This document shows, piece by piece, positions 1-64,000 of a stretch of 64,000 bases of DNA. How positions within the stretch are numbered: position 1 is the stretch's first letter; each line of letters starts with the position of its first letter. The stretch covers positions 434,001 to 498,000 of the forward strand of contig NZ_JAFIDN010000001.1 in assembly GCF_017921895.1 (NCBI RefSeq), written 5' to 3'. The notes beneath the pieces are model-generated. The model ran no database searches and was not told where the DNA came from. It was given only the letters and a program-made list of their open reading frames with translations. The translations under genes and the position numbers were made by a program. The DNA is from Natronogracilivirga saccharolytica (GTDB lineage Bacteria > Bacteroidota > Rhodothermia > Balneolales > Natronogracilivirgulaceae).

Positions 1-215
1 TCATCCTCCTGATTGTTAACCTCCACTCGCTGAACGTCTATCCAGAGCTCCTCATAGTCACCGGGATTGTCATGAAGTATGACCTCCATCGTGCCCGAAC
101 CGTCGGATGAAGAACCGATCCACTGATCACATCCTGTGAATAAAAACAGCATCAAAGCCATCGACATGGTTGTAAATACTGCCGGACGATTCGTTGCTAC
201 TTTCTGTCGTTCCAT
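1..215 (-). CDS. DUF4382-like lipoprotein (partial, C-terminus outside window)
   Basis: The first 71 codons of a gene that runs off the left edge. The ATG at 215 is preceded by AAAGAGGTGTACC, a good ribosome binding site. The product starts with a basic stretch, a hydrophobic segment and a lipobox (LFTGC, Cys at about residue 29), so it is probably an outer-membrane or periplasmic lipoprotein. The part after the signal (GTMEVILHDNPGDYEE, then LWIDVQRVEV) looks like the start of a DUF4382 domain, an immunoglobulin-like fold common in Bacteroidota envelope proteins with no firm function. It follows the ECF sigma operon on the same strand but has its own ECF-type promoter at 273-303, identical in its key parts to the one before the sigma gene. 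Family assignment rests on only about 40 residues. Confidence 0.7.
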   Translation of the reverse strand, partial: MERQKVATNRPAVFTTMSMALMLFLFTGCDQWIGSSSDGSGTMEVILHDNPGDYEELWIDVQRVEVNNQED

Positions 216-272
216 GGTACACCTCTTTGTTTATGTATCTGATTAAAACAACTACTAAATATTTGGGTTATT

Positions 273-303
273 CGTATGACGCATGAAAAAGAAACTGGTT
301 ACA
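273..303 (-). promoter_or_regulatory. ECF-type promoter upstream of the DUF4382-like lipoprotein
   Basis: Read on the minus strand this is TGTAAC, 15 bases, then GCGTCATACG. The same two blocks with the same 15-base gap lie upstream of the ECF sigma gene (4340-4370), while the spacers are unrelated. TGTAAC as -35 and CGTC as -10 fit known ECF promoter logic (an AAC-type -35 and a CGTC-type -10). The likely start site is about 50 bases upstream of the ATG at 215. Confidence 0.65.
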
Positions 304-422
304 AAAAGAATTGCATTTAAATCCCTCTTCATCTTGAATTACTATTACTACAGCAATTTTCAATGCAATGCCTGGTAATTTCATAGAATTGCGTAATCTA
401 TCATGTCAGGTACCGTTATATA

Positions 423-1571
423 CTACGGTGAATCCGGAGGTCCGCCGGGCGGATCGTCAGGTGGTCCGCCGGGCGGCTCATCAGGTCTTCGGTCCCGCCC
501 TCTGCCTCTGCCCTCATCACCATCTCCTCCCAAACCGGGTGGTGCAAAACCGGGCGGGCCTCCTCTTACATTTCCCTGAAACAGATTTTTCAGGATATGC
601 TCACTGGGTACACCTTCTTCCATTTGTCTGTTCATACCTCTTGCAATGTGTTCTGCCGGCATTTCACTCCGAAATTTCGCCGACCGGAGGGCATCAGGCA
701 GCTGCTGAATTTCTCCGGCACTGAAGCCTGATTTCAATGCCCGAATCAGAATTATGTTGCTCGATGCCGGATCGTCTCTTGAGGTGGGCAAATCCGGAAA
801 AGCGCGAACAGCAGAAGCTACGGAAGACAGACCGCTTTGGTCGATGACATTTTCACTAATGACATGACTCAGAAAGTTCCTGATGGCATCCTCCCCAATA
901 TCCTGCTGCAACGCGTATGATGTGTTTTCCAAAAGCTGATTACGAAGCTGCCTGATAACAATCTGCTCATCCCTGTCACCAAGAGCAGATATAACAGATG
1001 ATCTGACCCTTTCCTGCTGCATCCAGTCATCTATGATTGTTGCCGATCGATTCAGTCCCTCGGTCATCTGGTTGAGAACATTTCGGATGTTATCTGGCGG
1101 AACTCGCTTTGCCATACCTTCCATGGCTTTCTGGAGTACACTATGATAAGGCAGATCAGCTTCAGCGAGCGAAATTGCCGGAGTGAGAAGTTGGTCAAGC
1201 TGCTCCGGACCAATCTGCCGATCCCGCGCCCGTGAGATCACCGTTTCCAGCCCATCTGCATCCATACCCGCTTCAACTCCTCGCTGCAGCATCTGACGAT
1301 ATTCATCTGCACCGCGAGCATGCGTGCCACTGACCAAAACAAGGAACAGCACAACCAATGCAGCGAATACCCTTTGCAAATCAAATTTTCCAAACATTCG
1401 TTCTGAGATATATCTGTTTTTGAGATTAAAGGATCGCACGTCAGCCTGTATTACATTCCATTTTTCATTCATTGGATGAGCAGAGAGCTCCGATATATTA
1501 CCTTCGGCTCTTTTCCGATCAGTTTGTTGGCTTTCTGAGTCATAATATTCTGTTCTGATCTGATTTTTCAT
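423..1571 (-). CDS. Exported protein of unknown function with Pro/Gly-rich tail, last gene of the ECF operon
   Basis: I do not recognise a family. The open frame gives 382 residues from the ATG at 1571, 12 bases after the stop of the preceding gene. A typical signal peptide starts only at an internal ATG at 1397 (MFGKFDLQRVFAALVVLFL, ending near THARG), so the true start may be 1397, or the protein may have a 58-residue cytoplasmic head and one membrane anchor. The middle (about 90-335) looks all-helical with loosely repeated short helices. The last ~45 residues are a low-complexity Gly/Pro/Arg/Asp tail (GPPGFAPPGLGG, then PPGGPPDD and PPGGPPDS) encoded in part by a 24-base tandem repeat. Its place as fourth gene after sigma, anti-sigma and a beta-rich envelope protein suggests an envelope job in the same response. 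Function unknown. Confidence 0.7.
   Translation of the reverse strand: MKNQIRTEYYDSESQQTDRKRAEGNISELSAHPMNEKWNVIQADVRSFNLKNRYISERMFGKFDLQRVFAALVVLFLVLVSGTHARGADEYRQMLQRGVEAGMDADGLETVISRARDRQIGPEQLDQLLTPAISLAEADLPYHSVLQKAMEGMAKRVPPDNIRNVLNQMTEGLNRSATIIDDWMQQERVRSSVISALGDRDEQIVIRQLRNQLLENTSYALQQDIGEDAIRNFLSHVISENVIDQSGLSSVASAVRAFPDLPTSRDDPASSNIILIRALKSGFSAGEIQQLPDALRSAKFRSEMPAEHIARGMNRQMEEGVPSEHILKNLFQGNVRGGPPGFAPPGLGGDGDEGRGRGRDRRPDEPPGGPPDDPPGGPPDSP
439..486. repeat. Two-copy 24-bp tandem repeat in the Pro/Gly tail
   Basis: Two adjacent 24-base units (439-462 and 463-486) share the core GGTCCGCCGGGCGG and end in TCAGGT. They differ only at two positions in the middle. They encode PPGGPPDD and PPGGPPDS near the end of the exported protein at 423-1571. 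The repeat is in frame, so copy number changes would lengthen or shorten the tail without a frameshift. Confidence 0.85.
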
Positions 1572-1583
1572 AGTCTTCTTCGC

Positions 1584-2924
1584 TCATTCATCGATAAAAA
1601 CCCTGCCGTTGCGACCACCAAATCCGTCACTCACGGTTTCAGCATTATCTGGAAGCTCAAGCCATTCCAGACTGCCATTATCTTTTTTCCCGATTTTAAA
1701 TTCATGCGCTCCAATCTGCATATCCAGCTCCGCACGATATTCATTACGTCCGGATTTGATCAGTGGTTCGCCGGGTTCCTCCCAGTCATTAAAATTGCCG
1801 GTGATATACAGATCTGCCTGTTCGCTGTACCTGACAGAAATAACGGCACTGCCCGGTTCTGTCGATTTCCATCTCACGGATTTCAGGTCCCCTTTTCTTC
1901 TGACATTAACTGAAAAAGGAACCCGAACCCCTGCGGAAACCTGAAAATCGGGTACAATGCGATCGTCCTGACTGCTGGTCCATAACAGTCCGGATACCGT
2001 TCCGGTCAGTGTTACACGACTGCTCAGCGGATGCGATACCTGCAGCATCGTCCTGTAAAACTGATCATCGAGTCTGATAACTTCTTCACCAGTTTCATCT
2101 GCAGTCTCAAGTATGTCTCCGGAAAAGACCTGCTGATGGGCTCGTGTCATTTCAGAGTGATTGGTCACTCCTGCTTCCGGCAAGGACTGAGCCTCTGTTA
2201 CAATACCTGCCGCATATTCGGAAGAATAATGCTCAAGTCCGGAACGTAACGTCACTACTGTACCCCGATACAGAAATCTGGATACGGTAACTGTTCCTGT
2301 AAATCCATCATTCAGATTTGTGATATTGTCGATTGCAGTTGAAAACCTGGCTTGAATACGCCAGCGAAAGTCCGGCCAGTATTCAAGACCTGATGATATG
2401 ATGCTGAACCGATCTGATACATCACTGTTATCATCTCCGAAATCACTGACCGACCAGCGTCCGGTTCCGACAGACGCATCCACTTGTAAAAACGGACTTA
2501 TAAGCCACCGTACCCCCGTTTGAAGCCACCTCATATTTCTGTTGTAATCAGCAGAAATTCCATCAAATCCGCCGGTTGCCTGCAATGAAAGCGTTGAGTA
2601 TACCTGCTCACGATACGTTGCCGCCACATTGCCACCTAACCAGGCTTCTCTGTCATCAGTAAACTGCAACAAGTTTCCTCCGCCGTAAAGTGAGAGGCTT
2701 CGGTCACGACCCCGAATGCGAAGTGACCCACTGGGAGAAAGAGCAGAATAGAGGCTTTTGTATCTGCGGTCCCAGAGGGGCATCCCTGATACGAGGTATG
2801 AATTTGTCGCATATCCTCCGGTTGCTGAGAGACTAATGTTGGACTCGACGCGCTGAGCGGAGGCTTTGTTCCATCCAAGTATAATTGCTGCGAGTATCAT
2901 GGTTGTCAGCAGTTTTCCGATCAT
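1584..2924 (-). CDS. Beta-rich envelope protein with C-terminal AMPK-type glycogen-binding domain
   Basis: A 446-residue protein with a signal peptide (IGKLLTTMILAAIILGW, cleavage near ASAQ). Residues 25-345 consist of alternating amphipathic strands rich in Ser, Thr, Tyr and Arg, which fits an outer-membrane barrel or beta-sandwich surface protein, although no family is recognised. Residues about 359-446 form an E-set/CBM48 domain of the AMPK-beta type: strand, LYITGNFNDW, a GAHEFKI strand, and a closing DGFGGRNGRVFI. Such domains bind alpha-1,4-glucans in AMPK-beta and related enzymes. Its ATG overlaps the stop of the anti-sigma-like gene (ATGA), so translation is probably coupled. It may be an effector or ligand-presenting partner in the ECF system. 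That role is inference; the domain call is more certain than the barrel call. Confidence 0.75.
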   Translation of the reverse strand: MIGKLLTTMILAAIILGWNKASAQRVESNISLSATGGYATNSYLVSGMPLWDRRYKSLYSALSPSGSLRIRGRDRSLSLYGGGNLLQFTDDREAWLGGNVAATYREQVYSTLSLQATGGFDGISADYNRNMRWLQTGVRWLISPFLQVDASVGTGRWSVSDFGDDNSDVSDRFSIISSGLEYWPDFRWRIQARFSTAIDNITNLNDGFTGTVTVSRFLYRGTVVTLRSGLEHYSSEYAAGIVTEAQSLPEAGVTNHSEMTRAHQQVFSGDILETADETGEEVIRLDDQFYRTMLQVSHPLSSRVTLTGTVSGLLWTSSQDDRIVPDFQVSAGVRVPFSVNVRRKGDLKSVRWKSTEPGSAVISVRYSEQADLYITGNFNDWEEPGEPLIKSGRNEYRAELDMQIGAHEFKIGKKDNGSLEWLELPDNAETVSDGFGGRNGRVFIDE

Positions 2925-3712
2925 AGACTGATTACTGCATTTTTATTGCCAAATCCATCGTCAACAAACCGGTTAGCGAGGGGATCGGTAGCCCAATCCT
3001 CTCCGTCTTTTATAAACATGTAACGATGTTCTCCACGAGGCAACGGAATAATGCCCGTCCATGCTACATCACCATTAATATTTTGCCGGTTCAGTTGTAT
3101 CGGCTCCCAGTCGCTGAAATCACCGGCAACGGCTACGGATTCGGCTTCTCTGTCGACATAAACAAAACGCATCATCACCTGATCTGTGGTTTGTTCGACA
3201 ATTTGACGGACGGGCATGTCCGGGGCTCTTTGGGGCTCCTGTTCCATCAGAGACATAATCATGACCGGACTCAAAACGAGTATCAGCAATAAGAAGACCG
3301 CAACTCCCACAGACCATACCGGGCGCCAGAGGACTTCTCTGGGCTGCCACAAGCTTCTGATTGTCTCAGTCAACCTGTTTAGTACGGTCCGTTTCCGGCT
3401 TTTTCCCGGCATATTCACCTGTTCAGATGCTATGCTCTCGCCTGATTTTTCATGAAGTTTCAGGGAATGCATCACTCGGTTTTCAAGATTTTCCGGGTTA
3501 AAACCGGGACTGTCGGCAGAATTAATATCATGTTGCACAAATTTGCTGCTTTGCGGTTCACGTGAAAGGTTCTGCCGCAAATGCAGATCAAATTTCAGTA
3601 TCTGCCTGAGTTCGGGATCGTCGGCAATGACATGCAGTGCCTTCTGCTCTTCGGACTCAGAGAGCTCCCCATCAAGAAAACGCCTCAGCAATTCATCTTT
3701 GTTTATAGTCAT
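2921..3712 (-). CDS. Anti-sigma-factor-like membrane protein with periplasmic glycogen-binding domain
   Basis: A 263-residue protein encoded directly after the ECF sigma gene, with a 4-base ATGA overlap. Residues 1-50 (RRFLDGELSESEEQKAL, then DDPELRQIL) resemble the helical sigma-binding region of non-zinc anti-sigma factors. No HxxxCxxC zinc motif is present. A basic linker leads to one transmembrane helix (about 131-156), which would place the C-terminus in the periplasm. Residues 179-263 form an AMPK-beta-type CBM48/E-set domain (VAVAGDFSDWEP, GEHRYMFI, and DDGFGNKNAVIS at the end). The layout, cytoplasmic sigma-binding end, membrane helix and sugar-binding fold outside, is that of a transmembrane sensor. 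Glucan binding is inferred from the fold; any other small beta-sandwich ligand is possible. Confidence 0.8.
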   Translation of the reverse strand: MTINKDELLRRFLDGELSESEEQKALHVIADDPELRQILKFDLHLRQNLSREPQSSKFVQHDINSADSPGFNPENLENRVMHSLKLHEKSGESIASEQVNMPGKSRKRTVLNRLTETIRSLWQPREVLWRPVWSVGVAVFLLLILVLSPVMIMSLMEQEPQRAPDMPVRQIVEQTTDQVMMRFVYVDREAESVAVAGDFSDWEPIQLNRQNINGDVAWTGIIPLPRGEHRYMFIKDGEDWATDPLANRFVDDGFGNKNAVISL

Positions 3713-4272
3713 ATCACCTGCTCCAGATAGTTTTTAAGTTCTTTTCTGGCCCGATGCACTCTTACTTTCAATGCTCCAACCGGCACCTTCAGATCACGGG
3801 ATATTTCATCATATGAAAATCCGTCCCGGTATTTCATTAGAAGGGGCACAATGTACTTATCACTTATTTTTCCCATGGCCCATTCCAAAATGGCCGAAGT
3901 GTCTTCTGCGAGTATCGCTTTATCAGCAGAGGCCGAAAGGTCCTCCATGTCTTTTGTGTTATGATCCGGCATTTCAGTGTATATCGTTTGCCGATACTTA
4001 TTGCGCCGGGTCTGATCCAGGCAATGATTATGGGCAAGCCGGTAAATCCAGGAGGAAAAAGCAGCATTACCTCTGAACTGACCGAGACGCTCGTACACTT
4101 TCAGGAAAACATCATGTGCCATTTCTTCAGACTGCTGAGTATCTGTTTCATACCTTCTGACCACATGCAATACCAATGTGGTGTATCGTTGAATGATCAC
4201 ACGATACAGTTCCTTTTCCCCGTCGAGAATGCGGTTGATTATCTCGGGATCCGGCAAGTCGTTCGACTTCAT
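3709..4272 (-). CDS. ECF-family RNA polymerase sigma factor
   Basis: A 187-residue sigma-70 family protein with only regions 2 and 4. Region 2 (about 20-95) shows the expected AHDVFLKVYERLGQFRG and FSSWIYRLAHNHCLDQTRR core, which contacts the -10 element. Region 4 (about 128-182) carries the helix-turn-helix (YDEISRDLKVPVGALKVRV) that reads the -35. It is the first gene of a four-gene minus-strand operon and overlaps the anti-sigma-like gene by ATGA. Its own upstream region has a probable ECF promoter at 4340-4370, so it is likely autoregulated. The next copy of that promoter precedes the DUF4382-like lipoprotein at the left edge of the window. ECF subgroup not assigned. Confidence 0.93.
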   Translation of the reverse strand: MKSNDLPDPEIINRILDGEKELYRVIIQRYTTLVLHVVRRYETDTQQSEEMAHDVFLKVYERLGQFRGNAAFSSWIYRLAHNHCLDQTRRNKYRQTIYTEMPDHNTKDMEDLSASADKAILAEDTSAILEWAMGKISDKYIVPLLMKYRDGFSYDEISRDLKVPVGALKVRVHRARKELKNYLEQVI

Positions 4273-4339
4273 CTGTTAAACTCTGCGATATGCGGGTTGA
4301 CGGCCTGATCGTGTCATCAAGAGTTATGTATCATTCAAC

Positions 4340-4370
4340 CGTATGACGCACGATCTTGCCGAAAGTTACA
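4340..4370 (-). promoter_or_regulatory. ECF-type promoter of the sigma factor operon
   Basis: On the minus strand: TGTAAC, 15 bases, GCGTCATACG. It ends 67 bases upstream of the sigma factor ATG. The two blocks and their spacing are the same as at 273-303. This is the classic pattern of an autoregulated ECF sigma gene. No start-site data are available. Confidence 0.65.
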
Positions 4371-4502
4371 CATTTGTATGCCTTCCGCTACTATGTGATT
4401 AAATCTGTTGCAGAATATCCCGATTTGTATATTTTTACGTGCGTAATTAACGTTTAACCTGATTATCCGGTTACAACTTTTCAACCCTAAATACGGAATA
4501 TT

Positions 4503-4778
4503 ATGACTCGTGAAGTGCAGCTTTTCAAGAAAAAGGAGCGGCGATCCCTTGCCGAAGCCGCAGATTTTCTGCGCCAGCTTGCCGACAAGGTGGAGAAAGG
4601 CAATGTCCTGCTGAAACAAGGAACTGATGAGGTAAATGTGGAATTGCCTGCCAACGTCATGCTGGATGTCGAGTTTGAGCATGAGCAAAAGCCCAAAAAA
4701 GGCTTGCGGCATAAACTGGAAATTGAACTCAAGTGGTACGAAGGGGATGACGAATCCGGTCCGCTGGAACTGGGCTGA
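4503..4778 (+). CDS. amphi-Trp domain-containing protein
   Basis: A 91-residue soluble protein matching the amphi-Trp family: an N-terminal basic stretch (FKKKERRSLAEAADFLR), a helix of about 20 residues (QLADKVEKG), a beta strand region (VNVELPANVMLDVEFEHE) and a terminal amphipathic strand with Trp (LEIELKWYEGD). The family is widespread in archaea and bacteria, and its role is unknown. It stands divergently from the ECF sigma gene, 230 bases away, and is followed after 33 bases by a small membrane protein gene that may be co-transcribed. The start at 4503 gives the expected family length. An overlapping minus-strand frame here is a shadow. Confidence 0.85.
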   Translation: MTREVQLFKKKERRSLAEAADFLRQLADKVEKGNVLLKQGTDEVNVELPANVMLDVEFEHEQKPKKGLRHKLEIELKWYEGDDESGPLELG

Positions 4779-4811
4779 CCCTGGCGCCACGCGGATGATC
4801 TATCCGGCCGT

Positions 4812-5021
4812 ATGACAAATATTATTTACTCAATACTGTGGTTTCTTGGCGGTGTCTGCGCTGCGCACTTCCTGTTTGAATGGCTCTACAGCTTTCATAC
4901 AGAGAACGAGGTGTTTCTCAGTGCGCCCAGATTTGGCATCTACGTACTCATCAGCATCGTTTTTGCCTTTTTCAAGGCTAGCCCGAGAATGCAGGAGAAA
5001 GATGAGCTTCTGAACACCTGA
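4812..5021 (+). CDS. Small two-helix membrane protein
   Basis: A 69-residue protein with two hydrophobic segments (about 4-24, IIYSILWFLGGVCAAHFLF; and 40-56, GIYVLISIVFAFF), separated by an acidic loop. The C-terminus is charged. No family is recognised. It follows the amphi-Trp gene closely and ends convergently with the peroxiredoxin gene. The hydrophobic periodicity and clean start make a real gene likely, but no function can be given. Confidence 0.6.
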   Translation: MTNIIYSILWFLGGVCAAHFLFEWLYSFHTENEVFLSAPRFGIYVLISIVFAFFKASPRMQEKDELLNT

Positions 5022-5100
5022 GCAGGTATGTCTCCGGAATATATTTCGCGGCCGTGATGCCGGGATAAACGGGATCACCCGGATGGCCCGGATCCGCAGA

Positions 5101-5574
5101 CTAATCAGCCTTCTGTTTTTCCGCTTTTAAGCTCAGTGCCCCGATTACAGCCTCCACATGGCTTCCCATGCGAAAATTATCTTCGTGTGCCAGCAGAATG
5201 GTGCGATCGGTATCGATCAGATAGGTAATCCGCCTGGTCAGCATTCCGAAAAGCGTCTGGCAACCATAATTTTCGTGAATGCTCCCGTCCGTATCCACCA
5301 GAAGGGGATACGGCAGCTGGTGTTTTTCAATAAATGACTTGTGATCCTCCCCGGAATCTTTGCTGATTCCGGCAACGGAGACACCGCGCGACAGCAAGGT
5401 CTCGTAGTTATCCCGGAACGAACAGGCTTGCCTGGTGCATCCGGGCGAGTCGTCTTTGGGATAAAAGAAAAGCACGAGCGGACCGTTTTTCAGCAGTTCC
5501 GTGAGGGATGTGTTCCGGCCCTGATGATCAGATAATGTGAATTCAGGCGCCCGGTCTCCGGCAGATAAAGGCAT
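5101..5574 (-). CDS. bcp: Thioredoxin-dependent peroxiredoxin, Bcp/PrxQ type
   Basis: A thiol peroxidase that reduces H2O2 and organic hydroperoxides using thioredoxin. The active-site region is KDDSPGCTRQACSFRD: the peroxidatic Cys follows the usual Pro-Gly and a second Cys lies five residues later, the hallmark of the atypical two-cysteine PrxQ subgroup. The N-terminus GDRAPEFTLSDHQG is standard. I chose the ATG at 5574 because family members start just before AGDRAPEF and because GGGGTG lies just upstream; a longer frame begins at 5610. The gene is monocistronic and converges on the small membrane protein gene. Cytoplasmic. Confidence 0.92.
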   Translation of the reverse strand: MPLSAGDRAPEFTLSDHQGRNTSLTELLKNGPLVLFFYPKDDSPGCTRQACSFRDNYETLLSRGVSVAGISKDSGEDHKSFIEKHQLPYPLLVDTDGSIHENYGCQTLFGMLTRRITYLIDTDRTILLAHEDNFRMGSHVEAVIGALSLKAEKQKAD

Positions 5575-5785
5575 ATGTACACCCCGACAGTTTTTTTCGT
5601 TTAATGACATCTATCATCGATTATAACCGCCCGTTCCGTCACAACATTCCCTTTTCTTTTTCCGTCAATCCTGTTTATCCTTTACCCTGTGTGACTTATA
5701 AGCCCTGATTATTGCACCGGGACAGCCTTGCTGCACCAGGTATTGCAAACATTTCCCATCCAACTATCACCAAATACAATTCAGC

Positions 5786-7837
5786 ATGAACAAACAGGTT
5801 CTGTTATTTACACTGTCTTTTTTCGTTCTTACGGGATGCGGCAGCAGTTCTATTGCCGCAAGCGAGCCATCCACGAGTGATGATCATGAAAATAAAAACG
5901 GCAACGATGAGCACTGGTCTCCGGAGTATATCGTCGAGAACTTTCGGAACGCCGGAAGCACTGAAATTTCACCCGATGGCGAATGGATTGCCTTTACCGT
6001 ATCAGAAGCGCGTACGGAAGGAGACAAAAGTGATTATCTGACGCACATTCATATGGTCCGCTCTGACGGGTCCCGCCAGTACCAGCTCACCCGGGGAGAT
6101 CACTCTGCATCCAACCCCCAGTGGTCTCCGGACGGTCGTTATCTGAGTTTTACATCCGGACGCAATGATGACGGCAATCAAATATGGATGATTGACCCCA
6201 AAGGCGGCGAGGCCTGGCAGGTCACAGAGGCGGATGGCAGTGTAAGCAGCTACCGATGGTCCAACAGCGGCAGCCACATCGCTTTCTCCATGACCGATCC
6301 GCCGACGGACGAGGAAGAGCAGCGCCGCCGTGAGCGCCGGGACGTCAATGTTGTCGATGAAGACCTCAGATATGCTCACATCTATGTTTTTGAAGTTGAA
6401 CCGGAGAAGGAAGCTTCGGCAGACATCCGCCGTCTCACAGAAGGCGAATTTCATGTCGGACATTTTGACTGGTCTCCCGATGATGAAACCATTGTCTTCG
6501 ACCATCAGCCCCGCCCGGGCACCCAGTACTGGCCCGAAACCAGCATCTCAACGGTGCCGTCCGACAGCGGGGCGGTGGAAAAAATCATCGATCTGGGCGG
6601 CAGTGACACAACGCCGCTTTACTCACCGGACGGCAACTATCTGGCATTCACCTCGGATAACGGTGATCCCCGCTGGCCCGGTCACTACTACATTTTTGTG
6701 ATGGATCTGGAGGACGGCTCCTACCGTCAGCTCGGTGAAACATTTGATGATGAGGCCAGGCTGATGGAATGGGCACCTGATGGTGAGTCCATTTACTACA
6801 CAGAGCTGCACCGGACCTCCATCGATCTGTTTGCCATGCCTGTTGACGGCGGTGAATACCGCCAGATCACCCGGGGCGACGGTCGGTTCACCGGATTGTC
6901 GCTGAACGCAGACGGCACCCGCCTTGCCGCCATCCATCAGGATTTTCACAAGTCACCGGATGTGATTGTATCTGATGAAAGTGATTTTCAGCCTGACCGG
7001 CTGACCGATATCAACGAGGGATTTGAACTCACCGAACTTGCCCGTGCTGAAGTCATCATCTGGGAGTCGTTTGACGGACTGGAGATTGAATCTCCGCTTA
7101 TTTATCCCCTTGATTACGAAGAAGGTAAAACCTATCCGGTTATTCTGGATGTGCATGGCGGCCCGACCGGAGTGTATGGCGAAAGCTACCTTGCTTCATC
7201 ATTTGCCCCGCTTCAGCAGTTTGCCGCAGAGGGCTATTTTGTGCTCAGGCCCAATTTTCGCGGTTCGGGCGGATACGGCAGGGAATTCCGGTTTGCCAAT
7301 GTTTCTGACTGGGGATACGGCGATCTTGAGGACATGAAGGCCGGAATTGACTACCTGGTGGAACGCGGAATGGTGGATGAGGAGCGTCAGGGAATAATGG
7401 GATGGTCCTATGGCGGATATATGGCTTCATTTGCGATTACCAGGACCGACCGGTTTCAGGCGTCCATCGTGGGTGCGGGCGTCACAAATCTGATCAGCAT
7501 GACCGGCACCGCCGACATCCCCGGTTTCCTGCCAGACTATTTCGAAGCGGAGTTTTGGGAAAACTATGATCGCTTCAAAAAGCATTCGGCCATTTTCAAC
7601 GTCGAAAATATAAGCACACCAACGCTTATTCTTCATCCGGAGGAAGACGTCCGTGTCCCGCCGACGCAAGGCTTTGAACTCTACAACGCACTCAAACGCC
7701 TGGATATAGAGACGCAAATGGTAACCTACCCCCGTCAACCTCACGGAATCCGGGAACCGAAATTCCGGATCGATATGGTGGAGCGGCAGATCGACTGGAT
7801 GAACCGGTACCTTAAGCAGGAAGAGTCCGGCGAGTAA
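5786..7837 (+). CDS. S9-family serine peptidase (prolyl oligopeptidase/DPP type) lipoprotein
   Basis: A 683-residue exported peptidase. The N-terminus is a lipoprotein signal (LSFFVLTGCGSS, lipobox VLTGC). Residues 50-400 form a beta-propeller of WD40-like/PD40 repeats (ISPDGEWIAFTV, WSPDGRYLSFTSG, YSPDGNYLAFTSD). Residues 440-680 are the alpha/beta-hydrolase domain with oxyanion region DVHGGPTGVY, nucleophile Ser541 in GWSYGGYMAS, Asp in HPEEDVRVPP and His in RQPHGIREP. Such enzymes cleave short peptides after proline or alanine in the periplasm during protein utilisation. It is monocistronic on the plus strand and convergent with the GH31 gene 31 bases further on. Confidence 0.92.
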   Translation: MNKQVLLFTLSFFVLTGCGSSSIAASEPSTSDDHENKNGNDEHWSPEYIVENFRNAGSTEISPDGEWIAFTVSEARTEGDKSDYLTHIHMVRSDGSRQYQLTRGDHSASNPQWSPDGRYLSFTSGRNDDGNQIWMIDPKGGEAWQVTEADGSVSSYRWSNSGSHIAFSMTDPPTDEEEQRRRERRDVNVVDEDLRYAHIYVFEVEPEKEASADIRRLTEGEFHVGHFDWSPDDETIVFDHQPRPGTQYWPETSISTVPSDSGAVEKIIDLGGSDTTPLYSPDGNYLAFTSDNGDPRWPGHYYIFVMDLEDGSYRQLGETFDDEARLMEWAPDGESIYYTELHRTSIDLFAMPVDGGEYRQITRGDGRFTGLSLNADGTRLAAIHQDFHKSPDVIVSDESDFQPDRLTDINEGFELTELARAEVIIWESFDGLEIESPLIYPLDYEEGKTYPVILDVHGGPTGVYGESYLASSFAPLQQFAAEGYFVLRPNFRGSGGYGREFRFANVSDWGYGDLEDMKAGIDYLVERGMVDEERQGIMGWSYGGYMASFAITRTDRFQASIVGAGVTNLISMTGTADIPGFLPDYFEAEFWENYDRFKKHSAIFNVENISTPTLILHPEEDVRVPPTQGFELYNALKRLDIETQMVTYPRQPHGIREPKFRIDMVERQIDWMNRYLKQEESGE

Positions 7838-7868
7838 TCCCGGCCGTTGGGCAGTCCTGCCCTTCCGG

Positions 7869-10418
7869 TTAAAATTTCAATGTCAGCACATTCCGACCCG
7901 ACTCAAGCAGGAATGTGCTGACTTCCAGTATTTTGCTCTCCGGATCATAGGAAAAACCTGTCTCCTCTCCGTTCAGTACGACGCTATCCGGATTCGCCGG
8001 AAAATTGGACGCATGCAGCGATATTTCTGAAAACCCGTCTTCATCAGAAAACGCATCGCCGGTTTCGGTTTCAAATGTTATGGTCACCTGCCGGCCGGTG
8101 TCATCATCCCCGGCCTCCGGCTCAACGCCAATCAGCAGCTTCTCATACATATCACGACCAAATGCATCCCTGGTCAGACCGTCATCGTGATAGATTCTGG
8201 TCTCATACCCGGAGGCACCTGCATCGAAAAAGTATTTCAGGGTGAGATGTTCCACGCTGTAATCTTCCGTGGATTGCACCAGGTCCGCCAGCGGAATGAC
8301 TGCCCCGCCCCTGACAAACGTCGGAATCCGGTCTTCTTTTGCCGGTATCCAATGCCGCTGGCCGCCCTCGTAGCACTCGCCAGTGTAAAAATCGATCCAG
8401 TTCCCCGTATCGGGCATGTATGCGGGCACCTCTTTTTTGCCCTGGCGCAGCACCGGAGCTGTGAGAATATCATCACCGAAGAGGTAGGTTCCGGAGACCC
8501 GGTAAATGGCATGGTTATCCGGCTCCTCAAAAAAGAGCGGACGCATGAACGGAATACCTGTTTGTGTATTCTGAAATGCCGCAGTGTAAATGTACGGAAG
8601 CAGCCGGTAACGCAGCTCAATAGCTTGTTTTGACAGCTTCATCGCTTCCTCACTCCGGAAAACCGGCTCGGAGGGTATCTCATCCTGCGCGTGCGGACGG
8701 TACACGGGCTGAAACACACCATACTGCATCCACCGGACATACAGCTCATCATCCACCACGTCACCGGCAAACCCTCCCAGATCGGAGTGCAGATACGCGA
8801 TGCCCTGCAGGCCCATTTGCAATGAAATCTCGGGCTGCGGCTTCAGCCCGCCCCACGTCCGGCTGACGTCACCGGTCCATGGAATCATGCCGATGCGCTG
8901 AGAACCGGAATACCCGGCCCGCATCAGAATAAACGGACGTTTGTCAGGATAGTGCCGCTCATAGCCTTGGTGGATCAGCTTTCCCCACTGGTGTCCGTAG
9001 ATATTGTGCACATCCCTGGCCGTGCCGCCGTGATGACGCACCCAGTCGGGGTGGACTTCCGGCTCGCCAAGGTCACCCCACCATCCGTGAATACCATAGT
9101 TCTCCTTCAATTCCTGATAGATATTCCAGAACCACTGTTCACCTTCGGGCTTGAACACGTCGATGAGTCCGGTCTCACCGAAAAAGAAGTCGTAAACAGC
9201 CGGGTTGCCAAGGGTGTCCAGGGCTAGGACTTCTTCTTCGACGACTTCATCCCACCTGTCTGAGGTCGTCAGTACGAAAGGTTCGGTGATCAGAACCGTC
9301 CTGACACCGGCCTCTTCGAGCTCACTCACCATTTGGGCCGGCTCGGGGAAGGTCTCTTCTTCAAATGCAAGATTTCCCATCGTACCCTTCATTTCCTGGC
9401 CAAACCAGTACAGATCCAGAATAATCGCATCAAGCGGAATTTCTTCTTCATGATATCTGGCAGCCGTCTCTTTCACCTCCTCCTGCGAGCGGTATCCGAA
9501 CCGGCTTGCAAAGCTGCCGAAAGTCCACCGTGGCGGCAGCGGCTGGTGGCCGGTCAATTCGGTGTAATTTTCGATGATCTTTTCCCACCGGTCACCGGCA
9601 ATGATTTGATAGACCTGGCGGCCGGAGTGCGCTTCAAATCCCAGGGTTCCGTCGTTCTGACTGTCCAGATCAAGATAACCTGTTGTGGGATTGTCGAAAT
9701 GAACGGCATACATACCGGATGAGAGCACCATGGGCAGGGTGTAGTTGATCAGCTCCGACCGGGTTTCGTAACCGAAGTGCGCGCGGTTGTAGAGTTCGAG
9801 TCTGTGTCCCCGCCGGTCCATACCCAGCGCGCGGGACCCGCCGCCCATAAGCATCTCGGTTTCGGAAATGCGGAAGTCCACGCGGTATCCGTCGTCATCT
9901 TCATTTTGCACAAAGCCGTCGTGTTCCTGCAGAATCCTGTCACCGTCATAATAGAACGAAAAGCGGGCATCGGGGATGTGGTAAATCACGCTCACCCCGC
10001 TGGTATGCAGCTGGATGCGCTCATCATCCTGCTCGACCTGCACAGCAGGATGCCGCGGTTCCATTACGACCGCATGTGACTGATAGCGGATTTTTTCCTG
10101 TTTCTCCGGTGGCTCGGCCGGATCATCAGAAGCATCGTCATCCCCGTCCGTACCGACTTCCTCCTCCATCTTTCTGATCGCCGCCATTTCCGATTCAGAT
10201 CCGGAAGGCAGAAAACCCACTTCCAGAATTTCCTGAGAATAGAACTGAAGTTCGTAGATACCCGCTCCCGTCCGGAAATAATAGGTATCATCGCTTACTG
10301 TGAACTCAAGAAGCTCATCGTCATCATATTCGGTCAGCATCAGCGCCGGCTCAGCGCAGGAGATCAACAGCCAGCTGCTCAAAAAAAAGGTTAAAAACAG
10401 AGTGTAATATGAATGCAT
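7869..10418 (-). CDS. Glycoside hydrolase family 31 lipoprotein (alpha-glucosidase/alpha-xylosidase type)
   Basis: An 849-residue retaining glycosidase with a lipoprotein signal (LTFFLSSWLLISCAEP). A Glu/Asp-rich insert (about 80-105) interrupts the N-terminal beta-sandwich. The catalytic barrel begins near 300 (GSFASRFGYRSQEEV, DAIILDLYWFG); the likely nucleophile Asp lies in WWGDLGEPEVHPD and the likely acid/base Asp in WTGDVSRTWGG. C-terminal beta domains follow (GTYLFGDDILTAPVL, VRGGAVIPL). GH31 enzymes release terminal alpha-linked glucose or xylose; the exact substrate cannot be read from sequence. Monocistronic, convergent with the S9 peptidase gene. The strongly acidic surface fits a salt-adapted secreted enzyme. 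Confidence 0.9.
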   Translation of the reverse strand: MHSYYTLFLTFFLSSWLLISCAEPALMLTEYDDDELLEFTVSDDTYYFRTGAGIYELQFYSQEILEVGFLPSGSESEMAAIRKMEEEVGTDGDDDASDDPAEPPEKQEKIRYQSHAVVMEPRHPAVQVEQDDERIQLHTSGVSVIYHIPDARFSFYYDGDRILQEHDGFVQNEDDDGYRVDFRISETEMLMGGGSRALGMDRRGHRLELYNRAHFGYETRSELINYTLPMVLSSGMYAVHFDNPTTGYLDLDSQNDGTLGFEAHSGRQVYQIIAGDRWEKIIENYTELTGHQPLPPRWTFGSFASRFGYRSQEEVKETAARYHEEEIPLDAIILDLYWFGQEMKGTMGNLAFEEETFPEPAQMVSELEEAGVRTVLITEPFVLTTSDRWDEVVEEEVLALDTLGNPAVYDFFFGETGLIDVFKPEGEQWFWNIYQELKENYGIHGWWGDLGEPEVHPDWVRHHGGTARDVHNIYGHQWGKLIHQGYERHYPDKRPFILMRAGYSGSQRIGMIPWTGDVSRTWGGLKPQPEISLQMGLQGIAYLHSDLGGFAGDVVDDELYVRWMQYGVFQPVYRPHAQDEIPSEPVFRSEEAMKLSKQAIELRYRLLPYIYTAAFQNTQTGIPFMRPLFFEEPDNHAIYRVSGTYLFGDDILTAPVLRQGKKEVPAYMPDTGNWIDFYTGECYEGGQRHWIPAKEDRIPTFVRGGAVIPLADLVQSTEDYSVEHLTLKYFFDAGASGYETRIYHDDGLTRDAFGRDMYEKLLIGVEPEAGDDDTGRQVTITFETETGDAFSDEDGFSEISLHASNFPANPDSVVLNGEETGFSYDPESKILEVSTFLLESGRNVLTLKF

Positions 10419-10532
10419 GGGGTACGTCAGCTAAAAATGACAATAAGTTTTGGTTGCAGAATCATCACGTCTCAGTGATGAATCAAAGAAGAGGCCAAGA
10501 TAAGAAATCGATGCTTCAGCCGGAACGGACTA

Positions 10533-11513
10533 TCACACTTTAGATACAGTTTGCTTGCCCATCAGTTTTTCCCACTGCTGATCTACCTGCATCTGGATGG
10601 CGTTGAGCATCTCCTGATTTTTTCCGGATGTCTCCCTGGTCTGATTCCCGTTGGCATGTGCCCCTGAATCCTGGCCGGATGCCGGCGCCCGGCTTTCCGA
10701 ACCGTCACTGTACAGATGGGCAAAACGTCCCTGTCTCTTGAGGTAATCATCCACAGGCAGGTTCTTTTGCGGAAAATAGTTGATTTCTATACCGCCGTTC
10801 GCGGATTCAAAAAGCGGGAAAAAGCGGGTCTCGACAGCAATCCTGGCAAGTTCGATGGATATGGCAGGTTCGTGCTTGTGTCCGGGCGGACAGGGCCCGT
10901 CCACCATCAGAAAACGGAACCCCCGGGCTTCTTTCGCTTTTTCCAGCTTGCGCTGAAGATCTCTGAGAAAGGCGGGCGAGGCTGTTGCAAAATAGGGTAT
11001 GTTATGCGCCTCAATAATTTCCATAACATTTTTAGCCGGTGTGGCCTTGCCGGACGGATCGGTGGTGGTCCGCACGCCGGAGGGGGTTCCGGCGCTGCTC
11101 TGAACTCCGGTATTCATGTAGGCCCCGTTGTTATTGCAAATGAACAGAATATTTTCCTCCCGGGATGCCGCACCGGATAATGCCTGCAGCCCGATATCGA
11201 ATGTGCCTCCGTCTCCGGCAAGCACTACAACATTGGTTTCCTGCTTGCCCTGACGGTCCAGTGCATGCCGCACCCCCGTTGCTGTAGCAGCAGCTGCGGC
11301 AAACAGGGTATGCACTACCGTACCGTTCATCAGATTCATCGGGCTGGGCCCGGCAATTATGGAAAAACAGCACGCCGGAACCACATACACCGTTTCCGGA
11401 CCCATCACATTGGAGACATATCTGGCCAGCAGCGACCATCCGCACCCGCGGCAGCTCAGCGCTCCTTTGCTGACCTGTTCCCCGGTTATGATAAAATCGG
11501 TATCGGGTTTCAT
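10533..11513 (-). CDS. 2-oxoacid:ferredoxin oxidoreductase, beta (thiamine diphosphate) subunit
   Basis: A 326-residue PorB-like subunit. It binds thiamine diphosphate through VLAGDGGTFDIGLQAL followed by ICNNNGAYMNTG. The cluster cysteines are seen in SCRGCGWS and in DGPCPPGH, as in the pyruvate:ferredoxin oxidoreductase beta chain that carries a [4Fe-4S] cluster. Together with the alpha subunit and the fused gamma/delta protein it would convert a 2-oxoacid and CoA to acyl-CoA and CO2 and reduce ferredoxin or NAD(P)+. It is the last gene of a three-gene minus-strand set, 97 bases after the alpha gene. The C-terminal ~60 residues are a hydrophilic tail. Pyruvate is the most likely substrate; other 2-oxoacids are possible. 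Confidence 0.9.
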   Translation of the reverse strand: MKPDTDFIITGEQVSKGALSCRGCGWSLLARYVSNVMGPETVYVVPACCFSIIAGPSPMNLMNGTVVHTLFAAAAATATGVRHALDRQGKQETNVVVLAGDGGTFDIGLQALSGAASREENILFICNNNGAYMNTGVQSSAGTPSGVRTTTDPSGKATPAKNVMEIIEAHNIPYFATASPAFLRDLQRKLEKAKEARGFRFLMVDGPCPPGHKHEPAISIELARIAVETRFFPLFESANGGIEINYFPQKNLPVDDYLKRQGRFAHLYSDGSESRAPASGQDSGAHANGNQTRETSGKNQEMLNAIQMQVDQQWEKLMGKQTVSKV

Positions 11514-11610
11514 GTGTTTAAATGTTTGGATTTATATCGTCCGATGTAATACCATGACCGTGTTTAATCATGAGCCTGTGTGACCCGGCGATAGCCCGGT
11601 TATGTTCACA

Positions 11611-12816
11611 TCATTGTATCCAGTTAATTTCTTCGGTGTCCGGTGAGGAGTAGTCGATATCGAGAATGTTCCGGATGGTCTGCGGTGAAACATCTCGCCC
11701 GCCCAATCCGGCATACACGCCGAACAGTTTCCTGTCCGTCTTGCACATGGTCTGCCTGAGCTGCTGCAGCAACGCCCCTTCGCGGTCGGCCGTATAATTC
11801 CGGTCAACGGCCACCACATTGCAGTCTTTGGCTGTCCGGTCCAGCGCTTTTCGCACCGAGTCTTTGGGGAACGGCTTGAAAAGGCGGATTTTAAGCAGGC
11901 CCGTATCCTCATGGTCTGCAATGACCTGTCTTGCCGTTGTAGTGATCGAAGACATGGTGACCAGAACGGTTTTGGTCTGAGGCCCGATATTCACTGCCTC
12001 CACAGCTCCGTAATTCCGGCCGAAAAATTGCTCAAATTCCCGCCCGACGGCATCGGTTTGCTCCTCAATCCGGCACATCTCTTCCCAGTGCGCACGGTTG
12101 TAGGTATCATATTTGGACGGGTCAACCAGCCCCCCAAAAGATTTGGGATCTTTCGGATCAACGCGGTCGCTGGTCCTTCGCTCATGCGGACAAAAATCAT
12201 CTACCAGCTGCTGTTCCGGCACATAGACGTTTTCGCTTGTGTGGCTCAGATAGAATGCATCCAGAACGACCATCACCGGCATATTGCTGCTTTCGGCAAT
12301 TTTGTATGACTGGATGATGGTATCGAGCACTTCCTGGGCGCTTTCGCAGTAAAATTGAATCCAGCCGGTATCTCTTTGGGAAATGGAGTCGGTCTGATCG
12401 GCCCAGATATTCCACGGATAGGATGGCCGCCCCACATTGCAGGCAACGATGGGAAGCCGCATATGAGCGATGGCGTGGAGCACTTCATGAGCATAGAGCA
12501 GGCCTTGTCCGCTTGTGGCGGTAAAAACCCTCTCTCCAACCAGTGAAGCGCCCTTCAAAGCAGCAAAAACGGAATGTTCGCTCTCCATGTTGACACAGGT
12601 GGCATCGAACTCCTTGCGGGCGATCATGGCGTTGATCTCCTCGATGATAGAGGTTTGCGGTGTTATCGGATACGCCGTCACGAAACTGACACGGCAAAGC
12701 CTGGCGGCAAGCGCGGCGGCGGCATTGCCTTTCAGCACTTTTTTCACATGCCGGGATGCAGGACCCGGCCCCGTTTTTCTCTGTTTCTCAATCGCTTCAA
12801 GCTGTGACATAATCAT
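11611..12816 (-). CDS. 2-oxoacid:ferredoxin oxidoreductase, alpha subunit
   Basis: A 401-residue PorA-like chain. The N-terminal pyrimidine-binding domain has VSFVTAYPITPQTSIIEE and NMESEHSVFAALKGASL, then the ATSGQGLLYAHEVLH loop, and the C-terminal transketolase-like domain ends with the FGVYAGLGGRDVS motif typical of this subunit. The start codon shares one base with the stop of the upstream fusion gene (TGATG) and is preceded by GAGGGAGG, a strong ribosome binding site, so the subunits are probably translated in coupled fashion. Cytoplasmic, part of the same complex as the flanking genes. Confidence 0.93.
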   Translation of the reverse strand: MIMSQLEAIEKQRKTGPGPASRHVKKVLKGNAAAALAARLCRVSFVTAYPITPQTSIIEEINAMIARKEFDATCVNMESEHSVFAALKGASLVGERVFTATSGQGLLYAHEVLHAIAHMRLPIVACNVGRPSYPWNIWADQTDSISQRDTGWIQFYCESAQEVLDTIIQSYKIAESSNMPVMVVLDAFYLSHTSENVYVPEQQLVDDFCPHERRTSDRVDPKDPKSFGGLVDPSKYDTYNRAHWEEMCRIEEQTDAVGREFEQFFGRNYGAVEAVNIGPQTKTVLVTMSSITTTARQVIADHEDTGLLKIRLFKPFPKDSVRKALDRTAKDCNVVAVDRNYTADREGALLQQLRQTMCKTDRKLFGVYAGLGGRDVSPQTIRNILDIDYSSPDTEEINWIQ

Positions 12817-15122
12817 CAGCCTCCCTCTGAAGTAAGGTCATAGTCAATAGCGGAACACGGGCATTCCCGAATACAAATGCCGCATCCCTTGCAGTAGTCG
12901 TAATCTATCCGGAGCCGGTTCTCTTCATCGATGAAGATGGCGGCGTCGGGACAGTAATTCAGGCAGTTGCCGCAGTTGAAACAGTCGCCACAGTGCAGGC
13001 AGCGGCCGGCTTCCGCAACCGCAGTTTCTTTTGAGAGTCCGCGTGCCACTTCCCGGAAATCACCGAACAGGTTTTCGGGACGTTCTGCGGGTGTGGGATT
13101 GCCCGGCGTCGGCAGGTAGTAGGCAAAATTGATGTCATCCGGGGTGGCGATGCGGGTGCCGTTCTTCTGCTTTTTCCAATTCTGACCGGCTAACCAGGCC
13201 ATAACTTCATCTGCGGCATCATTGCCGCTTCCTATGGCTTCGGCCACGGTTCCGCCCCAGGCCATATCACCGGCGCAGAACAGTGCGGTGCCGGGGTCAT
13301 CATCATCAAACAAGAGTCTGCCCTGGGCGGGTTTAACCTGCCGGCCGGCAAAGGCATGGCCATCGAAACGCTGTCCTATTGCCTTGACAATATGATCGAT
13401 AACGACGGTGGTTTCAGATCCTTCAACGGGCACCGGTCTCCTCCTTCCGGATTGATCGGGTTCACCCAGTTTCATCCTTTGATACGTCATTTCAAGCCGG
13501 CCGTCGGTGCGTTTTTTCAATCCGGTTGGAGCCGTAAGGAACTCAATAGCAACTCCTTCGCGAATAGCCTCTTCCACTTCATGGGCAATCGCCGGCATTT
13601 CATTCCGGGTACGACGGTAATAAATCGTGGGTCTGGCTCCGAGCCGAAGTGCTGTTCTTGCGACATCAATGGCCGTATTGCCGCCGCCTACAATGGCAGT
13701 TTCGTCGCTGGGACGTATGCTGACAGGCAAGCCGTTCTGACTGAATTTGATTTCACGGAGGAATGCAATGCCATCAATAACCTCAGCATCGTCACCCAGG
13801 TTCATATCCGTGCCAACATGGGAGCCGACAGCCGTGATAATTACCGGATAGTCAGGCGCAAGCTCATCAACGGTCACTTTGCGGTTTAGTACAATCTCCA
13901 CGCCCTGCTCTTCGATCATTCTGATCTCCCGGTCAAGTACATCGTCGGGCAGACGAAACAGGGGTATTCCGGACCGCATCATCCCGCCGGCTTTCGGCAT
14001 CGCTTCGAAAACCGTCACGGCGTACCCCTGAGTGCGAAGGCGCAGTGCGGCGGTCAACCCGGCAGGACCCGATCCGATGACCGCAATTTTTTCTTTTTGC
14101 GTTACCGGAAGCTTTTTGTGGGAAAAAGAGCGGTTCTGATCGCCGATGAAGCGCTCAATGGCACCAATGTTGACTTCGCCGTCGAGATTGATCCGGTTGC
14201 AGTTCTGCTGACAGAAGTGAGGGCATACGCGTCCGCAGATTGCAGGAAATGGATTGTGGGAGTAGATTGTGCGGTAAGCATCTTCAAATTTTCCCTCTGA
14301 CGCCTGGGCCAGGAATTTTCGTACGTCGGTCCCGGCCGGACAGTCGTTCGAACAGGGCGGAATGATACTGGTGTATTTCGGCGCAATAACCCGCCAGCTG
14401 CCGGTTTTGTTGAGCGACATCGGTTTGTTCCAGTGCGGAACGACCGGGCCCGGACTTTGGGAATCTGTTTTCAGCGATGTTGCCGATCCGTTGGTTTCAA
14501 TGGCGGGATCACCGTTTTTTTTGGACAGCTGCCGCGCAAAATCATCGATTGTGAAAGACCCTGGCATAACGACCTGGCCAAAGGCGATACGTGCTGACTC
14601 GACATTGGCATCCGGTTTCGAAGGTACCTCCTGTGCAATAATCGCTTCGGCCTGCTCAATATCTGCTCCCAGTATTTTCAGAACGGCACCGGTCATGGCC
14701 GCATTGACAATCGGCAGTGACTTGCTGCCCAGCCGGTTGGCCACGGATATACGGGTGGCGGGCACCGTGCATACATGTGCGCCCGCGATTTTAAAATGTT
14801 CGGGCGGATGATCACTGTTGATCAGAATGACCGCGTTTTCCGAAATCCCGCCGGTAATCGCCTGCTGATCCATCAGCCCTTCATCAAAGACGACCACCAG
14901 GTCCGGGTGATAAATGTAACTGCGGTTCTGTATCGGTTCGGGGGAAACCCTGAGATACGCCTGAATGGGTGCACCAGTACGCTCAACGCCAAAAAACGGA
15001 AATGCCTGCACCTCCAGATCATAGCGATAGCTGCATACTTTTGCGAGAATTTCGAAAGCGGTAACCATTCCCTGGCCACCTCTTGCGTGCCCTCTTATGT
15101 CAACAGATGATTTCAGATCCAC
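12816..15122 (-). CDS. Fusion of 2-oxoacid oxidoreductase gamma subunit, GltD-like NAD(P)H/FAD module and 2x[4Fe-4S] ferredoxin
   Basis: A 768-residue three-part protein. Residues 1-185 are the gamma domain (DIRGHARGGQGMVTAFE, FFGVERTGAPIQAY). After a linker, residues 250-330 hold an N-terminal Cys-rich iron-sulfur domain as in glutamate synthase small subunit (CSNDCPAG, CGRVCPHFCQQNC). Residues 345-650 are a flavin/NAD(P)H oxidoreductase (VIGSGPAGLTAALRL for FAD, VGGGNTAIDVARTAL for the second nucleotide). Residues 709-768 form a ferredoxin with CNNCxxC-type clusters (CGNCLNYCP and CKGCGICIRECP). In standard enzymes gamma and delta are separate and the flavin part is absent. The fusion suggests electrons pass inside one protein between the ferredoxin and NAD(P)H. 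First gene of the three-gene set. Confidence 0.92.
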   Translation of the reverse strand: MDLKSSVDIRGHARGGQGMVTAFEILAKVCSYRYDLEVQAFPFFGVERTGAPIQAYLRVSPEPIQNRSYIYHPDLVVVFDEGLMDQQAITGGISENAVILINSDHPPEHFKIAGAHVCTVPATRISVANRLGSKSLPIVNAAMTGAVLKILGADIEQAEAIIAQEVPSKPDANVESARIAFGQVVMPGSFTIDDFARQLSKKNGDPAIETNGSATSLKTDSQSPGPVVPHWNKPMSLNKTGSWRVIAPKYTSIIPPCSNDCPAGTDVRKFLAQASEGKFEDAYRTIYSHNPFPAICGRVCPHFCQQNCNRINLDGEVNIGAIERFIGDQNRSFSHKKLPVTQKEKIAVIGSGPAGLTAALRLRTQGYAVTVFEAMPKAGGMMRSGIPLFRLPDDVLDREIRMIEEQGVEIVLNRKVTVDELAPDYPVIITAVGSHVGTDMNLGDDAEVIDGIAFLREIKFSQNGLPVSIRPSDETAIVGGGNTAIDVARTALRLGARPTIYYRRTRNEMPAIAHEVEEAIREGVAIEFLTAPTGLKKRTDGRLEMTYQRMKLGEPDQSGRRRPVPVEGSETTVVIDHIVKAIGQRFDGHAFAGRQVKPAQGRLLFDDDDPGTALFCAGDMAWGGTVAEAIGSGNDAADEVMAWLAGQNWKKQKNGTRIATPDDINFAYYLPTPGNPTPAERPENLFGDFREVARGLSKETAVAEAGRCLHCGDCFNCGNCLNYCPDAAIFIDEENRLRIDYDYCKGCGICIRECPCSAIDYDLTSEGG

Positions 15123-15311
15123 CTTTTGGTCTCCGGTTAGTCAAAAGCGGATGGCAGTTTTATATTCATACTATACAGTACAGGAAATTTCATCTAAAAA
15201 CAAGTTCATTTGCGGCATAACGGTCTTCAAAAGCTCATTTAAATTAACAAAAAAGCGCTTTTAGTATTCTCCGCCATACGGTTGCCCCTGCATTTCAGAA
15301 CATGCCCGTTT

Positions 15312-16502
15312 TTACGCTTCCCGGGCCGGCTGCTCTGCTTCCGGCTTGTCGGACCACGAATCAATAAGCTGCGAAATGGCCCCGTCTCCGGTCACGTTGC
15401 AGGCGGTGCCGAAACCATCCTGAGCCATGTACAAGGCCAGCATCAGCCCCTGCTGTGCTTCGGTGAAACCGAGGATTGAGGACATCAGTCCCAGGGCGGC
15501 AACAACGGCTCCTCCCGGCACACCCGGAGCTGCGATCATGGTCACCCCGAGCAGGATGATATAGGGAAAGAAGTTTGTAAAATCAGGGGTTCCGCCGTCG
15601 AGCACCACAACAGCAACCGAGCAGGCAACAAGGGTAATTGTGCTACCCGCAAGATGGATCGTTGCCGAAAGCGGGATCACAAATTCGGCAATGCGCTCCG
15701 ATACGCCGTTGGACTTTGCGCTTTGAAGGGTCACCGGGATGGTGGCGGCGCTGGACATGGTGCCGAGCGCCGTCGTGTAGGCCGGCAGCATGTTTTTGAG
15801 TGATTTCAGCGGATTTCCGCCGACACGGCTGGCTGCAATCGAAAACTGAATGACAAGATAGCCGAGATGCATCAGAATGATCAGAACAAATACCCGTGCA
15901 AACACCGAAAGCGTTTGAAAGGCTTCACCTGTGGCAGCCATATCCGCAAAGATACCCGCAATATGAACCGGCAGCAGCGGAATGATCACTTTTGTGATGA
16001 CCAGCACAATGATTGACCGGAATTCCTCCACGAACTGAAACATGGTGGTCTGCTGCTTTTCATTCTTCAGGAAGTTAATTCCGAGACCGAATATGAACGC
16101 TGTCACCAGCGCTGTCATCACGCCCATGATCGGTGGAGTGCTGATTTCGATAAAGGGTACCAGCCCCTCCGCATCCGGATCACCGGCCGCCCCGTGCGTA
16201 ATAAACTGGGGTATGACAACGAGAGCGATGAAAAACGCGGCTATACCTGCCAGGATGGTGGACACATAGGCGAGTCCGGCCGTTCCGGCAAGCAGGCGTC
16301 CGGCTTTTGCCCCGAGCTCGGCAATTCCCGCCACAATGAAACCTATGATAATCAGCGGCACGATATACCCCAGAAACTCTCCGAACAAATGGGTGAAGGT
16401 GTACAGGATACGTCCCGTCCACTCCGGCAGATAGAGTCCGATGAGAATTCCGGATATAATTCCTATAATCAATCTTGGCAGCAGGCCGATATGTTGCATC
16501 AC
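15312..16502 (-). CDS. Dicarboxylate/amino acid:cation symporter (DAACS family)
   Basis: A 396-residue inner-membrane symporter of the glutamate/dicarboxylate type. Helical repeats start with LPRLIIGIISGILIGLYLP. The serine-rich hairpin and the TM7 motif appear as GTMSSAATIPVTLQSAKSNGV; the later LAGSTITLVACSVAV and the C-terminal DGFGTACNVTGDGAISQLID carry substrate and Na+ ligands in this family. It would take up glutamate, aspartate, serine or C4-dicarboxylates with Na+ or H+. Exact substrate unknown. Divergent from the YjiH-like gene, with 134 bases between them. Confidence 0.9.
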   Translation of the reverse strand: MMQHIGLLPRLIIGIISGILIGLYLPEWTGRILYTFTHLFGEFLGYIVPLIIIGFIVAGIAELGAKAGRLLAGTAGLAYVSTILAGIAAFFIALVVIPQFITHGAAGDPDAEGLVPFIEISTPPIMGVMTALVTAFIFGLGINFLKNEKQQTTMFQFVEEFRSIIVLVITKVIIPLLPVHIAGIFADMAATGEAFQTLSVFARVFVLIILMHLGYLVIQFSIAASRVGGNPLKSLKNMLPAYTTALGTMSSAATIPVTLQSAKSNGVSERIAEFVIPLSATIHLAGSTITLVACSVAVVVLDGGTPDFTNFFPYIILLGVTMIAAPGVPGGAVVAALGLMSSILGFTEAQQGLMLALYMAQDGFGTACNVTGDGAISQLIDSWSDKPEAEQPAREA

Positions 16503-16636
16503 ATTACTAATTTTTCCGGGATTTGTTTTTTGTAACTGTCAGTGATCACTCTTTCCAATGATATCCTTCTTGACCAGACAGCCCGTAATATATACCTTTC
16601 CGCAATTCCGCAATACACCTGCACGAAATCGTTCTT

Positions 16637-18019
16637 ATGACATCCAACCCGGCCGGTGATCAAAAAGAGCCCGACTCTGAACTGTTCACCACTCGCAACT
16701 TCCTGATTTTTTTGCTGCCGTCACTGGTCGGCATTGGCATGTTTCTTATTCCATTCACATTTGACGGGTCGATCAATGTCGGCATGGGAATACTTGCCGA
16801 CCTCCTTATGTCACTGCTGGGAAGGTCACTTCCCGCCATTGCGGTAATCATTTTCTGGATATCGAGTCTGATTACTGTTTTCGTGAAAACAGCACGTCCC
16901 GACTGGGCTGAACAGGGCCCGTTTCACGAAATGTTCCATGTCGGACCGGTCTGGCTTGCCATGAGGCTGGCAGGTACGCTTCTTGCGACACTGACTCTCC
17001 TGCAGACCGGACCGGAGTTCATAACAGCCGATATTACGGGCGGACTCATGCTGAATGAGCTCATTACCGTCCTTCTTGCTTTCTTTCTTTTTGCAGCCAT
17101 TTTCCTTCCCTTTCTTGTCGATTACGGTTTCATGGAATTTATCGGCAGTCTGGTGCGCAAGCCATTCCGGCTGATATTCAATCTTCCCGGCCGCAGTGCC
17201 ATTGATGCTACGGCATCCTGGTTCGGATCGGGTACGGTTGGTGTTCTGATTACCATGCAGCAGTACCAAAACGGGTATTACAGCCGGAGAGAATCGGCGG
17301 TCATTGCCACAAACTTTTCCGTTGTGTCCATTGCTTTCAGTCTGGTGATTATCAATTTCGTGGATCTGAACCACATGTTTCTGCAGTATTACGGCACGGT
17401 AGTGGTTGCGGGAATTATCGCGGCTGTAGTGCTTCCCCGCCTGCTTCCGCTATGTCACAAACCGGACACCTATTACGAGCCGGTGGGGCAAAAACTGGTC
17501 GAGGAGAAGCTGTATCAGACAAATATTTTTATGGATTCGCTGTTCAAGGCCATGGCCCGTGCCAAAAAGGCGCCGGGACCCGCCATGCTGCTCCGGAATT
17601 CCATGCTGAATGTCGCCGATATCTTCTTTTCCCTGCTGCCGCTGGTGTTCGCGATCGGCATTTCGGCACTCATTCTGGCGGAATTCACCCCGCTGTTCAT
17701 GTGGCTGTCCTACCCGATGATCCCGCTGCTTCAGCTGCTGCAAATTCCCGAAGCACATGCCGCGGCTCCGGCCACGCTGATCGGTTTTGCCGACATGTTC
17801 ATTCCGGCCGTGCTTGCAGCCGGCATCGAAAGCGATCTCACCCGGTTTGTTATCGCCGCACTGTCGGTAAGTCAGCTGATTTACATGTCCGAGGTCGGCG
17901 CGCTCATCCTGAAATCAAAGATTCCGCTTAACCTGTGGGAGCTTATCCTCATTTTTATCCTTCGCACACTGATCACCCTGCCGGTCATCACCATCATGGC
18001 TCACTTGTTATTTTTCTGA
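16637..18019 (+). CDS. YjiH-family membrane protein with nucleoside-recognition (Gate) domain
   Basis: A 460-residue polytopic protein with about ten hydrophobic segments. The N-terminal part (FLIFLLPSLVGIGMFLIPF, then DGSINVGMGILADLL) and the Gate domain segment (RSAIDATASWFGSGTVGVLI, followed by YYSRRESAVIATNFSVVS) match YjiH proteins. These are predicted transporters with no proven substrate. The gene overlaps the convergent phosphatase gene by 19 bases at its 3' end. The start at 16637 is the first ATG of the frame and gives a short polar N-terminus before the first helix, as expected. Confidence 0.85.
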   Translation: MTSNPAGDQKEPDSELFTTRNFLIFLLPSLVGIGMFLIPFTFDGSINVGMGILADLLMSLLGRSLPAIAVIIFWISSLITVFVKTARPDWAEQGPFHEMFHVGPVWLAMRLAGTLLATLTLLQTGPEFITADITGGLMLNELITVLLAFFLFAAIFLPFLVDYGFMEFIGSLVRKPFRLIFNLPGRSAIDATASWFGSGTVGVLITMQQYQNGYYSRRESAVIATNFSVVSIAFSLVIINFVDLNHMFLQYYGTVVVAGIIAAVVLPRLLPLCHKPDTYYEPVGQKLVEEKLYQTNIFMDSLFKAMARAKKAPGPAMLLRNSMLNVADIFFSLLPLVFAIGISALILAEFTPLFMWLSYPMIPLLQLLQIPEAHAAAPATLIGFADMFIPAVLAAGIESDLTRFVIAALSVSQLIYMSEVGALILKSKIPLNLWELILIFILRTLITLPVITIMAHLLFF

Positions 18020-19293
18020 GGTTCCGGCTTCCGGTATTCACCGTTCCCGTCCTTTGAGCGCCGGATCATTACCATGGTGATATCATCATGACGTGCCTGT
18101 GCACACGTAAATTCATCAATTTTTGACTGCAGATGTGCCAGGCCTTCGCTTGATGATTCTTTTCGGACAGCCTCAGCCAAAGACTGATTCAGCCGCTCCA
18201 AGCCAAACAGTTCACGCTGTTCATTCATAGCTTCATTTACTCCATCCGTATAAAGGAACAGGACATCACCTGATTTCAGTGCAACAGAATCCGAGTTGTA
18301 ATTCACTCCGGCTTTCACCCCGACGGGCAGCCGGACATCCTGCACGGAAAGTTCACACACTTCCCCGTTACTGTAAAGTAACGGCGGCATTTGTCCTGCA
18401 TTGGTATAAGTGAAAGTTCCGCTCCGGGAATCCAGTATTCCAAAAAGCATTGCGATAAACATTCCCGGATCTGTTTTCCTGCACATCGGGGAGTTCACAG
18501 AGCCCAGTATGTCCTCTGTTTTTTTATCCCGGGCAGATTGGGCATGAAGCATACCACTGAGCATGACAGCGGTCATGGCGGCCTTCATTCCTTTTCCGCT
18601 GACATCTGCTATCGCAAGGCCCAGTTTTGACCGGGTATCGTCCAGCCATATATAGTCAAAATAATCACCGCCAACCTCTGTTGCAGGAATGCAGAAACCG
18701 GCAATATCAAATCCGGACATTGCTGGTGCTTCTGACGGCATGATACCCATCTGCATTTCTCTTGCCGTTTCAAGTTCGTTTCTAAGCCGCTCGCTTTCAA
18801 CATGAATGCGATAACTATCCTTGAGATTCAACCGCATGGTGTAGTAGGAAATGGAAAAAACTCCTGTTGCCGCAATAACGGCGAACAGAACGAAAAGCTG
18901 AATGATGGAATCGGAAAAACTGAACGCGAATTCAATCGCAGGAAAAAACAACCCGTGTGCCCATTCACCAAACCATTGCAGATTAACCATTGCTCCGGAA
19001 AACCCGATGAAAGCAAACAACATACCGACTGCCTCCTGAAACAAATTTCTCAGTGTCCTGATATGTTTCCAGATGGTAATCCGAAAAAGCGCGACCATAG
19101 CCAGAATGTGAAGAAAAACAAAATAACTGTAGATCACATGTAACAGGAACAATTTTCCGGTTCCGCCAGGTAGTTCGCTATAAGCACCCACACTGGCCAG
19201 CCAATTGACAATTGCTAACGTTGTCGCAATAATAAACCAGATCAGCCCCTCTTTCGCTAAAGGCGTTTCTTTCAGAGGATATGGATGGGTCAT
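18001..19293 (-). CDS. Membrane-anchored PP2C/SpoIIE-type serine phosphatase (RsbU-like)
   Basis: A 430-residue protein. Residues 15-160 contain four or five hydrophobic helices. A short coiled segment (about 165-190, ESERLRNELETAREMQMGIMP) leads to the SpoIIE phosphatase domain (195-420) with Mg/Mn-binding acidic residues in GGDYFDY, IADVSGKGMKAA, LFLYTDGVNEAMN and ARHDDITMVMI. Such phosphatases act on anti-sigma antagonists (SpoIIAA/RsbV) in partner-switching systems. No anti-sigma antagonist or RsbW-like kinase is encoded nearby, so its target is elsewhere. No sensor domain other than the membrane part is seen. The upstream 303 bases hold two short inverted repeats. Confidence 0.88.
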   Translation of the reverse strand: MTHPYPLKETPLAKEGLIWFIIATTLAIVNWLASVGAYSELPGGTGKLFLLHVIYSYFVFLHILAMVALFRITIWKHIRTLRNLFQEAVGMLFAFIGFSGAMVNLQWFGEWAHGLFFPAIEFAFSFSDSIIQLFVLFAVIAATGVFSISYYTMRLNLKDSYRIHVESERLRNELETAREMQMGIMPSEAPAMSGFDIAGFCIPATEVGGDYFDYIWLDDTRSKLGLAIADVSGKGMKAAMTAVMLSGMLHAQSARDKKTEDILGSVNSPMCRKTDPGMFIAMLFGILDSRSGTFTYTNAGQMPPLLYSNGEVCELSVQDVRLPVGVKAGVNYNSDSVALKSGDVLFLYTDGVNEAMNEQRELFGLERLNQSLAEAVRKESSSEGLAHLQSKIDEFTCAQARHDDITMVMIRRSKDGNGEYRKPEPQKNNK

Positions 19294-19596
19294 ATGTTAA
19301 GGTACTGGTTTCTTCCGGAAAAGGTTATATATCGTTTATTGCGCGATGTCCCGCACGTATCCGGGACCAGATTAGCCGGAAGGCATGAAACATGCCAAAG
19401 CTAATTACATTACAGTTACTTTACTATTTAAAATATTTTGACCAACTTATTCTCTTGCCGACACCAATGGATCAATATATCTTAACCGACTGCCTCCCTG
19501 ATATTAACTCATGTGACCATTTGAAATAATGACAATTGTTCAGGAAAAATTATATACTATCTTGTTATAGTCCTTTAACATCCAAATAAATGTCCG
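19294..19596. other. Divergent intergenic region with two inverted repeats
   Basis: This 303-base AT-rich gap separates the phosphatase gene (minus) from the small lipoprotein gene (plus). It holds a perfect 6-bp inverted repeat GTCCCG-8-CGGGAC (19348-19367) and a second, GGCATG-AAA-CATGCC (19382-19396), within 50 bases of each other and 55 to 103 bases upstream of the phosphatase start. Neither is followed by a T-run in either direction, so they look more like binding sites or an RNA fold in the 5' leader than terminators. No coding frame is convincing. Confidence 0.5.
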
Positions 19597-20166
19597 ATGA
19601 AATACACACTTTTTATTTCCATATTTGTCGTTTTGTCGACAGGAGTCAGTGGATGCAACAACGACGAGCAAGCAGATGTCCATTCCGCTTTCTTCGATAA
19701 TCTTTCCGCTCTTTGCGGTGAGACCTTTACTGGCGAGGCCTCCTATCCTGATGATCCGGACCATCCGCTTGTTGCCACGGAATTACGCACTCACCTGTCA
19801 TTCTGCGATGAGGATATGATCCGCATCGAACTGTACCGCGACAGCGATTACTGGCACGGGGCGTGGGTCCTGGAAAAACGGCATGATGGCCTGCATCTGT
19901 TTCATGACCATCTCGGGGATGAGCGAACCGAAGAGGATCTGGGTGAGAATGATTCCCATGGCTACGGAGGCTATGCGGATGACCGGGGCTCGGCCACGCG
20001 TCAGCATTTTCCGGCTGATGATGTGACAGCGCAAATGATTCCGGAAGCGGCTACCAATGTCTGGATGATGGAGCTGGATCTTGAAGACGGGATTTTTACT
20101 TATTATCTGGAGCGTCATGATGAACCACGCTTCCGGGCAGAGCTCAGCAAAGCAAGCGTATATTGA
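19597..20166 (+). CDS. Small lipoprotein of unknown function
   Basis: A 189-residue protein with a lipoprotein signal (LFISIFVVLSTGVSGCNN). The mature part has a conserved-looking pattern (FFDNLSALCGETFTGEASYP, then ELRTHLSFCDEDMIRIELYR, then HDGLHLFHDHLGDERTEEDL), with two Cys that could form a disulfide and many His/Asp residues. Similar proteins of this size occur as hypothetical proteins in Bacteroidota, but I can name no family. It stands alone, divergent from the phosphatase gene and convergent with the YceI gene. Confidence 0.75.
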   Translation: MKYTLFISIFVVLSTGVSGCNNDEQADVHSAFFDNLSALCGETFTGEASYPDDPDHPLVATELRTHLSFCDEDMIRIELYRDSDYWHGAWVLEKRHDGLHLFHDHLGDERTEEDLGENDSHGYGGYADDRGSATRQHFPADDVTAQMIPEAATNVWMMELDLEDGIFTYYLERHDEPRFRAELSKASVY

Positions 20167-20240
20167 GGTGGATCATACCATCCGCTGCCAGTAGCCTGTG
20201 CCGATCCATCGCCCGTGTTTGTAACCGACTTCCATATAAA

Positions 20241-20900
20241 TTATTCCAGTAGTGCAAGCTTCCCTGGTGCAAAGTCAGCTTGCATCCGAACTTCCTGGTC
20301 TTTGAACATTTCAAAAGTATAAATACGGGGTGGAATAATATCATGCTCAACAATATCCAGGGTAAACCCGGCATCAAGTAAAATTCCGGCAACCATTTTT
20401 TTGAGGAATCCATCTGCAGTTATATCGCGTTCTATCCCATTCAAAGTAAATTTTCCTGAGGCCTTTACCACTTGCTCCATATTGCTGTTCTGATCAAATG
20501 CAGGTTCAAATGTGCCCTTAAAATGTACCATTGGATTCGTAAACGCGTTCAATAACTCAAAAATATCCGAATCTCTTCTGATGATCCCTGTTCTTAGTGT
20601 CGTTAAATCCAGTTCCAGTTCAATTTCATTTTTTTGAAGATCGATATACCCGGTCAAATTTTTTGAATTTCCAGTAAAAATGGCAACTGTTCCTGAAAAA
20701 CCCGTTGTGAACTCAACATAACCGCTGCTGGTTGAAAAGACCTCTTCGTTATCAAACCATTTCTGGCTTGCTGCATTCTCGTCAGTGAGCGTCAGATGAT
20801 CATCTTTATGCTTATTTTTATGATCTTTATGCTCAGAAACGCTTTCACTGCAAGAAACCATTACCAGGCTTGTCAGGATAAGAAACATATATAATTTCAT
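20241..20900 (-). CDS. YceI-family lipoprotein
   Basis: A 219-residue periplasmic protein with a lipoprotein signal (FLILTSLVMVSCSES) followed by a His/Lys/Asp-rich linker (HKDHKNKHKDDH) that could bind metal. The YceI-like beta-barrel follows: SSGYVEFTTGFSGTVAIF, then LTGYIDLQKNEIELELDLTTLRTG and GKFTLNGIERDI. YceI proteins bind isoprenoid lipids in an extended eight-stranded barrel. The terminal part (GILLDAGFTLDIVEHDIIPP) is also typical. Convergent with the small lipoprotein gene; no obvious operon partner. Confidence 0.85.
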   Translation of the reverse strand: MKLYMFLILTSLVMVSCSESVSEHKDHKNKHKDDHLTLTDENAASQKWFDNEEVFSTSSGYVEFTTGFSGTVAIFTGNSKNLTGYIDLQKNEIELELDLTTLRTGIIRRDSDIFELLNAFTNPMVHFKGTFEPAFDQNSNMEQVVKASGKFTLNGIERDITADGFLKKMVAGILLDAGFTLDIVEHDIIPPRIYTFEMFKDQEVRMQADFAPGKLALLE

Positions 20901-21129
20901 TTTTTTCCATTAGTATAGGCTTGTTCACGAAATACAAACCAAATGAACTGAGCTCGACTATGATATTCATACGCAGCATATCATGTGTCAGTCAATTGGC
21001 CTGCAGAGGGATATAAAGGGAGAGCATAAACAGCAACTAAATATACTGATATTCAGTATAAATATCCAATTAACAGTATCTTGTGCTAATTATTTTACTC
21101 GTCTGCAAACAAAACAGACTGCCAGAATA

Positions 21130-22518
21130 TCAGGATTTTAAAAGTTCCCAGTACCCGCTGATCAAAACTGCAATGATGATGAGCGGCAAAATCCATGTGA
21201 CATAGAATCGCACAACGAGGGGAAACTTGAGCCCTGTTCCGGTATTGGCTTCTGCGATGAACCTTTTCCATCCCCATCCGTACCGGGTGGTGGTAAACAG
21301 CACAAAAATGAGTGCACCAATGGGGATGATGGTGGTGCTTACCAGCATATCCTCGAGTTCCAGAATATTGCTGCCTTCGCCCAGCGGCTGAATGTCGGAC
21401 AGCACATTGAAACCGAGCACGGTCGGCATCGACAGGATGATGAGCGCGATGCAGTTGACCCATGAAGCGCGCCTGCGTGTCCATCCCCAAAAATCGATCC
21501 AGTAACTCACGATATTTTCAAGAATGGCAATGACCGTAGACAGAGCAGCAAAGCTCATGAAAAGGAAGAATACTGTGGCCCAGAAGTATCCTCCCGCCAT
21601 CTGGTTGAAGATGTTAGGCAAAGTTACGAAAAGCAGCCCGGGTCCAGCATCCGGACTTACACCGAACGCAAAGCTGGCTGGAAAGATGATCAGTCCGCTC
21701 ATGATGGCCACTGAGGCGTCCAGCCCGACAATCCGAACCGATTCGCCGGGCAGCGAACGTTCTTTTCCGATGTAGCTTCCGAATATGGCCATGCCGCCCA
21801 TTCCGATGCTGAGCGTAAAGAACGCCTGCCCCATGGCTGCAAGTATAACGGCGCCGGCGCCCTGTTCCATCATACGTCCGAAATCGGGCAGCAGATAAAA
21901 TGCCAGTCCCTCGGAAGCGCCATCGAGTGTAATAGCGTTAACGGCCAGGGCAATCATCAGAAAGAGCAGAGACAGCATCATGAATTTGGATACACGCTCG
22001 ACGCCCCGGCGTAATCCGATACCGGTGACCACAAATCCGATGACTACCGACAGGATCATCCAGAAGGTCATTCCGATGGGATCGGTAAGCATTCCGCTGA
22101 AGTATTCCTGCGTTTCTGCCGATGACAGGCCGGTCAGTTCGCCTCTCAGACTGGAATAAAAATAAGCGAGTATCCATCCGGTCACCGTCGTGTAGAACAT
22201 CATCAGCAAGTAGTTGCCGCCGATGCCGATATGCCCGTAGATATTCCAGTATGTTCCTTTGGGCTGAAGGGTTTTGAATGCCTTGCCGATATTCTGGCGT
22301 GCCGCGCGGCCGACTGACAGCTCCATGACCATCAGGGGCAGACCCAGAATGACCAGAAAGATCAGGTAAACAAGTACGAAGGAAGCCCCGCCGTAGAGTC
22401 CGGCAATAAATGGGAACCGCCACACATTACCCAGGCCAACCGCACAGCTTGCAGCAAGCAGCAGGAATCCAAGCCTGGTTTTGAGAGTTTCACGAACGGG
22501 AGATTCACCCATTTGCAA
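21130..22518 (-). CDS. Sodium-dependent neurotransmitter/amino acid transporter (SNF family)
   Basis: A 462-residue inner-membrane symporter with the LeuT fold. TM1 carries the Na+ and substrate-binding unwound region (SCAVGLGNVWRFPFIAGLYG), followed by LGLPLMVMELSVGR. TM6 is seen near AMGQAFFTLSIGMGGMAIF and TM8 near FFLFMSFAALSTVIAILEN. It lacks the twelfth helix, ending after TM11, as in bacterial MhsT-type proteins. It probably takes up hydrophobic or aromatic amino acids with Na+. Monocistronic on the minus strand, 95 bases upstream of a small membrane protein gene (22614). Confidence 0.92.
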   Translation of the reverse strand: MQMGESPVRETLKTRLGFLLLAASCAVGLGNVWRFPFIAGLYGGASFVLVYLIFLVILGLPLMVMELSVGRAARQNIGKAFKTLQPKGTYWNIYGHIGIGGNYLLMMFYTTVTGWILAYFYSSLRGELTGLSSAETQEYFSGMLTDPIGMTFWMILSVVIGFVVTGIGLRRGVERVSKFMMLSLLFLMIALAVNAITLDGASEGLAFYLLPDFGRMMEQGAGAVILAAMGQAFFTLSIGMGGMAIFGSYIGKERSLPGESVRIVGLDASVAIMSGLIIFPASFAFGVSPDAGPGLLFVTLPNIFNQMAGGYFWATVFFLFMSFAALSTVIAILENIVSYWIDFWGWTRRRASWVNCIALIILSMPTVLGFNVLSDIQPLGEGSNILELEDMLVSTTIIPIGALIFVLFTTTRYGWGWKRFIAEANTGTGLKFPLVVRFYVTWILPLIIIAVLISGYWELLKS

Positions 22519-22613
22519 TACCGGAATTAATGCAATGTGATACGGAAAGAACCGTCAATCCGGTCCTGTTTCAGGATGGAATCTCGTGAAAATTTTATAA
22601 AAAACGGAATTTT

Positions 22614-23102
22614 TTATGAGTGCGGGTCCGGTCCGCTTACGCCCGCATATCTGAGGCACAGCAGAAGCACAATTCCGTACCCCAAATGCATGGTAAGGCC
22701 GGCCAGGAATATCAGACCGGGAAACCAGGTGTCAAAGTAGAAAATTCCGACGGCATCTCCCGCAGCGAGGGCAACCAGCGGCGACAAGATCAATCCGGCG
22801 AACAAAGAAATTATGACTCCGTAGATGATGCCTTGCACAAACCAGTTTCCGGGAATACGTTTCTGAAGAAAAGCAACCCATATCAATGCCAGCAAAATGC
22901 CGCCCATATAGAAAGCAGCATTGCCCCACATTATTCCATAGGGTTCGTCGGGATGAACCTCATTGAAACTGGCCTTGATCAGATGCCCGACATCAATTGC
23001 CGGTAAACCGACCCCGCCCTGCACAAAGGCAATCATCATCATGACAAAGGTGGCTATGAAACCGGAGATAACCGTACGCCAGAAAATGCCGGAGCTTATC
23101 AT
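22614..23102 (-). CDS. Four-helix membrane protein of unknown function
   Basis: A 162-residue protein with four hydrophobic helices (about 8-30, 60-82, 88-112 and 125-155). Features are SGFIATFVMMMIAFVQGG, GNAAFYMGGILLALIWVAFL and FVQGIIYGVIISLFAGLIL. It resembles DUF6789-type small membrane proteins, but I cannot confirm the family. It is preceded by the DUF1338 gene (23181-24614) and followed by the SNF transporter gene on the same strand; the 78-base gap and shared direction allow a common transcript. Confidence 0.7.
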   Translation of the reverse strand: MISSGIFWRTVISGFIATFVMMMIAFVQGGVGLPAIDVGHLIKASFNEVHPDEPYGIMWGNAAFYMGGILLALIWVAFLQKRIPGNWFVQGIIYGVIISLFAGLILSPLVALAAGDAVGIFYFDTWFPGLIFLAGLTMHLGYGIVLLLCLRYAGVSGPDPHS

Positions 23103-23180
23103 AATCCCGCTATTTTATTGATGTTTAATAACTTGAAACCAACATACAAATAAATTGCGGCTTATGCATCTGTCAATTGG

Positions 23181-24614
23181 TTACAGAATACTGCGGATGG
23201 ACTGCTCTTCCTGACGGCGGTACAAATCATGGTAATCTGCCACCGTATCGCCAAGTGCTTCTTCAAGCAGCGCCCGGTCCGAAGCTTCTCCGCTTTCAAT
23301 CAAGCCGCTCTTTTCGTCGAGGTTGGACTTGAAGATTCCGGCGGCACTGACAGGAAGGAAGTCTTCATAGGTGACCGGCGTGGCTTTAACCAATCCTTTG
23401 CGGATCAATGTTTCCATCAGCTGGTGGTTGCTCTGTCCGTTTTGCTCGGCCTGTATGGCTTCGGGATGCTGCTGCCCTTTTTTCGTCTTTTCGTAAACGA
23501 AATAGCCAAGATCCTGCCGGCGCAGCTCATCATTCGTTTTGGCAGGAAACTCTTTCTCAAACAGTTCGGCAAGCATTCCGGGGTACTCTTTTCGATATAC
23601 TTCCTCCCCTTCTTTCTTCAGGTCGTTTCCATACTGTTTCGCTTTTGCAATGAGCCGGTCGTATATGGCCATTCCTTCCGGTTTCAGCGCCGTGTGCCGC
23701 TGCTCTATCTCCCCGAAGCGGGCACGGTGCCGGCCTTCCACATAGCCCCCTTTGTCATCAGGGAAATGCGTTTTTTCAACCAGGGCGCGGAACGAGGTCT
23801 GCTGCAACAGAATGGGCCACCCCGACGGCGGGCCCTGGACTTCCGGGATGGTCTCGATGCCCATATCCTGCATGCGCCTGTGCAGTTTCTGAATGTCGAG
23901 GACCCTCGGAGTCAGGTGGTTGATATGCGGACCTTTAAATGATGCGATATCTGCAACCAGTCCGCTTGATTTCAGGAACTTTTCGTACTGATCCAGCGGC
24001 ACGCGCGCCTCACTGTGCCAGCGGAAGGTTTCCAGTGCCTCCCGGATAAACGCATCAGCCTGATCGGCCGTCAATCCCCCCTGCCTTTCGTTGATGTTGA
24101 TGAGTTCAATGGCTCCGGGTGTGAATATTTCGCGGTCAGCAAGTGAGTCGATGGCCTGCTGCCGGGTTTCATCATCCAGAAGATCTGTTCTGAGCAGTGA
24201 GGTGAATACCCGGAAGGGATTTTTGGCAAGTTCGTCTTCTTCGACCGGACGAAACGCGGTTGAATGTACGGGCAGGTTGGCGACAGAGAGATCATAATAG
24301 CCCACAGGAACCATTCCCATCACGCCAAACAGCCTCGACATGGTTGCAAGCTCTTCCGGCTTGCCCAGCCGGATAGCCCCGTGACGCTCTTCGGACACGC
24401 GGTCAAGGCTGCCAACTTCTTCTTCAAGATCCGGATGTGCCTCAAGGTGTTCTCTGTTGATGTCGCGGACAATATCGAGCAGCTCCCCGTAGAGCGGCAC
24501 TTCTTTCTTGTACATGTCCGACATTGCCCTTGAAAACGTTTCACGAATCTGATGCTTTGGCACAAATGTGTGACCAGAAGATTCGGCACTCCTTTCTTTC
24601 ACTGCCTGACCCAT
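23181..24614 (-). CDS. DUF1338 protein, 2-oxoadipate dioxygenase/decarboxylase-like
   Basis: A 477-residue protein of the HglS/YdcJ family (VOC-like Fe(II) enzyme). The residues around the metal site are recognisable: ERHGAIRLG with its His near residue 78, GPHINHLTPRVLDI with His near 228, and RARFGEIEQR with its Glu near 300. In Pseudomonas the founding member converts 2-oxoadipate to D-2-hydroxyglutarate in lysine catabolism. No other lysine pathway gene is nearby, so the substrate here could differ. Cytoplasmic. A CAAAGTTA block 86 bases upstream of the ATG (TAACTTTG on the coding strand) matches a Bacteroidota -7 element, but no -33 at the right distance is clear. Confidence 0.85.
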   Translation of the reverse strand: MGQAVKERSAESSGHTFVPKHQIRETFSRAMSDMYKKEVPLYGELLDIVRDINREHLEAHPDLEEEVGSLDRVSEERHGAIRLGKPEELATMSRLFGVMGMVPVGYYDLSVANLPVHSTAFRPVEEDELAKNPFRVFTSLLRTDLLDDETRQQAIDSLADREIFTPGAIELININERQGGLTADQADAFIREALETFRWHSEARVPLDQYEKFLKSSGLVADIASFKGPHINHLTPRVLDIQKLHRRMQDMGIETIPEVQGPPSGWPILLQQTSFRALVEKTHFPDDKGGYVEGRHRARFGEIEQRHTALKPEGMAIYDRLIAKAKQYGNDLKKEGEEVYRKEYPGMLAELFEKEFPAKTNDELRRQDLGYFVYEKTKKGQQHPEAIQAEQNGQSNHQLMETLIRKGLVKATPVTYEDFLPVSAAGIFKSNLDEKSGLIESGEASDRALLEEALGDTVADYHDLYRRQEEQSIRSIL

Positions 24615-24941
24615 GACAACTCCTATTTTTTTCAGGTTATGATTTCCTCACTTGCGCACTCGACTTGTGCATCCAGGGACTTTATGCACTTCGTTCCGGC
24701 AAAGTTATCTTATAAACTACTGATTCTAAAACAATAAAAATGCAGGCCTGATTCCGGATAATGAACAAAAATTACACCATGCCTCCGCATGTAATACTTT
24801 AGCTATCACGAATTCCAGATACGGAGCACCTGGCCGGTCAAACGCCGCACCCACCCCCTTTTCGCAACCCGGTTTTATTTTCCTGTTTATTGATGATACC
24901 TTGCTGATGATGCCGTCCGGCAGGATTGCGACCGAAGATTT
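24615..24941. other. Divergent intergenic region, no gene seen
   Basis: A 327-base gap between the DUF1338 gene (minus) and the CheR-like gene (plus). The only signal I see is TAACTTTG on the minus strand (24700-24707), which fits a Bacteroidota -7 element for the DUF1338 gene; no TTG at 19-21 bases is present. The CheR side is C/T-rich just before the start. Short frames here lack credible composition. Confidence 0.4.
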
Positions 24942-25850
24942 ATGAATAACAAAATGGCAAGAGAAAGACCCTGCAACTCTGATGATGTATACCCCGGAAC
25001 GGCTGTCGGTTTTCTGCAGTGGGCGCTTCCGAAACTGGGGTATCGCTGGGCCGGATACCGGAAACCCAGAAGGCAGGTAATCCGGAGAATCCGGAGCCTT
25101 ATGGCCGATACCGGCTGCACCAGCTATGCAGATTATGCTCGCTTCCTGGAGCGGAATCCGGAAGAATGGAAACGACTTGATGCGAATTGTGACATTACCA
25201 TCAGCCGTTTTTTCCGGGACAGAAAATTATGGGATCAGCTCAGAGATGATGTGCTTCCGGAGCTGATGGCAGCCCGCCGGCCGGAGCCGCTGCGAATCTG
25301 GTCTGCCGGCTGCTGCAACGGCGAAGAAGCCTACAGTGCCGCAATCATGCTTATGGAAAATGCAGGTCAGGACAGCACCGGAAATTTACCTGAAAGTCCG
25401 GGACAGATTCTGGCTACGGACCGGAACCCGGAAGTGCTGCGCCGTGCCGAATCAGCCTTCTACAGTCCCGGATCACTGAAAGAAGCAACCGCCAACGAAA
25501 AACAAAAATGGTTTGAATTCGAAGCCGGAATCGATAAATCAGATCACGTACGGGCAGGTGCTGCAGGCTGCCGCGTCCGGCCGGAAGTCCGGCGGCTTGT
25601 TACATTCCGGCAGCTGGATATAAGCAAAAAAATGCCAGATACCATCTTTGACATCATATTCTGCCGGAATCTGGTCTTTACCTACTTCACTGAGGAGCGT
25701 CAGTTTACGGCTCTGGAGTCATTTGCAGAGCGGATGCAATCCAACGGATACCTGATCACCGGATCGCACGAAAAACTGCCGGATTGTGCACTTTCAGCCC
25801 GTTTTGAAATGGTAACATCATGCTTATATAAACTGAGTGATGGCAAGTAG
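24942..25850 (+). CDS. CheR-type protein-glutamate methyltransferase-like protein
   Basis: A 302-residue SAM-dependent methyltransferase of the CheR type. The N-terminal helical domain (about 20-105, GCTSYADYARFLERNPEEWK, TISRFFRDRKLWDQL) precedes a Rossmann domain with motif I RIWSAGCCNGEEAYSAA, the acidic ATDRNPEVLRRAES and the FDIIFCRNLVFTYF motif IV/V. In classical chemotaxis CheR methylates glutamates of receptors. No chemotaxis gene is nearby, and the usual C-terminal beta subdomain for receptor tethering is short. Substrate unknown. It overlaps the convergent kinase-like gene by 27 bases. Confidence 0.88.
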   Translation: MNNKMARERPCNSDDVYPGTAVGFLQWALPKLGYRWAGYRKPRRQVIRRIRSLMADTGCTSYADYARFLERNPEEWKRLDANCDITISRFFRDRKLWDQLRDDVLPELMAARRPEPLRIWSAGCCNGEEAYSAAIMLMENAGQDSTGNLPESPGQILATDRNPEVLRRAESAFYSPGSLKEATANEKQKWFEFEAGIDKSDHVRAGAAGCRVRPEVRRLVTFRQLDISKKMPDTIFDIIFCRNLVFTYFTEERQFTALESFAERMQSNGYLITGSHEKLPDCALSARFEMVTSCLYKLSDGK

Positions 25851-26567
25851 TGAAAATCCGCCGGCCAGAAAAATAAAAGGGGTATCCCAGGTATGGGGAG
25901 AAAATGCTTCTGCCAGGGTCATGATTACCGGCATTGCGATTAATGCTGTAATCAGTTGCTGTGCGGTAAAATGGTCGTGAAAAAACGGCACGACCAGCAG
26001 GGAAGTGATAAATACACAGGCGCTTCCTTCCAGTGTTCTCTGATACCTTCGGGATGACAAGAAGGCAGGAACCGGGTAACTGTGACGGCCGTATCGGACG
26101 CCTACAGGTTCGGCAAGACCGTCACCAATCCCGTTAATGAGTATGGGAATCATCATCAGTTCTCCCATGCCATGGTGTCCGAAAGCAATGACGAAGAAGA
26201 CGATGACGATATAGCCGGTAATAACCTGCGTTGTCAACCAGAAAAGAGTGTAGGGGCGGTCCTCAGGTCTGTCAATCGCCCGGAATAACACGGAAGCAAA
26301 ATACCATCGGTCCCGTATGGGTTTGAGAAACAGGCCGAGTCCCAGCATAAGTATCACACCCGTGGACACCGAAAGGGAGACTGGATTGCCATCCACATCG
26401 AAATCCGGGGCAAAGAGTACCGGAAAGAAAAAAATGGCGAAGTGAAACAGTTTTCTGGTGTAATTGACTTTCACTCCGCGATGTATCACAAGCAGTCCGG
26501 CCAGATAACCGACAATCAGAACAGAGCCAAGCCGCAGTACCTGATATAACAGATATTCAATGGTCAT
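25824..26567 (-). CDS. CTP-dependent polyprenol/phytol/diacylglycerol kinase-like membrane protein
   Basis: A 247-residue protein with about seven hydrophobic helices. It shows the VNYTRKLFHFAIFFFPV motif near the N-terminus and GIGDGLAEPVGVRYGRHSY followed by RTLEGSACVFITSL near residue 160-205, which are typical of the SEC59/DGK1/VTE5 family of CTP-dependent lipid kinases and cytidylyltransferase relatives. Its substrate may be a long-chain alcohol or diacylglycerol. Its ATG overlaps the stop of the upstream amidohydrolase gene (ATGA), so translation is probably coupled. It converges on the CheR gene. Confidence 0.78.
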   Translation of the reverse strand: MTIEYLLYQVLRLGSVLIVGYLAGLLVIHRGVKVNYTRKLFHFAIFFFPVLFAPDFDVDGNPVSLSVSTGVILMLGLGLFLKPIRDRWYFASVLFRAIDRPEDRPYTLFWLTTQVITGYIVIVFFVIAFGHHGMGELMMIPILINGIGDGLAEPVGVRYGRHSYPVPAFLSSRRYQRTLEGSACVFITSLLVVPFFHDHFTAQQLITALIAMPVIMTLAEAFSPHTWDTPFIFLAGGFSLLAITQFI

Positions 26568-28453
26568 GGATATACCTTCTCTCCTGCCAGCCAGGTTTCC
26601 ACCACTTCAATCCGGTGAATTTCAGATTCAGGAATTTCAAAAAAATCCTTGTCAACAAGGATAAAGTCGGCCCATTTGCCCGGTTCAAGCGATCCGGTCC
26701 TGTCTTCCATAAAACCGGCATAGGCAGCTCCGAGAGTAAAGCTGTGCAGTGCCTCTTTCCGGCTGAGGCGTTGTTCCGGGTACCATCCGCCCTCCGGATT
26801 TCCCTCATGATCCCGGCGTTTTACCGCTGAATAGAGTCCATGAAAGGGATTGGATAGTTCGACCGGAAAGTCGGATCCGGATGCGATCATGATATTTTGC
26901 TCCAGGATGGTCCGCCAGGCGTACGCTCCTTTCATCCGGTCCCGGCCAATCCTGTCTTCTGCCATGTTCATATCACTGGTTGCATGTACCGGCTGCATCG
27001 AGGCAATGACGCCGAGCTCATCAAACCGCGGAATATCATCGGGATGGACCACCTGGGCGTGTTCAATGCGCGGCCGGTTGAGGCGGGCATCAATCCCGGC
27101 ATCCGAATTATTTTGCTGCACACCAGACTCTTCTGCTGCATTTTCAAAAACATCGAGGACCATCCGGTTGGCTTCATCGCCAATGGCATGCACGGCCGGC
27201 TGAAATCCTGCCTGGATAATTTTTCTGATTTTTTCTGTTAGTTCCTCATGGGATAACAGCAGCAAACCCCGGTTGCCGGGATCATCGGAATAGTCATCCA
27301 GCAGTGCGGCACCGCGGCTCCCCAGCGCCCCGTCGGTATACAGCTTGACACTTCGGAGAAACAAACGGTCATCAGCGTAGCCGTCAACCGGGCCGGATTC
27401 CGGCCAGGTATCCGAATGAGCAACGGGTTTTTGTCCGGACCGGTCCTTGTCCCGGCGGGCCATCTCTCCGCCGGACAGGCGGTCAAAATCATCGCCGGCA
27501 CCACCAGTCATGCCATACACTCTTGTTGTAAGTTTGCCCTTGTCAGCAAACTCCTTCATCAGCCTGACATCCTCAAATCCAAGGCCGGCATCGTGCACAC
27601 CGGTCAGACCTTCGGAGCGCAATTTGTCGAGAGCAGCCTCCAGAGCCATTTTTCGCTCGGCTTCCCGCGGCGGGGGGATGTGGTCACGGATCAGATCCAT
27701 AGCCCGGTCGATGAAGACACCAGTCGGTTCGCCATCGTCATCACGTATAACAGAACCGCCATCCGGATCCGTGGTTTCTTTGGTAACACCCGCTATTTCC
27801 AGAGCTTTGGAGTTGGCCCACCCGGCATGACCATCCACTCTGGTAAGCCAAACCGGCCGGTCCGGAACCACCTTGTCGAGAACTTCGGCCGTTGGGAAAC
27901 GATCCTCATCCCAGAGCACCTGATTCCATCCGCGTCCGCGAATCCAGGGCAGGTCGGGATAATCCTGTGCATACGCTTCCACTTTTTGCAGTGTCTCTTC
28001 CAGTGACTGCAGTCCCATGACATTCACATTCAAATTGGCTTCGCCCAGCCCCATAATGTGGCCGTGGGCATCGGTTAGTCCGGGAAGCAGGGCATGCCCA
28101 TTGCCGTCGATCAGTTTGGCATCAGGGTATTTTTCATTCAGTTCACTCCTGGTGCCGGTCAGAAGAACTCTGCCGTCCTGAATGGCAATTGCCTCAAATT
28201 GTTTGAGGGTGGCGGCATCCGGCAGCCAGGCATTCCGGTTCGGGTCAGCCGCTTTAAGGCTGTTTTCCGACCCCGGTTTTGCTTTTTCATTTGAATCTTC
28301 AGCAATGCTGCCGGGAACAAGGGTATAACCGGTAACATTATGAATGATAATTGCCTGTTGTTCCCCGGAAGCTTTTGCCCCGGCTGCCGTCAGCATTAGA
28401 AAGAAAAAACAACAGAAAAATAAAACCGATCCGGACATATCAGAAGTAATCAT
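26564..28453 (-). CDS. Exported YtcJ-like amidohydrolase
   Basis: A 629-residue metal-dependent hydrolase of the Amidohydro_3/YtcJ type with a signal peptide (VLFFCCFFFLMLTAAGAKAS). The N-terminal metal site is GLTDAHGHIMGLGE; later ligands appear in AVHAIGDEANRMVLD, PRIEHAQVVHPDD and ASGSDFPVELSNPFHG. The C-terminal beta domain ends in GSLEPGKWADFILVDKDFF. YtcJ-like enzymes act on N-formyl or other amide compounds, and the substrate cannot be deduced. It is followed at once by the lipid-kinase-like gene (ATGA overlap). A second in-frame ATG five residues in is also possible as start. Confidence 0.88.
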   Translation of the reverse strand: MITSDMSGSVLFFCCFFFLMLTAAGAKASGEQQAIIIHNVTGYTLVPGSIAEDSNEKAKPGSENSLKAADPNRNAWLPDAATLKQFEAIAIQDGRVLLTGTRSELNEKYPDAKLIDGNGHALLPGLTDAHGHIMGLGEANLNVNVMGLQSLEETLQKVEAYAQDYPDLPWIRGRGWNQVLWDEDRFPTAEVLDKVVPDRPVWLTRVDGHAGWANSKALEIAGVTKETTDPDGGSVIRDDDGEPTGVFIDRAMDLIRDHIPPPREAERKMALEAALDKLRSEGLTGVHDAGLGFEDVRLMKEFADKGKLTTRVYGMTGGAGDDFDRLSGGEMARRDKDRSGQKPVAHSDTWPESGPVDGYADDRLFLRSVKLYTDGALGSRGAALLDDYSDDPGNRGLLLLSHEELTEKIRKIIQAGFQPAVHAIGDEANRMVLDVFENAAEESGVQQNNSDAGIDARLNRPRIEHAQVVHPDDIPRFDELGVIASMQPVHATSDMNMAEDRIGRDRMKGAYAWRTILEQNIMIASGSDFPVELSNPFHGLYSAVKRRDHEGNPEGGWYPEQRLSRKEALHSFTLGAAYAGFMEDRTGSLEPGKWADFILVDKDFFEIPESEIHRIEVVETWLAGEKVYP

Positions 28454-28629
28454 TATGACAGGTTGTAGTGTATGACTTTTGCTGTTTCAGGCAATTTGCC
28501 TGGTGTCCAATATAGTATTTTGCCCGGAATTCAGAAGAAAGCGCTTATCTCTCCTGCGGTTCATGCATTTGCGGGATCATCCTGTTTTTCAGAGCCGGGA
28601 AGCATTGTTTTATAGACTTTTTTAATACT

Positions 28630-28661
28630 TTTGCGGATAAAACATTAAAACTATAGGTTTG
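28630..28661 (+). promoter_or_regulatory. Bacteroidota-type sigma-A promoter
   Basis: TTTG (28630-28633), 20 bases, then TAGGTTTG (28654-28661). This matches the -33/-7 consensus TTTG/TAnnTTTG of Bacteroidota housekeeping sigma with typical spacing, and lies 82 bases upstream of the ATG at 28744. It supports the taxonomic placement and an active promoter for the envelope protein gene. Confidence 0.5.
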
Positions 28662-28743
28662 ATGCAAGCAGAGTTAAGCACGTATTGCAATTAATTCTGT
28701 CTGATCACCAGCAATCATATATCGTCAAAGACAAGAGGGGTTT

Positions 28744-29616
28744 ATGAAAACCATTACAAATTTTGTACTGGCCGGGTTACTGGTCCTGGTACTGCCGGCT
28801 GCACTGAAAGCTCAGGATAACAATCAGGAGACAAATGAAACAGCAGTATCTGCATCGGATTACCGCGGACAGTCACTGGTCGGCGGAACAATGCCATTCT
28901 ATTTTCACTATGAAAATCAGACATGGTACAATGAACTTGCCTACATGGCCATGATCGGAACACCGAAGAACAATCTTCTTATCGGATACGGCGAATCCGG
29001 GGATATCTATACGGATCATGCGACGGGAAACCGGGCGTATGAAACGCAAATTTTTCACGCAAGTCTTCAGTTGGGCGGCGATGCGACCATCTGGGACCGT
29101 TTTCTGAGACTTCCGCTGCATGTCTATGTTCCCATCAGGTTCCACTCCGGATACAACCGCCTGATGTTTGACGGTCAATACGCCGGAAATGATGACAACG
29201 CTGCCAGATCGACCAAAAATTTTCTTAATGCCAACTTGGGAGCCGGACTGGGGGCCAGTTATGATCTGACGGTGCTGGACAGAATACCCATTCTGGGTTC
29301 GGATTTCAGTTTTGATGCTGTTTATACCCGCAACCCCGGTGTGATGATTCGCTTTATTAACGATGATGACGACCCGTTCGATAATGACAACGGAAATGAG
29401 GTTGGCGCGGCTGTGTCCAGTGAATTCCTGCTTATGGCACGTGTTCATCGCTTTCTGGAGGCCAATATCGGCCTGAGCGCGGGCATGCGCTTCAGCAAGC
29501 TGAACTGGTCGGCCGGACCTTACGAGTTCAGTGAGCTTTTCAGCGCCGTTGTGGGTGACGATATTCCACCCAATGAGATGAACTATTCCGGATTTTTCCT
29601 GGGAATAACCTGGTAA
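28744..29616 (+). CDS. Outer-membrane beta-barrel-like protein of unknown function
   Basis: A 290-residue exported protein with a signal peptide (FVLAGLLVLVLPAALKAQ). The mature part has many alternating hydrophobic/polar strands (YDLTVLDRIPILGSDFSFDA, RFLEANIGLSAGMRFSKL) and ends in an aromatic/hydrophobic strand (FFLGITW with C-terminal Trp), which fits an outer-membrane barrel inserted by BamA. There is an Asp-rich loop (INDDDDPFDNDNGNE), a possible calcium site. No family is recognised. Single gene with its own promoter at 28630-28661. Confidence 0.72.
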   Translation: MKTITNFVLAGLLVLVLPAALKAQDNNQETNETAVSASDYRGQSLVGGTMPFYFHYENQTWYNELAYMAMIGTPKNNLLIGYGESGDIYTDHATGNRAYETQIFHASLQLGGDATIWDRFLRLPLHVYVPIRFHSGYNRLMFDGQYAGNDDNAARSTKNFLNANLGAGLGASYDLTVLDRIPILGSDFSFDAVYTRNPGVMIRFINDDDDPFDNDNGNEVGAAVSSEFLLMARVHRFLEANIGLSAGMRFSKLNWSAGPYEFSELFSAVVGDDIPPNEMNYSGFFLGITW

Positions 29617-29656
29617 TTTTATTCCCGGCAGGTCCCGCAGCCGTTCGGAAGCACCG

Positions 29657-30346
29657 TTAATGACAGGATCCGTTTCCGGCCAGATCGGGGCTTATAAATG
29701 GTATTCCGAGTGAAAGCCCCCTCAATATCAGCAGTATACCCACCAGCAGGGCCAGCCAGGGTATGGCCTTCTGCAGGCGCAGATGCCAGTTCCCGCTCAG
29801 CAGTCCCGGTGAAAGCGCCATCAGAAACATTACGGGGATGGTTCCTATGCCGAACAGTCCCATATAAGCCATACCGCCAAGCAGGCTGCCGGACGCCAGT
29901 GCTGCTGCTAGTGCAATATACACCAGTCCGCAGGGCAGGAAACCGTTGATAATTCCGATCGCAAACATGCCCGTTTGTGAGTTATGCTGCATGAGCGGCC
30001 GCATCATTTGCTCAAACCGGACGGAGAGTCCTGAAAAAACCGACCCTCCCGGTATCCAGCTCCTTTTCCAGGTCAGAAGTGTGGCCAGCACAATGCCTGT
30101 GCCGGTCAGCACGGACAGTAGTTCCTGATATCCGGCCAGCCAGATTCCCAAACCCATCATTCCAAGCAGCCCTCCGAGAAGTATGTATGTTACCGTTCTG
30201 CCCAGGTTATAGAATATGCGTCCGGTTACATAGGATCGCATGAAGTCACGGCTTCCCGGCAGGGCCACGGCAATGGGTCCGCACATTCCGATGCAATGCG
30301 CAGAACCAAGCAATCCAAATACAAATGCTGTCCAGAGAATATCCAT
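29657..30346 (-). CDS. TauE/SafE-like (DsbD/UreH-type) membrane protein in the cbb3 operon
   Basis: A 229-residue protein with six hydrophobic helices. Conserved motifs are GLLGSAHCIGMCGPIAVAL and FLPCGLVYIALAAALAS, the Cys-containing signatures of the sulfite exporter TauE/SafE-like subgroup found in cytochrome oxidase clusters. In such clusters it is often linked to copper handling or oxidase assembly. It lies 23 bases downstream of the copper P-type ATPase gene and is the last gene of the cco operon. Its role in copper supply to CcoN is an inference from position. Confidence 0.8.
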   Translation of the reverse strand: MDILWTAFVFGLLGSAHCIGMCGPIAVALPGSRDFMRSYVTGRIFYNLGRTVTYILLGGLLGMMGLGIWLAGYQELLSVLTGTGIVLATLLTWKRSWIPGGSVFSGLSVRFEQMMRPLMQHNSQTGMFAIGIINGFLPCGLVYIALAAALASGSLLGGMAYMGLFGIGTIPVMFLMALSPGLLSGNWHLRLQKAIPWLALLVGILLILRGLSLGIPFISPDLAGNGSCH

Positions 30347-30369
30347 TTATTCGATTACCTTTCGATGTG

Positions 30370-32631
30370 TTATGTTTCGCTGACTCCGGGCTTCAGCAGA
30401 GCCTCATTTGTGATATTATTGACCTGGTTTTCCAGCTCTGCCAGTGACTGCTGGCGCCGCTGAAGTGATCCGGAGTGCATTGTCACAAAAAGCGAACTCA
30501 GCATCATGGCCAGAATGGCAAAAAACGGATGGAGCCATCCCATCAGTGCCACACCTACCCCAACGACATTGTATGCGACAGCCCAGAAGAAGTTGCCCCG
30601 TATGGTGCTGTGAATTTTTCCGGAAAAACGCAGGATTTCGGGAATTACACCCAGGTTGGGGTGAAAAAACACGAAGTCGGCATGATTTTTTATACTGAGT
30701 GTGCCGTTGTACACACCCGCACCCAGATCGGCTTTGTTGATTGCCATCAGATCATTTGTTCCGTCGCCGACAAACATCACTTTTCCGTAAGTTTTCCGGT
30801 ACCGGTCGACCCATTCCGCTTTTTGTTCGGGAGTACAGCCTTTGTGATAGTCCACATCATCATATCCCGGAGAGAAGCCCTCATGCCAGTGCACATTGCC
30901 ATCCTCCGGCATCGCCGATGATGCGGTACTCGGATCTCCCGTAAGAACCGCTACTTTCATATTGAGATCGTTGCGAAGCGACGTAATGACATTTTCAAGC
31001 TGATCTCTCGGAGGCTGATAAATTTGCAGCCTGAGCATAAGCCGGTCATCCAGAAACAAGCCGAGCTCACCAGAAACAAGCCGTCTGCCTGCAGCTTCAT
31101 GCCGGTCATTCACCAGCAGGATGTGGTGTTTGCGGTCCAGCACCCATCCTTCCATACCCTTTCCGGGCAGCAACCGTGTCTCGTCCGGATGCACCGGGTC
31201 CAGATCGTTCTGATCCAGATATCTGCGAAAAGCACGTGCAAATGGATGGGACTGATCCATTTCAAGTCCGCCGGCGACACGCATCAGCCGCTCAAGCGGC
31301 CATTCGGGGTCATCTTCTGCCTGATCGATAGAGCGGAATGCCACACCCTCGGTCAGCGTGCCGGTCTTGTCAAACAAAACGACTCTGGTGTCGGACAGTT
31401 TCTCCAGGGCCCGGCTTCCCCCCATTGCAACCACACCGGAGCGATGAAGCCGCTGATTGGCTACCCACAGGGCTGCCGGTGTTGATATGGAAAAGGCGCA
31501 AGGACAACCTATCAGCAAAACTGCCAGAAATACCTGCAGCCCGTCGGCCATGCCGTATGCGGATGAGTGATAGCCAAGGCCAAAAAAAGCGGCCATAATG
31601 ACGCATACAAGCAAAATTGACGCGCCCCGGGAGGCTGCCCGCTCATAATAGCCGGGCCGGGAGCGCATTGCACGTGCCTGCCGGATATATTCATGAAGTG
31701 AAGACTCCCTGTAGGGATGAGTGACGCTTAGCGTAAGACCGCCGTCAATGCTGATACTTCCTGCCGATACGGTATCACCCTCTTTTTTTGAAACAGGGTC
31801 AGGCTCTCCGGTAAGATGCGACTCGTCAACAAATCCGCTTCCGCCGGCAACCAGACTATCTGTAAGCACCGGTTGTCCGGCTTCGGTCAGGAACCGGTCA
31901 CCAACGGCCAGACTGTCAGCCGTTGTTCGGATTGCTGCCACGGAGCCGTCGTTTTGCGGCTGCTCCTTCAGCACCTCGGGCGATGACTGAGGCTGCCAAA
32001 ACCTCGAATAAGCCGCCATACCCCGTTTGATCCGCGTGTCTATCAGAAGACTCCCGATATAAAAAGTGAGAATCATCGCCGAAGTCTCGAAATAAGTGGG
32101 TCCGGAATACGGGGCGACATCCCCAACAGGAAGCGCCAGACTATCCGGGATGCCTGCCGATAATGTATTCCAGGCTGAAAGCAGGTAGGCAGCTCCCGAA
32201 CCGGTGAAAATCAGGGAAGCCAGACTCAGTCTCCGGTCAGAAATCTCACGCCTGAGATTGTCGATAAAGGGTCCGGCAAGCAGTACAATCACGCCGGTTG
32301 CCAGTATCAGGCTGACATATCGCAGAAAGACAGGAGCCTGGTCGGATTCGAAGTGGAGGGTAAGGCTGATGAATATCAGAAAGATGGATGCGATCAGGGC
32401 CAGAGCAAATCTCAGATAGAGGAGATTCAACGGCGACAGGCGGTTACCGGACGGATCCCCGTCAGGGCTGCTGCCGTGACGTTCCATTTCCCAAACCATC
32501 CGGCACCCGAAACAACAGAAAACGTGAGATTCCTGACGCTGTTTTCGGGGTGACCCGGAGGCCGGTCCGCTGCGGACGGGCAAACCGCAATGTGTGCAAG
32601 CTGAGGTACTATGTTCCTTATTGCTGTTCAA
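30370..32631 (-). CDS. ccoI: Copper-type P1B ATPase, CcoI/FixI-like
   Basis: A 753-residue heavy-metal P-type ATPase. The N-terminus has a Cys-rich metal-binding unit (CTHCGLPVRSG and FCCFGCRMVWE) as in FixI/CcoI. A separate HMA ferredoxin-like domain, usual in CcoI, is not seen. Eight transmembrane helices follow, with CPC in LIGCPCAFSISTPAALW, the TGE-type actuator in LTGEPDPV, the phosphorylation site DKTGTLTEG and the hinge GDGTNDLMAI. It exports copper to the periplasm for insertion into the cbb3 oxidase. Start: the frame begins with TTG at 32631, 14 bases before the ccoP stop, giving the right N-terminus; no better ATG precedes the Cys motif. Confidence 0.9.
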   Translation of the reverse strand: MNSNKEHSTSACTHCGLPVRSGPASGSPRKQRQESHVFCCFGCRMVWEMERHGSSPDGDPSGNRLSPLNLLYLRFALALIASIFLIFISLTLHFESDQAPVFLRYVSLILATGVIVLLAGPFIDNLRREISDRRLSLASLIFTGSGAAYLLSAWNTLSAGIPDSLALPVGDVAPYSGPTYFETSAMILTFYIGSLLIDTRIKRGMAAYSRFWQPQSSPEVLKEQPQNDGSVAAIRTTADSLAVGDRFLTEAGQPVLTDSLVAGGSGFVDESHLTGEPDPVSKKEGDTVSAGSISIDGGLTLSVTHPYRESSLHEYIRQARAMRSRPGYYERAASRGASILLVCVIMAAFFGLGYHSSAYGMADGLQVFLAVLLIGCPCAFSISTPAALWVANQRLHRSGVVAMGGSRALEKLSDTRVVLFDKTGTLTEGVAFRSIDQAEDDPEWPLERLMRVAGGLEMDQSHPFARAFRRYLDQNDLDPVHPDETRLLPGKGMEGWVLDRKHHILLVNDRHEAAGRRLVSGELGLFLDDRLMLRLQIYQPPRDQLENVITSLRNDLNMKVAVLTGDPSTASSAMPEDGNVHWHEGFSPGYDDVDYHKGCTPEQKAEWVDRYRKTYGKVMFVGDGTNDLMAINKADLGAGVYNGTLSIKNHADFVFFHPNLGVIPEILRFSGKIHSTIRGNFFWAVAYNVVGVGVALMGWLHPFFAILAMMLSSLFVTMHSGSLQRRQQSLAELENQVNNITNEALLKPGVSET

Positions 32632-33262
32632 TGAACTGTTCGAGCTCCTCTTCGGTCCAGGCGGATGTGCGGTCTTCCGTGGCTTCCCTTATTTCAGCAA
32701 CTTCATCTTCAGAAACTTCCGGGGCTTCGTTATCAAACGAATTCCGGATGTAAGTCACAACGGCGGCGACCTCTTCGTCGGAGAGCTGCCGTGAAAAGCC
32801 GGGCATGGGTGCGTTATAGGTCACACCTTCGCGAACGATTTCACCTTCGAAACCGCGCAGTACAATATTGACGGGACGCTGCGGATCACCAACCACCCAG
32901 TCGGAACCGCCAAGCGGAGGAAATGCCCCCTCCACCCCGGCGCCGTCCTGCTGGTGGCATGACTGGCACAACCGCGTATAGACCCGGCTGCCCACCTGCA
33001 TCGGGTCGAATTCCTCTTCTTCTGCCACGGCAGGTTCGGCTTCTGTAAAAAGCACATGCGGACGATCGGAAACCTCTCCCAGATATCTTCCCATATAGAA
33101 AAAACCGAAAGCGAGTGTCAGTACAATGATGACATACATCCACCAGGGCCCGCGCTCATTGCCCTCTTCCGGAATCTGTTCTTCTTTTTCAAGGGCAGCC
33201 TGATGGAGTTCTTCCATGCTGCGATAATCCTCCCGATCACCAAAAAATCGTTCATCAGCCAT
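32618..33262 (-). CDS. ccoP: cbb3-type cytochrome c oxidase subunit CcoP with one haem-binding domain
   Basis: A 214-residue membrane cytochrome c. One transmembrane helix (about 40-60, WMYVIIVLTLAFGFFYMGRY) anchors a single haem c domain: CQSCH at residues 99-103, GAFPPLGGSDWV, and a PMPGFSRQLSDEE segment with the axial Met. Canonical CcoP has two haem c domains and about 300 residues, so this is a mono-haem, short form. It starts with TAATG overlap after ccoO and a strong ribosome binding site (AGGAG). The acidic tail after residue 190 is extra. Confidence 0.9.
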   Translation of the reverse strand: MADERFFGDREDYRSMEELHQAALEKEEQIPEEGNERGPWWMYVIIVLTLAFGFFYMGRYLGEVSDRPHVLFTEAEPAVAEEEEFDPMQVGSRVYTRLCQSCHQQDGAGVEGAFPPLGGSDWVVGDPQRPVNIVLRGFEGEIVREGVTYNAPMPGFSRQLSDEEVAAVVTYIRNSFDNEAPEVSEDEVAEIREATEDRTSAWTEEELEQFIEQQ

Positions 33263-33834
33263 TATTGAACTCCTGTTTCCTGATCCAGAGATATGAGATA
33301 GGCCACGAGATAACGTGCTTCATCTGTCGGCAGAATTTTCTTGCCTGGTATACGGAACCGCTCGGGCAGATTCAGTCCGTCCCGCCCGGGCCGGGCGTCT
33401 TCGCTGACGACATCAAAAAGCCAAGGGAACGGAGGCATGATGCTTTCTTCGTTGATCGCCCTGGGCTGATACAGATTGATGTAATGCCATTCCCGTCCGG
33501 ATTGGCGGGCACCGATGTTGGCAAGGTCGGGACCGGTGCGCATGGTCCCCAGATTGTGCGGGAGCAGATTGCGGTAGTCGGTGGCTTCGCTTCCGCGTCC
33601 CCAGCCCCGTTCCACGTCCGCCCCGAAACCTTCCGGACGTGTCTGTTTCGAATGGCAGTAGATGCATCCTTCCCTGACGAATATCCGGTGCCCCTCGGTT
33701 ACTTCAAACGGAGTAAAATAGATGGGTTCCTTGACTCCTTCATCAATAAAGATTTTGGGAAGGATGGTCAGTCCGAACATGGCAATCATAAACGTGGCAA
33801 TAATGCCGAAAAGTAAAATGGAATACCGGATCAT
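33262..33834 (-). CDS. ccoO: cbb3-type cytochrome c oxidase subunit CcoO
   Basis: A 190-residue mono-haem subunit. An N-terminal helix (RYSILLFGIIATFMIAMFGLT) precedes the haem c motif CIYCHSKQTRP at residues 57-61, and conserved segments such as GWGRGSEATDY, LGTMRTGPDLANIGAR, and WHYINLYQPRAI are seen. The axial Met is probably in SIMPPFPWLF. It overlaps the end of ccoN (ATGA) and the start of ccoP (TAATG), so the three core subunits are translationally coupled. Periplasmic side of the inner membrane. Confidence 0.95.
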   Translation of the reverse strand: MIRYSILLFGIIATFMIAMFGLTILPKIFIDEGVKEPIYFTPFEVTEGHRIFVREGCIYCHSKQTRPEGFGADVERGWGRGSEATDYRNLLPHNLGTMRTGPDLANIGARQSGREWHYINLYQPRAINEESIMPPFPWLFDVVSEDARPGRDGLNLPERFRIPGKKILPTDEARYLVAYLISLDQETGVQ

Positions 33835-35264
33835 AAAGCAAACTCCTTTCTGATTTTTTCCCAGATCAGCGGCGTTGCCGGTTGCTCACCGGGTTGAAAG
33901 ACCATGCGGACAAGCAGCCATGCGAAGATGAGGTGTCCGGCCCCCATAAGAATGCCGGATACCGAGCGGGCTATGAGATAGGGAATGGTCATGGTTACCG
34001 TATCTGTGAAGGGAACATCGGGGTCATTCATGGCAAATCCCTGAAACAGGCCTATCCCCTGCAGCGCGCCGGCATAGATGATGATACCGATGGCGGTGAG
34101 CCAGAAGTGCCATTTGATAAGTTTTTTGGAATGCCACTCCCTTAGCGTAATCCGGGGCAGGATGTAATAGCATGCGCCGAAAAGCATCATGGTGACAAAG
34201 GCATACATGCCGATGTGGGCATGAGCCACAACAAAGTGGGTAAAGTGGATCACTTCGTTGACCGAGCGAAGCGCCTGCATGCTGCCTTGCAGGCTCACAA
34301 AGGTGTAGCTCATGGCTGCAAAAACAACAAACCTGAGGGTCGGTGAGTACTTTATGGCACTGAAGGATCCGACTACGGTCATGTGGTGATTTACGGCAAC
34401 CACAACTACCGGAATGACCATCATAACACTGGCGGCGATGGAAATGGTAACAAACCAGGTGGGAACGGGGCCGCCGATCAGGTGATGGAATCCGTTCCAG
34501 TTGTAGAACAGGGCGAGTCCCCAGAAGCCAAGCAGTGACAGTCCGTAACTGTATATGGGCCGGCCGAGTACTTTTGGAATAAAGTAGTAGGCGGCGGCCA
34601 GTCCGACAGGCGTGAACCACAGGCCAAGGGCATTGTGTGCATACCACCAGTTCATTCCAGCCTGAACCGTGGGTGTATCAAAAATGGGAAGGGACGATAC
34701 CAGTCCGAGCAGAGGAAACCAGAGAAACGCAGCCAGTATGTACCAAACCGACACATAGAGCTGTTTTACTCTTCTTGTGAGTATCATGAGCAAGACCGAT
34801 GCCGACATGATGATCACACAAAGTACGATGGCGACCATGGTTGATACCGGAAACTCGAGCCATTCGATTCCCCTTGAGAAACCTGCAAGGATCTGAATAC
34901 TGCCGACAAGCAGTGCGATGTTCCAGACTGCCCCTGCCACAATGATATAGCCTCTGAGCAGTATCGGCACTTTGAGCAGGCGGCTGAGCATCCACAGTGC
35001 AACACCGGCCCCTGTGAGGGAGGCCCATCCATAAACCATGGTGTTCAGGTGAAGGGGACGGACCCTGCCGAAAGTGAGCCATTCTGCTGAACCCAGCCAC
35101 TCGGGCAGGTGCATTTTTATGGATGCGACCAAAGCCAGCAATGTTCCGAAAAGCAGCCAGAATACGCCTGAAAGAATCAGGAACAGTACGACAAAACGTG
35201 CTTTCTGATCCAGTTCTGTTACACTGAGCTCTTTGTTTTGATTACTTTGTTTTTCTTGATTCAC
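33831..35264 (-). CDS. ccoN: cbb3-type cytochrome c oxidase catalytic subunit CcoN
   Basis: The haem-copper catalytic subunit, about 477 residues with twelve helices. I see the conserved LHLNTMVYGWASLTGAG (haem b His), the copper-site region WWYAHNALGLWFTPVG and VAHAHIGMYAFVTMM with other axial His, and LSLLGFWGLALFYNW. I place the start at a GTG (35262-35264) preceded by GGAGAAG; a longer frame from 35414 runs inside the ccoS gene and gives an odd non-membrane head. This start overlaps the 3' end of ccoS by 23 bases. It reduces O2 to water with high affinity. Confidence 0.93.
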   Translation of the reverse strand: MNQEKQSNQNKELSVTELDQKARFVVLFLILSGVFWLLFGTLLALVASIKMHLPEWLGSAEWLTFGRVRPLHLNTMVYGWASLTGAGVALWMLSRLLKVPILLRGYIIVAGAVWNIALLVGSIQILAGFSRGIEWLEFPVSTMVAIVLCVIIMSASVLLMILTRRVKQLYVSVWYILAAFLWFPLLGLVSSLPIFDTPTVQAGMNWWYAHNALGLWFTPVGLAAAYYFIPKVLGRPIYSYGLSLLGFWGLALFYNWNGFHHLIGGPVPTWFVTISIAASVMMVIPVVVVAVNHHMTVVGSFSAIKYSPTLRFVVFAAMSYTFVSLQGSMQALRSVNEVIHFTHFVVAHAHIGMYAFVTMMLFGACYYILPRITLREWHSKKLIKWHFWLTAIGIIIYAGALQGIGLFQGFAMNDPDVPFTDTVTMTIPYLIARSVSGILMGAGHLIFAWLLVRMVFQPGEQPATPLIWEKIRKEFAL

Positions 35265-35466
35265 GCTGTTGAGCTTCTCCTTCCTCTTTTTCCATGAATA
35301 TCTGGTCGGTACGCTTACCTGCCGGCTCTTCCTCATCAAAAGGAAGCATGCTTCCTTTTTGGATATTGTCGAACTGTCCGTTGAAGAATGCCCACAGGAA
35401 CAGGGCCAGACCACCTGAAATAATCAAAAGTGAAGATATGACCAGAATAAAAGCACCGGTACTCAT
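35242..35466 (-). CDS. ccoS: cbb3 oxidase assembly protein CcoS
   Basis: A 74-residue protein with one N-terminal helix (AFILVISSLLIISGGLALFLWAFF) followed by NGQFDNIQKGSMLPFDEE, the CcoS signature (LWAxxxGQFDD-like). CcoS is needed for copper/haem maturation of cbb3 oxidase. It is the first gene of the cco operon and overlaps ccoN by 23 bases. The C-terminal ~30 charged residues are longer than in many CcoS proteins. Confidence 0.88.
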   Translation of the reverse strand: MSTGAFILVISSLLIISGGLALFLWAFFNGQFDNIQKGSMLPFDEEEPAGKRTDQIFMEKEEGEAQQRESRKTK

Positions 35467-35729
35467 GGATTCAATGGTTTTGGTTCAGACAGCAGCACCA
35501 GGCAAGTCAGAGTATTAAGGCAGAAATGAAAATAATTGCTCTCCGCCTTCACCTGTTGACAACACAGAAACTGACCGCAGGTAGAACTGTCTCAGGTCAA
35601 AAAAAAAATACAAGACACTACGGACGGAACCGGCAACTTACATCCGGATCCATAAATATTAATTACTAAAGAAATTATCTAAACAGAGGTACATTTCAAA
35701 ATAAAATCAATGATTTTGGTTTAAAATAA

Positions 35730-38606
35730 TCACTCATTACAGATAAATGTACCCTGCCCATCAGCCTGGGGTTTCACAAAAACTGCAGAAGTATGGGGAG
35801 GGATCCGGAAGTTGTTTCCATCGCGTTCGGACTCCTTTACAACCGGATCAACACCATCAGCCTGGATCGGGTGAAGCTGCAACCCTTCCCATGATACACC
35901 CTCGCGTTCAAGTGATATGGTGCGATACTCATTGTCAGCATTGAATATCACCAGAATGCCATCGAGTTCGGGATCGAGCGGCTCACCGGCACACTGACCG
36001 TCCGATATGGCCATCGCGATAATGCCGGGCTCCTGCTCAGGTCCGGTATTGAGAAATGCGACACGCTTGTGAACCTGTTCGGCTTCCCTCAGACGGAACA
36101 GCGGTGAGGAATAGCGTATCCTGAGCTGTTCCCGGAAAAGCTGATGTGCCAGATCCATCAACTCTTTCTGAACATCAAACACCGGATTGCGCAGAAAATC
36201 CCGCATCTGATCCCATCTCGGTTCATTGTCCCAGGCCGGAGGCAGTCCTTTGCCCCATTTGTGGGAATCGAGACTGAAATCAACGGCATTATACCAGTCA
36301 CCGGAATCGAAACTGTTGCGGTCCAGCGATTTCGACCGGAGAATATCGGTACCCATCTGATAGAACGGGACTCCCTGGCCATAATTGATAAATGCATTGC
36401 TGAGCATGTGGACACGGACGCGGTCAGACATACCCATATCCAGCGGCAGTTTAACCTGGGTGTTGTCCCACAATGTTTCATTGTCGTGTTTATCGATATA
36501 GTTCACGGATTCCTGAGGATTGAGCGCAAAGCCAATCATTTCGTTACCACCATCTACACGATCGCCATCTCGGTTCAGATAGGGGTAGGTCGACAGATTT
36601 CCTGCCATTCCAACACGGATGCGGTCACCTGCTTCAAGCAAACTGGCGAGGTTATCTTCCTGCTCGCTGTATGCATCCTCATTCGGGAACAGGTACATTC
36701 CGCTCGTGAACCCCTGGGACCGGCCGTGGTCGGTAAAGTTGCCGCCTCGGATGGCATCCCGGCTCCGGTCATTGAAATTACCGATTCCGGTGCCGCCCAT
36801 GTTAAACTGCGTGGCCTGTACAAATATGCGGTCATCGGCAACCTCGCCAAAATTCCATCCCTCACCATAAATGTAAATGTTCTCGCCGTCCACACCGTCA
36901 TCTTCCAGTGTAAGCCCGGCCAGCTCCTCTTTCAGCCGCTCCATTACCGATTTCGGATGGTGTCCCATCAGATCAAAGCGAAAGGAGTCAATTTTGTAAT
37001 TCCTTGCCCAAAGCACCACGGAATCGATGATCAGTTTCTCCATCATGCCATGTTCGGCGGCAGTATTTTCGCAGCAGGTGGATGTTTCCATCTCCCCTGT
37101 ATCAACGTCGTAGCGGTGGTAATATCCCGGCACAACCTTGTCCAGCACGGAAAAACGCGACTCCGGACCGGATGCAAATGTATGGTTATACACAACATCG
37201 ACCACGACATTCAGCCCGATTTGTGCCAGTGACTGCACCATGTGCCGCAGTTCAAGAATGCGCGCCGTTCCGTCCGGATCCGTGGCATAACTTCCCTGGG
37301 GGACATTGAAGTGGAACGGATCGTACCCCCAGTTGAAACCGTCACGGGCTGCCATTCCCTCCATCCGGCCGGGCACACTGTACGGCTTCTGGATGAGCTC
37401 GGTGGCCGGATCTTCCTCCGCCATTTCCCCGAAAACTTCCCGGATTGACCGCGATCCATGCTCATCACACAGCTGATTCAGCTCCGGATGATCGAAGAAC
37501 TCACAAATCCGGTCGTAAGGATGATGCAGGTCGATTCGACGTGTGGTATCCTCGATTACCGAAGCTATGTCGTTGACAGGCAGCAAGTGAAGATGTGTCA
37601 GTCCGGCATCCGAAAGCCGCCTGAGGTGAGCCATGCCGTCGGAAAGCGGGCGGTCACCCACACCATTATGGGTAAATGCCATGTATTTTCCGCGATACTC
37701 CTCCGGAACGGTTTGGTCCTCCATGCTGAAATCGCGGACGTGCGCTTCATAAAGGGTTATGTCGGACGGATGGGGAAGTGATTTTTTCAATCGTCCCCAG
37801 CAGTTGGGTTTCAGATCTTCGTCGTCGAGATTGACAAACTGACTGAAGCGGCTGTCGGTCGTCAGGCTCACGGAATAGGGATCCGTTACTTCGTAATGAT
37901 TTACCTTCTGATTGTCATGGTGGTACACCGAAATGTCGAACCGGTAGTATTTCCTGTCCCACTCCTCCCGGTCACCGCGGAAATGCCAGACACCGTCTTC
38001 CGGATGCTGATCATTTACAGGCTCTAACTGCTCCAGGCGGTCTTCTCCGGCATCATAGATATTCAACCTGACCGACTGCGCCGTCGGTGCCCATAGTTTT
38101 AGTGTGATATTATCACCATCGTATATCGGGCCGAGTTCGCCGTCATAAAAATAGTGTTCGTCGATGACACCCGGAAACTGCACCCGGGTGGCCGCTACCG
38201 GCTTGTCATTGGGATCATAGGCAACCGCCACGAGCTGGCCTTTCAGGGCTTCTTTGACGATGGGTTTGTCTGCCCCGACTCTGCGGACCGGACGGTCTGA
38301 CAGGTGCGGATAGCGATCCCTGATCTCACTTCCGGCACTCACTTCACTCCCGACTTCGATCACTTCGCCGCCGGACACCCCTTCTTCATCGACTACAATA
38401 TCAGCATCGGCACTGTAACGGATTTCATGGCGGTATCCGAACTCACCACTGTCCCAGATCAGCCGGTCGGAAGAAACCCAGTGCGCCGAAGCACCGGAAA
38501 TTTCGGTTACCACATCATCGGGTCCGGCCTCTTTCGGCCGGCTGCAAGAAAAAAGTAAAGCTGCCATACAAATTATGGATAACGTGCGCGTAACGAAATA
38601 GTACAT
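35730..38606 (-). CDS. pulA: Type I pullulanase (GH13_14) lipoprotein
   Basis: About 958 residues with a lipoprotein signal (SIICMAALLFSCSRP). I chose the ATG at 38606, preceded by AGGA, since the longer frame from 38660 adds a non-signal head. After an N-terminal region there is a CBM48-like domain (about 165-270) and the GH13 barrel: YDPFHFNVPQGSYATDPDG, NVVVDVVYNHTFASG, SFRFDLMGHHPK (nucleophile Asp), YIYGEGWNFGEV (acid/base Glu) and YIDKHDNETLWDN (transition-state Asp). Type I pullulanases cut alpha-1,6 branches in pullulan and starch. It lies 114 bases downstream of the CotH-like gene on the same strand and may share a transcript with it. Outer-membrane location likely. Confidence 0.94.
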   Translation of the reverse strand: MYYFVTRTLSIICMAALLFSCSRPKEAGPDDVVTEISGASAHWVSSDRLIWDSGEFGYRHEIRYSADADIVVDEEGVSGGEVIEVGSEVSAGSEIRDRYPHLSDRPVRRVGADKPIVKEALKGQLVAVAYDPNDKPVAATRVQFPGVIDEHYFYDGELGPIYDGDNITLKLWAPTAQSVRLNIYDAGEDRLEQLEPVNDQHPEDGVWHFRGDREEWDRKYYRFDISVYHHDNQKVNHYEVTDPYSVSLTTDSRFSQFVNLDDEDLKPNCWGRLKKSLPHPSDITLYEAHVRDFSMEDQTVPEEYRGKYMAFTHNGVGDRPLSDGMAHLRRLSDAGLTHLHLLPVNDIASVIEDTTRRIDLHHPYDRICEFFDHPELNQLCDEHGSRSIREVFGEMAEEDPATELIQKPYSVPGRMEGMAARDGFNWGYDPFHFNVPQGSYATDPDGTARILELRHMVQSLAQIGLNVVVDVVYNHTFASGPESRFSVLDKVVPGYYHRYDVDTGEMETSTCCENTAAEHGMMEKLIIDSVVLWARNYKIDSFRFDLMGHHPKSVMERLKEELAGLTLEDDGVDGENIYIYGEGWNFGEVADDRIFVQATQFNMGGTGIGNFNDRSRDAIRGGNFTDHGRSQGFTSGMYLFPNEDAYSEQEDNLASLLEAGDRIRVGMAGNLSTYPYLNRDGDRVDGGNEMIGFALNPQESVNYIDKHDNETLWDNTQVKLPLDMGMSDRVRVHMLSNAFINYGQGVPFYQMGTDILRSKSLDRNSFDSGDWYNAVDFSLDSHKWGKGLPPAWDNEPRWDQMRDFLRNPVFDVQKELMDLAHQLFREQLRIRYSSPLFRLREAEQVHKRVAFLNTGPEQEPGIIAMAISDGQCAGEPLDPELDGILVIFNADNEYRTISLEREGVSWEGLQLHPIQADGVDPVVKESERDGNNFRIPPHTSAVFVKPQADGQGTFICNE

Positions 38607-38720
38607 AGTTCCTGTTCGGTTAGATCTGAAATATTGTAATGCTGCCAGAACAATATACACAGTGCACCAGAAATAACATGCAAAAATTTGTCCCCTTTTA
38701 GTGCACCGGGGCGGGATTAA

Positions 38721-41094
38721 CTACTGTACCAGCATCATGGTACGTGTCTGCTGGTAACTCTCCGTGCGCAGACGATAGAGTAAAACACCGCTGGCCAGTT
38801 CCCTGGCCCGAAAGTATACCGTATGATTGCCCGGATCCATAACCCTGTCCAGCAAGGTCTGGACATGCCGGCCGGTTACATCATAAACATCGATCCGGAC
38901 CTGCTGCTGCTCAGGAATATCAAATTGGATTGTGGTTATGTCGTTGAACGGATTGGGGTAGTTCTGATGCAGTTTGACACGCTCCGGTTTATCATCTCTG
39001 TCGCCGTTGGTTACAGACCTGAAGTGAATATTATCAAGCCGGAGTTTATCAGCCTCCAGAGTATCCGGCTGCACCTCATCGTCACTGAGACCGTATCGCC
39101 AAAGCAGCTGGACATACGGCCGGTCGTGCATGTCATCAGGAAGCCTGACTGTCTGTTCCAGTTCATGTCCGGCTTCACTTTCTGCCTCGTATTGCACGGG
39201 ATTACCATTCTCATCCGTAACGTCCCGGAATTCTCCCTCATCACCGATGCGATACTGAAGGCGCCAGCTGTAAATTCCGGTTCCCGGCTGCACGGTTCCT
39301 CCCGTCCAACTCAACTCGTAATTGTCATCGGTGCGGGTATCCAGGGCAAACAACACGCCACCGAGGCGGTTTTCAGGATACATTTCTTCATCGTCACCCG
39401 ATGGTGCATTCACCATGGCAAGGCCGTTCTCACCAAGACCATTTATGCGCGTACCCAACTGCTGATTGTAGCCTCCTTCTGTAAAGCCGGCGACCGGTGT
39501 TTGCGGGCCGCCGTTTTCTTCCTCCATGTAAACAAAAGCCATGTTGTCAGGATAAACGGCGACGGAAGTGTCCGGACTCCAGTATCCGAACCGGCAGTCT
39601 GTGTTTGCGAGCTGACAGGGATCGGGAAACCGCTCTTCGCCATCGGGAATAAATACCGCCTTGAGTGCGGTATCCTCTTCCGGATCGATGGTTATTCGCC
39701 TTTTCTCAGCTTCGGAACCATCCACTCCTTCCCAGTGAGAAAATTCAAATCCCGGTTCCGGCTCGGCCTCGAGCGTGACAGGAATTCCGGTGAAGTAATG
39801 CCCGTGCCACGGATAAAGTTCATCACCGGCACCCTCTACACCCGGCTCCACAGTGATCGTATTCACAGTAATGGAACCGTGACGATCACCAGAAGCATCC
39901 AGTTTTAATACGTAATCATCCTGAAGGTCAAAATTGTCTATGATATGCTGCCGCTGAATCTCCGGGCGCCGGTTGCCGTATTCGATAAAATCGTCAGCAC
40001 TGTTGCGTGTAGTGAGGGGATAAGCCCAACGATCTTCATGAAAGGGTATCATGTAGGCAATCCGGTCATACTCCTGCTGAACCACCGAACGCACATGATC
40101 CTTGTTGAAGGTTGTATTCATCAGATCCGCAAACCGGTTCAGGAACAGGTGATAAAACTCCTGGTTTTCAAGCAGGTTTCGCAGCAGGGCCGTCCGGTCC
40201 GCACCTCCGAAATCATATGGCGGTTCTCCGCCGCCCTCGGGAGAAATGGCATTGTAAAGCAGGTCATATTCGAGGTTGCGTTTTAATCCGGCCTCGTCAA
40301 AATCCCAGACCAGATACCGCCACCTTCCGTCCTCGTAAGGCCCCTCACCGGTATCCCGCGCACGCCAGAGCCGGAAATGCCTTGATCCGTACCAATCTAC
40401 ATTCCCGAGGTAGATGAACACAACATTGAAATCAATGTAGCTCATGATATCAAGTTTTTCCGTCATCCCGGCGTAGTGATCCGGATCGGAAAGATCATTA
40501 TCCACGGCATGACGATACATGTCCAGATACAAAACAAAGTCCTCAGGGTAACCTTCCTCTACACGGCCAGGATGATTTTCACCGTACGGACCCTGTATCA
40601 TAACCACATTGTCTTCATGTACGCCATAGTTATAGCGAATGTGAAACCGATCAAAACGATCCCGGAGATAGACCAGGCCCCAGTACTCACCATTGATCAT
40701 GTGATGCATGGCTTTGCTTCGCTGTGACCCGGCGTATGCCGGCTCCATCAGACGATGTGCGGCAATATCATTCAGATAGTCTCTGAGGTTTCCGTTCGTT
40801 CGCATGAGCAGCCGGTTGAACGTGTCCAGCGGTTTGTTTTCCGCCTTGTCTTCAGCACCGGCAAAGAACTGATAGTTGAAACGGTTTTCGAAGTCGTATT
40901 GCCCGCGCGCATAGAGCCGGAACGACTTGATGTCATTGTTGCGTGAACCGCCGCCATGAATCCGCATACCGGCATTCTGCGAAAAAAAGGATCCCTGTCC
41001 GGGGTCAATAAAATCTATGTGAACCGGACGCTCCCAGTCATGGCCCCGCTGCTGATAATTACCGGCAGAAACAAAGTCATTCTCCTGTCCCCCT
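38721..41094 (-). pseudogene. CotH-family secreted protein, C-terminal part (frameshifted gene)
   Basis: The 3' part of a CotH-like gene split by a frameshift near the C5 run at 41089-41093. In its frame the sequence reads NDFVSAGNYQQRGHDWERPV, then HIDFIDPGQGSFFSQNAG and MRIHGGGSRNNDIKSFRLYA, the CotH kinase core; this joins to YWGLVYLRDRFDRFHIR and WDFDEAGL further on. A beta domain follows (about residues 390-480 of the fragment), and the last ~80 residues are a T9SS type A sorting domain (LHQNYPNPFNDITTIQF, VYDVTGRHVQTL). The first in-frame ATG is at 40967, in mid-domain, so independent translation is unlikely to give a proper enzyme. CotH-type kinases phosphorylate proteins or possibly glycans. 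Adding one base in the G-run restores a single ~1161-residue protein. Confidence 0.8.
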
Positions 41095-42205
41095 CATCAA
41101 AATAGATCTGGCCGGGAACGTAAATCCCGTTTTCATGGCCGAACAGATTGTCCAGCCCTGTAGTAATGGAGAGTACCGGCAGTTTAAACTGTGGTTTCCC
41201 CGGGCCTTCAGGGATGTAGGTGGCAGTGGCGGTCGGACCAGTTTGCCCGTTCTTGTAGACCGCAGCACGAACCACCCGTGCTTTCAGCAAGTCTTCAGGC
41301 GGGCGATGCCACAAGTGGCGCCCGCGGGATTTATCGTAAGTAGTGATGATATCAGCGGCAATATTACCAGAGTCGGTGCGGTCTGACAGGGTAAGCGGCC
41401 CGTCATAGATATAGGTGCGATTGGTTTTCCCGACAATCTGTTTTTCGCTGTCTTCACCGGGGAAAAAGTAAGCTACAGAAAAGGATTCGCCCTGGCCGTT
41501 CAGATTTGCAGGATCCGGCTCGGAGCCGTCAAGCGTGTACAGAATGGTGGCCTCGGGGTCATCGGCATGGATCGAAACTTCAATTTCATCTTCAAAAAAT
41601 CCGGATGGAACGGAAATTTCCGGTGTTTCTATAAGCTCGGTCAGACCCGGCTCATCATTGGCAGCACCCGGAGTAGGATCGTAGAAAAAGTACCATTCAT
41701 CACCGCCGTCGGGATAACGGCCGAACGAAATATCGGTGGGAATGAGACGCGGCGTTATTTCGTCAAGCCTTTCTCCGGTAAATGGGTGGGTCAGAAGCAC
41801 CTCTTCACCGGCCTGGGCAATGCGGAAGTTGGTGTGCAGCGGTTCGCCGGGGTTGCGGCGGTTCTTTCCTGACGCCCATACAAGCAGATATTCACCGGGC
41901 TCTATTACGGTTCCTTCCGGAAAAAGCCATTGAAAGGGTTCGTCATAGTCATCAGACAGCCCGAAATTAGCAAGATCAACCGGCTGATCACCGCGATTGT
42001 ACAGTTCAATCCAGTCTTCGTAATCTCCGTCTTCATCAGCATTGGTAGTCGCATTTGAGGCCAGCACCTCGTTGATGACCACCGCATTGTCGTTATCACC
42101 GTCAGTATTTTGACCGGCTGCAAGTCGCTCCGGCAGAAAAGCTGTTATGAAAAATAAAACCAGAAATTGCGCAAAAAGCCGCATGTTGACGGGGGTATTA
42201 CTCAC
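41015..42205 (-). pseudogene. CotH-family secreted protein, N-terminal part (frameshifted gene)
   Basis: The 5' part of the same gene. It encodes a signal peptide (FAQFLVLFFITAFLPERLAA), a lamin-tail domain (VVINEVLASNATTNADEDGD, DWIELYNRG), a chitobiase/E-set type domain with YTLDGSEPDPANL, and the start of CotH (LPVLSITTGLDNLFGHENGI, YVPGQIYFDEG). It then leaves frame and ends at 41015. The GTG start at 42205 overlaps the stop of the GH97 gene (GTGA); an ATG at 42184 is an alternative just before the signal. The coupling to GH97 suggests joint expression. The product, if truncated, would be exported but lack the kinase core. Confidence 0.8.
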
Positions 42206-44367
42206 TGACTCAGCCGCTCAATGTCTTCATCATCAGCCGGACGGAAACGCACTGCCTGACCGCCGCCGGGCGCCAGTTCAAGTGACATCATTGTTTCGCT
42301 GTCAACCAGACGGTCTTCGACAACGATGTCGTAGGGATTGGTATCCCAGTCGGCTTCCGGCCCGTCACGATAAATTTCGGCAACGTATTGCCGGCCGGAA
42401 TCAAGAAAATCCAGATCTGCATCCAGTGTCCGGCCTTCCTCGTCGGTGATGCTTCCCAAAAACCACTCATCGCTGTTGCGGTCCTTGCGGACAATGGTCA
42501 CGAAGTTCCCGATGTCGGCATGCAGCACGCGGGTATCGTACCAGTCAACCGGAACATCCTTGATAAACTGAAACGGCTCCGGGTTGGCTTCGTAGTTTTC
42601 AGGAAGGTCAGCCGCCATCTGCAGCGGGCTGTAAATGGTGACATAGAGCGCCAGTTCTTTTGCGAGTGTGTGCTTGACCCGGTTGTCGGGACGGTACTCG
42701 TCAAAATGGAGGTCAAAGATGCCAGGTGTATAGTCAAACGGCCCGGACAGCATGCGGACGAACGGCAGCTGGACGACATACTCCGGCGGATTTCCGCCCC
42801 ACTCACCCCAGGCATTGTACTCCTGCCCGACAGCCACTTCCCGCGTCATCAGATTCGGCCAGGTCCTGCGAAGGCCGGTGTCCTTGACGCCTTCGTGGAC
42901 ATTCAGGGAGATCTTGTGGGATGCGGCCAGCTCCACCACACGCTGATGATGATCGACCATAAACTGTCCGTGATGCCACTCATACTGCTCGTTTCCATCT
43001 TCATCATAGCGCATAATTTCCTGGCCATGACCCACATAGCCGGTCTTGACCGCACGCACTCCAAGGTCTTCATAGAGCGCATAGGCTTCTTCCATCTGGC
43101 TTTCATAGTGCAGAACCGTAGCAGAATTTTCATGGTGCCCCATCAGCCGGGTGCCGCTCTCAAGGGCATACTGTGCCACGCCTTCGAGATCAAACTCGGG
43201 AATGGATTCGGTGAAATCGAACACCACGCCTTCCTCGTACCAGTTTTCATCCCAGCCCGGATTCCATCCTTCCACCAGGACATGGTCGAAATCATGTTCG
43301 GCCGCAAAGTCGATATATCTTTTGGCACGTTCGGTAGTTGCCCCGAGATTCGGACCCGGTCCCCATGTGTATTTATCCAGATGCATTCCCCACCAGATAC
43401 CGATGTATTTTCCGGGCTCAATCCAGGAGGTATCCTCAATCTTGTTCGGCTCGTTGAGGTTGAGGATCAGGTAGGATGTGATCAGATCGCCGGGATCATC
43501 GGCAATTTGCAGTGTTCTCCATGGGGTGACCATGGGTGCTGAACCGCGTACGCGGACCCCGTCCGACCAGGGCATGATATTGGACTGCAGCGTGTAACCG
43601 TCCACGCGCTCCAAAGTCATTGTGGAGTAGTCCACCAGAGCTGCTTCATGAAAACTCAGATAGAGACCGTCGTCGGTCTGCATGGTCAGGGGCGTATGCA
43701 CGGTATCGGCCTGTGAGATCGGGGTGTCTTCGAACAGATACTCAAACCTGTTCCACTGGTAGCCATGGATATACCATGAGCGGTGGTCACCTGTAAGCGC
43801 AAATTCGGTGAGCTCATCCATGATGACCAGTGTATCGAGTTCGGGTTGCTCAGGGAATTCATAGCGGAAACCGATGCCATCGTCAAAAGCCCGGAAAACC
43901 AGAGTAAGCTCGCGCTGCTTGTCATCTTCTTCGGCAAGGTGAACCTTGAGCTCATTATAGTTATTTCTGATGAACTGCTTTTCCCCCCAGACCTGCTCCC
44001 AGGTTTCATCCATCGATCCGCTTTCCACCGATGATACTACGAAACCGTCGCGCATATCCGGCACATCGGCCAGTTCAAAACCCATTTTTGAAGGTTTCAG
44101 CACCGCCTGCCCGTCCCGCTCCACACTGTAAACCGGTGTGCCGTCAGCATCGAGCCAGAACGTGATTGTGTTCAGCTCTCCGGGAGATGTTACCGAAAAT
44201 TCGGCAACTTCTTCACCGGCATAAGCTTCCGGCCTTTCTTCAGTTCCTTCTTCAGGCTGCAGAGCATCGGATGCAGGCTCAGTTGCCCCGCAGGCGGTAA
44301 CGAGAATGGCAAAAACAAACAGAAATGGAATCAGAGTGTGTCGGAGGCAGTTTTTATGTAATAGCAT
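42202..44367 (-). CDS. Glycoside hydrolase family 97 (SusB-type alpha-glucosidase) lipoprotein
   Basis: A 721-residue enzyme with a lipoprotein signal (FLFVFAILVTACGATE). The N-terminal super-sandwich (40-300) precedes the barrel with VEGWNPGWDENWYEEG and VKTGYVGHGQEI, then HHGQFMVDHHQRVVELAA, SLNVHEGVKDTGLRRT and VGQEYNAWGEWGG. The VKTGYV motif instead of a KxDF Asp, with Glu in HEG and GQEY, matches the inverting, Ca-dependent SusB subgroup rather than the retaining one. It hydrolyses maltooligosaccharides to glucose. It is translationally coupled to the CotH-like gene downstream. A 219-base gap separates it from the divergent amidohydrolase pair. Confidence 0.93.
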   Translation of the reverse strand: MLLHKNCLRHTLIPFLFVFAILVTACGATEPASDALQPEEGTEERPEAYAGEEVAEFSVTSPGELNTITFWLDADGTPVYSVERDGQAVLKPSKMGFELADVPDMRDGFVVSSVESGSMDETWEQVWGEKQFIRNNYNELKVHLAEEDDKQRELTLVFRAFDDGIGFRYEFPEQPELDTLVIMDELTEFALTGDHRSWYIHGYQWNRFEYLFEDTPISQADTVHTPLTMQTDDGLYLSFHEAALVDYSTMTLERVDGYTLQSNIMPWSDGVRVRGSAPMVTPWRTLQIADDPGDLITSYLILNLNEPNKIEDTSWIEPGKYIGIWWGMHLDKYTWGPGPNLGATTERAKRYIDFAAEHDFDHVLVEGWNPGWDENWYEEGVVFDFTESIPEFDLEGVAQYALESGTRLMGHHENSATVLHYESQMEEAYALYEDLGVRAVKTGYVGHGQEIMRYDEDGNEQYEWHHGQFMVDHHQRVVELAASHKISLNVHEGVKDTGLRRTWPNLMTREVAVGQEYNAWGEWGGNPPEYVVQLPFVRMLSGPFDYTPGIFDLHFDEYRPDNRVKHTLAKELALYVTIYSPLQMAADLPENYEANPEPFQFIKDVPVDWYDTRVLHADIGNFVTIVRKDRNSDEWFLGSITDEEGRTLDADLDFLDSGRQYVAEIYRDGPEADWDTNPYDIVVEDRLVDSETMMSLELAPGGGQAVRFRPADDEDIERLSQ

Positions 44368-44586
44368 GGCATCAAGGTCGCATTGGGTATTTTAATATTG
44401 TTGATATTGAGGCAATTTATCACAATTGGACGTCCCGGGGCAACTTTTTTAATTATTGGTTTAATTGATTGCGAAATTTCAGATATTTATTTCCTTCCTG
44501 CAAAATCTGACATGTAACCCATTCATATCATGCTTCAATTGATACGTAAGCCAGTCGTCACCGAACGTTCCGGCAATGATTCCCGG

Positions 44587-45870
44587 ATGACATCACCCGC
44601 CAAACCACTGGTATGTATACTTGTGCTTGTTCTGCTGAGTACGTCCGCCTCGCTCCGGGCTCAGGAAAAACCGACTGCTTTCACCGGCGGAACCATCATC
44701 ACCGTAACCGGTGACACATATGACAACGGGGTTCTGCTTGTTCAGGACGGCACTATTGCGGATGTGGGCGCATCCGGAGATGTCAGCATTCCCGGTAATG
44801 CAGAGGTCCGGGATGTTTCAGGAAAGGTGATGATGCCGGGGCTCGTCGATCCGCATTCCCATATCGGCGAAGGTGAAGGCGGAGACCGGTCCGACGCGCT
44901 GCATCCCGATGTGCGCATACTCGACACCATCGACCCGAAAAGCGACTCATTCCGGCGGGCACTGGCCGGTGGGGTCACCTCGGTAAATGTCATGCCGGGG
45001 TCGGGACACCTTATCAGCGGACAGACCGTCTATCTCAAGCTGCGTCCGTCCCGCAAAATTGAGGACATGCTGATGTATGTGGATGAGGAGGAGGAAATCT
45101 ATGGCGGACTGAAGGTTGCCAACGGGACCAACCCGCTGCATGAGCCGCCGTTTCCCGGAACCAGAGCCAAATCGGCAGCCTTGTACCGTGCACTGTTCGT
45201 GCGGGCAGAGGAATACCGGGACAAGATCAGGGCTGCTGACGGAGATGCTGACCGCATGCCTTCCCGCGACCTGGCCCTTGAAACACTGGTTGAGGTACTT
45301 GAAGGACGCAGAATCGTGCACAATCACACGCACCGGCATGATGATATTCTCACGGCCATCCGACTGGCCGATGAGTTCGGGTACCGCATGGTGCTGCATC
45401 ATGTTACCGATGCCTGGAAGGTTGCAGATGTTATCGCAGAATCGGGTTATCCCGCATCCATCATCTATATTGATGCCCCGGGAGGCAAGATGGAAGCCGT
45501 TAATCTGCTGCCAAAAGCCGGGCCGGTTCTGGAGAAAGCCGGCGCAGAGTTTGGCTTTCATACCGATGACGGAGTTACGGATTCGCGTCTTTTCCTGAGA
45601 TCGCCGGCATTTGCCATGCGGGAAGGCATGAGCCGCCAAATGGCACTGGAGTCGGTGACCATCGCCAACGCCCGGCAAATGGACATAGATGACCGCACCG
45701 GTTCACTTGAGCCGGGAAAGGATGCCGACTTTATCCTGATCAGCGGCGATCCGTTCAGTGTTTACACCCGTATTCTTCAGACCTGGATTGAAGGACAGAA
45801 AGTCTGGGATTTTGATGATTCCGATGACCGCAAACATGCTTTAGGCGGATACAAGATCAGAGAGGAGTGA
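44587..45870 (+). CDS. Exported amidohydrolase, catalytically complete member of a tandem pair
   Basis: About 427 residues from the ATG at 44587 (a longer frame begins at 44530), starting with a signal peptide (LVCILVLVLLSTSASLRAQ). It is an imidazolonepropionase-like metal-dependent hydrolase: GLVDPHSHIGEGEGG carries the HxH metal motif; RRIVHNHTHRHDDILTAI and MVLHHVTDAWK carry the next His residues; GFHTDDGVTDSR carries the metal Asp. SLEPGKDADFILISGDPFS closes the beta domain. The substrate is unknown. Six bases after its stop begins the long frame of the second amidohydrolase, whose real start is 45958 or so. The two very probably form one operon and perhaps one heteromeric enzyme. Confidence 0.88.
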   Translation: MTSPAKPLVCILVLVLLSTSASLRAQEKPTAFTGGTIITVTGDTYDNGVLLVQDGTIADVGASGDVSIPGNAEVRDVSGKVMMPGLVDPHSHIGEGEGGDRSDALHPDVRILDTIDPKSDSFRRALAGGVTSVNVMPGSGHLISGQTVYLKLRPSRKIEDMLMYVDEEEEIYGGLKVANGTNPLHEPPFPGTRAKSAALYRALFVRAEEYRDKIRAADGDADRMPSRDLALETLVEVLEGRRIVHNHTHRHDDILTAIRLADEFGYRMVLHHVTDAWKVADVIAESGYPASIIYIDAPGGKMEAVNLLPKAGPVLEKAGAEFGFHTDDGVTDSRLFLRSPAFAMREGMSRQMALESVTIANARQMDIDDRTGSLEPGKDADFILISGDPFSVYTRILQTWIEGQKVWDFDDSDDRKHALGGYKIREE

Positions 45871-45957
45871 ACATTTTTGGAAAGCAGATCAACCGGATGC
45901 CGCGCTTCAGAAAAATCCTTATCGAACCGGAGAATGTATACTTCAAAACATAACACC

Positions 45958-47202
45958 ATGACTTTACCTTGCGACAAATTACCGGCCCTTGTTTTCATCA
46001 TACTTCTTGCTGCCGGACTTTTATCCGATGAACTTTATGCTCAAAAAGCTGTAAAGGGCGACACGGTTTACACCATGGAAGGGGAACCCGTGGAAAACGG
46101 AGTGGTGCTTATCAGAGATGGAAAAATTGAACAGGTGGGACCGGCAGAGGAGATTACGATTCCGGACGGTTATGAAACATTTCAGGGCTCCGTTGTCACT
46201 CCGGGACTTATCGATGCCCGAACGGTCGTCGGTCTGGCAGGTTATTACAACCAGGATCACGACCAGGACCAGCTTGATCTTACTCATGCCATTCAGCCGG
46301 AACTCCGTGCCATTGATGCCTACAATGCCCGTGAAGAGCTTGTTGGTTTTCTGCGTGACAACGGCATCACGACGATGCATACCGGTCATGCACCCGGTGC
46401 GGTGATCAGCGGTCAGACCATGATTGTCAAAACGACCGGCCGAACGGTGGATGATGCTATCGTGGATTCCACTACTGCTCTTGCAATTACTCTCGGATCC
46501 GTAGTCAGGAATAATTTTGACACTCCCGGAACCCGCTCCAAAGGTATTGCCATGTTCCGGCAGGAACTGATCCGTGCTCAGGAGTATGCCGGGCGGCGAA
46601 ATAACGAAGACCCGGACAGGCGTCCTGACCGGGATCTTGGTCTTGATGCCATTGTGGATATGCTAGAGGGCCGGATCTCAGCTTTGATTACGGCGCACCG
46701 TTCCCGGGATATTATGGCAGCACTGCGTCTTCAGCGCGAGTTCGGTTTTCCGCTTATACTTGATGGAGGCGCTGAAGCCTACGTGCTGAAAGACGAACTG
46801 AAGGAAGCGGGTGTTCCGGTTATCATACATCCGACAATGGTCCGGACAGGAGGTGACACGGAAAATGCGGCATTTGACACTGCAAAGAGGGTAAGCGAGG
46901 CGGGTATTCCGGTGGTATTTCAAAGCGGATATGAGCCCTATGTGCCAAAGACGCGGGTGGCTTTGTTTGAGGCCGGTATTTCTGCAGGTTACGGTATGGA
47001 CCGGGTGGAGGCTCTTCGGTCACTGACCATCAGTTCCGCAGAAATCCTTGGAATAGACGACAGAACCGGGTCGCTTGCAGAAGGCAAAGATGCAGATGTA
47101 GTGATTTTTGACGGAGATCCGTTTGAGTATACGAGCCGGCCGACACACGTATTTATTGATGGAACTCAGTTTCCTGCACCGGATCCGGTTCAGAATCAGT
47201 AG
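45958..47202 (+). CDS. Amidohydrolase-like protein lacking the metal-binding motif
   Basis: About 414 residues from the ATG at 45958 (frame open from 45877), with a signal peptide (ALVFIILLAAGLLSDELYAQ). The fold markers of amidohydrolases are present (NGVVLIRDGKIEQVGPAEEI, TPGLIDARTVVGLAG, ISGQTMIVKTTG, SLAEGKDADVVIFDGDPF). The HxH of the first metal site is replaced by DARTV. The later His pair is reduced to LITAHRSRDIMAAL and ILDGGAEAY, and the Asp site reads FQSGYEPYVPK. It is thus probably a non-catalytic partner of the preceding enzyme or a protein with a new role. Its last 50 bases overlap the convergent sensor kinase gene. Confidence 0.85.
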   Translation: MTLPCDKLPALVFIILLAAGLLSDELYAQKAVKGDTVYTMEGEPVENGVVLIRDGKIEQVGPAEEITIPDGYETFQGSVVTPGLIDARTVVGLAGYYNQDHDQDQLDLTHAIQPELRAIDAYNAREELVGFLRDNGITTMHTGHAPGAVISGQTMIVKTTGRTVDDAIVDSTTALAITLGSVVRNNFDTPGTRSKGIAMFRQELIRAQEYAGRRNNEDPDRRPDRDLGLDAIVDMLEGRISALITAHRSRDIMAALRLQREFGFPLILDGGAEAYVLKDELKEAGVPVIIHPTMVRTGGDTENAAFDTAKRVSEAGIPVVFQSGYEPYVPKTRVALFEAGISAGYGMDRVEALRSLTISSAEILGIDDRTGSLAEGKDADVVIFDGDPFEYTSRPTHVFIDGTQFPAPDPVQNQ

Positions 47203-49414
47203 CAGGTTCGCCATTTGTGCCTTTTTCAGTCGCATCATCGCTTTGCTCCATGCTTGCTTCGGCAAAGCCTCTGGGAAACTCGCAAATAAAGCTGCTGCCG
47301 TCGCCAATTTCGCTTTCCACCGTAATGGTTCCGCCAAGGCGCTCGATTAGCATTTTCACCGTATAAAGTCCCAGGCCGGTCGTCTGCTCATCGGCAGTGG
47401 GGCGGGCTGAAAGCTTGCCGAACATCTGGAACATCTTTTTTCTGTCCTCAATGGATATTCCCGGACCTTCGTCACTTACTGCAAACTGCCAGTAGTCTTT
47501 TCCTGCCTTCCTGACTTCAACCTTGACTTCGGAATCTTTGGGCGAAAACTTCAATGCATTGGAAATGAGGTTATCTGCAATGCGCTCCAGATAGGTTCGG
47601 TTGGACTCCGCCACGAGAGGCGTGAGACGTTTTTTGATTTTGATTTTCTTTTCCCTGGCCACTTCTCGGTAGCTGTCAACCACATTGGCTACAAGATCAT
47701 CACACTGAACCGGTTCAAGCTCCACACTGTCAGGTTCTTTTTCCAGTGAATGGACTTCAAGCAGTCCACTGATCATGTTATTGAGCCGGTGTGCTGATTT
47801 TCGTGCGATGTTCAGATGTTCTTTATCGGTCTCATCCTTGATGTTTTCATTGATCACATCCAGAAAACCGATGACCCCGAAAAGCGGATTCCTGAGGTCA
47901 TGAACAATAATATCCACAAGCCGGTCTTTCTCATTGTTGATCTGCTTAAGCTCACTGTTCAGAGATCGCAACTGGTTGTTTTTAGCCGTAATAACCTTGT
48001 TTTTCTGCTCCATTGATTTGTAGGCCTTCCGCAGTTTCCACTGATTCCGGAAGAGTACAAGCAGGAAAACGGCAAATACAACTACTCCGATTACCAATCC
48101 GGTAAGCAGCAATCTCTGATTCCGGCTCAGCCGTTCCTGATACGACAGTTCCTGACGCAGCAGCTCGTTTTCAGCTGATTTCAGGTCCACCTCGTAGGCC
48201 ATCCGTACCTCTTCGAACTCTCTTTCCCTGCGTATGCTGTCAAGGCTGTCGGAATAGGCCTGCATTTGGCGCTTGGCGTCAAGCGCGCCACTGAAGTTCT
48301 GCTGACGCTCCATCAGCGACGCTTCAATATCCCAGCTTCTTGTCAGTACATCCAGATTATCGAGCTGAAGGGCCAGCTGGCGGGATTCGTTCAGATATCG
48401 CTGAACTTCATTGAGCTGGCCCATCTCCATGAGTACGTTGGCCAGGCCGATGGCGTGGTACATGATCCCGGGCTGGAAATTGATCGAACGGCTTTCTTCA
48501 TATGCCTGTGAGAAAAACGAATGGGCCAGATCATATTTTTCAAGATCTGTGTACACTTCGGCAAGATTGTAGTAATTCTGAATCAATCTGGGACTGATAC
48601 CCATCTGCTGGTTGATGTCTACGGCTTTCAGCAGTGAATCTGCAGCCTCTTCCTTTCGGTCCATCGCCCTGAGAGAATTGGCGATGTTGTTGTAATTGGT
48701 TGCAAGCTGCAGTTTGTTGCCCGTTTCTTTGTTTAACCGTATTGCCTGATCGTATTCCTGCAGCGCCATCTCGTTTTTATCCTGCCGATGGTAAATGAGC
48801 GCAATATTGTTCCTGGTGACGGCTTCGTTTCGTTTGTCACCGATCTCCTTGAATTTTTCAAGTGCCCTGATGTTAAGTCTTAGCGACTCAACCGGATCAT
48901 GACGGGAGACGGCTCTTCCCTTGGAAGCGTAGACAGTGGCAATGATATTCATATCATCCACGTCAGGAACCAGCCGTTCTGCGTCGCTAAGCACCTCAAG
49001 GCCTTCCCTGTCACGATTCTGGAAAAAGTAGATATTTGAAAGCTGGATGAGTGCCGCCACCTCCTGCCGGGGTGTGCCGTGTTCATCAATACGCTCGAGA
49101 TTCTCCTTGATCAGCTCGGACGCTTCTCCAACTCTGTTCCGGTCAAAAAGTGCGGAAACCTGGTGTGTTTTTGCATCTATATAGGCGTGATAGTCTCCTC
49201 TTTTTTCCGCCTCTTCCAGCACCACCTCCACAAGCTGGTCAGCCCGGCTGAAATTATTGGACAGAATAGCTTTGTGAATTTCATTGTTCAGCTCAACAAG
49301 ATCCGGTCCTTCAGCGTCGTCGCTTTTGCTCTCTTTCTCTGTCATGTCGCAGGCTGTCACGCAGACCAGCAGGCTGACTACAGAGATAAACAGTAGATAT
49401 CGTAGTATCGCCAT
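47153..49414 (-). CDS. TPR-containing sensor histidine kinase with N-terminal lipobox
   Basis: A 753-residue protein. The N-terminus reads LLFISVVSLLVCVTACDMT, a signal ending in a lipobox (VTAC). Residues 40-360 are tetratricopeptide repeats (NEAVTRNNIALIYHRQDKNE, LQLATNYNNIANSLRAMDR). A coiled coil leads to a helix near 425-447 (LLLTGLVIGVVVFAVFLLVL). HisKA has the phospho-acceptor His in DIIVHDLRNPLFGVIGF, and HATPase shows NLISNALKFSPKD, DEGPGIS and GLGLYTVKML. Such TPR kinases sense periplasmic cues and phosphorylate a partner regulator, which is not encoded next to it. The 3' end overlaps the convergent amidohydrolase gene by 50 bases. Confidence 0.92.
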   Translation of the reverse strand: MAILRYLLFISVVSLLVCVTACDMTEKESKSDDAEGPDLVELNNEIHKAILSNNFSRADQLVEVVLEEAEKRGDYHAYIDAKTHQVSALFDRNRVGEASELIKENLERIDEHGTPRQEVAALIQLSNIYFFQNRDREGLEVLSDAERLVPDVDDMNIIATVYASKGRAVSRHDPVESLRLNIRALEKFKEIGDKRNEAVTRNNIALIYHRQDKNEMALQEYDQAIRLNKETGNKLQLATNYNNIANSLRAMDRKEEAADSLLKAVDINQQMGISPRLIQNYYNLAEVYTDLEKYDLAHSFFSQAYEESRSINFQPGIMYHAIGLANVLMEMGQLNEVQRYLNESRQLALQLDNLDVLTRSWDIEASLMERQQNFSGALDAKRQMQAYSDSLDSIRREREFEEVRMAYEVDLKSAENELLRQELSYQERLSRNQRLLLTGLVIGVVVFAVFLLVLFRNQWKLRKAYKSMEQKNKVITAKNNQLRSLNSELKQINNEKDRLVDIIVHDLRNPLFGVIGFLDVINENIKDETDKEHLNIARKSAHRLNNMISGLLEVHSLEKEPDSVELEPVQCDDLVANVVDSYREVAREKKIKIKKRLTPLVAESNRTYLERIADNLISNALKFSPKDSEVKVEVRKAGKDYWQFAVSDEGPGISIEDRKKMFQMFGKLSARPTADEQTTGLGLYTVKMLIERLGGTITVESEIGDGSSFICEFPRGFAEASMEQSDDATEKGTNGEPATDSEPDPVQETEFHQ

Positions 49415-49694
49415 GAGATATGGTATAATTTACCTGTAGATCTAAATTATAGGAAAAACAATTCAATTTTGAAAATATCAATTCACAATGGCTATCCTAT
49501 TATTGTTAAAGATTAACAGAGCCAATATCATTGTTTTAGATACCGTCAATTAATGTTGTTAATACGGCACTCAAACATTTGTTTAGTATCATAAGGAGTT
49601 CATATATTTACATTTCTTAAGTTAGTTTAATTTCTACTTAATAGAAGTACCCTTGTCCCCGTTGTTTACTGCAGTTGGTCTTACATTATAGCGC

Positions 49695-51383
49695 ATGAAG
49701 AAATACAGATACATCAGGTGGATATTGCTGGCAATGGGTTTGACGGCGGTCATCGGACTGACCGGGATGAATGTATATTCTCTGTATGCCCTTCATGAAA
49801 ACACTGTCAAAAATACGGTCGAAAAGCAAAAACGTCAGCTGCTTGAGTATACCAACCAGGTACGAACCCGTTTTCGTCAGCCTCTTTCCGAATTGTGGCG
49901 TGTTGATATGGAGCATTTGCAAAATGCCATTTCATCGGAAGATCCGGACAGTATTCCCGACGATTTTTTAGAAATTGTTGAGGCAAACCAGCAGGACGGA
50001 CTCTATTCCGATATTTATTTTGTCTTTCCCGATTGTCAGGCCTGTGACAGTCACGGCGCTCCTGTCTGGCATTATGATCCGGCATCCGCCAGTTTTGTAG
50101 AAACCACAAGCTACAGCAGATTTGTCACGGACGGACTGGCAATGGCAAACACAAGAATGAACGCGCTTGTCCGGGATTACCGGTGGAGCACCCGTGCATT
50201 TTTTGATGCACAAAACAGCATGACGGTCGCTCTGATCAACAACAGAAACAGGGAGATTGTCGGCTATCTGAACTTTCTGGTTGATCCGGAATATCTGGTC
50301 AATGAATATCTGGGCCCCAAGCTTATCAACACATTCGGCGTTGGTGAAGAAGCTGGTATCATTGTCTGGCTGCACGACTGGACCAAAAACAAGGTGCTTG
50401 CAACAACAGCAACCGGAGTATCCTATTCCTACCAAAAAGTGGATTTTATCCAGAATTTTCCGGATCTGCTGGATGACTGGAACCTGAAAGTCTCGTTTAC
50501 GGATAACCCGGACATCGCTGCTTCGCAGGCCTCCTTGATGCGGAACCTGATTGTATTGGGAGCGGCCGTTCTGCTCCTGATCGGAGCTTTTGTATTCATG
50601 TTTCTTACTGCCCAGCGGGAACGGGAACTTGCCCAGCGACAAGCCGATTTTTTGGCAAACGTCACGCACGAGCTTAAAACACCGCTTTCCGTTATTCTTG
50701 CAGCCGGTGAAAACCTCTCCGACGGACGCATTGATAATAAAAACAGATTAAAATCGTATGGCTCCCACATTTTTAACGAGTCATTGCGTCTCCGCAAAAT
50801 GATTGACCGTCTTCTGGATGTCGCCAAATCGGGCAATTCCCGGGTCCATACAGACCAAAGACGCATTTATCCTATCGATTTCATCAGCAACTATCTCGAC
50901 ACCAAGAAAACGTATTTCGAAACGAACAACGTCGAAGTGGCATTCAATTCGGAGAAGGATATTCCACCGATCGACATTGATCCGGGCCACTTCCACTCCA
51001 TACTGGATAATCTCACAGAAAACGCGGTCAAGTACAGCCCTGATGAAAAATATATCGGAATTGCACTTACCAGTGACGGAAAGAGCGTCAGGCTGAGTAT
51101 AGAAGATCGCGGCGCTGGTATTCCAAAAAACGCGCAAAAGTATATTTTTGACAAGTTTTTCCGTGTCGAAGAGACCTACACAGCCAACACGAAAGGTCAT
51201 GGTCTCGGGTTGTCCATTGTAAAAGACCTTGTTCATCGCAATCATGGAAGTATAAATGTAAAAAGTGTTCCAAATAAAGGAACAGTCTTCACCGTTTCAT
51301 TCCCAGTGGCGCAGAGTCATGATGGTAACGGAACGACTGAGACATCGGAAACAACAAATAAACAGGAAACAGAGCATGTCTGA
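49695..51383 (+). CDS. Transmembrane sensor histidine kinase
   Basis: A 562-residue kinase. Helix 1 (about 8-32, WILLAMGLTAVIGLTGMNVY) and helix 2 (about 276-300, LIVLGAAVLLLIGAFVFMFL) bracket a ~240-residue periplasmic sensor without a recognised domain. It contains one CxxC-like DCQACDSHG (a possible redox or metal site). HisKA has NVTHELKTPLSVILAAGENL, and HATPase has NLTENAVKYSPDE, EDRGAGIPK and GHGLGLSIVKDL. It is followed by its response regulator with 8-base overlap (ATGTCTGA), so the pair is one two-component system. Confidence 0.93.
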   Translation: MKKYRYIRWILLAMGLTAVIGLTGMNVYSLYALHENTVKNTVEKQKRQLLEYTNQVRTRFRQPLSELWRVDMEHLQNAISSEDPDSIPDDFLEIVEANQQDGLYSDIYFVFPDCQACDSHGAPVWHYDPASASFVETTSYSRFVTDGLAMANTRMNALVRDYRWSTRAFFDAQNSMTVALINNRNREIVGYLNFLVDPEYLVNEYLGPKLINTFGVGEEAGIIVWLHDWTKNKVLATTATGVSYSYQKVDFIQNFPDLLDDWNLKVSFTDNPDIAASQASLMRNLIVLGAAVLLLIGAFVFMFLTAQRERELAQRQADFLANVTHELKTPLSVILAAGENLSDGRIDNKNRLKSYGSHIFNESLRLRKMIDRLLDVAKSGNSRVHTDQRRIYPIDFISNYLDTKKTYFETNNVEVAFNSEKDIPPIDIDPGHFHSILDNLTENAVKYSPDEKYIGIALTSDGKSVRLSIEDRGAGIPKNAQKYIFDKFFRVEETYTANTKGHGLGLSIVKDLVHRNHGSINVKSVPNKGTVFTVSFPVAQSHDGNGTTETSETTNKQETEHV

Positions 51384-52080
51384 AAACAATCAGAAGATTC
51401 TAATCGTAGAAGACGAACCGAGCCTTATTTTCACGCTTCGTGACACGCTTGAAAACGAGGGTTTTATTGTATTAACAGCCGAAGACGGTAATCAGGCTTT
51501 GGAGATCGTTGAAGAGAGTGTTCCTGATCTGATGATTCTTGATGTTATGCTTCCCGGCATGAGTGGTTTTGATGTATGCAAAAGCCTCAGGGATAAAAAA
51601 CACACGTTTCCGATCATCATTCTTACGGCGCGCGATCAGGAAATTGACAAGGTAACCGGACTGAACATCGGTGCGGACGATTATATCACAAAGCCATTTG
51701 GTGTCAAGGAGCTGCTTGCCAGAATCCAGGCCAGATTGCGGCGCAGTGATGATGGAAACGGCGCAAAAAACGATGTTATTGACCTCGGTGATACCCGCCT
51801 TGACCTTAATGCATCCGTTGTAAAAAGACCTGACGGTGACTTTGAACTCACCACGCGCGAAGTTGAGGTGCTCAGGTATCTTGCAGAATTCCCGAATGAG
51901 CCGGTCACCCGGAAATCACTGCTGGAACATGTCTGGCGCTACGAACACAGCACCAGTACACGCACCGTGGATGTCCACGTATCCAAGTTGCGTTCAAAAA
52001 TTGAAATGTATCCGGATGATCCGAAATACCTGGTGACTATGCACGGGGTTGGTTATATGCTTAAAATCAAAAACAGCTGA
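51376..52080 (+). CDS. OmpR/PhoB-family response regulator
   Basis: A 234-residue regulator. The true start is MSENNQKILIVEDEPSL at 51376, inside the end of the kinase gene; a longer frame from 51265 is not used. The receiver domain has the acidic pocket (VEDEP), the phospho-acceptor Asp in DLMILDVMLPGMSG, the Thr in IIILTARDQE and the Lys in DYITKPFG. The C-terminal winged helix (about 135-232, FELTTREVEVLRYLAEFPNE, TVDVHVSKLRSKI) binds DNA. It partners with the kinase just upstream. Target genes are unknown; the two genes are not close to an obvious effector other than the FMN reductase. Confidence 0.95.
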   Translation: MSENNQKILIVEDEPSLIFTLRDTLENEGFIVLTAEDGNQALEIVEESVPDLMILDVMLPGMSGFDVCKSLRDKKHTFPIIILTARDQEIDKVTGLNIGADDYITKPFGVKELLARIQARLRRSDDGNGAKNDVIDLGDTRLDLNASVVKRPDGDFELTTREVEVLRYLAEFPNEPVTRKSLLEHVWRYEHSTSTRTVDVHVSKLRSKIEMYPDDPKYLVTMHGVGYMLKIKNS

Positions 52081-52149
52081 CGCCCCGCATGCTCCGGTTT
52101 ACTGCAGCCGGCCCGGATTTTTTCCCGAACCATTTACACATCTGGTTTT

Positions 52150-52707
52150 TCAAACCGATTCTCTTTCCTGAATCCGGGATACAAACTGAACAAATCCCTC
52201 AATCTGGCTGTCGAGCAGATCAGATACGAATTCGTCAGTAACACCTTTGTCTTCATCAAAGATTTTGTTAACTCTTTGAAGAAAGACCCTTTCGGGAAAG
52301 TTGTGCGCATTGCGGTAGGAGCATACCATCTGCAATTGTTCTACCGCTCTGATAGCCCCGAATGCTCCTGCAGCTTCCCCGATATAGGCAATCGGTTTTT
52401 TATTGAATGCTTCCGGAAATGGCAAATAATCAATAAAAAGCTTCAGAATACCCGGAAATGACCCATTGTACTCGGGAATGACCATTACAATCCCGTCAGC
52501 TTCAATTACCTTGTTTCTGAAAGCCTCAATCTTAGAGAGCGATTTGCCATAGTTGCCGCCAATTGCTTCTTCCAAAGGAAAATCCTCAAGACTAACGACT
52601 TCCGCCTCTGCTCCCTGCTTTTCATACAGAGGCTTCAGGAATCGGGATACTTTCAATGACATGGAACCGGGCCGGTCAGTTCCGCTCAAAATGCAGATTT
52701 TGTTCAT
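52150..52707 (-). CDS. NADPH-dependent FMN reductase
   Basis: A 185-residue flavodoxin-fold protein. The phosphate-binding loop is LSGTDRPGSMSLKVSRFL, and the isoalloxazine contacts include VIPEYNGSFPGILKLFIDYL and GEAAGAFGAIRAVEQL, which are standard in this family of NAD(P)H:FMN/quinone/azo reductases. Cytoplasmic, usually homodimeric or tetrameric. Gap to the response regulator 69 bases, convergent. Possible role in quinone or flavin reduction; not linked to a pathway here. Confidence 0.88.
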   Translation of the reverse strand: MNKICILSGTDRPGSMSLKVSRFLKPLYEKQGAEAEVVSLEDFPLEEAIGGNYGKSLSKIEAFRNKVIEADGIVMVIPEYNGSFPGILKLFIDYLPFPEAFNKKPIAYIGEAAGAFGAIRAVEQLQMVCSYRNAHNFPERVFLQRVNKIFDEDKGVTDEFVSDLLDSQIEGFVQFVSRIQERESV

Positions 52708-52822
52708 AATGCTGATATAATGTATGGTTAAGCCTCCGGCTTATGCCTGGCTTTTTTTCTTTCACCACCCACAACATGAAAAACCTGCTCTATCATTCAC
52801 TCCGGAAAAAAATAAAACGCAA

Positions 52823-54196
52823 TCAACCGGAGGACCGGTTCTTGCCAGATGCAGCCGTTTTTTTGATTTCCATGAGCCGCTCCCACCGGCGTGCCTCAAG
52901 TCCCTGATTACCAGGCTGAAACCACCGGGCATCAGTAAGTGAATCCGGAAGATACTGCTGATCTACCCAGTGATCCGGATAACTGTGCGGATATTTATAA
53001 TTATCGGAGGCATTTTCTGCATCCAGGTACCTGGCTTTTTTTGCATTGGCCGTTTTATCCCTCAGGTGATCCGGAACCGGCTTTGTCCCCTTTTCCTTGT
53101 GTTCACGAACGACACCGAAAATGGCGCCGGTACTGTTGCTTTTGGGTGCCAGTGCCAGATGCAGACAAGCCTGGGAAAGGAAGTAGAAGCCTTCAGGCAT
53201 TCCGCATTTTTGAAATGCCTCGTGGGCGCTGTTAACCACTGAAAGGGCGTGGGGATCTGCCAGCCCCACATCCTCAGATGCGAAAATGAGCAGTCTTCTG
53301 AAAACGAAATGGGGATCCTCTCCTCCCTCGATCATCGCCGTAAGCCAGTACAGCGAAGCATCCGGATCAGATCCGCGCAGGGATTTGATCATCGCCGATG
53401 CAAAATGGTAATGCTCGTCCCCTGTCCGGTCATAACGGATGTAGCGCTTCTGGATAGACTCTTTTGCGACGGACTCATCCACCACCTTTTTTCCCTCATT
53501 GTTTTCCCGGCTTGTGAGTATGGCCATTTCCAGGGCATTGAGGGCGTGACGGATATCTCCTCCCGAGTATTCGGTGAAGTAGTCAACGGCATCCGGTGTG
53601 ACATACACATTCCACGATCTCATGCCCCGTTCTTCATCAGCCAGTGCCCTGTGAATGAGCTGCTTAATATCTTCAGCCTGAAACGGAAACAGCTCAAAAA
53701 GCTGACACCGTGAAAGAAGCGGTCCCACAAGTGAATAAAACGGATTGAGGGTCGTCGCCCCGATGAGCGTAATGAGACCGGACTCAATGTGAGGAAGAAG
53801 GGCATCCTGCTGGGCCTTGTTCCATCTGTGGATCTCATCGACAAACAATACCGTTTTTCTGTGATACAGCTTGCGCTGCTCGTCAGCTTTGGCCACCACA
53901 TTCCGGAACTCCTTTACACCATCAAGTACCGCATTGAGCGTAACGAAATCCGCATCAACCTCACGGGAAATCACATGGGCAAGGGTCGTTTTGCCGCAAC
54001 TGGGCGGACCGTAAAAAATCATGGATCCGATACGCCCGCTCTCTATCATGCGGCGCAGCAGTTTACCCTCACCGGTCAGATGTTTCTGTCCGGCAAACTC
54101 TGTTATGGATACCGGGCGCATTCTGGTTGCCAGCGGCTGATTGTGTCCCTGCCTTCCGCTTTGCCCGCCCGGTGAAGATGCATCGAAAAGATCCAT
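52823..54196 (-). CDS. rarA: Replication-associated recombination protein RarA (AAA ATPase)
   Basis: A 457-residue protein of the RarA/MgsA/WRNIP1 family acting at stalled replication forks. It has FAGQKHLTGEGKLL, Walker A GPPSCGKTTLAHV, Walker B VLFVDEIHRWNKAQQDALL, GATTLNPFYSLVGPLLSR and the C-terminal MIEGGEDPHFVFRRL and PEGFYFLSQA regions. All hallmark motifs are present. It follows the ArsR-type regulator after 21 bases, so the two may be co-transcribed, though a functional link is not known. Confidence 0.95.
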   Translation of the reverse strand: MDLFDASSPGGQSGRQGHNQPLATRMRPVSITEFAGQKHLTGEGKLLRRMIESGRIGSMIFYGPPSCGKTTLAHVISREVDADFVTLNAVLDGVKEFRNVVAKADEQRKLYHRKTVLFVDEIHRWNKAQQDALLPHIESGLITLIGATTLNPFYSLVGPLLSRCQLFELFPFQAEDIKQLIHRALADEERGMRSWNVYVTPDAVDYFTEYSGGDIRHALNALEMAILTSRENNEGKKVVDESVAKESIQKRYIRYDRTGDEHYHFASAMIKSLRGSDPDASLYWLTAMIEGGEDPHFVFRRLLIFASEDVGLADPHALSVVNSAHEAFQKCGMPEGFYFLSQACLHLALAPKSNSTGAIFGVVREHKEKGTKPVPDHLRDKTANAKKARYLDAENASDNYKYPHSYPDHWVDQQYLPDSLTDARWFQPGNQGLEARRWERLMEIKKTAASGKNRSSG

Positions 54197-54217
54197 AGAT
54201 CTGCCTGAAATAATCTG

Positions 54218-54517
54218 TCAAACCGTGCTGCACCGCTCCATGATCTCAATTATTTTTGTGATCTGGCGATGTTTCAGCTCATATCTCATATTTTTGCCAT
54301 CGCGATAGGAAAGCAGCACGCCCTTGTTTTTGAGAATTCCAAGATGATGCGATGCTACTGCCTGCTCAACCTCCAGCTTCTCATGGATCTCGGATACAGA
54401 AAGTGTTCCGTGCTCTTCCAGTAATTCAATGATGGCTATCCTAACCGGATGGGCTATTGCCTTCAGCACTGAAGCACAATGCTCCAGTTTGTGTGCTCCT
54501 GCTTTTGCATCAATCAT
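54218..54517 (-). CDS. ArsR-family transcriptional regulator
   Basis: A 99-residue winged-helix repressor (KAIAHPVRIAIIELLEEHG, LEVEQAVASHHLGILKNKGV, SYRDGKNMRYEL). Two cysteines, Cys14 and Cys96, sit at the ends of the chain where helices alpha-1 and alpha-5 pack in this fold, so a dithiol or metal/persulfide switch is possible. Position between the sulfur cluster and rarA, plus AT-rich palindromes upstream of itself (54552-54585) and of the first sulfur gene (59644-59665), fits a sulfur-responsive role like that of BigR/SqrR. That role is inference; an arsenic or zinc function cannot be excluded. Confidence 0.9.
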   Translation of the reverse strand: MIDAKAGAHKLEHCASVLKAIAHPVRIAIIELLEEHGTLSVSEIHEKLEVEQAVASHHLGILKNKGVLLSYRDGKNMRYELKHRQITKIIEIMERCSTV

Positions 54518-54551
54518 CTGCTTTACCTCGAATCAAAAATAAATATCAAGT

Positions 54552-54585
54552 TATCTACATATAATATATATGAAATATATAGATA
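54552..54585. promoter_or_regulatory. AT-rich palindrome, candidate operator upstream of arsR
   Basis: Located 35-68 bases upstream of the ArsR-type start codon. Outer arms TATCTA (54552-54557) and TAGATA (54580-54585) enclose an inner inverted repeat CATATA-ATA-TATATG (54558-54572). The ACATATA half is shared with the palindrome at 59644-59665. ArsR regulators often bind such AT-rich inverted repeats. The site also may contain the -10 region. Confidence 0.4.
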
Positions 54586-54619
54586 TTTCATTACAAGTCA
54601 AAATCGCCGCGTATCCCGG

Positions 54620-55261
54620 CTATGTTCTCTTTCTGAATACAGCCCGGACGATATTAGCCGGCCCGCTGTGTCCCGGCCCCTCTTCAAGTACGGTTTCGGT
54701 TTCGTCGAGTTCCAGGACATCACAATCCTGAAAATCAGATTTCAGGATATCTGCTGTGTAGAGCATGTCAGCACTTTGCGGGCCGCCTGATGCATTGCCG
54801 AGCTGAGAAACATGAAATGCTTCGATGATCACCAGTCCTTCCGGCTTCAGGGCATTGATAATATGCCTGTGTACCTTTTGCCTGTACTGCGGCGGAATGT
54901 GGGCGTAGATCAGACCGGCAGCATCATACCGGTCGTCCGGCAGATCCGCGGAAGTGACGTCCCTGATATCATAATTAACAGTGACACCGGATGCAGCAGC
55001 CAGGCCGGAAGCTTTCTTTTGTGCTACCTTGCTCTGGTCGAAGGCATCTACAATCCAGCCCTGATTTGCTGCAAATACAGCATTTCTTCCTTCTCCCTCC
55101 ATAGGAAGGAGAAGCCTGAAAGCCTTATCTGCTTCAGAATGGTCTGATGGCCCGCTTCCCTCATTAAATAACCGGGTTATTCTGTCTGCGAAGAAACGGT
55201 TTGGTTCCTCGCCATAGACATATTCACTACTGTCATATCGCTGATCCCAGAATTCTGTCAT
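54620..55261 (-). CDS. Class I SAM-dependent methyltransferase (TehB/TPMT-like)
   Basis: A 213-residue protein with the MTEFWDQRYDSSEYVYGEEP N-terminus typical of small TehB-like methyltransferases. Motif I is degenerate but recognisable (LLLPMEGEGRNAVFAANQG), followed by VDAFDQSKVAQKKAS, NYDIRDVTSADLPDDRYD and ALKPEGLVIIEAF. Such enzymes methylate tellurite, thiols or small metabolites. It is preceded by the SulP gene after 17 bases on the same strand and precedes the arsR promoter region. Thiol or sulfur methylation would fit the context, but no proof is available. Confidence 0.83.
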   Translation of the reverse strand: MTEFWDQRYDSSEYVYGEEPNRFFADRITRLFNEGSGPSDHSEADKAFRLLLPMEGEGRNAVFAANQGWIVDAFDQSKVAQKKASGLAAASGVTVNYDIRDVTSADLPDDRYDAAGLIYAHIPPQYRQKVHRHIINALKPEGLVIIEAFHVSQLGNASGGPQSADMLYTADILKSDFQDCDVLELDETETVLEEGPGHSGPANIVRAVFRKRT

Positions 55262-55278
55262 GCTGATACCTTTTCTTT

Positions 55279-56949
55279 CTATTTGTCAAATGATTCAACA
55301 GCATCGTGCACATCCATATGTGACAGCCGCTGATCATCCCGTTTTCTGAAAAAACTGCTTTCCACAAGCAGGTCGCGAACCGGTCCGTGCACCGCTGCCA
55401 GCCTGAGCTGGATGTTTTTCCGAGCCAGCTCCTTCTCAATCCCGGCAAGCGCATGAATACCTGTGGTATCGATTGAATTAATTCCGGAAGCATCAATTAC
55501 AACGAGTCGGACATCTGTCCCTTTTTCCTCTGTCAGCTTTCGTACCGAATCGCTGAAGTGATTGGCATTGGCGTAAAAAAGCGGCGCATCGTACCTGATA
55601 ACAAGCACATCATCTCTTTCCCCGGCATCCTCAAACCGGTCAAGATTGCGGTAGACTCTGGTTTCAGGCAAACGTCCCAATCTGGCGACATGCGGCTTGC
55701 TGCTGTGATAAACCACCACACCGAGCGATGCGACCACACCCGTAAGTATTCCTTCCTCGATGCCAAGAAACAGCGTTACGGCAAACGTTATGGCCATCAT
55801 AGCGAAGTCTTCTTTCTTGGTTTTCCAGAGAAACCGTATTTCCCTGACATTGATCAGCCCGATAACCGCTGTGATGATGATAGCCGCCAGAACGGCATTC
55901 GGAAGGTAATAGAACAGGGGTGTCAGGAAAAGCAGTGTGAGTCCGATAAGCAGTGCGCTTATGATACTCGCCATCCCTGTTTTGGCTCCGGCTTTGTCAT
56001 TGACCGCCGATCTTGAAAATCCGCCGGTTACCGGAAATGCCTGAAACAGAGAACCGCCGAGGTTGGCGGATCCGAGGGCAACCAGCTCCTGATTGGCATC
56101 CAGCTTGTAGTCACCATGCCTGGCCTGAATGGATTTTGCAATAGCAATGGATTCCATAAATCCTACAAGTGAAATGGCAACGGCTATGGGAATCAGCCGG
56201 TAGGCCTCATCAAAGCCAATTACCGGAACAATAGCGGATGGCAGACCGGAGGGTACATCTCCGATGATGCGGATGCCCCTGTCATCCCAGCCGGTGAGGG
56301 CAAGAAGAACAATACCAGCAGCAACAACCAGCAGTGCCGCTGGTATGCGCTTGTTCCACCATGAAATCAGATAGATCAGGGTTACAGCAGCAATACCAAG
56401 TAGTGCCGTACCGTAATGCATCTTGTCACTGTTTTCAATAAGCTGAAACAGGACTTCATGGACCTGACCTGATCTTTCAACAGGGATACCGATCAAATGG
56501 GGAAGCTGACTGAATGCGATGATCAGTGCAGCTGCGGCTGTAAATCCCGTAATAACCGGATGGGACAGGAAGTTTACAAGAAATCCCATCCGCAGCAGGC
56601 CCATAAGCAGCTGGATTACCCCTACCATAAAAGCCAGCATAATCGCCAGCTGCACATATTCACTGCTGCCGGGCTCGGCAAGGTCACTGACACCTGCAGC
56701 AATAAGAAGGGAAACAACCGCAACAGGACCGACACCCAGCTGACGGGATGTTCCCATGAGACCATAGATCAGCAGAGGGATCAATGCCGCATACAAGCCG
56801 TATACCGGTGGCATGCCGGCTATCAGCGCATAGGCCATAGCCTGGGGAATCAGCATAACGCCGACCGTAAGGCCCGCGGACAAATCCCCTTTAAACCAAT
56901 CTTTATTGTATCGGGGAAGCCAGGATAGTATGGGTAAAAAGTTTTTCAC
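55279..56949 (-). CDS. SulP-family anion transporter with STAS domain
   Basis: A 556-residue permease. The N-terminal membrane domain (about 10-420) has the SulP signature (GDLSAGLTVGVMLIPQAMAYA, AGMPPVYGLYAALIP, HPVITGFTAAAALIIAFSQL, LGSANLGGSLFQAFPVTGGF). The C-terminal STAS domain (435-550) contains VVIDASGINSIDTTGIHAL. SulP proteins carry sulfate, bicarbonate or other anions. In this cluster sulfate, thiosulfate or sulfite is likely. A strong terminator-like hairpin lies between the upstream CstB-like gene and this gene, so expression may be lower or separate. It stands 17 bases upstream of the methyltransferase gene. Confidence 0.93.
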   Translation of the reverse strand: MKNFLPILSWLPRYNKDWFKGDLSAGLTVGVMLIPQAMAYALIAGMPPVYGLYAALIPLLIYGLMGTSRQLGVGPVAVVSLLIAAGVSDLAEPGSSEYVQLAIMLAFMVGVIQLLMGLLRMGFLVNFLSHPVITGFTAAAALIIAFSQLPHLIGIPVERSGQVHEVLFQLIENSDKMHYGTALLGIAAVTLIYLISWWNKRIPAALLVVAAGIVLLALTGWDDRGIRIIGDVPSGLPSAIVPVIGFDEAYRLIPIAVAISLVGFMESIAIAKSIQARHGDYKLDANQELVALGSANLGGSLFQAFPVTGGFSRSAVNDKAGAKTGMASIISALLIGLTLLFLTPLFYYLPNAVLAAIIITAVIGLINVREIRFLWKTKKEDFAMMAITFAVTLFLGIEEGILTGVVASLGVVVYHSSKPHVARLGRLPETRVYRNLDRFEDAGERDDVLVIRYDAPLFYANANHFSDSVRKLTEEKGTDVRLVVIDASGINSIDTTGIHALAGIEKELARKNIQLRLAAVHGPVRDLLVESSFFRKRDDQRLSHMDVHDAVESFDK

Positions 56950-56963
56950 AGCTGTACATGTTT

Positions 56964-57005
56964 AAAAAAAAGGGCGCGGGATCCATCGCCCCGAGCCCTT
57001 TTTTT
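56964..57005 (-). terminator. Rho-independent terminator between the CstB-like gene and sulP
   Basis: On the minus strand a stem AAAAAAGGGC / GCCCTTTTTT with a further CGGG/CCCG pairing inside (one mismatch) is followed by a T-run. It lies 17 bases after the stop of the persulfide dioxygenase-rhodanese gene and only 14 bases before the SulP start. The A-run at the other side lets it act in either direction. Confidence 0.75.
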
Positions 57006-57021
57006 CATTCAGCGCGGCTTA

Positions 57022-58449
57022 TCAGCCGGCAACGCCTTCTTTTTCGTTGAACCATTTGTCGAACTCACCATCAACGTAGGCTACATCATGGCCGTAACGC
57101 TGAACCAGTGAGGAGGCAACCGCCGAACGTCCGCCACCGGAGCAGTGCACGTAAACGGTTTTGCCGTTTGGCTGCACCTCGTCAATACGCTCCAGAAGGC
57201 GCGTATGCGGGATGTTTTTTGCTCCTTCGATGTGGCCTTCGGCAAATTCAGACGCCTTTCGCACATCCAGAACATAGGCATCGTCACCAAGCATTTTGTC
57301 GCCGTCTTTTTCAACGAACAGATGCGGTATGGATACGGCCGCGTTATTGTCTGCCAGCCATTTCTCGTATTCATCAACCGGGATGAATCCTCTTATATCG
57401 TCCAGGCCGACATTTACAAGATCTCTGACCGCATCCTCCAGATTCTCCTCATCAATGACCAGAAAGACCGGCTGATCCTCTTCAACAAACGATCCTGCCG
57501 TAGTATTGAACTGTTTGTCGAGAGGTGAGAATATGGCACCTTTAAGGTGTCCGTTCATGAATGCTTCACGCCCTCTGGTGTCAATAAGCGCCACTTTTTT
57601 GTTATCCTCAAATTCAGCAAGTTTTGAGGTTTCTGTTTTGCCGGGTATCGGAAGCCCTCTGAGTACTTTCGGACCCATTTTATTGTCACGCTTCATGCGG
57701 GCAAAGTACAGCGGCGGCTCAGGCTGACCCTCAAGGATGAAATTGACAAAATTTTCCTCAGATGTCGCCTCTTTCAGTGACGCGTTGAAGTTCATTTCGT
57801 ATCCGACGGTACTTTTGGGAACGGCACCGAGTGCTTTTCCGCAGGCACTTCCGGCTCCATGTCCCGGCCAGACCTGCATGTATTCGGGCATCGACTTGAA
57901 CTTCTCAAGTGACTTGTAAAGGGTCTGGGCTGAAGGCTTCATGACATCTTTCATGCCGGCGGCAGATTCAAGCAGATCCGGTCTGCCCACATCACCGACA
58001 AAGACAAAGTCACCGGTTGCAATGCCCATCGGCTGATCAGCACCGCCACCCTTGTCCGTTACGGCAAAAATGAGATGTTCCGGCGTGTGACCCGGAGTGT
58101 GAATGGCTTTGATCTCGATATTTCCGACCATGAAAGTAAAGCCGTCTTTCATCAGCTCATAGTTGTAATTGCTGCCGATCAGCCATTCGTACTTCCAGTC
58201 TGAATCGCCTTCATCGGAAGCATAAACCTTGACACCACGCTCAGCAAATTCACGAAGTCCGGATATATAGTCGGCATGAATGTGCGTATCGGCAGCAGCC
58301 GTGATTTCAAGCTTCTCCTGCTCTGCGATGTCGTAGTACTGCTGAACATCACGCATAGGGTCAATCACAACAGCTTCGCCTGTTTTCTGGCAGCCGATCA
58401 TGTAAGCATACTGTGCAAGTTTGGGTTCAAAGATTTGACGGAAAAACAT
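57022..58449 (-). CDS. CstB-like persulfide dioxygenase with tandem rhodanese domains
   Basis: A 475-residue protein from the ATG at 58449, preceded by AAGGAG; the longer frame from 58506 lacks a site. The metallo-beta-lactamase domain (1-250) has ADTHIHADYISGLREF, HTPGHTPEHLIFAV and GDFVFVGDVGRPDLLE for a non-haem Fe(II). Then come two rhodanese domains: one (about 275-365) without the catalytic Cys (PVFLVIDEENL in its place) and one (about 375-470) with the active loop VHCSGGGRSAVAS. This order (dioxygenase, pseudo-rhodanese, rhodanese) is that of staphylococcal CstB, which turns persulfide into thiosulfate. Two YeeE/YedE genes precede it in the operon. Confidence 0.9.
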   Translation of the reverse strand: MFFRQIFEPKLAQYAYMIGCQKTGEAVVIDPMRDVQQYYDIAEQEKLEITAAADTHIHADYISGLREFAERGVKVYASDEGDSDWKYEWLIGSNYNYELMKDGFTFMVGNIEIKAIHTPGHTPEHLIFAVTDKGGGADQPMGIATGDFVFVGDVGRPDLLESAAGMKDVMKPSAQTLYKSLEKFKSMPEYMQVWPGHGAGSACGKALGAVPKSTVGYEMNFNASLKEATSEENFVNFILEGQPEPPLYFARMKRDNKMGPKVLRGLPIPGKTETSKLAEFEDNKKVALIDTRGREAFMNGHLKGAIFSPLDKQFNTTAGSFVEEDQPVFLVIDEENLEDAVRDLVNVGLDDIRGFIPVDEYEKWLADNNAAVSIPHLFVEKDGDKMLGDDAYVLDVRKASEFAEGHIEGAKNIPHTRLLERIDEVQPNGKTVYVHCSGGGRSAVASSLVQRYGHDVAYVDGEFDKWFNEKEGVAG

Positions 58450-58553
58450 AGTGATTCTCCTTTTTTGTGGTTGTTGTTTTAAAAAACTCTGTAATCTTTT
58501 TGTCACGATTGTGTGCTGCTTTTCCGGAGCAGCGCTGCGGGACGTGAGAACCG

Positions 58554-58970
58554 TCAGTGCGGGAGACTTTCACGGAATACGCCGTATGCATAGGTTCCGG
58601 CAAGTGCCGCAAGTATCGGTATGATGAAGATGGTTATCCCGCTCCCAAGCAGGGCAAACAGCGGGCCGGGGCATGCTCCGGTCAGTGCCCAGCCGAATCC
58701 GAACAGTGTTCCGCCTATGATATACCTCTTCTTCTGTGAAGCATCCTTGGGTGGAATGGATATGGGATTGCCCTCGGTATCCTTCAAGTTAAACCGCTTG
58801 ATTATCTGGATGGAAATCATTCCCACAATGATGGCGGTGCCGATCACACCGTACATGTGGAAATCCTGAAAACGAAACATCTCCTGGATCCGAAACCAGG
58901 AAATCACCTCGGCTTTTGTCAGGACAAAGCCAAAGAGTGTGCCAATGAGAAGATATTTGATGTAATTCAT
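58554..58970 (-). CDS. YeeE/YedE-family membrane protein, short half (DUF6691-like)
   Basis: A 138-residue protein with four helices and the motif GGTLFGFGWALTGACPGPLFALLGSG, the Cys-containing signature of the YeeE/YedE thiosulfate-transporter family. A first motif GTLFGFVLTKAEVISWFR near the N-terminus is the matching repeat. It forms one half of a split transporter with the neighbour at 59017-59577, 46 bases upstream. The pair is commonly seen next to persulfide dioxygenase-rhodanese genes and may import thiosulfate or another sulfur compound. Confidence 0.9.
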   Translation of the reverse strand: MNYIKYLLIGTLFGFVLTKAEVISWFRIQEMFRFQDFHMYGVIGTAIIVGMISIQIIKRFNLKDTEGNPISIPPKDASQKKRYIIGGTLFGFGWALTGACPGPLFALLGSGITIFIIPILAALAGTYAYGVFRESLPH

Positions 58971-59016
58971 GATGAGTCTTGTTTTTGGATTAAGTTCGAA
59001 TTTCCCGGTTAACTGA

Positions 59017-59577
59017 TCAGAAAATCAGCGGATAAATGACATGCGTTACGACAAGGCCGCCGACAAAGAATCCAATGACAGCTATTAACGAAGCCAGCTG
59101 CAGATTGGAAATTCCGCTGATAGCATGACCTGAAGTGCACCCGCCGGCATACCGGGCACCAAATCCGACCAAAAAGCCGCCTATGACCAGCACTATTACT
59201 CCCTGCAATGTTCCAAGATTACTCCAGGAAAAGAGCTCAGAAGGCACAAAACCGGAAAAATCAGTAAGGCCAAACGCCTGAAGATCCGCGATTGTGGCGG
59301 CTGACAAGGCTATCGGCTCGGGATTCTGGAAAACGTATCCGCCAAGGAAACCGCCGATAAATACACCCAGTACAAACACCAGGTTCCACATGCCCTGGGA
59401 TTTCCAGTCATAATTGAAAAAGGAAACATTACCCGGTGCGCATGCAGCGCAGGCATGTCGAAGGCTGGATGAAATTCCGAATTGTTTGTTTCCGAAAAAC
59501 AGAAGAAGCGGTATGATCAGACCGATAATGGGTCCGGCCACATACCAGGGCCACGGTTGTGTTAACAACTCAAGCAT
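59017..59577 (-). CDS. YeeE/YedE-family membrane protein, long half
   Basis: A 186-residue protein with about five helices. The conserved motif GFLVGFGARYAGGCTSGHAISG carries the Cys that binds the substrate in YeeE. Other cysteines lie in RHACAACAPGN. It is the first gene of the sulfur operon, with a perfect AT-rich palindrome 67-88 bases upstream that may be the operator. Together with the shorter half it would form a transporter for thiosulfate or a related sulfur species across the inner membrane. Confidence 0.9.
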   Translation of the reverse strand: MLELLTQPWPWYVAGPIIGLIIPLLLFFGNKQFGISSSLRHACAACAPGNVSFFNYDWKSQGMWNLVFVLGVFIGGFLGGYVFQNPEPIALSAATIADLQAFGLTDFSGFVPSELFSWSNLGTLQGVIVLVIGGFLVGFGARYAGGCTSGHAISGISNLQLASLIAVIGFFVGGLVVTHVIYPLIF

Positions 59578-59643
59578 AACAGGATCGATTTTGATTGATA
59601 ATTGACATGTTTAATTGACTGGTCTTCATTCGATAGATAATAT

Positions 59644-59665
59644 ACATATATAAATAACTATATGT
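59644..59665. promoter_or_regulatory. Perfect AT-rich palindrome upstream of the sulfur operon
   Basis: ACATATA (59644-59650), 8 bases, TATATGT (59659-59665), a perfect inverted repeat 67 bases upstream of the first YeeE/YedE start. The same ACATATA half-site is found upstream of the arsR gene (54557-54563). A likely operator for the ArsR-type regulator, overlapping the promoter region. AT-rich palindromes occur by chance, so confidence is moderate. Confidence 0.45.
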
Positions 59666-59736
59666 CAAGTAAAAAAGTTCCTTTTTTTTCAGCTATGAAA
59701 CTGAAGTAAAATCATCAGTATGATGTCGTCTGAAAA

Positions 59737-59754
59737 TGCGCCCTGCCGGGCGCA
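59737..59754 (-). terminator. GC-rich hairpin, second terminator after tonB
   Basis: Perfect 7-base stem TGCGCCC-TGCC-GGGCGCA. On the minus strand it is followed by TTTT only, so it is weaker alone, but it lies just after the main terminator at 59761-59802 and may act as a backup. Confidence 0.45.
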
Positions 59755-59760
59755 CCAAAC

Positions 59761-59802
59761 AAAAAAGGCGCAACACTTCAGAACGAAATGTCACGCCTTT
59801 TC
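59761..59802 (-). terminator. Rho-independent terminator after the tonB-like gene
   Basis: Minus-strand hairpin with outer stem AAAAGGCG / CGCCTTTT (59794-59801 and 59763-59770), an inner stem ACA-TTC / GAA-TGT and a five-base loop, ending in six T residues. It lies 48 bases after the stop codon of the TonB-family gene. Confidence 0.75.
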
Positions 59803-59849
59803 TAAATTACCTGTCCGACATTTCGCCGGAACGTATGCTTGTAAGTGTA

Positions 59850-60518
59850 TTACTGAGACAGGCGGAATGTAATTGGCAGCGAGTAGCGGACACGAACCGG
59901 ACGGCCTCTCTGGCGTCCCGGTGTAAACTCAACCTGCTTGACCGCTTCAACAGCTGCCTCATCACAACCACCACCAATACCGCGTACTACCTGCGGATCC
60001 ACAACCTGTCCTTCTTCATCAATGATAAACTGAACAACGACACGTCCTTCAATACCGGCCTGCCGGGCAATCTCGGGATATTCAAGATTGTCATAAATTG
60101 CCTGCATTCCTCCTTTCAGTTCCGGCATGTCCTCAACAATCGTGAACACTTCCGGCTCTTCTTCTTCCTCATCATCCTCCGGCGGAGGCGGTGGAGGCAT
60201 ATCCATTGGTGCATCAAGATCTACTTCGGTATCAAGATCATAAAACTGGTCTTCAACGATCTCGTCATCAGGTACGGGTTCCGGTGACGGCGGCCGGGGC
60301 GGAGGCGGAGGGGTTGTCTCTTGCTCAGTCTGGATAATCTCCTCCATTTCAATGATCTCCTGCTCTTCTTCCTGAATCTCAAACTCACTTCCCGGCTGGA
60401 GATCTATTCGGAATAAGGCGATCAGTATGATCAGCGTCACAATAAATCCAATCTGCAGGTTGATCATGTAATACTTGTGCAGATTTACATTTGGTTTCTT
60501 GTTCTCTAAAATACTCAT
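59850..60518 (-). CDS. TonB-family energy transducer
   Basis: A 222-residue inner-membrane protein. A transmembrane helix (about 17-40, MINLQIGFIVTLIILIALF) is followed by a Glu/Pro-rich spacer with TPPPPPRPPSPEPVP and MDMPPPPPPEDDEEEEE, then the C-terminal TonB domain (about 135-222: LEYPEIARQAGIEGRVVVQF, IDEEGQVVDPQVVRGIGGG, FTPGRQRGRPVRVRYSLP). It spans the periplasm and passes proton-motive energy from ExbB/ExbD to outer-membrane receptors. No exbB/exbD or receptor gene is nearby, so partners are elsewhere. The very acidic linker is unusual beside the common Lys/Pro type. Confidence 0.92.
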   Translation of the reverse strand: MSILENKKPNVNLHKYYMINLQIGFIVTLIILIALFRIDLQPGSEFEIQEEEQEIIEMEEIIQTEQETTPPPPPRPPSPEPVPDDEIVEDQFYDLDTEVDLDAPMDMPPPPPPEDDEEEEEPEVFTIVEDMPELKGGMQAIYDNLEYPEIARQAGIEGRVVVQFIIDEEGQVVDPQVVRGIGGGCDEAAVEAVKQVEFTPGRQRGRPVRVRYSLPITFRLSQ

Positions 60519-60891
60519 GATTTAAACTCCCAGTCTCTAAACCAAAAAAGACCTTTAATTTTCTGTTCAGATACAATCCTTGTAATGCCGGACATTATAA
60601 GGCTCAAAATACAAAATTTGAAAAGAAGGTACCGATTTTTTTTGGTAACGCTTCCCTGAAACTGAAAAGCGGTTCCAATTTGGTTATCAAGGGCAATATT
60701 CAATGTTTAAGATTCCGGTTCGGTTTACATGTAATGAACGATACTCCGGCAAATTTCGTCTGCCTATATAAAGTAATGATGAATAAAATTACTTGTATTT
60801 TCAAACGTTAGCTTCATTTCCGGACAGATAACCTGTGTATTACACCCCCCCCGGGATACCCTGCACAAAATTTCAGTTTTATTTCTTTACC
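60519..60891. other. Divergent intergenic region between tonB-like and hemN, no gene seen
   Basis: A 373-base AT-rich gap. A run of eight C (60845-60852) lies 40 bases before the hemN start. A 62-residue minus-strand frame (60515-60703) abuts the tonB start but has no sign of being real. I see no FNR-type TTGAT-N4-ATCAA box, although hemN genes are often under such control. Confidence 0.4.
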
Positions 60892-62259
60892 ATGCACAAT
60901 ACCACATATCTGGTCGACAAATACAGCAGGCAGGCACCGCGCTATACCTCTTATCCATCGGCTCTGCATTTCAGGGAAATGGAGGATGTTTCGGATGCAA
61001 CTGCTTTGATAAAAGAGCGTAACCTTCGGCCCGGTCCGGTCTCCATCTATATACATATTCCATTTTGTGCTTCATTATGCTGGTATTGCGGCTGCACGAG
61101 GGTGATTACACGTCAGGAAGGTGACAGCAGCGTTTACCTGGATCACCTTTTTTCGGAAATACGCTCACTTTCGCAACAACTCCACCCTGAAAACAAGGTA
61201 GTTCAGCTTCATTTCGGGGGCGGTACACCAACATTTCTTAGTCCGGATGAGCTGCGTACGGTGGGAAAACAGCTTCGTGAACATTTTCATTTCAGCAATG
61301 ACATGGAGCTTGCCGTTGAAATCGATCCCAGGCGACTCACCGAAGATCATGCTCAGGCTCTGGCCGAAATTGGCTGCAACCGGGCCTCGATCGGCATCCA
61401 GGACGTCCGGCACGAGGTGCAGAAAGCGATTAACCGCATACAGCCCATGGAGATAAATGAACGGGTTACCCGCTGGCTGCGTCAAGCCGGAATCCACAAC
61501 ATCAATGTGGATCTGATTTACGGGCTGCCGCTTCAAAACAAAAAAAGCTTTGAAGAAACGCTTGAAGCTGTTAAAACTCTGGATCCCGACCGTTTTGCCA
61601 TCTTCCACTATGCCCACGTCCCCTGGATGATGCCGGCCCAGAAATTGCTCGACAAGTACCCGATGCCGGATTCCTACGAGAAGTTTTCCATGCTGGAAAT
61701 GACAATCGCCAATTTAACCCGCTCCGGATATGAGTACATCGGCATGGACCATTTCGCAAAAAACGACGACGAATTGTCGGTGGCACGACATAACGGTACT
61801 CTGCAGCGAAATTTCCAGGGATACAGTACCCGTCCGGACACGGACATCTATGGTTTCGGGATGTCATCCATATCACAAATCGGTGACGGTTACCTGCAGT
61901 CCGTAAAGGAGCTCGATACCTATTACGAGCGGATTTCCGGCAGCCGGATGCCCTACTTCAAAGAGTACTACCTGACAGAAGACGACCGTATTCGCCGGAA
62001 AACCATCATGAAGCTCATGTGCAATCTGGAGCTCGATTTTTCGGAGATAAGCACTGAATGGGATATTGACGCGAAATCCCGTTTTTCTGATAATTTCGAC
62101 AGGTTGCAGGAAATGGCAGATGACGGACTGGTTATTCTGCATGAGGACGGGCTGAAGGTCACAGATACCGGGCGGATGTTCCTCAGAAACATAGCCACTG
62201 CATTTGATGCCTATTATGCATCATCCGAAAAAAAGGGCAGATACTCAAAAACAGTGTAA
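60892..62259 (+). CDS. hemN: Oxygen-independent coproporphyrinogen III oxidase HemN
   Basis: A 455-residue radical SAM enzyme that converts coproporphyrinogen III to protoporphyrinogen IX without oxygen. I start at the ATG at 60892 (HNTTYLVDKYSRQAPRYTSY), which is the family N-terminus; the frame is open upstream to 60835. The cluster motif CASLCWYCGC, the SAM-binding LHFGGGTPTFLSPDEL and VEIDPRRLTEDHAQAL are clear, as is IGMDHFAKNDDELSVA and the C-terminal HemN domain. Useful with the cbb3 oxidase for haem supply at low oxygen. Single gene, followed after 83 bases by the stress protein gene. Confidence 0.95.
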   Translation: MHNTTYLVDKYSRQAPRYTSYPSALHFREMEDVSDATALIKERNLRPGPVSIYIHIPFCASLCWYCGCTRVITRQEGDSSVYLDHLFSEIRSLSQQLHPENKVVQLHFGGGTPTFLSPDELRTVGKQLREHFHFSNDMELAVEIDPRRLTEDHAQALAEIGCNRASIGIQDVRHEVQKAINRIQPMEINERVTRWLRQAGIHNINVDLIYGLPLQNKKSFEETLEAVKTLDPDRFAIFHYAHVPWMMPAQKLLDKYPMPDSYEKFSMLEMTIANLTRSGYEYIGMDHFAKNDDELSVARHNGTLQRNFQGYSTRPDTDIYGFGMSSISQIGDGYLQSVKELDTYYERISGSRMPYFKEYYLTEDDRIRRKTIMKLMCNLELDFSEISTEWDIDAKSRFSDNFDRLQEMADDGLVILHEDGLKVTDTGRMFLRNIATAFDAYYASSEKKGRYSKTV

Positions 62260-62342
62260 ATACCGACAGATGTGACTGGACTTCTGTCAATTTCTCTGTT
62301 ATTTTCGTCGGACATTAACTTATTCACATCAATCTTGCCGAC

Positions 62343-63227
62343 ATGGAAAATCCACGCATCCTTGTTCCGACCGACCTTTCCGATTTAAGTCTTGTCGCTT
62401 TTGAATCAGCCAATTATCTCGCTGACATACTGGACGGCATGGTACTTCCACTGTATGTGTATCCGCCGGAAAAAGATGGTGCAAGCTTTCCTGTACCGCC
62501 TACGCCTCCCAAAAAGATTGAAGAACTTGAAGCCGAGCTGGAGAAAAAAGTCTCAGCTTATGTCGATGAAGACAACCTGGAACCGGTTGTCGTCCGTAAA
62601 GGAAAACCGTGGGAAATCATCATGGAGGAATCGGAGGATGCTGACCTGATCGTCATGACATCGCACGGCAAATCCGGCTTTTCCCGGCTCTTTCTCGGTT
62701 CTGTGACTGAACGTGTGGTAAGATTCAGCAAAGCCCCGGTCCTGCTGGTTGAGAAAGACTCCAAAATCAAACCGCTCAGCGATATTCTGCTGACCACGGA
62801 CTTTTCTGATCACTCGCTTCTCGCATTTGATTACACCCGGGATTTGGTCGCCGCCACCCATGCCAAAGTTCACCTGGTGCATCTTGTAAACCTGTCCCAG
62901 TTCAGTAAAGTCAGTACGTTTGACGATCAGATAGAAAGCCTTCAGCAAAAACTGAATGAGTGGGTGGATGAACATTTGAAAGAAATCCGCAAAAATGTAA
63001 CCGCGGAAGTGCTGCCTGTGAAATCCTCCATTCACGAAGCAATAGTCCATCTGACGAACCAGAAAAAATACAGCATGGTGGTAATGTCCACTCTGGGTCA
63101 TACCGGGCTCAAATATCTGCGGCTTGGCAGTACAGCAGCAAATGTTCTGAGGCTGGTAAAAACGGCTGTATTCAGTATAAATCCGCGAATGGACAAGCCC
63201 ATTGGCAAAGAACATGTCGAGCGGTAA
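62343..63227 (+). CDS. Double-domain universal stress protein
   Basis: A 294-residue protein with two Usp domains (about 1-145 and 146-285). Domain 1 begins RILVPTDLSDLSLVAFES and has the nucleotide-binding SHGKSGFSRLFLGSVTERV and KAPVLLVEK; domain 2 begins ILLTTDFSDHSLLAFDYT and has STLGHTGLKYLRLGSTAANV. Domain 1 has the G-x-S loop of ATP-binding Usp, while domain 2 has a weaker loop. Cytoplasmic stress or energy-related role. Same strand as hemN and the GCS2-like gene. Confidence 0.9.
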   Translation: MENPRILVPTDLSDLSLVAFESANYLADILDGMVLPLYVYPPEKDGASFPVPPTPPKKIEELEAELEKKVSAYVDEDNLEPVVVRKGKPWEIIMEESEDADLIVMTSHGKSGFSRLFLGSVTERVVRFSKAPVLLVEKDSKIKPLSDILLTTDFSDHSLLAFDYTRDLVAATHAKVHLVHLVNLSQFSKVSTFDDQIESLQQKLNEWVDEHLKEIRKNVTAEVLPVKSSIHEAIVHLTNQKKYSMVVMSTLGHTGLKYLRLGSTAANVLRLVKTAVFSINPRMDKPIGKEHVER

Positions 63228-63289
63228 TCACACGTTCCCCAATTATCGGTTAATCCGATACCCACGACTCCTGTAACCGGCTCACGACC

Positions 63290-64000
63290 ATGGAACATCC
63301 ATCCTCCGCCCGGCATCCTGAAAAGCTGCGTGCTTTTACAAAATACCTGATCCGGGACACAAAAGCGCTGGAACAGATGCTTGCCGACGATATGTTCGAA
63401 CGCGACACCAAACGAATCGGTGCCGAGCAGGAACTTTTCATCATTGACCGGGCCAGCCGCCCCTATTCTCTGAACACCAAACTTATTGAGGAGCTGGATG
63501 ATCCGCATTTTGCATATGAACTTGCCCGGTTCAATCTTGAGTTCAACCTCGATCCTCTGTCCTTTGGCGGCAAATGCCTCCGGAATCTCGAACAGGAGCT
63601 GAACAAACTGATCGGCAAAGCCCGGCAGGTAGCTGAAAAGCATGAAGGGGATATCATTTTGATGGGCTCTCTTTCGACAATCCGCAAGTCGGATCTCGGA
63701 ATGGAAAACATCACCCCGAAGGAGCGATACTACATGCTTAATGATGCGCTTACAAGGGTGCGGGGCGAGGAGCATGAGCTGAAAATAAAAGGTGCCGATG
63801 AACTTCATGTAAAGCACGATTCGGTGATGATGGAATCCTGCAACACCAGTTTTCAGATTCACTTTCAGGTGTCCCAGGAGGATTTTGCCCGTCTGTACAA
63901 CATTGCCCAGCTGGTGGCTGCCCCTGTACTTGGTGCCGCCGCCAACTCACCGTTTCTGTTCGGGAAACAGCTTCTTCATGAAACACGCATCGCCGTTTTC
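63290..64000 (+). CDS. GCS2-like glutamate-cysteine ligase family protein (partial)
   Basis: The first 237 codons of a gene that leaves the right edge. The ATG at 63290 starts MEHPSSARHPEKLRAFTKYL. Recognisable are IGAEQELFIIDRASRPYS, FAYELARFNLEFNLDPLSFG, LMGSLSTIRKSDLGMENI, and ESCNTSFQIHFQVSQEDF followed by NIAQLVAAPVLGAAANSPFL, matching the ATP-grasp-like glutamate-cysteine ligase type 2 family. Members may make gamma-glutamyl compounds; some carry extra CBS domains further on, which would be outside this window. It follows the universal stress gene after 62 bases. Confidence 0.85.
   Translation, partial: MEHPSSARHPEKLRAFTKYLIRDTKALEQMLADDMFERDTKRIGAEQELFIIDRASRPYSLNTKLIEELDDPHFAYELARFNLEFNLDPLSFGGKCLRNLEQELNKLIGKARQVAEKHEGDIILMGSLSTIRKSDLGMENITPKERYYMLNDALTRVRGEEHELKIKGADELHVKHDSVMMESCNTSFQIHFQVSQEDFARLYNIAQLVAAPVLGAAANSPFLFGKQLLHETRIAVF

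Follow-up and report, generated by a model that had tools for sequence, protein, structure and literature searches.

The two tandem genes analysed here, ACT and PSE, encode a pair of amidohydrolase paralogues, the first with a complete set of metal ligands and the second with none of them. With a probability of about two in three, we propose that their products form a periplasmic heteromer composed of a catalytic subunit and an obligatory non-catalytic pseudoenzyme subunit; the physical association, the role of PSE and the substrate class are what we infer. PSE is probably required as a partner and not simply a defunct copy. It falls into the pseudoenzyme class, since catalytic residues are lost while the protein is conserved and linked to an active relative. 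An earlier note on this DNA had suggested a catalytic subunit with a pseudoenzyme partner, and ligand loss and linkage, as read from the sequences, support this as the best reading.

In the proposed mechanism, ACT would be a binuclear-type metal-dependent amidohydrolase cleaving an amide- or peptide-like substrate. An amide or small peptide bond as its target is a guess, made by analogy with the next-nearest folds. PSE would be an ancient ACT paralogue which has kept the whole fold and lost the metal centre. Its role might be to complete the oligomer, to stabilise ACT, or to bind a regulator or a portion of the substrate within a remodelled pocket.

Both open reading frames lie on the same strand of the window (the whole 64,000-nt stretch of Natronogracilivirga saccharolytica DNA that was analysed) and share one reading frame (Table 1). 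No terminator-like site was among those predicted in the gap between them. Each protein carries a signal-peptide-like N-terminus ending in AQ, as judged by inspection, and the two are about 35% identical over their alignment, which bears out the earlier description of two exported paralogues. In a six-frame search of the window's own genome, ACT and PSE paired only with each other (E about 1e-52), and no further protein matched either of them at comparable strength.

Table 1. Features of the ACT/PSE locus, in window coordinates
Feature	Position	Strand	Basis or occurrence
ACT, catalytic-type amidohydrolase, 427 aa, with export-type N-terminus	44587..45870	+	Pfam, PDB 3ooq, six intact ligand positions
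ACT alternative start, upstream ATG	44530	+	
ACT H90-S91-H92 (HxH, strand 1)	44854..44862	+	H in 88/91 ACT rows, 3 gaps
ACT K176 (strand 4)	45112..45114	+	K in 91/91 ACT rows, 0/95 PSE rows
ACT H247 (strand 5)	45325..45327	+	91/91 ACT rows, 0/95 PSE rows
ACT H272 (strand 6)	45400..45402	+	91/91 ACT rows, 0/95 PSE rows; Gly in window PSE
ACT D327 (strand 8)	45565..45567	+	91/91 ACT rows; E in 95/95 PSE rows
ACT-PSE gap, 87 nt, ACT stop (TGA) to PSE ATG	45871..45957	+	read from sequence
PSE, amidohydrolase paralogue without metal ligands, 414 aa, with export-type N-terminus	45958..47202	+	Pfam, PDB 3ooq, AlphaFold2 model
PSE alternative start, in-frame ATG	45934	+	
PSE alternative start, TTG	45877	+	
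PSE R88-T89-V90, where ACT has HxH	46219..46227	+	95 PSE rows
PSE-specific invariant H144, end of strand 137-143	46387..46389	+	95/95 PSE rows; P in most ACT rows
PSE-specific invariant H291, end of strand 288-290	46828..46830	+	94/95 PSE rows; insertion relative to ACT
PSE-specific invariant E326, strand-8 loop	46933..46935	+	95/95 PSE rows

Both proteins score above the cut-off of 25 bits for Pfam Amidohydro_1 (PF01979), with 57.5 bits for ACT and 44.4 bits for PSE; ACT is also over the cut-off for Amidohydro_3 (61.3 bits). The closest PDB relative of both is 3ooq, which ACT matches over its whole length with an E-value of 1.4e-54 and PSE with 2.5e-45. The AlphaFold2 model of PSE (pLDDT 93.7, pTM 0.91) superposes on 3ooq_A with a Z of 51.7 and an rmsd of 1.8 over 374 residues, the next entry reaching Z 26.5. 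As modelled, PSE is thus an intact 3ooq-like fold over the whole chain. Two more specific identities were considered and rejected: imidazolonepropionase HutI (TIGR01224; 52.2 bits for ACT and 48.4 for PSE against a cut-off of 298) and Xaa-Pro dipeptidase (NF051886; cut-off 500, with 64.2 bits for ACT and 59.2 for PSE). The comparison with imidazolonepropionase-like structures proposed in the earlier note is only a distant one, the nearest structure being 3ooq.

ACT has all six ligand positions of the binuclear type (H90, H92, K176, H247, H272 and D327), the same set as 3ooq (HHKHHD). All six are present in 88 of 91 ACT rows and the remaining 3 are gapped, in row sets which leave out five partial or foreign ACT matches below 300 bits (L100, L113, L118 and two in L078) and in which some contigs stand twice, the same genome occurring in two collections. 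The motifs DPHSH, HNHTH and HTDD were correctly quoted for ACT in the earlier note; K176 and the strand-6 H272 add two more ligand positions. K176, presumably the carboxylated bridging lysine (a role we take from related binuclear amidohydrolases), lies in GGLKVANG, the counterpart of GLKMAFG in 3ooq. This lysine also occurs in the catalytic domains of the three-part systems described below and is replaced by alanine in PSE. By analogy with related dipeptidases, K176 points to ACT having a carboxylated lysine in a binuclear centre.

None of the six ligands is present in the window PSE, whose residues in those columns are R, V, A, T, G and E. The motifs noted earlier at the corresponding places (DARTV, ITAHRS and QSGYEP) are likewise exact. 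Among the 95 PSE rows, 55 keep one ligand, the first His, and 40 keep none: the first His column is H in 55 and R in 40, and the second is V in 69, T in 21, S in 4 and C in 1. The Glu at the D327 column adjoins a 2-residue gap, and its register is uncertain. This loss is not a matter of chance, because it is common to all 95 PSE rows and is seen in none of the 91 ACT rows. When alternative ligands were sought in PSE, no substitute for the classical set was found in the same columns of the 95 rows.

PSE nevertheless has conserved residues of its own. H144, H291 and E326 lie near the ends of strands 2, 7 and 8, and Y328 (95/95), E338 (95/95), R296 (93/95), K331 (90/95) and H141 (84/95) are also conserved. 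The invariant H144, H291, E326, Y328 and E338 may serve another activity and not the structure. One could imagine that PSE has been repurposed. Its pocket would have been rebuilt from H144, H291 and E326, with H141, R296 and K331, perhaps to bind a ligand or to carry a relocated 2-His-1-Glu metal site, and the protein would carry out a second step, acting on ACT's product or substrate. H144, H291, E326, Y328 and E338 are near-invariant in PSE, ACT lacks them at the corresponding places, and the first three follow three different strands of the model, as such a site would have it. Conservation in PSE is also stronger at strand ends (1.07 bits) than at the remaining positions (1.37 bits; permutation p 0.012). 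However, conservation of the PSE pocket falls far short of that in ACT (0.56 bits at strand ends against 1.19 elsewhere), 11 of 95 rows have N or Q in place of H141, and alignment shows that the C-terminal pseudo domains of the three-part systems do not have the H144 motif. We regard a repurposed PSE as unlikely, though it is the main alternative to the non-catalytic partner.

It could also be supposed that PSE, having lost its ligands, is no more than a functionless duplicate in decay. Over the 89 loci with both proteins, pairwise identity averages 59% for ACT and 55% for PSE (r 0.79), which makes the divergence of PSE only about 1.1-fold that of ACT. In addition, 39 PSE columns are invariant over 56 diverse rows, the predicted fold is confident and intact, and the gene is kept beside ACT in samples of two phyla. 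This conservation refutes in practice the idea of a decaying copy, which we find scarcely credible.

The linkage between the two genes was examined in several sets of genomes. A profile search of genome contigs with PSE returned 524 relatives, the best 80 of which were scanned for ACT. Taxon labels among these 80 include Balneolales, other Bacteroidetes, Chlorobi, Calditrichaceae, Acidobacteria, Planctomycetota, Verrucomicrobia/Opitutia, Gemmatimonadetes and Proteobacteria, many of them labels of MAGs and as such no proof of origin; named strains with PSE are found among Rhodohalobacter, Pontibacter and Alkalimonas entries, those of the first two genera having the whole pair. In 78 of the best 80 of 524 loci, ACT lies directly 5' of PSE on the same strand, with a cut or split ACT reading frame in a few of the 78. 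Of the two remaining loci, one is on a contig which begins inside PSE (L138) and the other has PSE alone (L121), behind ORFs that we would name pfkA-like, MarR-like and YraN-like from their sequences. The genome of the latter (G423) keeps ACT on a separate contig (L159) and provides the only truly unlinked pair seen.

In the window's phylum, 87 of 395 genomes gave PSE and 88 gave ACT. The pairs standing side by side number 86, two of them in a single genome, and the median distance between their domain matches is 60.5 nt. The co-occurrence gives a Fisher p of 6.5e-88, a value which ignores relatedness. The exceptions are a genome with both genes at contig ends (G250), one with ACT cut at a contig end (G050) and a chimera (G222). 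In the chimera, a single ORF (L154, G222:C1:297051-298274), which scores as a match of both PSE and ACT in these counts, joins the N-terminal part of ACT to the C-terminal part of PSE. It apparently arose by deletion between the paralogues, the pair being lost there as a unit.

In a sample of 247 genomes from a second phylum, a strict threshold gave ACT in 40 and PSE in 32. The eight apparent ACT-only genomes were inspected singly. In seven (L170-L176), PSE follows ACT directly, but its profile match is divided into two parts, or nearly so, and strict thresholds missed it; in the eighth, PSE is cut by the contig end. As corrected, PSE stands beside ACT in 40 of the 40 ACT-bearing genomes. Independent occurrence of the two genes, which the earlier note had named as an argument against the pair, was not found in these sets: they are adjacent save for contig ends, one chimera and one split pair. 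At the strict threshold, 307 of 395 genomes of the window's phylum and 207 of 247 of the second have no ACT; the pair is thus absent from most genomes of both phyla and its function is dispensable in general. The two genes might also be linked because they have been transferred together as a unit.

The surroundings of the pair are variable. In the window, a divergent GH97 glycosidase gene lies upstream, and downstream are a convergently oriented sensor kinase gene and a kinase/regulator pair; genes of the GH97 or kinase type are found next to the pair in no more than 8 of 88 loci (the 80 scanned loci and L066-L073). No widely shared neighbour besides the pair itself emerged in this set, the commonest cluster of neighbouring ORFs being present in 8 of the 88, and clustering of the neighbours gave no inference about the substrate. 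As a separate observation on the window (38721-42205, - strand), an LTD-domain ORF (41015-42205) abuts a CotH ORF (38721-40967) whose CotH match begins at residue 2, as if a frameshift near 41,000 had broken one LTD-CotH protein.

Weaker relatives were found in ORFs of about 1000 aa together with further ORFs of single length, which make up three-part systems. In each of the 18 loci examined, 12 in one group (L054-L065) and six in another (L161-L166), exactly one domain has six of six ligands and two domains have 0 to 3. The order is pseudo-catalytic-pseudo, either as a fusion of the N-terminal pseudo domain to the catalytic domain followed by a separate pseudo gene (the usual fusion) or as three tandem genes. 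Many of the 18 loci have a catalytic and a pseudo domain joined in one ORF. In another layout, a separate pseudo gene is accompanied by an ORF of 977 aa (L165, 2376-5306, - strand) fusing the catalytic and C-terminal pseudo domains. The C-terminal pseudo domain at L162 (3626-5140, - strand) reads HVHHGD at the six columns, with three of six kept; judged by its sequence, it is possibly an intermediate state of ligand loss. No three-part set was seen in the window's own genome by six-frame search.

Fusion of domains is a usual sign of proteins working together. The fusions of catalytic and pseudo domains in this sister system bear on another reading, in which ACT and PSE are co-inherited members of one pathway which do not bind each other, PSE being a free periplasmic binding or scavenging protein. 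Co-occurrence and adjacency are compatible with it, as they need a functional link and not contact. Besides the fusions, the tendency of same-family proteins to share interfaces speaks against it, as does the predicted joint fold. The latter was obtained for a read-through of the window pair, using an alignment of the window with 18 loci of the pair in which the two genes also stand in one frame, and reached a mean pLDDT of 79.2 and a pTM of 0.78, compared with about 0.47 in an idealised estimate for halves left unplaced. A 44-row MAFFT joint alignment was not used for folding, as it placed homologues of both proteins on the PSE half. The model thus supports a predicted ACT-PSE contact, short of demonstrating it. 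This interface could simply be the homodimer contact of 3ooq-like entries, both proteins resembling 3ooq. Taken together, we consider a free PSE improbable and retain the heteromer as the preferred reading.

The origin of the pseudo-subunits was examined on a maximum-likelihood tree, which reused, ungapped, the rows of the 44-row joint alignment. ACT, PSE and the catalytic (BC), N-terminal pseudo (BN) and C-terminal pseudo (B2) domains of the three-part systems each occupy one side of a branch. PSE, BN and B2 group together against ACT, BC and 3ooq, with an SH-aLRT of 97.8 without outgroups and 83 with them, the outgroups being four rows on very long branches and the support being taken from a quick tree. 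A single clade of ACT and PSE is rejected (p-AU 0.021). The sequences therefore suggest that the split between enzyme and pseudoenzyme predates that between pair and triplet, a result which long branches and shared site loss could mislead. That all the pseudo-subunits of the family go back to one origin is shown in part. A wider scenario would have this exported branch of amidohydrolases built of one catalytic and one or two pseudo-subunits, with a single origin before the pair/triplet split and with a new H144/H291/E326 pocket in the PSE of the pair, giving two sites from one ancestral active site. As a whole we hold this scenario to be rather doubtful.

If the heteromer is real, a very widespread exported family, annotated merely as amidohydrolase, works as an enzyme with a pseudoenzyme. 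The catalytic gene expressed alone, as in usual enzyme screens, could then give an inactive or unstable protein, and this could explain why the substrate of ACT remains unidentified. Pair and triplet would also offer natural replicates, separate, fused, relocated in one pair and chimeric in one case, of the change from an enzyme to a non-catalytic partner.

Several known systems resemble parts of this arrangement. The Thermotoga maritima amidohydrolase 3ooq has the same fold, and its six ligand positions are found in ACT. It differs from the pair in having one type of chain (10 chains, one sequence), and PSE has none of its six ligands. We found no paper on 3ooq in the literature searched. Among the next-best folds for the PSE model are amidohydrolases of the Xaa-Pro / arginine carboxypeptidase type (3mtw, 2qs8, 3feq and 3mkv; Z about 26), enzymes with a binuclear centre and a carboxylated lysine. 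The CRMPs (dihydropyrimidinase-related proteins) are amidohydrolase-fold proteins which are non-catalytic and have kept their oligomer interfaces. CRMP entries in the PDB are weak matches to PSE; in contrast to PSE, CRMPs are animal and cytosolic, do not form an operon pair and are only weakly similar in sequence. A literature search, with subscription papers and preprints mostly outside its coverage, returned no paper on a pair or triplet of the ACT/PSE type.

A parallel to the proposed heteromer is the aspartate transcarbamoylase (ATCase) of P. aeruginosa, which is reported to need an inactive dihydroorotase homologue, pDHO, for activity and stability (PMC7053772). As described there, pDHO is an inactive homologue from the amidohydrolase superfamily acting as a partner, as PSE is proposed to be. 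No aspartate transcarbamoylase accompanies PSE, whose only conserved neighbour is its catalytic paralogue. The active partner of pDHO is the unrelated ATCase, whereas that of PSE would be a catalytic paralogue of the same family, both proteins carrying export-type N-termini. Inactive partners with an amidohydrolase fold are thus already known, and what would be new here is that the active partner is a paralogue.
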